From positions 1 to 20,504 of IMG/VR virus record IMGVR_UViG_3300033996_001944: 20,504 nt of DNA; one strand, given 5' to 3'. Positions 1 to 20,504 of this stretch are shown here, piece by piece. A model generated the notes under the pieces. That model ran no database searches. It worked only from the letters and a program-made list of their open reading frames with translations, and was not told where the DNA came from. The number at the start of each line of letters is the position of its first letter. Position 1 is the stretch's first letter. Source of the DNA: a virus. The position numbers and the translations under genes are program-made.

Positions 1-356
1 AAGATGACCTCTTGGTCATCGTCGATACGCACTGTCCACTTGTCGCCGCCGTACTTGGGGACGCGGACGTAGTCCCCCGCCTCGCACCACGAGCCCTCGG
101 GCCATGGCTGCTGCGTGTTGCGGTTCCTAAAGGCGAGATCGCCGACGGCCACGACCTTGGCCACTTGCGTGTTCCAAGTCTCGGTGTCCTTGATGTCGCC
201 CGTCAGGATGATGCCGCCGGCCGTCTTCTGCTTGGCCAGACGTATCTGGCACAGGACGCGGCTGCCGAACGGCGTTACGCCCGGATCAATGGCCGGGAAG
301 GCCTCTTCGAGGCTGCCATACGCAAATTGCACTTTGTTCAGAACGTAGTCTTGCAC
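1..356 (-). CDS. GroES-like co-chaperonin (3' end cut by window edge)
   Basis: Reverse translation from a GTG at 356, preceded by a GGAGG-type ribosome site, gives 118 residues and runs off the left edge. Residues about 31-118 match the Cpn10/GroES fold: GSRVL near 31-35, the mobile loop KTAGGIILTG at 44-53 (bacterial GroES has KSAGGIVLTG there), a KVVAVGD strand, then GDYVRVPKYGG and an acidic DDDQEV ending. In GroES the loop's hydrophobic tripeptide docks into GroEL, so this protein probably caps the host GroEL to help fold phage head proteins, as T4 gp31 does. It lies last in the visible head operon, after portal and two small genes, where capsid genes usually follow. The first 25 or so residues are an extra N-terminal segment compared with bacterial GroES. 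The family call is strong; the role in capsid folding is inferred. Confidence 0.85.
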   Translation of the reverse strand, partial: MQDYVLNKVQFAYGSLEEAFPAIDPGVTPFGSRVLCQIRLAKQKTAGGIILTGDIKDTETWNTQVAKVVAVGDLAFRNRNTQQPWPEGSWCEAGDYVRVPKYGGDKWTVRIDDDQEVI

Positions 357-379
357 GGGTGCTCCTCCGCTCAAGGGGG

Positions 380-574
380 TTAAAGGTCAAAGGCCTTTCG
401 CTCGCTCTCCGCCACCGTGTCGATCAACGCGGTTTTGGCAAGCTCAAGGCCCGCGTACATGCCGACCACTTTTCCATACTCGAAAAGGTCTCGGCCTTGA
501 GGCTGCTGCAGCGCATCGCGTGCCAACTCGGCCTGCGATTGCTCCAGTCGCTGCAGCAGGGTCTCAATTCTCAT
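380..574 (-). CDS. small head-operon protein, 64 aa, unknown function
   Basis: A 64-residue protein lying between the portal and the co-chaperonin genes. Its start codon overlaps the stop of the 40-aa gene (ATGA), so translation is probably coupled; no good separate ribosome site is visible. The N-terminal half is helical and rich in Q, E and L (LLQRLEQSQAELARDALQQP), followed by a short hydrophobic stretch (VVGMYAGLELAKTALI). No recognised domain or catalytic motif. Small proteins like this are common between portal and scaffold/capsid genes of podovirus-like phages. Function unknown. Confidence 0.7.
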   Translation of the reverse strand: MRIETLLQRLEQSQAELARDALQQPQGRDLFEYGKVVGMYAGLELAKTALIDTVAESERKAFDL

Positions 575-693
575 GCAGGTGTCTTAGGCATCGACGGCAC
601 CTTGGGCATCTCGCCCATGGCCATCCGCTTGTGCTGCTTGACGCCCTCGCCCCTCTGGGCGACTTCGCTGCTCTTGGGTGTGTCCTTAGCCAT
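571..693 (-). CDS. small basic protein, 40 aa, unknown function
   Basis: ATG at 693 follows a good GGAGG site (TAAGGAGGCCGACA) only 11 bases after the portal stop. The product is 40 residues, lysine- and methionine-rich, with the segment VKQHKRMAMGEMPKVPSMPK. From memory, short proteins with a KQHK-x-x-AMG-like segment occur beside portal genes of other podovirus-like phages, but I cannot verify this here. Its TGA overlaps the ATG of the 64-aa gene. It is real on the strength of ribosome site, tight spacing and coupling; function is unknown. Confidence 0.7.
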   Translation of the reverse strand: MAKDTPKSSEVAQRGEGVKQHKRMAMGEMPKVPSMPKTPA

Positions 694-704
694 TGTCGGC
701 CTCC

Positions 705-3332
705 TTACGGTTGCGGGTTGATGCCTGTGCCCGTGGACACGTCAAACCTCTCGCCCGAGGCTATTTCCGCTGCGGCGAGCTGCATCGCGGTCTGATTGTC
801 CTGCAGGTTCATGGCCATGCGCGCGTCCAGCTCGGCCTTCTTGCGCTGGTCTTCGCGGTCCTGCTTCATCTGCTCAAGCTGCATGTCGATCTGCGCCTTG
901 GCCGCCTCAAGCTGCATGCGCTGCTGCTCAAGCTGACCGTCGGCCTGCATCTTCTGTCCCTCGATCTGGGCACGCTGCTGGTCGCGCTGCAGGTCGGCCT
1001 GCATCTTGGCCTGCTCAAGCTGCATGTTGGCCTGCATCTTGACCTGCTCCATCTGCATGTTGGCCTGCATCTTCTGGCCCTCGATCTGGGCGCGCTGCTG
1101 GCTGTCCTGCTGCTGGATTTGCATCTTCTGCTGCTCGATGGCCAGACGCGGGTCCTGCGGCATGCCGGGCTGCTGCAACTGCTGGATGATCTGCTGCACC
1201 TGCTGGATGACGGGCGGCAGCGATGCGAAGACGCCGGTCGCCTGCTCGACGACGCTCTGCGACGCCTCGGCCAGCATGCGGTCGAACGCCTGCCGCGCCT
1301 CGGGCGTCTTCAGTTCCTTCATCGTCTTGGTGACATCCTCGCCCGCCTCTTCCTCGGCCAGTTCCAGCACCGACGAGACGTACCACAGGGCGATGTGCTC
1401 CTTCAGGTGGTTCAGCATAATCGGCAGGTAGACCGGCGCGATCAGCGCGTTCTGGCCCAACGCCGGGTTCATCATATACGCGAGGTGCGTCTTGAGGTGG
1501 GCAATGTGGTCCTGCGCCGGGAAGGCCACGACCGGCCGACCCATCGAGGCCGACAGGTTCTCGTTGACCGCGTTCTGCTCCTTGGGCGTCGTCGGCGGCA
1601 GCAGGAGCTTCTCGGCGTTAGGGATTTTCAGCGTGTCGAGGATGCGCTCCTCGACGGCGCGCTGGTCGTAGAGCTGCGGCAGCGCGGCCGCGCGCTGGGC
1701 GACCGCCTGCACCTGTGCAAAGCGCTGCGCCTCGCTGAAGATGTTCGGGTCGGACACCGGCACCACGTCGAGCGGACCTTCGAAGTCCTCGCGCGTGGCC
1801 AGTTGCTCGCCGATCTCCTCCTTGATGTCCTCGTCCTCAAGGTACATCGCGTTGAGGCGGTGCAGGATGCCGAGCAGCTTTTGCATGCTGTTGTGCATGC
1901 GGGCGTGGATGGCGCTGAACACGACCATGCCCTGCTCGATCTTGGCCAGCGTCGTGCCGACCGGCGCGTTCGGATTGCCGTCCGCGATGTCCTCCATGCT
2001 GGTGCGGATGACCCCCTTGCCGGCATCGACGAGGAAGCCGAGCAGCGAGAACAGCACCGGAGACGGCTGGTTGTACGGCAGCGGCATGATCAGCTTGCGG
2101 ATGTCGTCCGCCGCCAGACCGCCCTCGATCTCCATCACCTGCGTCGGCTGTATCTCAAGCGACTGGCCGCCCTTGCTGCCGCCCTTGAGCTTGAGCATCG
2201 TTTGGCTGTTGCTGATGTGCGCGCTGTCGAGCAGGGCGCGCAGTGCGCCCGTCGCGGCGGCCGAGATGCCGCCGACCATGTGCGGCAGGCCGATGGGGTA
2301 CGCGCCGCGCCACGGGATGAACGGGAACTCGACGAACCACTGCAGCTCTTCCTGCGCCTCGTCCAGCTCGTCCCAGTTGCGGTAGATCGAGAGCACCTTG
2401 CTGGTGACCTTGTCCACGCTGATAATGTAGGGCAGCGCCTCGCCGTCCTCCTCGATGTCGGCCGTGACGTAGATTTCGTAGACGGTCCGCAGTCCGTCTT
2501 CGTTGTAGCTGGTCTCGGTGCGGCCCTCGATCTTGTTGTTGGCCTTCTCGGCCAAGCTGAAGTCGGGCTCAAGGGTGACGGGCGTCAGGTCCACGTCGCG
2601 GTACATGCCGCGCTTGACGCGCTGGGTGTACTCAAGCTGCGTCAGGTACTGGACGTGCGTCTTGCGCTGGGCGCTGTAGAAGTTCGTCGCCGAGAACGGC
2701 AGGTACATGTCGTCGATGGCGACGAACAGGAACTCCGGCCGGTTGCGCGCCTCGTGCCAAGTGGTTTTCATATACTGCGCGCCGCCCAGCGGCACCTGCG
2801 TGAGGAGCTGCTCCAGCTCGGCGCGGAACTCAGGGCTCTGCACCGTGAGCTGCCAGTTCATGAAGTCCGTCTTGCGCTTGGCCTTCTTGAGCTTTTCGAC
2901 GGTCGGCTCGCCGGGGATGAAGTCCTTGACCGGACCCTGCGGCGGGAACAGTTCCTTGATGGCGCGGGCGGCGAAGTCCACGCACGCCTCGGTCAGCATC
3001 GGGTGCACGACCTTGGTCGCGCCGTTGAACTGCGCGCCGCCGGGCGCGTCGTCGCCCAGACCGGTGCGGCGCAGGCCCTCTTCGTACTGCTCGTCGCGTT
3101 TCTTCCTCGCTTCCTTGTCTTTGCCGATCAGGTCGAGGTAGTCAGCCGCCATGGTGCTGAGCTCGCTCTCGGGCATGGTCTCGGCGAGGTTGGCGTAGAA
3201 GTCGTCGGACCGCTCGTCGGCATCGTCCAGCTTGACGATAGCGCCGCCGTCCTCAGTGTCGATGACATCGGGCTCTTCTTCCTCGGGCAGCTCGACCATC
3301 TCGGGCAGTTCGTCCATGTCGTCCTCGTCCAT
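705..3332 (-). CDS. portal protein (P22-type head-to-tail connector)
   Basis: An 875-residue protein forming the dodecameric ring through which DNA enters the head. It follows the large terminase directly, as portals usually do, and matches the large P22-like portal class in length and order: an acidic N terminus, the LTEACVDFAARAIKELFPP region near 85-105, a long alpha/beta body, and a helical C terminus. Residues about 705-840 are a Q/M/E-rich coiled coil built on 11-residue repeats (QANMQMEQVKM, then QANMQLEQAKM), plausibly the barrel that extends into the capsid. I chose ATG at 3332 because AAGGA lies 7 bases upstream; a GTG at 3347, overlapping the terminase stop, is the alternative and adds five residues. 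The family call rests on context and composition. Confidence 0.88.
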   Translation of the reverse strand: MDEDDMDELPEMVELPEEEEPDVIDTEDGGAIVKLDDADERSDDFYANLAETMPESELSTMAADYLDLIGKDKEARKKRDEQYEEGLRRTGLGDDAPGGAQFNGATKVVHPMLTEACVDFAARAIKELFPPQGPVKDFIPGEPTVEKLKKAKRKTDFMNWQLTVQSPEFRAELEQLLTQVPLGGAQYMKTTWHEARNRPEFLFVAIDDMYLPFSATNFYSAQRKTHVQYLTQLEYTQRVKRGMYRDVDLTPVTLEPDFSLAEKANNKIEGRTETSYNEDGLRTVYEIYVTADIEEDGEALPYIISVDKVTSKVLSIYRNWDELDEAQEELQWFVEFPFIPWRGAYPIGLPHMVGGISAAATGALRALLDSAHISNSQTMLKLKGGSKGGQSLEIQPTQVMEIEGGLAADDIRKLIMPLPYNQPSPVLFSLLGFLVDAGKGVIRTSMEDIADGNPNAPVGTTLAKIEQGMVVFSAIHARMHNSMQKLLGILHRLNAMYLEDEDIKEEIGEQLATREDFEGPLDVVPVSDPNIFSEAQRFAQVQAVAQRAAALPQLYDQRAVEERILDTLKIPNAEKLLLPPTTPKEQNAVNENLSASMGRPVVAFPAQDHIAHLKTHLAYMMNPALGQNALIAPVYLPIMLNHLKEHIALWYVSSVLELAEEEAGEDVTKTMKELKTPEARQAFDRMLAEASQSVVEQATGVFASLPPVIQQVQQIIQQLQQPGMPQDPRLAIEQQKMQIQQQDSQQRAQIEGQKMQANMQMEQVKMQANMQLEQAKMQADLQRDQQRAQIEGQKMQADGQLEQQRMQLEAAKAQIDMQLEQMKQDREDQRKKAELDARMAMNLQDNQTAMQLAAAEIASGERFDVSTGTGINPQP
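942..1101. repeat. internal repeats in the portal 3' region
   Basis: A 40-base block at 942-981 recurs at 1062-1101 with two mismatches, 120 bases apart. Between them two 33-base tandem units at 997-1029 and 1030-1062 differ at a few positions, with a partial third. They encode 11-residue repeats (QANMQMEQVKM-type) of the portal's helical C-terminal barrel. The phase is always preserved, so length variation by multiples of 11 residues is possible between relatives. Confidence 0.8.
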
Positions 3333-3343
3333 GGTCTCGTCCT

Positions 3344-4831
3344 TCACGCGGCGTAAGGGTTGCTGAGCGCCTTGGGAGGCGGTCCGGTCTCATCTTTTTT
3401 GGCTTGTACCGCATCGAGCAACCTCTTGTCCATCATGAGGCGAAGCGCCTGCGTGGTGCTGTCCACGTAGTCGTCGTGCTTGATGCTGTTAGGACCGGTG
3501 TAGCTACACAACTGGTGCAGCAGCGGGTCGATCCAGTTGCGCGGCCGGCCGGGGTGCTTGCTGCTCTCGGGCAGCCAGATCATCTTGCGTGCGAAGATCG
3601 GGCTGACGATGTGCAGGCGCGTGAGCTTGTCGGCGCGGCCGGGGTTGTAGGCGTATGCCTCCAGCCCCTCGCGCTCCAGCATCTGGCGCAGTGAGATGCC
3701 GCTGCCCTTGTCTTCAATCAGCAGGATGTCGGGCTTGCGGCCGGAGGTCAGCGGCTTGCTGCTGCCGAACATGGGCTTGATCAGCGCCGTGTCGCCGTCG
3801 TCACCGTAGGAAATGGTCATTTCCCTCTTCACACGCCGGATAAGATCGGGCATGCCGAGGTGCGCGTCCCAGCAGTCCAACAACATGACGTTGTTGCGCT
3901 TCTCGTGGTAGAACAGACCCCAGACGGTGCAGGCTGTCGGGTCCGGGTCGCCGCTGCGCTTGTCCACCGTCGCCTCGGTGAAGGCGGTGTCGAGCGACAG
4001 GATGACCAGCTCGAACTGGGGCAGCGGCTTGTCGTGCGGCCACAGGCGGAACTGGCTGCGCTTGACAATTCCACCCTCCTCAGGATCGACCAATTCTCCC
4101 AACGCCTCTTGACGAAAAATCACTGTTCCTTCCATCGCCATGATCTGGTCACGGAAGGTCGGCGCGAGGTTGGCCATGTTAGACATGCTGGTGGCGCGCG
4201 TGATGGTCACGTCTTTCCCGCTGCGGGCCACTAGCTGGCGGATGAGCTGCTTGGGCTTTGGCGTTGTGGTGGCCACCATGCGCGGGTTCTTGCCGAGGCG
4301 CAGGGCGAACATGATCATCTGCCACGCGTCTTCGTCATAGGTCCACGCCGCCAGCTCGTCGGCCCACACGCGGTGCCACTGGCCGCCGCGAAAGCGCTCA
4401 GGCTCGGATGCGGGGATGCCCTTAATCAGCGAGCCATTGACCAGCACGATCTCAGACAGCGAGCGGTTGTGGTCCTTGATCAACTGGTGCGGTATGCAGT
4501 TCAGCAAGCCGCTCTCGCCCTCGAAGCAGGTGTCGCGGATGTCGCCCAGCGTCGGCGCGGTGACCAGCGTGCGTGACCCCGGATCGCGCCAGCTTTCCCA
4601 CCAAGCCCACTCCGCCGCGCATTTGGTCTTGCCAGCGCCACGGCCGGCAAGCAGCAGCCATGTACGCCAGTTCCCCTCCGGCTCGATCTGGTGCGCGTGC
4701 GCCTGCGCCAGCCACGCCATATGTTTGTCGTAGGCCAATCGTTCGACGGCGGGCAACTGCGCCCGGCGCTGGCGGGCAGCGGCGAACGTCGCTTCGATCT
4801 CGTGGCTCTCAGCCAGCAAGGCAGGCCCCAT
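3344..4831 (-). CDS. terminase large subunit (packaging ATPase and nuclease)
   Basis: Motor protein that binds the portal, pumps DNA into the prohead and cuts the concatemer. The 495-residue product has both expected domains. ATPase: Walker A LAGRGAGKT near 61-69, Walker B HRVWADE near 153-159, and the coupling motif TTTP near 189. RNase H-fold nuclease: LSLDTAF with D near 281, LLIEDKGSG with E/D near 373-374, and DDYVDST with D near 453-457. The start is ATG at 4831, sharing one base with the small-subunit stop (TGATG); a GTG at 4834 would add one residue. The stop overlaps or nearly abuts the portal start. Length and motif order are normal for the Terminase_6/GpA-type family. Confidence 0.95.
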   Translation of the reverse strand: MGPALLAESHEIEATFAAARQRRAQLPAVERLAYDKHMAWLAQAHAHQIEPEGNWRTWLLLAGRGAGKTKCAAEWAWWESWRDPGSRTLVTAPTLGDIRDTCFEGESGLLNCIPHQLIKDHNRSLSEIVLVNGSLIKGIPASEPERFRGGQWHRVWADELAAWTYDEDAWQMIMFALRLGKNPRMVATTTPKPKQLIRQLVARSGKDVTITRATSMSNMANLAPTFRDQIMAMEGTVIFRQEALGELVDPEEGGIVKRSQFRLWPHDKPLPQFELVILSLDTAFTEATVDKRSGDPDPTACTVWGLFYHEKRNNVMLLDCWDAHLGMPDLIRRVKREMTISYGDDGDTALIKPMFGSSKPLTSGRKPDILLIEDKGSGISLRQMLEREGLEAYAYNPGRADKLTRLHIVSPIFARKMIWLPESSKHPGRPRNWIDPLLHQLCSYTGPNSIKHDDYVDSTTQALRLMMDKRLLDAVQAKKDETGPPPKALSNPYAA

Positions 4832-5244
4832 CACTCATCGGGCTGTTTTGCTCGTGCTGCCCGCTTCGCGATCTCCATCGCCTGATCGAGGGGGTCAATG
4901 CTGCCCTCGATCCGCATGACCAATGGGTTCTCGTCATCGCCCGCCGACGCCTTCTCGCGCCAGCGTCCGCGCGTCTTCAGGTAGAAGATCATGGATGTCA
5001 CATCGCCCGACATGGCTTTCGCGTACAGGTTGCTGGCGATGTTTGCCACGCCGCGAGCGGACGCCTCGTCGAGTTCGTCCCGATAGTATTTGGCGAGGGT
5101 GTCGATGCAGATGCCAAGCTCTGCGGCGATCACTTCCTGTGTCGTGCCGACAGCGGCCCACGTCCGCACCTTGGCGCGAAGCTCGTCCGTCGCCTCGTAT
5201 GGCGGCCGACCCATTTTTTTACTACCGACAATGTCATCGGCCAT
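4831..5244 (-). CDS. terminase small subunit (putative)
   Basis: A 137-residue protein immediately upstream of, and coupled to, the large terminase. Residues about 12-60 hold a homeodomain-like helix-turn-helix: GRPPYEATDEL, then a recognition-helix region around VIAAELGICIDTLAKYY. This resembles small terminases that recognise the packaging start site. The middle (ASNLYAKAMSGDVTSMIFYLKTRGRW) is a motif I associate with phage small terminases of this type. I chose ATG at 5244 because GGAG lies 7 bases upstream; the ATG at 5250 has GGAG only one base away. Position and motif agree, but sequence conservation in this family is low. Confidence 0.82.
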   Translation of the reverse strand: MADDIVGSKKMGRPPYEATDELRAKVRTWAAVGTTQEVIAAELGICIDTLAKYYRDELDEASARGVANIASNLYAKAMSGDVTSMIFYLKTRGRWREKASAGDDENPLVMRIEGSIDPLDQAMEIAKRAARAKQPDE

Positions 5245-5312
5245 CTGCATGCTCCGCTTCGTGGCAGGACTACCAGCCCACAGCAGATAACACCCAGCCA
5301 GCCGAACGACAA

Positions 5313-5334
5313 GGGGCGGCGCTGTGGCCGCCCC
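5313..5334 (-). terminator. GC-rich hairpin between the 68-aa gene and the small terminase
   Basis: GGGGCGGC (5313-5320) and GCCGCCCC (5327-5334) form a perfect 8-bp stem with a 6-base loop. It lies 10 bases after the stop of the 68-aa gene, within the minus-strand operon. On the minus strand it is followed by CTTGTCG rather than a U run, so it is more likely an attenuator, RNA-stability element or weak terminator than a full terminator. Confidence 0.4.
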
Positions 5335-5343
5335 CCGGTGATG

Positions 5344-5550
5344 TTAGCCCTCCGTGGTTTTATAGACCGTTTCAACCCACGTCGAACCGTCCCAGCAACC
5401 GCTTTCCTTGCCGTTCCACGAAAAAGCCGCAATGCGTGCTTCGCGAGCGGTATCAAACTTAGCGCAATCACCTTTGACAACGCCGTCAAATGCCAAAGCG
5501 TAAAGCCCGTTTTCAAAACGCGTTGTGCTAACTTCGATAATCTTGGCCAT
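5344..5550 (-). CDS. first gene of the packaging operon, 68 aa, unknown function
   Basis: The start is taken as ATG at 5550, 8 bases after GGAG (CGAGGAGACGACAG). An upstream in-frame ATG at 5610 lies inside the promoter element and is unlikely. The product (MAKIIEVSTTRFENGLYALA...) is a small, probably beta-rich domain with conserved-looking aromatic residues (FSWNGKESGCWDGSTWVETVY). It is the promoter-proximal gene of the minus-strand operon that continues into terminase and portal. The GC hairpin after it may lower downstream expression relative to this gene. No family recognised. Confidence 0.7.
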   Translation of the reverse strand: MAKIIEVSTTRFENGLYALAFDGVVKGDCAKFDTAREARIAAFSWNGKESGCWDGSTWVETVYKTTEG

Positions 5551-5580
5551 CTGTCGTCTCCTCGTGTGGGGCGCTGCCCC

Positions 5581-5635
5581 GTTGCTGATGATCCCTTCTC
5601 TCACATGCAACGCACCGTTGCAAGCACTTTTTTAC
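5581..5635 (-). promoter_or_regulatory. shared promoter/operator element, copy E (packaging operon)
   Basis: Read on the minus strand: GTAAAAAAGTGCT (5635-5623), then TTGCAAC-N5-GTTGCA, an inverted repeat with 6-bp arms (5622-5617 and 5611-5606 on the plus strand), then GAGAGAAGGGATC and ATCAGCAAC (5589-5581). TTGCAA acts as a possible -35 box and ATCAGCAAC falls where transcription should start. The -10 position (GAGAAG) is poor for sigma70, so an activator or phage factor may be needed. It drives the 68-aa gene, terminase and portal. It is a near-mirror image of copy D across the 5551-5980 region. Confidence 0.6.
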
Positions 5636-5898
5636 GAGGCGCTGCAGCATCTGCAGCACGACGCATCACGCTGCATCTTCAGCTTCCGGGGCTGGTCATC
5701 ACACCATGGATTTCTGCAGCGCAGCACAGCATCTGCTCGGTGCAGCATTTGCAGCAGTGGGGGGCACCCCCTACGGGGGTGTACCCCCTTGGTGCTGCAG
5801 AAATGCTGCATTACCCGACCTGCACCATTTGCAGCATGATGCATCTTGCTGCACCGTGCTGCTAATGCTGCATGCTGCAGCACGTGTAAAAAAGTGCT
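5623..5898. repeat. 13-bp perfect inverted repeat bracketing the control region
   Basis: AGCACTTTTTTAC at 5623-5635 recurs as its exact reverse complement, GTAAAAAAGTGCT, at 5886-5898. On each side the A6 run lies just upstream of the outward-facing promoter, where a sigma70 UP element would be. Similar A/T runs precede TTGCAA in the other three copies (near 10265-10285, 13041-13050 and 19131-19140). The repeat marks the boundaries of the heptamer-rich core. Confidence 0.8.
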
Positions 5899-5907
5899 CA
5901 TGCTGCA
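5643..5907. repeat. cluster of TGCAGCA/TGCTGCA heptamers (putative origin, pac or operator array)
   Basis: Twelve exact copies of one heptamer lie in 265 bases. TGCAGCA starts at 5643, 5652, 5741, 5750, 5830 and 5876; its complement TGCTGCA starts at 5793, 5804, 5847, 5866, 5873 and 5901. Five are part of CTGCAG palindromes (5642, 5651, 5714 with a degenerate context, 5795, 5875). Arms 5741-5756 and 5793-5810 are imperfect reverse complements that bracket a G/C hairpin. The DNA codes for nothing convincing: readings across it are low-complexity cysteine/histidine-rich. Iteron-like arrays usually bind an initiator or regulator, so an origin, the terminase pac site or an operator array are all possible. 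The array is seen; the function is inferred. Confidence 0.7.
5759..5788. other. alternating G5/C5 tracts with mutually exclusive hairpins
   Basis: The order is G6 (5759-5764), CACCCCC (5765-5771), TAC, GGGGGTG (5775-5781), TA, C5 (5784-5788). CACCCCC pairs with GGGGGTG as a perfect 7-bp hairpin with a 3-base loop. Alternatively the central G5 pairs with the last C5 across TGTA. The hairpin sits at the centre of the inverted heptamer arms, so this locus could extrude a cruciform or act as a structural switch. Confidence 0.6.
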
Positions 5908-5960
5908 AATTAGGCTATTGCAACGCCACGTTGGTTATGAGAGAAGAGGTCATCAGCAAC
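5886..5960 (+). promoter_or_regulatory. shared promoter/operator element, copy D (early operon)
   Basis: GTAAAAAAGTGCT (5886-5898), then TTGCAAC (5918-5924), a 5-base spacer, GTTGGT (5930-5935), then ATGAGAGAAGAGGTC and ATCAGCAAC (5952-5960). The second repeat arm is degenerate, keeping only GTTG. Compared with copy E there are about 20 extra bases between the A-tract and TTGCAA, including one heptamer. The stretch GAGAGAAG(A/G)G...TCATCAGCAACG is almost identical in D and E and differs from the other copies, so D and E form a subclass. It feeds the 5981-8010 operon. Confidence 0.6.
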
Positions 5961-5980
5961 GACCAACCGGAGACACCGAC

Positions 5981-6220
5981 ATGCACACATGGCTCAAGGA
6001 AGACATCGCCAAGCAAGAGTGGCGCGACGGCAAGCCGGCCGAGACCGCCGGCCCGCCGCAGGCGCTCTGCCCGACGACGCGCTCGATCAGCAGCGCCGCG
6101 TGGGCCCTGCTCCACCCCACGACCGACTGGCTGCAGTGGGGGCCGCGCGAGGCCGCCCGCCGGCAGGCCATCGCCGCCTGCCGCAGCATCAGCCGCATCG
6201 CCGCGCAGGTGGCGGCATGA
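5981..6220 (+). CDS. first early-operon gene, 79 aa, unknown function
   Basis: ATG at 5981 follows GGAG (CCGGAGACACCGAC) 21 bases after the predicted transcript start of promoter D. The product begins MHTWLKEDIAKQEWRD and has a tryptophan-containing middle (WALLHPTTDWLQWGPREAARRQAIAA) and a basic, alanine-rich helical end. No domain recognised. Its TGA overlaps the next ATG. As the promoter-proximal gene of the early block it is a candidate host-takeover or anti-defence protein, but only by position. Confidence 0.65.
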   Translation: MHTWLKEDIAKQEWRDGKPAETAGPPQALCPTTRSISSAAWALLHPTTDWLQWGPREAARRQAIAACRSISRIAAQVAA

Positions 6221-6471
6221 TCCGCCCCACGCTCAACCTCAACGGCAGCAGCGCGGACGACCTGATCCAGCCGCGCCTCGCCGCCTACGACGCCCTGCAG
6301 GCCGCCATCAAGGCGCTGCAGCAGGTGACGCCCAACGGCCGGGACTACCCCGGCGACAACGACCAGTGCGTGGCAGATCGACAGGCGCACTACGACCGCC
6401 TCGCGGCGATCACGGCCATCGCGACCGAGATCGTCGCCGAAGCCGTCCTCATCAAGGAGCAGATCAAATGA
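6217..6471 (+). CDS. early protein, 84 aa, predicted helical, unknown function
   Basis: Starts at ATG 6217 overlapping the preceding stop (ATGA) and ends overlapping the next start. The sequence MIRPTLNLNGSSADDLIQP is followed by amphipathic helices (RLAAYDALQAAIKALQQV; YDRLAAITAIATEIVAEAVLIKEQI). From memory, NLNG(T/S)S...L phage proteins are often tiny conserved accessory proteins of unknown role. No catalytic motif seen. Confidence 0.7.
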   Translation: MIRPTLNLNGSSADDLIQPRLAAYDALQAAIKALQQVTPNGRDYPGDNDQCVADRQAHYDRLAAITAIATEIVAEAVLIKEQIK

Positions 6472-6674
6472 CTAACCGCATAGCCATCATCACCATCTGC
6501 ACCCTCGGCGTCGTCCTTGGCCTGCTGCTGTGGGTCGGCGCGTGGCAGGAGAAGGCCCACCAGCGCGCCTTGGCCTATTGTCAGGACCACCAGATGGTGC
6601 TGGTGGACACACCCGCAGGCGAGCGCTGCGCCCCCCTCTGGGCACTGGAAAATATAAGGAGTACTAAGCCATGA
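6468..6674 (+). CDS. small single-pass membrane protein, 68 aa
   Basis: ATG at 6468 is preceded by AAGGAGCAG in the tail of the upstream gene. The N terminus MTNR is followed by one strongly hydrophobic segment (IAIITICTLGVVLGLLLWVGAW, residues about 5-26), then a soluble tail of about 40 residues with two cysteines (C38 and C53) that could form a disulphide if periplasmic. One membrane segment with a short N-terminal arm suggests a signal anchor. It is not in the lysis cassette. Superinfection exclusion is one conceivable role for a phage inner-membrane protein, but nothing specific shows it. Confidence 0.68.
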   Translation: MTNRIAIITICTLGVVLGLLLWVGAWQEKAHQRALAYCQDHQMVLVDTPAGERCAPLWALENIRSTKP

Positions 6675-7000
6675 CATTCATCGACCCAGATCCCGAGACG
6701 ACGAAAAGCGACATCGATTTCTGCTTTGATCTCGATGACGTTGAGACGGTCATCAACAAGGCCTTCTCGCAGTGGCTGCGTCAACAGCGCCTCGAAATCT
6801 ACCTAATGGACGGCCACATCGTCGTCTTCCTTGAGGACGCCTTCGCCGACAACGGCGAGCATTACACCTACCGCATACCCTACGCCGAGTTCTTTGATGA
6901 GCGTAACGAAGAGCCGCCGGACCTCACGCAGTTTCTGCTGTTCGGTCTGCAGGTCTATCGCGAGCGGTATGGCCACGACCCCGAAGAGGATGACGCATGA
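6671..7000 (+). CDS. acidic early protein, 109 aa, unknown function
   Basis: Starts at ATG 6671 (ATGA overlap with the membrane protein stop), with AAGGAG 11 bases upstream. Strongly acidic at both ends (MTFIDPDPETTKSDIDFCFD... and HDPEEDDA), with an alternating hydrophobic core that reads like beta strands (LEIYLMDGHIVVFLEDAF, HYTYRIPYAEFF). An acidic small early protein could act as a DNA mimic or protein inhibitor, but this is speculation from charge alone. No family recognised. Confidence 0.68.
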   Translation: MTFIDPDPETTKSDIDFCFDLDDVETVINKAFSQWLRQQRLEIYLMDGHIVVFLEDAFADNGEHYTYRIPYAEFFDERNEEPPDLTQFLLFGLQVYRERYGHDPEEDDA

Positions 7001-7389
7001 TCCGCAAGGCAATCATCCACAACAGGCGCTTCTGGTGGCTGTACCCTGACGGCCGCATGGTTCGCATATATGCTAACGAGAGGCTCAGGAGCCAAATCTC
7101 GCAGCACGCAGCCGTAGAGGCGCGCGTGGCCAAGGAGGAGGCACCGCCCCGTCGCACCAACCACCCGCCACGGCCACCCGGCACCATGCCGACGCTGCCG
7201 TCCGACAGCCGCGACATCGGCGACCGGACGCTCAGCGAGCTGGCCCACGACTACGGCTGGGGCTCAGTGGCGCGCTGCACGGCGGCGCTCAAGGCGCAAC
7301 GCCCGACTGTCTATGAGGCTGCCCGCGCCAACGGCCGGGCGCGAGGCCGCGTCAACCTGATGGCACCAGTGCAAGGAGAGCAAGCATGA
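6997..7389 (+). CDS. basic early protein, 130 aa, unknown function
   Basis: ATG at 6997 overlaps the upstream TGA; AAGAGGATG lies just upstream. Residues 1-45 are basic and aromatic (RKAIIHNRRFWWLYPDGR), 46-65 form a proline-rich linker (PPRRTNHPPRPPG) and 70-130 include LSELAHDYGWGSVARCTAALKAQ, which resembles a small winged/HTH-like helical unit. It could bind nucleic acid. The call is based on charge and arrangement only. Confidence 0.65.
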   Translation: MIRKAIIHNRRFWWLYPDGRMVRIYANERLRSQISQHAAVEARVAKEEAPPRRTNHPPRPPGTMPTLPSDSRDIGDRTLSELAHDYGWGSVARCTAALKAQRPTVYEAARANGRARGRVNLMAPVQGEQA

Positions 7390-7607
7390 CGACTGAGGAA
7401 TTGCGTGAGATCGTCGCCGAGCGTGACGCTGCGAAGGCAGAGGTGGCGCAGATCGTGGAGTGGCTGCGCTTCTGCCGCGATCTTCACGGTGAAAACTTGC
7501 AGAAGCGCGGCGAGATACTCGCCCGCAAACACCATTTCAACGCCTGCGACTTGATTGCTAAGGCGATTGAGCGCGGCGAACACCGGGGGAATTATCGTGC
7601 CGGGTAG
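7386..7607 (+). CDS. early protein, 73 aa, helical, unknown function
   Basis: ATG at 7386 overlaps the preceding stop and is preceded by AAGGAGAGCAAG, a good ribosome site. The N-terminal half is a predicted coiled helix (ELREIVAERDAAKAEVAQIVEWLRF), followed by basic and histidine residues (RKHHFNACDLIAKAIERGEHRG). It overlaps the start of the nuclease gene by 11 bases. Function unknown. Confidence 0.66.
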   Translation: MTTEELREIVAERDAAKAEVAQIVEWLRFCRDLHGENLQKRGEILARKHHFNACDLIAKAIERGEHRGNYRAG

Positions 7608-8010
7608 ACCCATCTACGAGAGCGACGCCGACCGCAGCAATCAGGCTGGCGTCGTGGCCAAGTTGGAGCGCGCCTTCGGCCTAACGGCCACCGCGCCCCA
7701 AGACCGCTTCGCGCCATACGACGCTGTGTTTCGCTTCACGCACCGCCCCTGCGTCGTCGAGATCAAGGTGCGTCGCAACACGCGTGCGCGCTACGACACG
7801 TACATGCTGAGCGAGGCCAAGTACAACGCGCTCTGCGCGGTTGAGGCCAACGCTCTGCTGGCGGTGCAGTGGACGGATCAGCTCGGCGTCGTCCAGCTCC
7901 CCGTCGAGCACACCGTCACTACCGGCGGCCGCTTTGATCGGGGCGACAACCGCGATGTTGAGCGCGTGGTGCTGATCCCGACCGACGCGTTTATCCGCGT
8001 GCCGGAGTGA
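7597..8010 (+). CDS. small PD-(D/E)xK nuclease-like protein
   Basis: The start is taken as GTG at 7597, with GGGGGA 7 bases upstream and an 11-base overlap with the previous gene; a TTG at 7555 is an alternative. The 137-residue product has an arrangement matching the PD-(D/E)xK fold: E24 in the first helix (VVAKLERAFG), D42 in PYDAVF, and E55-x-K57 in VVEIKVRRN, followed by a helix (LSEAKYNALCAVEANALL) and a strand (AVQWTDQLGVVQL). Such minimal nucleases cut DNA with Mg2+, and in phages may process DNA ends, degrade host DNA or resolve junctions. Last gene of the early operon; its 3' end overlaps the convergent spanin gene by 20 bases. Substrate unknown. Confidence 0.72.
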   Translation: MPGRPIYESDADRSNQAGVVAKLERAFGLTATAPQDRFAPYDAVFRFTHRPCVVEIKVRRNTRARYDTYMLSEAKYNALCAVEANALLAVQWTDQLGVVQLPVEHTVTTGGRFDRGDNRDVERVVLIPTDAFIRVPE

Positions 8011-8224
8011 CCGGGCAGTCCTTTTCGCACACGCACACCCACGACCAGTTATGCGCCTCGACGGCCTTCACCGTCTCGGCGGTATCGGCCTTGCTGTCAT
8101 AGCCGATGGGCTTGGCTATGCGGCAGTAGTCACTGACCACCAGCGGCGCGGTCGAACCGCTTACGCAGGCGCTCGTCGCGCACAGGATCGGGATTAGCCA
8201 CAGCCGCTTCAGCTTGTTCAACAC
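7991..8224 (-). CDS. o-spanin (Rz1-like outer-membrane lipoprotein)
   Basis: A 77-residue product starting at GTG 8224, out of frame inside the end of the i-spanin gene (95 bases shared), the nested Rz/Rz1 arrangement. The N terminus KLKRLWLIPILCATSAC is a lipoprotein signal with the lipidated cysteine probably at 20 (TSAC is a weak but acceptable lipobox). The mature part has a DYCRIAKPI segment and ends with clustered cysteines (C64, C66, C70). It would sit in the outer membrane and join the i-spanin across the periplasm to fuse membranes at lysis. The unusual feature is the cysteine-rich end rather than a proline-rich one. Confidence 0.8.
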   Translation of the reverse strand: MLNKLKRLWLIPILCATSACVSGSTAPLVVSDYCRIAKPIGYDSKADTAETVKAVEAHNWSWVCVCEKDCPVTPARG

Positions 8225-8348
8225 GGGCCTCTACCTCCTCAATGGCGTCCAGCGCGGCCTCCTTGCGCCCCTGCTCGATGAGCTGCTTCTGCTTCCACCA
8301 CGTTAGTATGGTGGAGATCACGCTCAGCAGGGACGCAAAGAGCTTCAC
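8130..8348 (-). CDS. i-spanin (Rz-like inner-membrane protein)
   Basis: A 72-residue product starting at GTG 8348 with AAGGA 8 bases upstream, inside the holin's 3' end. One N-terminal membrane segment (LFASLLSVISTILTWW) is followed by a long charged helix (KQKQLIEQGRKEAALDAIEEVEARVEQAEAA) and the segment DPVRDERLRKRFDRAA. Single-pass topology, coiled coil and nesting with a lipoprotein gene define it as the inner-membrane half of the spanin complex. Shorter than lambda Rz (about 150 aa). Confidence 0.8.
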   Translation of the reverse strand: MKLFASLLSVISTILTWWKQKQLIEQGRKEAALDAIEEVEARVEQAEAAVANPDPVRDERLRKRFDRAAGGQ

Positions 8349-8352
8349 GCTG

Positions 8353-8520
8353 TCAGTCCTTGTGCTCAGCCATCACGACGGCGGCCAGACCGGCAGCGGC
8401 CATGACCACAGCGGCAATAGCCTGATACAGCGGCTCAGCGATGCCGACAGCGGCAGCCAGACCGGCGAAGCCGGCGTAGGTGCTCGGCTCACGCAAACGC
8501 TTCAAAACGAAATCAACCAT
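8353..8520 (-). CDS. holin
   Basis: A 55-residue protein from ATG 8520, preceded by GGAGGAC (GAGGAGGACTGACT). It begins MVDFVLKRLREPSTYAG and holds two small-residue hydrophobic stretches (about 14-26 and 33-50, rich in A, G, V), ending in a charged MAEHKD tail. Size, two membrane segments and its position between endolysin and spanins fit a holin that opens the inner membrane at the programmed time. A real gene despite its length: ribosome site, tight spacing and cassette context all agree. Confidence 0.78.
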   Translation of the reverse strand: MVDFVLKRLREPSTYAGFAGLAAAVGIAEPLYQAIAAVVMAAAGLAAVVMAEHKD

Positions 8521-8542
8521 AGTCAGTCCTCCTCAGTGAAAA

Positions 8543-9043
8543 TCAGCCCTCGCCCGATGTCTCCGGCGCAGCGGCGGCGGCCCACGGTGCCTGCAGGGCC
8601 CACGCCACGCCCTTCGGCCAGCGCAGGGCGATAAGGCGCTTGCGGTCGAACCGGCGCACATTGACAGCGTCGCCTTGATTGCCGCCCAATATGTTCAGCG
8701 AGGCGTCTCGGTTCACGCTGTCGATGAAGCCGATGTGCCCACCGCCATCACGGCTGAATACGGCGATAGCGCCCAGCGGCGGCCGCGTGGCGACCATCGA
8801 CAACCCCTCGCCCCACGCCGCCCACGCCTTGGCGCGGATGGCGATGGGCGGCGGCTTCAGGCCGGCCTGCGTGACGCAGTGCGCCGCGAACAGCCCGCAC
8901 CACGGCACGCTGTCGGCACCGTAGGCGATGCCCAGCACGCGCGCACCGAGGCGGTTGCCCCAGCTCATGATCACCGGGTTATTGCCCGCGCCGGGCACCT
9001 CACGGGTGCCGATCAGGCTGTGCGCTTCAGTCATCCACTTCAT
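8543..9043 (-). CDS. endolysin (NlpC/P60/CHAP-like, TIGR02594-type peptidase)
   Basis: The start is ATG 9043 because GGAGG is 6 bases upstream; a longer reading from 9112 lies mostly inside the upstream gene. The 166-residue protein has the papain-like cell-wall peptidase pattern: catalytic Cys49 in VPWCGLFAAHCV, His103 in GGHIGFI preceded by PLGAIAVFSRDG, and a polar third residue around N122 in GGNQGDAVNV. It should cleave peptide bonds in peptidoglycan once the holin opens the membrane. No signal peptide, so holin-dependent release is expected. The alanine-rich C-terminal tail (APWAAAAAPETSGEG) is probably disordered. Confidence 0.87.
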   Translation of the reverse strand: MKWMTEAHSLIGTREVPGAGNNPVIMSWGNRLGARVLGIAYGADSVPWCGLFAAHCVTQAGLKPPPIAIRAKAWAAWGEGLSMVATRPPLGAIAVFSRDGGGHIGFIDSVNRDASLNILGGNQGDAVNVRRFDRKRLIALRWPKGVAWALQAPWAAAAAPETSGEG

Positions 9044-9209
9044 CGCCAGCCTCCTTGCTCCGTCGCAGGGCGTCATCATACTCCTTTTCGCGTCGGGCGA
9101 CAATTGCGGCAAACTGGGAGTAGACGTTCTCGACGGCGCGATCCAACGCTATGTCCCGCGCCTCTATCGCGGAACGCCAGTTATCGAGGGCCTTCTGCAC
9201 TGCATTCAC
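9027..9209 (-). CDS. lysis-cassette small protein, 60 aa, helical
   Basis: GTG start at 9209 overlaps the phosphoesterase stop (GTGA) and AGGAG lies 9 bases upstream. It encodes one long charged helix (VQKALDNWRSAIEARDIALDRAVENVYSQFAAIVARREKEYDDALRRS) with no membrane segment. Its end overlaps the endolysin start by 17 bases, so the two are likely coupled. Function unknown. Confidence 0.7.
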   Translation of the reverse strand: MNAVQKALDNWRSAIEARDIALDRAVENVYSQFAAIVARREKEYDDALRRSKEAGDEVDD

Positions 9210-10225
9210 GGCGTAGTCTCCTGCTCGGCTAGATATTCAGCGTGGTCGTCCACAACCACCTGCCCGCGCCACATCGCGCGACCCTCAATCACCTCGCAAA
9301 TCTCTGGCGGCAGCAGCCGCCCGTCCTTGAAGGTGAGCACGGCGAAGCCGGCGCAGGCGGGCGTGTAGCCGTTCTCGGCATACTCGAACTGGGGGCCAGT
9401 CGGATCGGCCAGACAGCCGGTCTGCACGCCCCAACGGCGGCCGCGATAGTCACCCCACGGCTTAACCTCAAGGACGTGCGTGTGGCCGGTCACCATGCTG
9501 ACACCGGATTTTAGCGTGTTGTTGTAGGCGGCGTGAACGCCGTTCGCCTGCCGATGCTTGACCATGACCGGGTGTTTGCTGGCGCGGTTGAGCCAGCACG
9601 ACCACGTCAAGTCCCATTCGGGGAATTGCTCCGCGAGGCGCAGGCCGGGCACCCCCTCGTACATCGGCACTTGCGTGGCGAGGCGGCGCTCGAAGTTGGT
9701 CTCGTGGTTGCCGACCGTGTAGATCGACCGCACGCCCGTGCGCGCCGGTTTGGCCGCCATGCGCCAGCGGTGCATAGCGTCACTGACACAGTCCAGCTCC
9801 TCCTTGACTGTCGGCCGATGCTGCCAGCCGAACGGGTCGTGGCGGTTGGTGCTCGCGCCGTCCAGCCAGTCGCCGTTGGCGATCAGCATACGCACGGCTT
9901 TGCCGAGGTCGGCGGTCACTAGCAGCAGGGCCTTGAGGGCCGTGGTGTCGGGGCCGGGCCAGATGTGCGCGTCGGAGCCGACGACGACGACGCCATCGCG
10001 CATCTCGCAGTTGATTACCTTTTTGTACGTTGACCGGCTGATGGGGGACGTGGACGCCTTGACCGTTGGCAGATCGATGCCCTTGGCGATCAGTGTGTTG
10101 CGCCGAGAATAGATGTTGCGCTCGGAGGTGCCGAGCTCTCGGGCGACGGCGGCCGGGGAGAAGTTGCAACGCTCCCACGCAGATATCAAAACATCGTCGG
10201 GGATTGTGTCTTTGCGCGCGGCCAT
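9206..10225 (-). CDS. calcineurin-like metallophosphoesterase with N-terminal HTH
   Basis: A 339-residue protein. Numbering from ATG 10225 (chosen because AAGGG lies 7 bases upstream; an ATG at 10231 adds two residues): an HTH-like segment at about 18-50 (FSPAAVARELGTSERNIYSRR), then all the metal-binding motifs of the calcineurin-like family in order: SDAH at 84-87, NGDWLDG at 117-123, GNHE at 172-175 and GHTH at 247-250. It should hydrolyse phosphoester bonds, perhaps in nucleic acids or nucleotides, with two metal ions. It is the first gene of the minus-strand lysis operon; related enzymes occur in many phages, with substrate rarely known. Confidence 0.88.
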   Translation of the reverse strand: MAARKDTIPDDVLISAWERCNFSPAAVARELGTSERNIYSRRNTLIAKGIDLPTVKASTSPISRSTYKKVINCEMRDGVVVVGSDAHIWPGPDTTALKALLLVTADLGKAVRMLIANGDWLDGASTNRHDPFGWQHRPTVKEELDCVSDAMHRWRMAAKPARTGVRSIYTVGNHETNFERRLATQVPMYEGVPGLRLAEQFPEWDLTWSCWLNRASKHPVMVKHRQANGVHAAYNNTLKSGVSMVTGHTHVLEVKPWGDYRGRRWGVQTGCLADPTGPQFEYAENGYTPACAGFAVLTFKDGRLLPPEICEVIEGRAMWRGQVVVDDHAEYLAEQETTP

Positions 10226-10264
10226 AAACATCCCTTTGGAAAAGGCTCGCTCGCGCCCTTAGCA

Positions 10265-10335
10265 CAAAAATTGTTAATGAAAAATGTCTGTTGCAATCCG
10301 CAATTGCATCTGCCACACAGCAAGCCCATCAGCAA
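10265..10335 (+). promoter_or_regulatory. shared promoter/operator element, copy C (repressor/primase operon)
   Basis: A/T-rich stretch 10265-10285, TTGCAAT (10291-10297), spacer CCGCA, ATTGCAT (10303-10309), then ATCAGCAA at 10328-10335 and AAAGGAGAGACCC before the ATG. The inverted-repeat arms are perfect. The distance to ATCAGCAA is 31 bases, 2-3 longer than in other copies, and the -10 position is weak. The region is divergent to the lysis operon. A minus-strand promoter is plausible here (TTGCAA also reads TTGCAA on the other strand), but I cannot place its -10 with confidence. Confidence 0.55.
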
Positions 10336-10350
10336 AAAGGAGAGACCCAC

Positions 10351-10608
10351 ATGAATATCTGCGACATCCTCAACCCGTGGGGCGCGCTGCGCGAGGCCCG
10401 ATGGACCGTGGACAGACAGGCGCGCGAGATCGAGGCCCTGTACGTCAAGCTCGGCGACGCTGAGCGTAAGGCCGCCAACTCCGCCACTGACGAGCTGGTC
10501 ATCCGCGTCCTGCGCTCCAAGCTCGAACGGCTGGAGGACACCCTCAAGCAGGCGCACTTCCGTGACCCCAAGACCGGCCGCCTCGGCCGCAAGGGAGAGC
10601 GCAAATGA
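10351..10608 (+). CDS. small coiled-coil protein, 85 aa, unknown function
   Basis: ATG at 10351 follows AAGGAGAGACCCAC, the same ribosome-site block as at 13120. The product is helical and charged (EARWTVDRQAREIEALYVKLGDAERKA; VIRVLRSKLERLEDTLKQ) with a basic end (GRLGRKGERK). It is the first gene behind promoter C. Its stop overlaps the next ATG. No family recognised. Confidence 0.68.
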   Translation: MNICDILNPWGALREARWTVDRQAREIEALYVKLGDAERKAANSATDELVIRVLRSKLERLEDTLKQAHFRDPKTGRLGRKGERK

Positions 10609-10778
10609 TCGCCGAGGCACGCGAGGCATTCGCCCAGCGCGACCGGCTGCAGGCCGAGTTGGACGCCGTCAACGAGCGGCTGGTCAAGCTCAAGGCCCAG
10701 TACATGCGGGAGACGCACATCTGGGGTATCCGAGATGAGCGCTTCCGTCACGACATCAACAAACTGGAAGACGCATGA
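10605..10778 (+). CDS. small helical protein, 57 aa, unknown function
   Basis: ATGA overlaps at both ends (with the 85-aa gene and the repressor-like gene) and AAGGGAGAGCGCA upstream support a real gene. It is one charged helix (FAQRDRLQAELDAVNERLVKLKAQ) plus a short aromatic end (HIWGIRDERFRHDINKLEDA). It may pair with the coiled protein before it; this is inference from similar composition. Confidence 0.65.
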   Translation: MIAEAREAFAQRDRLQAELDAVNERLVKLKAQYMRETHIWGIRDERFRHDINKLEDA

Positions 10779-11014
10779 CAGACCGTGTCGCCGCCATCAA
10801 CCTCGCCATTGCCAAGGGTGGCGGCATTGTCCGCTTCGCCAAGAGCATGGGCGTGTCGCATCAGGCCATCTACGCATGGAAGCGCAGAGGCTGGGTGCCA
10901 GTGGAGAAGGCCGTCGTGATCGAGGCAGTCTACGGCATCCCGCGCGATGAGCTCATGAGCCCCGACCTCGTCCGGGCGCTTGCCGCACCGAGCGCCAGCG
11001 CCGACCTGCTGTAA
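10775..11014 (+). CDS. YdaS/Cro-like HTH transcription regulator
   Basis: A 79-residue protein matching the YdaS_antitoxin/Cro-like pattern: an N-terminal helix (AAINLAIAKGGGIVRFAKSMG), a classic helix-turn-helix (FAKSMGVSHQAIYAWKRRGWVP, about 21-42) and a short VEKAVVIEAVYGIPRDELMSPDLV segment typical of YdaS/Cro proteins. It should bind operator DNA as a dimer. The TGCAAY-N5-RTTGCA dyads found at five promoters, one of them just upstream at 10292-10308, are natural candidate operators: half-site centres are 11 bases apart, one helical turn. No toxin gene is visible beside it, so a regulatory role is more likely than a toxin-antitoxin role. Confidence 0.82.
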   Translation: MTDRVAAINLAIAKGGGIVRFAKSMGVSHQAIYAWKRRGWVPVEKAVVIEAVYGIPRDELMSPDLVRALAAPSASADLL

Positions 11015-11031
11015 GACCTGTGGAGGACGAC

Positions 11032-13056
11032 ATGGCGAGCGTCAGGGCAATTGCGCCCAAAATCCGCGCCCTTGAGGTGCCGGCAGAGCTGCGGCTCATC
11101 CCCGGCTGGCTTATCTGGCGCTTCGAGCAGTACCCCGGCGAGGCCAAAGCGCGCAAAGTCCCATACTGGACCGACGGCACCATCCGCCACGGCCAACAGG
11201 GCTCGCCGACCGACCGCGCACGCCTAACCGCCTTCGCCGCCGCGCGCGACGCGGCTGCGCGCATGGGCTATGACGGCGTGGGCTTCGCGCCAATGCCCGA
11301 CTTTGGGTATACCTTCCTCGACTTCGACAACTGTGTCGGGCCGAGCGGCGAGATTGCCCCCGAGATCGAGCGCATCGTTGCCCGGACGTATGCCGAGTTC
11401 AGCCCATCGGGTAAAGGCATCCGCGCCGCGCTCAAAGGCAATCTGGGTAACCACAAGAGCCCCTCGACGCCGGAGCAGTTCGGTTTTGAGACGTTCAGCT
11501 CCAACGGCTTTGTCACGTTCACGGGCAACATCCTGCCCGCCTGTGAGCTGATCGGCCTTGAGAACACGGTGGCGACCGTCGATCAGCATGTCATCGACCT
11601 TTGCGAGCGCCGCTTTGGCAGATCGCTGCTCAACAACGTCGTTGACCCTGAAGACTTTATGGCCGGCCGTGAGCCGCGACTGGGCCTGACGCCCGAGCGC
11701 ATGGCCGAGCTGGTCAACAGCCTCGATCCGAACATGAGCCGGCAAGACTGGATCAAGGTCGGCATGGCCCTGCACCACGAGTGCGACGGCGACGACACCG
11801 GCTTCGAGCTGTGGGACGAATGGTCGCAGGACGGGTACACCTACGTCAGCACGGAGGCCATGCGCGTCCAGTGGGAGAGTTTTGACAGGCGCAAGGGATC
11901 GAACCGCAGGCAGGTCACCATGGCCAGCGTGATCAAGATGGCGAAGGAGGCCAACCGCCCAGCCGAGCCACCCAGCCGCGAGGAGGTGCTCGCCAAGGCC
12001 GAGGCCATCATGGCCGAGCTGCCCGCGAGGAGCCTTGGTCGCTTTGGTCCGGTGCCGATCTATGACCTGACCCAGCGCGAGCCGATGGGCTGGCTGATCA
12101 AGGGCGTGCTGCCGAAGGCGCGGCTCGGCGTCCTGTTCGGCGCGTCAGGCAGCGGCAAGACCTTCGTCGCCCTCGACCTCGCCTTCTCAGTCGCGCGCGG
12201 CATTGCGTGGCGCACACGGCGCACGATGCGGGCGCGGGTGGTGATCATCGCCGCAGAGGGCGGCTCCGGTCTGGGCAAGCGCGGGCAGGCCTACGCCCAG
12301 CACTACGGGTTCGACCTGCGGACCGTGCCCGACCTGCACGTCATCACGGCCGCGCCAAACTTTCTGGACGACGCGGACATCTCCGAGGTGATCGCCGAGA
12401 TCAAGAACCTCGGCCCGGTTGACCTGATCATCATCGACACGCTGGCGCAGGTGACGCCCGGCGCGAACGAGAACACGTCAGAGGACATGGGCCGCGCATT
12501 GGGCAACATCAACTTGCTGCACGACGCCACCGGGGCGATGAACCTCGCCGTCCACCACGCGGGCAAGGACCTGAGCAAGGGCTCGCGCGGCTGGTCCGGC
12601 ATCAAGGCCGCCGCCGACGTGCAGATCGAGGTCCTGCGCCACGAGGACGGCAGGCGCGAGATCGTCATCGAGAAGATGAAGGACGGCGAGGACGGCGTCC
12701 GCTGGGGCTTCAAGTTGGAGACGATCCTGCTCGGCCTCGACGACGACGGTGACGACATCACGAGCTGCGTCGCGGTTGAGGATGACGTGCGCCCGGCGGC
12801 TGTTGAGGATAAGAAAAACGTGAAGCGTCGCGGCCGCCTTGAGACCCACCTGCTGGAGGTGGCGACCCTGTTCCCGGCGGATGCAGTTATTCGCGCGGAG
12901 GACCTGATCCGCAAGGCTTGCGATACTTTACCACCACCAGAGCCGGGCAAGCGGGACATCCGTCGCCAGTCAGTTGTCCGGGCAATTCAGAACCTTAGCA
13001 GGGAGAAGGACGGCCCACTGCGGATGGAAAACGGGATCGTAATTTTTTACGAATAG
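11032..13056 (+). CDS. primase-helicase (PrimPol-like N terminus, RecA-type helicase C terminus)
   Basis: A 674-residue replication protein. ATG 11032 is chosen because GGAGG lies 5 bases upstream (a GTG at 11020 adds four residues). N-terminal part (about 20-190): an archaeo-eukaryotic primase-like region with WLIWRFE, the acidic pair in FLDFDN (about 95-100) and FSPSGKGIR (about 123-131). Middle (about 225-300): a PriCT-2-like domain (LVNSLDPNMSRQDWIKVGMALH). C-terminal part: RepA/DnaB-like AAA ATPase with Walker A GASGSGKT (370-377), Walker B VDLIIIDTL (463-471) and HHAGKDLSKGSRG. Probably primes and unwinds at the phage origin. The usual histidine of the primase S-x-H-like motif reads R here, so priming activity is less certain. 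Confidence 0.85.
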   Translation: MASVRAIAPKIRALEVPAELRLIPGWLIWRFEQYPGEAKARKVPYWTDGTIRHGQQGSPTDRARLTAFAAARDAAARMGYDGVGFAPMPDFGYTFLDFDNCVGPSGEIAPEIERIVARTYAEFSPSGKGIRAALKGNLGNHKSPSTPEQFGFETFSSNGFVTFTGNILPACELIGLENTVATVDQHVIDLCERRFGRSLLNNVVDPEDFMAGREPRLGLTPERMAELVNSLDPNMSRQDWIKVGMALHHECDGDDTGFELWDEWSQDGYTYVSTEAMRVQWESFDRRKGSNRRQVTMASVIKMAKEANRPAEPPSREEVLAKAEAIMAELPARSLGRFGPVPIYDLTQREPMGWLIKGVLPKARLGVLFGASGSGKTFVALDLAFSVARGIAWRTRRTMRARVVIIAAEGGSGLGKRGQAYAQHYGFDLRTVPDLHVITAAPNFLDDADISEVIAEIKNLGPVDLIIIDTLAQVTPGANENTSEDMGRALGNINLLHDATGAMNLAVHHAGKDLSKGSRGWSGIKAAADVQIEVLRHEDGRREIVIEKMKDGEDGVRWGFKLETILLGLDDDGDDITSCVAVEDDVRPAAVEDKKNVKRRGRLETHLLEVATLFPADAVIRAEDLIRKACDTLPPPEPGKRDIRRQSVVRAIQNLSREKDGPLRMENGIVIFYE

Positions 13057-13105
13057 GGGGCTTGCAATCCGAGATTGATAAGTCCATACGGTGTGTATCA
13101 GCAAC
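13041..13105 (+). promoter_or_regulatory. shared promoter/operator element, copy A (recombination operon)
   Basis: AATTTTTTAC at 13041-13050 overlaps the primase 3' end. Then come AGGGGGC, TTGCAA (13062-13067), a degenerate dyad arm ATTGAT (13074-13079), CATACG (13085-13090, 17 bases after TTGCAA, a possible -10) and ATCAGCAAC (13097-13105). The predicted start is near 13097, so the mRNA would begin AUCAGCAAC. AAGGAGAGACCCA and ATG 13120 follow. The block AGGGGG(C/G)TTGCAAT and GTGTATCAGCAAC is shared with copy B. Confidence 0.62.
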
Positions 13106-13119
13106 CAAGGAGAGACCCA

Positions 13120-13434
13120 ATGGCTACCCAGCCCAACACCATCGACCTCGCCGCCTCGGTCGTAGACCGCCTCGGCAACATCAAGGCCCAGATCGCCGAA
13201 CTGAAGGCGGTCGAGGCCAACCTGATCGCGCTTATCATCAACACGGGCGACACTGCCATTGACGGCAGCCTGTTCCGCGCCACGGTGTCGGAAGTGGCCG
13301 AGCGCCAGTCGCTCGACGCCAAGGCCGCCGAAGCCAAGCTGCGTGAGCTGGGCGTGGACGGCCGCTGGTTCAGCAAGAACCAGAAGGTCAGCAAGGGCTA
13401 CACGACCGTCAAGGTCGTGGCGCGCAAGGCCTGA
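13120..13434 (+). CDS. conserved-looking phage protein, 104 aa, unknown function
   Basis: ATG at 13120 with AGGAGAGACCCA upstream; an in-frame codon at 13075 lies inside the promoter and is rejected. Residues 8-45 form a helix (LAASVVDRLGNIKAQIAELKAVEANLIALI); the rest looks like a small beta domain (SLFRATVSEVAERQSLDAKAAEAKLRELG... GYTTVKVVARKA). As first gene of the operon leading to DUF2800, DUF2815 and polymerase it probably serves DNA metabolism, but no motif identifies how. Confidence 0.72.
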   Translation: MATQPNTIDLAASVVDRLGNIKAQIAELKAVEANLIALIINTGDTAIDGSLFRATVSEVAERQSLDAKAAEAKLRELGVDGRWFSKNQKVSKGYTTVKVVARKA

Positions 13435-13438
13435 TCCG

Positions 13439-13606
13439 ATGATCAAGGCAGCCAACTTCTACAAGCTCGGCAAGGGCCGCGCGATGGTCCAAATCGAGAT
13501 CATCGACGCGGGCCGCCGCACCCACCTGTGTGAACACGCCGTCGAGGGCAAGCGCGAGGCTCGCCTCGTCGCCGCTCAGTACAACGCAACGCCGTGGAAC
13601 TTTTAG
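13439..13606 (+). CDS. small protein, 55 aa, unknown function
   Basis: ATG 13439 lies 4 bases after the previous stop; the ribosome site is weak (AAGGCCTGATCCG), so it may be coupled. The sequence MIKAANFYKLGKGRAMVQIEI and HLCEHAVEGKREARLVA reads as a compact alpha/beta domain ending YNATPWNF. Codon use and spacing fit the operon. Function unknown. Confidence 0.66.
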   Translation: MIKAANFYKLGKGRAMVQIEIIDAGRRTHLCEHAVEGKREARLVAAQYNATPWNF

Positions 13607-13616
13607 GAGAGAAACG

Positions 13617-13898
13617 ATGAACGACCGGAACTACTGGCGCACCTGCGAGATGTTTGACCTGATCGAGGCCGCCTTCGAGAGCGACAACGAGCTGACCATC
13701 GTGCTGGCTGAGCGTCTGGAAGACATGGATACCGAGGCGCAGGAGGCACTGGCCGACTGGAGGCAGCGCGCCGAGGACTTGCAGATCGACTGCAACCAGC
13801 TCGACGACAAGGTCTATGAGCTGCGCGCCGAGATCGAAAAACTGGAACTGATGATCGCCGAACGCGACCGTCTCATTGAGGAGCTGAAGAATGTATAA
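13617..13898 (+). CDS. acidic coiled-coil protein, 93 aa
   Basis: ATG 13617 with AGGAGAG upstream. Residues about 45-93 are a heptad-like coiled coil (WRQRAEDLQIDCNQLDDKVYELRAEIEKLELMIAERDRLIEEL); the N-terminal part is acidic and aromatic. Its end overlaps the next start by 8 bases. It probably acts as an oligomer or adaptor within the DNA-metabolism operon; no function is shown by the sequence. Confidence 0.68.
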   Translation: MNDRNYWRTCEMFDLIEAAFESDNELTIVLAERLEDMDTEAQEALADWRQRAEDLQIDCNQLDDKVYELRAEIEKLELMIAERDRLIEELKNV

Positions 13899-14214
13899 GA
13901 TCGAGATCACCGCCGACACGCTGTCCGAACTGGCCGGCAAAATAATGTCGCTGGCCGTCAAGCTGCACCCCACCGCAGATGTCGAACGCGCCTACGCGCC
14001 GCCGGCCGAGCCCGTTGAGATCAACCCGGTTGCGCCCGCAACACCTGCGCTCAACTTCGAGAAGGACGTGGCACCCGTCGTGCTGCGCGCCGTGGCTACG
14101 AAGGGCAAGCCGTTCGTCGAGGGCGTCATGACTGAGTTCGGCGTCGAACGCGCCTCGCAACTGGACGCAGCGCGCTGGGCCGAGCTGATCGACCGTCTTG
14201 AGAGCCCGTTCTGA
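13891..14214 (+). CDS. phage protein, 107 aa, upstream of DUF2800
   Basis: Starts at ATG 13891 inside the previous gene's end, with GAGGAGCTGAAGA as ribosome site. Three parts: an N-terminal helix (ADTLSELAGKIMSLAVKL), a proline-rich linker (APPAEPVEINPVAPATPA), and a C-terminal helical domain (APVVLRAVATKGKPFVEGVMTEFGVERASQLDAARWAELIDRLE). The last domain resembles a small DNA-metabolism accessory domain seen beside recombination genes, judged from memory only. Its stop shares one base with the DUF2800 start, suggesting coupled translation. Confidence 0.68.
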   Translation: MYKIEITADTLSELAGKIMSLAVKLHPTADVERAYAPPAEPVEINPVAPATPALNFEKDVAPVVLRAVATKGKPFVEGVMTEFGVERASQLDAARWAELIDRLESPF

Positions 14215-15389
14215 TGGCACACGCGAAGCTCAGTCCGTCGGGCGCGCAACGCTGGATGGCGTGCCCCGGCAGCGTCGGCCTTGAGGCGGCGTTCCCCGAT
14301 CAGAGCAGCTCCTACGCCGCCGAGGGCACGCTGGCGCACACGCTGGCCAGTGAGTACCTCGACGGCACGGGCCAGCACCCGTTCAAGCGCGTCGGCGAGC
14401 AGCACGACGTGGACGGCTTCACCTTCACCGTGACCCAGAGCATGGCCGACCACGTAGACGATTACTGCCGCCTCGTCCTTGACTACGGCGAGCGCGGCTT
14501 GCTGCTGGTCGAGCAGCGCGTGCCCATCGGCCACATCACGGGCGAGGACGGTGCCGGCGGCACCAGCGACGCAATTATTGTAGATACAAAAAATCGTGTG
14601 CTGTTTGTGGTCGATCTCAAGTTTGGCATGGGGGTGAAGGTTGATGCGGGCGATAATCCGCAGCTCATGCTGTACGCGCTGGGCGCGCTGGAGCATTCCG
14701 ACCAGCTCGGCGAGTTCGATCAGGTCTGCATGGTAATCCACCAGCCGCGCCTCAACCACGTCTCCGAGCACTGGATTTACGTGGGCGACCTGTGGGCCTT
14801 CAAGCGGCGGGTGACCGAGGCGGCTGAAGCCACGCGCCAGCCCGACGCACCACTGGTGCCGGGTGAGAAGCAGTGCAGGTTCTGCAAGGCCAAGGCCGTC
14901 TGCCCGGCTCTTGCGGCCGAGGTGGCAGAGGTCGTCAGTGGATCGGCCACCCTCGATGACTTCACCACGCCGGACATGACGACGGGCGACAACTATTTGT
15001 CTGTGGCCATGTCCAAGGTGGAGCTGGTCGAACACTGGTGCAAGGCCGTCCGCGCCGAGGTCGAGCGTCGCCTGCTGGCCGGTCAGTCGGTTGACGGCTA
15101 CAAGCTGGTCGAGGGCAAGCGCGGCAACCGCAAGTGGAACAACGACGACGAGGCCGAGGCCTTGTTTAAGAGCTTCCGCCTGCGGCAGGACGAGATGTAC
15201 GACTACAGCCTGATCTCGCCGACCAAGGCGGAGAAGCTGCTTAAAGACACACCCAAGCGCTGGGAGAAGGCCGAGGCCCTGATCTCCCGCGCCGATGGGA
15301 AGCCATCTGTGGCACCCGCCACGGATAAGCGGCCAGCACTGGCCGTTCAATCGGTCGCGGATGATTTCCGCGATTTAACTGCAAACTGA
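14214..15389 (+). CDS. DUF2800 Cas4/RecB-like exonuclease with probable Fe-S cluster
   Basis: A 391-residue nuclease. It has the PD-(D/E)xK core: H42 in GTLAHTLA, D119 in GTSDAIIVD, D134-x-K136 in VVDLKFG, and Q150 in DNPQLMLYALG. Four cysteines placed as in Cas4/AddB enzymes, C17 (WMACPGS) with C221, C224 and C230 (KQCRFCKAKAVC), should hold a 4Fe-4S cluster that ties the two ends of the domain together. It likely resects or processes DNA ends for phage recombination with the DUF2815 protein that follows. The stretch around 14571-14640 has lower GC than its surroundings, right at the active site. Confidence 0.9.
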   Translation: MAHAKLSPSGAQRWMACPGSVGLEAAFPDQSSSYAAEGTLAHTLASEYLDGTGQHPFKRVGEQHDVDGFTFTVTQSMADHVDDYCRLVLDYGERGLLLVEQRVPIGHITGEDGAGGTSDAIIVDTKNRVLFVVDLKFGMGVKVDAGDNPQLMLYALGALEHSDQLGEFDQVCMVIHQPRLNHVSEHWIYVGDLWAFKRRVTEAAEATRQPDAPLVPGEKQCRFCKAKAVCPALAAEVAEVVSGSATLDDFTTPDMTTGDNYLSVAMSKVELVEHWCKAVRAEVERRLLAGQSVDGYKLVEGKRGNRKWNNDDEAEALFKSFRLRQDEMYDYSLISPTKAEKLLKDTPKRWEKAEALISRADGKPSVAPATDKRPALAVQSVADDFRDLTAN

Positions 15390-15400
15390 AAGTGAACAAA

Positions 15401-15985
15401 ATGGCTACTCAAATCATGCTCAAGGGTGTTACCCTGTCGTTTCCGGCGATTGCCGAGCCGCAGGCATTTGGCGAAGGCGAGCCGGCCTATGGCGCGAAAT
15501 TTGCCATTAAGCCGGGGAGCGAACAGCACAAGGCGCTTGAGGCCGCCATCGCCGCCGAGGCCGACGAGGCGTGGAAGGACAAGGCCGAGAGCGTCGTGAA
15601 GATGCTGGAAGAGGACGGCAAGGTCGCTTTCGTCAAGAAGGTCTACCGCAGCAAGAAGACCGGCGAGGCGTATCAGGGCTTTGAGGGCATGCACTACCTG
15701 TCCACCCGCAACGCCAAGACCCAGCCGAGCGTCTTCGATCAGTACGGTAAGCCGCTGACGGGCAAGGGCTACATTGAAAAGAATGCCCACAGCGGTGCCG
15801 TGGTCAACGCCTCGGTTGAGGTGTGGGCTCAGGACAACAAGTGGGGCCGGCGCATTAACTGCTCGCTGCGTGGCATCATGCTGACCGGCGAGGGCGAGAA
15901 CCTCGGCGGCGGCTCGTCCCGGGCATCGGCCGATGAGTTTGCGTCGTTGGCTAAGATCGCCCCCGAAGCGGCCGACTTCCTGTGA
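15401..15985 (+). CDS. DUF2815 single-stranded DNA-binding protein
   Basis: A 194-residue product from ATG 15401; a GTG at 15392 would add three residues. It matches the DUF2815 family, related to phage OB-fold ssDNA-binding proteins: KGVTLSFPAIAEPQAFGEGEPAYGAKF at the start, a central YRSKKTGEAYQGFEGMHYLSTRNAK, and VVNASVEVWAQDNKWGRRINCSLRGI late. The acidic/serine C terminus (ADEFASLAKIAPEAADFL) resembles partner-docking tails of SSBs. It follows the nuclease by 11 bases, a standard nuclease plus SSB pair in phage recombination modules. Confidence 0.87.
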   Translation: MATQIMLKGVTLSFPAIAEPQAFGEGEPAYGAKFAIKPGSEQHKALEAAIAAEADEAWKDKAESVVKMLEEDGKVAFVKKVYRSKKTGEAYQGFEGMHYLSTRNAKTQPSVFDQYGKPLTGKGYIEKNAHSGAVVNASVEVWAQDNKWGRRINCSLRGIMLTGEGENLGGGSSRASADEFASLAKIAPEAADFL

Positions 15986-16236
15986 GCGAGGAGGGACACA
16001 ACAGCGCAGGCGAGCAACTGCGCCTCCTGATCGAGCGCATTGAGACGCTCGAAGAGGAGAAGAAGGGCGTCGCGGGTGACATCAAGGACATCTACACCGA
16101 GGCCAAGGCCCGTGGGTATGATGGCAAGATACTTCGCGAGATCGTCCGCATCCGCAAGATGGCTCAAGACGACAGGGATGAGCACTTCGCCGTGCTCAGC
16201 ACCTACGCCAAGGCTATTGGCATGGACCTCCTGTAG
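15982..16236 (+). CDS. DUF2312 / GapR-like DNA-binding protein
   Basis: An 84-residue protein from GTG 15982 (overlapping the previous TGA). It fits GapR over most of its length: GEQLRLLIERIETLEEEKKGVAGDIKDIYTEAKARGYDGKILREIVRIRKM, then a C-terminal helix pair ending KAIGMDLL. In Caulobacter, GapR encircles overtwisted DNA ahead of replication forks and stimulates topoisomerases. A phage copy between the SSB and polymerase genes could ease fork progress or affect the host nucleoid. The family is characteristic of Alphaproteobacteria, the main clue to the host. Confidence 0.88.
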   Translation: MSEEGHNSAGEQLRLLIERIETLEEEKKGVAGDIKDIYTEAKARGYDGKILREIVRIRKMAQDDRDEHFAVLSTYAKAIGMDLL

Positions 16237-16252
16237 GTCTATATAACGGGCG
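16217..16252 (+). promoter_or_regulatory. sigma70-like promoter upstream of the hairpin RNA and DNA polymerase
   Basis: TTGGCA (16217-16222), 17-base spacer, TATATA (16240-16245): the best sigma70-type match I see in the window. The predicted start is about 16251-16253. It lies over the last codons of the GapR-like gene and lacks the TTGCAAY/ATCAGCAAC element, so it should follow a different control programme from the five shared promoters. Confidence 0.62.
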
Positions 16253-16366
16253 TGCCTGCCCTGTTGACCCCCAGTGGGGCAGGCACGCCTCTGTTCTGGT
16301 GAGCCGCGCGTGGGTGCGGGTCTCCTCGCGTTGCTGATACACGAAGCGCGCGGCTCTCCCGAACAG
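16249..16366 (+). ncRNA. two-hairpin structured RNA with anti-leader loop (candidate sRNA or polymerase leader)
   Basis: Hairpin 1: GGCGTGCCTGCCC (16249-16261) pairs perfectly with GGGCAGGCACGCC (16277-16289), a 13-bp stem with a 15-base loop. Hairpin 2: 16291-16310 pairs with 16347-16366 at 18 of 20 positions, including GAGCCGCGCG/CGCGCGGCTC. Its loop contains TCTCCT (16321-16326) and GTTGCTGATACAC (16330-16342), the reverse complement of the leader GTGTATCAGCAAC-n-AGGAGA found before the genes at 13120 and, with another spacer, 19215. A sigma70-like promoter starts the RNA at its 5' edge. No U-run follows, so it may also be the 5' leader of the polymerase mRNA, whose ribosome site (AGAGGA, 16365-16370) abuts the stem. 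Confidence 0.5.
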
Positions 16367-16374
16367 AGGACATC

Positions 16375-18333
16375 ATGAGCACACTGTACCTCGATCTCGA
16401 AACCTTCTGCGAAACCAAGATCACCTACGGCGCGTACCGCTATGCGGAGGACGCCGAGGTGATGCTGGTGGCGTTTGCGTGGGACGGCGAGCCTGTGAGT
16501 GTCTGGGATACGCAGGACATGCCGCACTGGCGTGATGCGCTGCAGATGATGATCGACACCGCCGACGACATCGTGATCCACAACAGCAACTTCGACCGCA
16601 CCGTCCTGCGCGAGCAGGGCGTCCACATCCCTGTGGAGAAGATCATCGATACGATGGTGCTGGCCCTGCAGCACAGCCTGCCGGGGTCTCTGGGCCAGCT
16701 TTGCGACGTGCTGAACGTGCCGCAGGATAAAGCTAAGGACAAGGCGGGCAAGAAGCTGATACACTTGCTGACGAAGCCGAGGCCCAGCAACGTCAAGCTA
16801 CGGAGAGCTACCCGTGACACACACCCCGAGGAGTGGGCCGCCTTCGTCGAGTACGCCCGGCTCGATGTGGACGCAATGCGAAGCGTATTTGGACGACTTC
16901 CAGCATGGAACGATAGTCGTCATGAGCGGCACCTGTGGTTCTGTGATCAAAGAATTGTTGACCGTGGTGTCGCCGTTGATCTCGAGTTCGCAAGAGCAGC
17001 TCTACGAGCTTTCGATAGAGCTGGACGAACTTTGGCCACTCGTGCAGCCCATCTAACGGGCGGCAGCGTCACGTCCGCCACGCAGCGCCAGCGTCTACTC
17101 GACCACCTCAAGGACGCCCACGGCTTCGAGACCGACGACTTGACGCGCGCCACGCTCGGCAACCTGCTCGGCGGTGACCTCAATCCGCAGGTGCGCGAGC
17201 TGCTGGAGATACGCCAGCAGGCGGCCGCGACGAGCCCAGCCAAGTACAGTGTGCTGCTCAACGCCACGAACCGAGACGGCCGCCTGCGCGGCCTGATCCA
17301 GTTCTGCGGCGCGGCGCGCACCGGGCGTGACGCCGGCCGCCTGTTCCAGCCGCAGAACCTGCCGCGCAGCCCCGACTGGTTCGACGACGACGTGCAGGCG
17401 ACCACGGTGGCAGCTATGAAGGCGGACTGCGAGCACCTGATCTGGGACAACATCAGCGAGCGCTGCGCGTTCGCCGTGCGCGGCGCGCTGGTCGCCCCCG
17501 AGGGCAAGAAGCTGGTCATCGCCGATCTGTCCAACATCGAGGGGCGCGTGCTGGCGTGGCTGGCCGGCGAGGACTGGAAGGTCGCCGCCTTCAAGGCCTA
17601 CGACCGAGGCGACGGGCACGACCTGTACAAGGTCACCGCCGGCCGCATTCTCGGCAAGGACCCCGGCGACATCACCAAGGCCGAACGGCAGCTTCAGGGC
17701 AAGGTGCCGGAGCTGGCCGGAGGCTATCAGGGCGGCGTCGGGGCGTACCGCAAGATGGGCGGCGCGGTCTTCGACGCGATGACCGACGAGGCCATCCAAG
17801 AGATCGTGACGGCGTGGCGAAGGGCCCACCCGCGCACGCGCAACCTGTGGTACGACATGGAGGCGGCCGCGCGGTCAGCCATCAACAATCTGGGCGAGAG
17901 CTTCGGCGACCTGATCACGTTCGACGTGAAGCCGGACGCGCAGGGCATCGCGTGGCTGCGGATGCGGCTGCCGAGCGGTCGCTACCTGTGCTACCCGCGC
18001 CCGGAGGTGTCGGACAGCGGGAGCCTGTTCCACGAGGGCATGAACCAATTCACGCGCAAGTGGGAGCGCCTCGACACCTACGGCGGCAAGCTGGTCGAGA
18101 ATGCCGTGCAGGCCATCGCCCGCGACGTGTTCATGATCGGCATGCTGCGCGCCGAGGAGGCCGGCTACAGCGTCTGCATCCGCGTGCACGACGAGCTGGT
18201 CTGCGAGACGCCGGACGAGCCGGCGTACAGCAGCGAGGGGCTGGCCGCGCTCATGTCCACCAATCCGAGTTGGTCGGTCGGCCTGCCGCTTGCCGCCGCC
18301 GGCTTCGAGGCGTACCGTTACCGCAAGGACTGA
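16375..18333 (+). CDS. DNA polymerase, family A, with 3'-5' exonuclease
   Basis: The 652-residue phage replicase. Exonuclease (1-175): Exo I D7/E9 in LDLET, Exo II N72/D74 in HNSNFDRTVL, Exo III Y160/D164 in YARLDVDAM. Polymerase: motif A D384 in VIADLSNIEGR, motif B R438...K443 in RQLQGKVPELAGGYQGG, motif C HDE at 605-607 in IRVHDELVCE. All catalytic residues are present, so it should be active and proofreading. ATG 16375 with AGAGGA upstream, directly after the hairpin RNA. Codons about 167-230 (16870-17060) use AGA, CGA, GGA, CTA and GTA far more than the rest of the gene, at the border between exonuclease and polymerase domains. Confidence 0.96.
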   Translation: MSTLYLDLETFCETKITYGAYRYAEDAEVMLVAFAWDGEPVSVWDTQDMPHWRDALQMMIDTADDIVIHNSNFDRTVLREQGVHIPVEKIIDTMVLALQHSLPGSLGQLCDVLNVPQDKAKDKAGKKLIHLLTKPRPSNVKLRRATRDTHPEEWAAFVEYARLDVDAMRSVFGRLPAWNDSRHERHLWFCDQRIVDRGVAVDLEFARAALRAFDRAGRTLATRAAHLTGGSVTSATQRQRLLDHLKDAHGFETDDLTRATLGNLLGGDLNPQVRELLEIRQQAAATSPAKYSVLLNATNRDGRLRGLIQFCGAARTGRDAGRLFQPQNLPRSPDWFDDDVQATTVAAMKADCEHLIWDNISERCAFAVRGALVAPEGKKLVIADLSNIEGRVLAWLAGEDWKVAAFKAYDRGDGHDLYKVTAGRILGKDPGDITKAERQLQGKVPELAGGYQGGVGAYRKMGGAVFDAMTDEAIQEIVTAWRRAHPRTRNLWYDMEAAARSAINNLGESFGDLITFDVKPDAQGIAWLRMRLPSGRYLCYPRPEVSDSGSLFHEGMNQFTRKWERLDTYGGKLVENAVQAIARDVFMIGMLRAEEAGYSVCIRVHDELVCETPDEPAYSSEGLAALMSTNPSWSVGLPLAAAGFEAYRYRKD

Positions 18334-18334
18334 T

Positions 18335-18871
18335 ATGAACACCGCCAGCGCATCCCTCCCCCATCACCAGTATGTCTGGGTCGATCAGTCGTTCATCCGC
18401 GAGGGCGGTGAGGGGTACGAACAGGCGGTTTGGTTCGGGCTGCACAGTCACCCCGGTCGCGCGTGGGGCTGTACTGTGATGCTTGAGTGCGGTGCCGTGT
18501 ATAGAGACCTGCCCCCACACGCCCTCGCGTTCAGCGCCGAGCCGGACGACTGGACACTGCCACAGGCCCAGATGTGGGATTGCTACGGTTGGGCCTTCTC
18601 GCTCTTGAGCTACACGTTCCTGACCGGGCTGCAGGCGCGCAGCACGGCCGGCATATTGTGTGACTACCTCTTCACGGCGGTGCCCATCGGCGACGGCTAC
18701 AGCGAACACCCGAGCCAGAGCAAGGAGTTCATGTTCATGCGGACAGATGGTGAACGACTGCTGATCTTGCCGACCAACAAGCTGCGCTTCATCGACAAAA
18801 GCTTCACCGTCGAGGGCGAGCGGCCGAGGCTGAAGCTGGCCGAGGCGGTGTGGAGCTGCGAGGAGCAGTGA
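18335..18871 (+). CDS. phage protein, 178 aa, unknown function
   Basis: ATG 18335 immediately follows the polymerase stop, with AAGGA 8 bases upstream. The product is aromatic-rich and looks like an alpha/beta domain (YVWVDQSFIREGGEGYEQAVWFGLHSHPGRAWGC; WDCYGWAFSLLSYTFLTGLQA; MFMRTDGERLLILPTNKLRF). Some codons (ATATTG, TATAGA) are less GC-biased than neighbours. No family recognised. Placement between polymerase and VRR-NUC suggests DNA metabolism or a replication accessory role. Confidence 0.75.
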   Translation: MNTASASLPHHQYVWVDQSFIREGGEGYEQAVWFGLHSHPGRAWGCTVMLECGAVYRDLPPHALAFSAEPDDWTLPQAQMWDCYGWAFSLLSYTFLTGLQARSTAGILCDYLFTAVPIGDGYSEHPSQSKEFMFMRTDGERLLILPTNKLRFIDKSFTVEGERPRLKLAEAVWSCEEQ

Positions 18872-19164
18872 CGCCCGCCGGCAAGCTGCAGGAGTACCTG
18901 AAGCGCGTCGTCCAGAAGAGCGGCGGCCAGTACCGCAAGGCGCGCTGGGAAGGCCGCAGGGGCTGTCCTGACTGCTTCATCTGGTGGACGTGGCCGCGCG
19001 CCGCCTTCATCGAGATCAAGGCCGACGGCGACCGGCTCAGCGGCCACCAGCAGCGCGAGATCGAGCGCATGCGCGGCGACGGCGTGCCGGTCTTCATCGC
19101 CCGGTCGATTGAAGAGATCGACGAGATCGTGAAAAAAGTTCGGGAGGGGGGTTGCAATGCCTGA
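18868..19164 (+). CDS. VRR-NUC nuclease
   Basis: A 98-residue minimal VRR-NUC domain from GTG 18868 (overlapping the preceding TGA; a GTG at 18850 adds six residues). Hallmarks: GGQYRKARWEGRRGCPDCFIWW with D35, FIEIKADGDRLSGHQQ with E49-x-K51 and Q61, then a helix and VPVFIARS. Stand-alone viral VRR-NUC proteins act as structure-specific nucleases, with Holliday-junction resolution the usual proposal. The 3' end carries the A-tract and TTGCAA box of promoter copy B. Confidence 0.9.
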   Translation: MTPAGKLQEYLKRVVQKSGGQYRKARWEGRRGCPDCFIWWTWPRAAFIEIKADGDRLSGHQQREIERMRGDGVPVFIARSIEEIDEIVKKVREGGCNA

Positions 19165-19195
19165 TTGCATGCGCCATATGCTGTGTATCAGCAAC
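19129..19195 (+). promoter_or_regulatory. shared promoter/operator element, copy B
   Basis: GTGAAAAAAGTT (19129-19140), AGGGGGGTTGCAAT (TTGCAA at 19152-19157), spacer GCCTG, ATTGCAT (perfect dyad arms), CATATG at 19175-19180 (17 bases after TTGCAA, a fair -10), and ATCAGCAAC at 19187-19195 where the start is predicted. The ribosome site AGGAG and ATG 19215 follow. GTGTATCAGCAACGC matches the reverse complement of the hairpin-2 loop over 15 bases. Confidence 0.65.
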
Positions 19196-19214
19196 GCAAA
19201 CAGGAGTTACCCAA

Positions 19215-19637
19215 ATGGCACTTTCTTTCGGAGTTCGCGACGATCTGGTCGATCTGGGTCGTGACGAAGACGGTTCAGTCGTCGTGGGTCGTTCGTTTTA
19301 TGTGGTCGCCGAGGACGATGCCGGTCATCGTTGGGCTCATGATCATGCTTTTCTGGATCATGCTCGTGCCGTTGACGAAGACGGTCTTCGCTTTTGGGCT
19401 CGTCGCGATGGCGCGGAGGCCGAAGCGGATCGTCTTCTGGCCCGTATCGAAGCCGCTGTCGCCGCCGGTCGTCGTCTCGACGCCGCTCATTGGGTAGAGA
19501 TCGATCCGGCTTACGGTTCGGCCGCTTATCAGGAAGCCGACGCCGTCGGTTATTGGGCCGCTCGTGAGCGTCAGGCCGCTCGCGACGCGGGCGAGGCCGT
19601 TCCTTTCGATCAGGCCATCGACGTTCATTTTGCTTGA
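19215..19637 (+). CDS. acidic protein, 140 aa, unusual codon use, unknown function
   Basis: ATG 19215 with AGGAG 9 bases upstream, right behind promoter copy B. The product is rich in D, A, R and H (VRDDLVDLGRDEDGSVVVGRSFYV; HRWAHDHAFLDHARAVDEDG), with no recognised motif. Codon use departs sharply from its neighbours: every histidine is CAT, glycine is mostly GGT and arginine mostly CGT, while flanking genes prefer CAC, GGC and CGC. That could mark recent transfer, or selection for very high expression given the dedicated promoter. The reading frame is intact. A fully open antisense reading exists but has no start context of its own. Confidence 0.68.
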   Translation: MALSFGVRDDLVDLGRDEDGSVVVGRSFYVVAEDDAGHRWAHDHAFLDHARAVDEDGLRFWARRDGAEAEADRLLARIEAAVAAGRRLDAAHWVEIDPAYGSAAYQEADAVGYWAARERQAARDAGEAVPFDQAIDVHFA

Positions 19638-19648
19638 GAGGAAGGCGC

Positions 19649-20504
19649 GTGACCTTCAAGCCGCACGACTACCAGAAGGAGGCCCTCGCGCACCTGTACA
19701 AGGAGCGCAGGGCCGCCCTGTGGATGCCCATGGGCGGCGGCAAGACCGTCACCACCCTGACGGCGCTAGAGGCGCTATCCGTGGTCGAGGACGTGTACCC
19801 GGTGTTGGTGCTGGCACCGCTGCGCGTCGCGCGCTCGACGTGGCCGGACGAGGTCAAGAAGTGGCCGCACCTGTCGCACCTGCGCGTCAGCGTCATCACC
19901 GGCACGCCCAAGCAGCGTCAGGCGGCGCTTGACACGCCGGCCGACATTTACACGACCAACTACGACAACCTCGTGTGGCTGCGCGAGACGCTCGGCGAGG
20001 CGTGGCCGTTCCGCACCGTGGTCGCCGACGAGTTCACCCGGCTGAAATCCTTCAGGCTGCGTCAGGGCGGCTCACGGGCACGCGCGCTGGGTCAGGTGGC
20101 CCACACGCACGTCACGCGCTTCATCGGCCTGACAGGCACGCCTGCACCCAATGGCGTAGTCGATCTTTGGGGTCAGTCGTGGTTTTTGGATCGGGGAGAA
20201 CGGCTAGGCCAGACGTTCACCGCCTTCAGCGAGCGCTGGTTCCGCAAGGGCTACGACGGCTACAGCCTCGTGCCCTACGACCACACGCAGGAGGAGGTGC
20301 AGGAGCGGCTCAAGGACATCTGCCTGACCGTGCGCGGCCTGCCCGTCGATGAGCCCATCACCAGCCCGATCTACGTTGACCTGCCGCCTGCGGCGCGCCG
20401 CGCGTACAACGACATGGAGGAGGAGATGTACACCGCCATCGGCGCGGAGGGCGTAGAGGCGGCCAACGCGGCGGTGCGGACGCAGAAGTGCCTGCAGCTC
20501 GCCA
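19649..20504 (+). CDS. SNF2/DEAD-like helicase (3' end cut by window edge)
   Basis: GTG 19649 with GAGAGGAAGG upstream; 285 codons are present and the frame continues past the edge. The first RecA lobe of a superfamily 2 enzyme is visible: HDYQKEA (Q-motif-like) at 6-12, Walker A PMGGGKT at 27-33, VLAPLRVARSTWPDEVKKW (motif Ia), DE-box VVADEFTRLKS at 124-134, motif III GLTGTPAPN at 160-168. DEFT in place of DEAH is common in phage SNF2-like proteins. It likely translocates on duplex DNA to support replication or recombination. The second lobe lies outside the window. Confidence 0.9.
   Translation, partial: MTFKPHDYQKEALAHLYKERRAALWMPMGGGKTVTTLTALEALSVVEDVYPVLVLAPLRVARSTWPDEVKKWPHLSHLRVSVITGTPKQRQAALDTPADIYTTNYDNLVWLRETLGEAWPFRTVVADEFTRLKSFRLRQGGSRARALGQVAHTHVTRFIGLTGTPAPNGVVDLWGQSWFLDRGERLGQTFTAFSERWFRKGYDGYSLVPYDHTQEEVQERLKDICLTVRGLPVDEPITSPIYVDLPPAARRAYNDMEEEMYTAIGAEGVEAANAAVRTQKCLQLA

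Follow-up and report, generated by a model that had tools for sequence, protein, structure and literature searches.

Helicase-primases that use a C-terminal winged helix to bind origin repeats or stem-loops have been established or proposed for P4 alpha, pRN1, and BIP-1 (PMC4234260). At P4 ori, the winged helix of alpha binds the origin repeats, and unwinding and priming follow. RSF1010 oriV, which is served by RepC, RepA, and RepB', combines iterons with short priming stem-loops and a RepA-type helicase. In pRN1 and at the putative BIP-1/BPP-1 origin, a primase-helicase with a C-terminal winged helix is accompanied by a stem-loop behind the replication gene, while the helicases belong to SF3 and the origins are said to lack iterons (PMC4234260).

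We analyzed a stretch of viral DNA of 20,504 nucleotides (IMG/VR record IMGVR_UViG_3300033996_001944, positions 1 to 20,504; hereafter the window) that carries a dense array of short repeats in an intergenic gap. On sequence comparison, we consider it likely that this array is the replication origin of the phage, that the helicase-primase recognizes its TGCANC iterons through a C-terminal winged helix, and that the array is used in initiation together with a hairpin at its center. As in P4, the repeat reader would be the winged helix of a helicase-primase, here a predicted domain. However, P4 alpha has a Toprim primase, whereas the window protein (11020–13056, + strand; 678 aa), our proposed initiator, joins PriCT_2 to a RepA/RecA-like AAA_25 helicase (Pfam); the window array also holds a bulged hairpin and, in the window clade, lies between the early and terminase operons. 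RSF1010 divides among three separate proteins what a single fused helicase-primase, apparently reading the iterons itself, would do here, and the window has only one hairpin. Unlike pRN1 and BIP-1, the window has abundant iterons and another helicase type.

The Caulobacter phage RW cluster (proposed Riverwalkvirus) contains the nearest cultured relatives, which share the gene order of the window and are 54% identical to it in TerL, 58% in DNA polymerase, 50% in the helicase-primase, and 42% in the Cro-like protein. RW differs in that the heptamer array was not found in the matching gap, in having DVRKQ for DIRRQ, and in having been deposited with a 2940-bp terminal repeat. By analogy with RW, array-bearing relatives would probably infect Caulobacter or Brevundimonas. 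Phages of the BPP-1 group share the polymerase family of the window phage, whose own replication module includes a family A DNA polymerase (16375–18333, + strand); a comparable TGCANC array was not found in BPP-1, JessA, PCA1, or MW202545 when these were used as comparators. A DNA-level search of cultured phages gave no match. The phage group is probably virulent, because a primase scan of bacterial genomes for prophage relatives found none.

The array occupies positions 5643–5907, where twelve exact TGCAGCA/TGCTGCA heptamers lie within 265 bp, six in each orientation (+ strand starts at 5643, 5652, 5741, 5750, 5830, and 5876; − strand starts at 5793, 5804, 5847, 5866, 5873, and 5901). The initial annotation had described these twelve heptamers as far denser than chance and as non-coding, and our counts agree. 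Just 8 further copies occur in the remaining 20.2 kb, against the 12 in 265 bp, and 5.8 would be expected per whole shuffled window. In dinucleotide shuffles of the window (n = 200), no 265-bp interval held more than 3 copies of this heptamer, and shuffles of the intergenic region 5555–5980 alone (n = 2000) gave a mean of 0.7 and a maximum of 5; when any heptamer whatever was allowed, at least 12 copies per 265 bp were reached in 2 of 200 shuffles. In the 57-kb relative G002, the array holds 12 of 29 heptamers. That the array does not encode protein is seen from indels against relatives that are not multiples of three and from adjoining ORFs that are exchanged while the array is kept. Counting the degenerate TGCANC form raises the number to about 22–24 sites (about 22 from 5641 onward, 24 between 5606 and 5924), 15 of which are TGCAGC; the initial annotation had overlooked the degenerate copies as well as the hairpin and the large inverted repeats that flank the array. 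The array region has 55% GC compared with about 64%, and its T-tracts at 5623 and 5886 may be promoter parts.

The gap divides a leftward operon comprising a small ORF, TerS (4831–5250, − strand), TerL (3344–4834, − strand), and the portal gene from a rightward early operon encoding small ORFs, the Cro-like protein, the helicase-primase, proteins similar to DUF2800 and DUF2815 (names taken over from the RW annotation), DNA polymerase, and a helicase. At the two gap edges lie promoter-like modules that mirror each other (44 nt, 82%) and form the arms of an outer inverted repeat: the left arm (5580–5623, − strand) is on the terminase side and contains the dyad TGCAACG-N3-CGTTGCA at 5606–5622, and the right arm (5918–5961, + strand) is on the early side, has its dyad at 5919, and reads TTGCAAC...TATGAGAG. 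The leader TCATCAGCAACG downstream of the right-arm module is conserved in relatives, and the mirror modules have in common the TGCAACG-N3-CGTTGCA dyads and the TCATCAGCAACG leader region. A T-tract of 13 nt occurs twice in perfect inversion, as AGCACTTTTTTAC at 5623–5635, a possible unwinding element or promoter part, and as its mirror copy GTAAAAAAGTGCT at 5886–5898. The first genes of the left operon (5344–5550, − strand) and of the early operon (5981–6220, + strand) vary among close relatives and are gene-exchange hot spots, differing even between phages 99% identical in TerS. Elsewhere, the rightward early operon is interrupted at 8130–10231 by a leftward gene group made up of a lysis-like cassette and a metallophosphoesterase gene (PHROG 221); the latter was found in only a few close relatives.

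The element is real and conserved. We scanned some 200 related viral loci, with IMG/VR relatives found via the small terminase and the helicase-primase, and close relatives retain the array despite a different first gene on each side. At the same location, its spelling varies by phage as TGCAGC, TGCACC, TGCAAC, TGTCAC, or TGTCCG. An array was not clearly found in the expected gap of the L153 contig, L127, L126, and L246, which carry the same kind of helicase-primase tail; L153 also has 20 copies of CTACGGC/CGTAGCC in a short stretch from 5695 onward, upstream of its primase gene. Its distribution marks the array as characteristic of this phage group and not of the small terminase.

This distribution bears on the packaging function that the initial annotation had considered because the array is about 400 bases from the small terminase gene; measured from the start codon of that gene (5250), the distance is 393 bp. 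According to that reading, the array and hairpin mark a terminase cut site or the site of terminal-repeat duplication, and adjacency to TerS in the window clade speaks for it. However, TerS families are swapped while the iteron is unchanged, since L100, L101, L109, L111, L117, L123, and L135 have a TGCAGCA array with an unrelated TerS, and arrays of the same kind also occur beside a terminase that is not similar to that of the window. We reject TerS as the binder of the array because of this swapping under a constant motif. Genome ends give a mixed picture. RW (L086/L087; 2905–2945 and 62362) has an exact direct terminal repeat of 2940 bp whose right end coincides with the base of a similar bulged hairpin in the corresponding divergent gap, and this genome end is the sole observation suggesting that the hairpin takes part in packaging. 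For RLK, KcrB, and GB2A, the three sisters of RW, the genome ends were trimmed to fit relatives and are not independent (PMC11053796), the deposited end of the related JessA lies inside TerS, and none of the contigs longer than 50 kb with a mapped array position ends at the array. We regard a packaging element as quite improbable. RW also has a perfect 18-nt palindrome about 25 nt before its left end, which is a possible terminal-repeat signal.

The array is linked to the helicase-primase. In the alignment of this protein, the tail GKRD-X-RRQ follows the fifth base of the iteron, where X is residue 647 (Ile647 in the window, codon 12958–12960, + strand), and this residue has the highest mutual information with iteron base 5 among all primase columns (0.73 of 0.90 bits). 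Ile accompanies TGCAGC, Thr is found with both TGCAAC and TGCACC, Leu in the L254 clade with TGCACC, and Ser in L273 with TGCAAC. When close relatives were collapsed, the G-arrays comprised 9 Ile and 1 Thr, whereas the non-G arrays comprised 0 Ile and 14 non-Ile (Fisher P 8e-6, phylogeny not modelled). On a tree built from primase residues 1–600, the array class needs 6 changes, and all 5 inferred changes at residue 647 coincide with array-class changes, with one phage mismatching; L150 is the clear exception, having Thr with a TGCAGC array. The switch is also seen between the sister phages L250, with TGCAGC and Ile, and L242, with TGCAAC and Thr, whose DNA is about 89% identical in the primase region. 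The rule holds in contigs that were retrieved once it was known (Thr/TGCAAC in L270, L271, L275, and L338; Leu/TGCACC in the L254 clade); all of these have Thr, Ser, or Leu, and support for the Ile–G half comes from the first set. In the TGTCAC/TGTCCG clade (L146, L147), a DQRLF motif occupies the position of residue 647. The C-terminal domain (about residues 604–678; 12829–13053, + strand) is predicted to fold as a winged helix (H-b-H-H-b-b) in which residue 647 sits immediately ahead of the recognition helix; confidence in this model is moderate (pLDDT about 80 in the domain), PDB matches are weak, and a PDB profile search with the domain returned nothing significant. The repeat sequence and the predicted DNA-binding domain of the putative initiator change together, at base 5 and residue 647. 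Because one letter of the repeat changes with one amino acid, the iterons look like docking sites for the helicase-primase.

The first suspect as reader of base 5 was the Cro-like HTH protein (10775–11014, + strand), which has the fold of Xfaso 1 Cro and is a candidate regulator of the divergent promoters. It would bind the heptamers and switch the divergent terminase and early promoters. The array does lie between two mirror-copy promoter-like modules, a Cro-fold protein is encoded ahead of the primase in all phages checked, and the TTGCAAC dyads found at each promoter are similar to the iterons; in the TGTC-array clade, the Cro recognition helix is also altered (TVQAV), although this is a single event. 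Co-variation does not support the protein as base-5 reader, as no Cro column follows that base (the best gives 3/17 mismatches against 1/17 for the primase column), and L137 and L140 have near-identical Cro proteins, yet TGCAAC and TGCACC arrays, respectively. Moreover, sites across arrays are mostly direct repeats, head to tail at 7, 9, or 10–12 bp, and not the fixed-spacing dyad operators of a dimer, and arrays in the L207 clade and others stand behind the primase gene without divergent genes. We consider such an operator array unlikely, and both it and the packaging site are weaker explanations than an origin. Nevertheless, a second, regulatory role for the array is possible because it is located between promoters, and the Cro-like protein could operate a switch in that role, given that dyads resembling TGCAACG-N3-CGTTGCA occur in both promoter modules.

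The layout in distant relatives also points to replication. These phages have two-way arrays of other repeats (CGAGTA, CGTAAC, CGGGAA, GGCACA, GCTACA, GTTGGGAA, AGATAT, and others), most of them accompanied by a small hairpin, either immediately after the primase gene or a short distance beyond it. Among the fetched loci, 50 distinct arrays exceeded the threshold, counted as one best array per locus with at least 2 copies per orientation, so that phages without an array are not represented; 19 are downstream of the primase gene, 31 upstream, and none inside it, and 15 of the 50 lie within 250 bp of the primase stop. In the window clade, 5.1 kb separate the array from the primase gene. In the L207 clade, the array is behind the primase among co-directional genes, and the nearby terminase has no detectable similarity to that of the window; a replication gene and its putative origin would be arranged in this way. 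Further two-way arrays, each with a motif of its own, follow a primase or helicase gene in distant phages at L156 12340–12575, L157 10978–11200, L221 5898–6158, L277 11996–12154, L285 9136–9383, and L341 11041–11162, and these are probable origins.

At the center of the window array is a bulged hairpin (5760–5788; GGGGG-CACCCCC-TAC-GGGGGTG-ta-CCCCC) whose base is extended and closed by the iterons at 5750 and 5793. The DNA fold of 5750–5800 has a free energy of −20.5 kcal/mol (z −4.9). A search that allowed bulges found 13 arrays with an outer stem of 3–6 bp, a bulge of 1–2 nt, an inner stem of 6–9 bp, and a loop of 3–4 nt; some of these arrays are related, which leaves perhaps 8 to 10 independent sequences. 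The architecture is kept while the sequences differ, and the bulge faces the early genes in 12 of the 13 arrays and the opposite side in L113. These results come from the bulged model, as a finder lacking it misplaced several hairpins; the bulged model missed the hairpins in L103, L140, L143, L139, L254, L147, and RW, some of which were read by eye. The hairpin more likely functions in DNA than in RNA because it lies upstream of both presumed transcripts.

Phages also exchange array blocks, and the copy number varies. L139 and L140 are 98% identical in their terminase genes and 95% in their replication genes, whereas their array blocks (L139 3185–3938, L140 3159–3589) are unrelated, so that the array acts as an exchangeable cassette; L137 and L140, about 90% identical, likewise have unrelated array blocks. 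Such mobility could be taken to mean that the repeats have no binding function and were spread by slippage or as selfish palindromes. We give this explanation very little credence, as the position, double orientation, hairpin architecture, and one-residue co-variation persist across clades whose primases are about 40–60% identical.

Most likely, the array is an iteron origin read by the helicase-primase and a variant of a known origin type. Of the origin, pac site, and regulator array named in the initial annotation, the origin gains support from the co-variation with the helicase-primase and from the placement of repeat arrays next to primase genes in distant relatives. With P4 alpha/ori, RSF1010, and the comparison of pRN1 with BIP-1 as working models (PMC4234260), we propose that the winged helix of the helicase-primase would bind the iterons of the two half-arrays around the hairpin, and that this binding would load or assemble the RepA-type helicase and open the DNA. 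Opening would expose the bulged hairpin as a single strand, which may position the primase in the manner of the RSF1010 ssi hairpins, and the primase domain would then lay primers for extension by the family A DNA polymerase of the phage. The sequences show the array, the architecture of the hairpin, the link to the primase, and the co-variation with residue 647, whereas binding, opening, priming, origin firing, and direction are what we infer. Several findings count against an origin. Cumulative GC skew, which had been suggested as a check, does not change direction at the array, either in the window or in its relatives, and RW, the nearest cultured relative, lacks a clear array; the L150 exception, the 5.1 kb to the primase gene in the window clade, and the weak PDB matches of the winged helix weigh in the same direction.

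It is conceivable, though we would not expect it, that the origin is a cassette that phages exchange and whose specificity switches rapidly, and that in some members, such as RW, the hairpin may also be the genome terminus. Base 5 and residue 647 have switched jointly several times, as expected if phages alter the address of their origin and so escape origin-hijacking satellites or defenses. If the RW hairpin were indeed a terminus, the start of replication and the formation of the terminal repeat would be joined in one element.

To our knowledge, no array-bearing member of this phage group has a mapped origin. The array therefore offers a concrete candidate origin for a large, mostly uncultured phage group near BPP-1 and Caulobacter phage RW. 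Our analysis also names a probable initiator, its putative DNA-reading domain, and one candidate specificity residue, linked by a simple base-to-residue rule. For phages with helicase-primases, a two-way repeat array with a hairpin, located behind the primase gene or in the divergent gap between early and late genes, may provide a route to finding origins.
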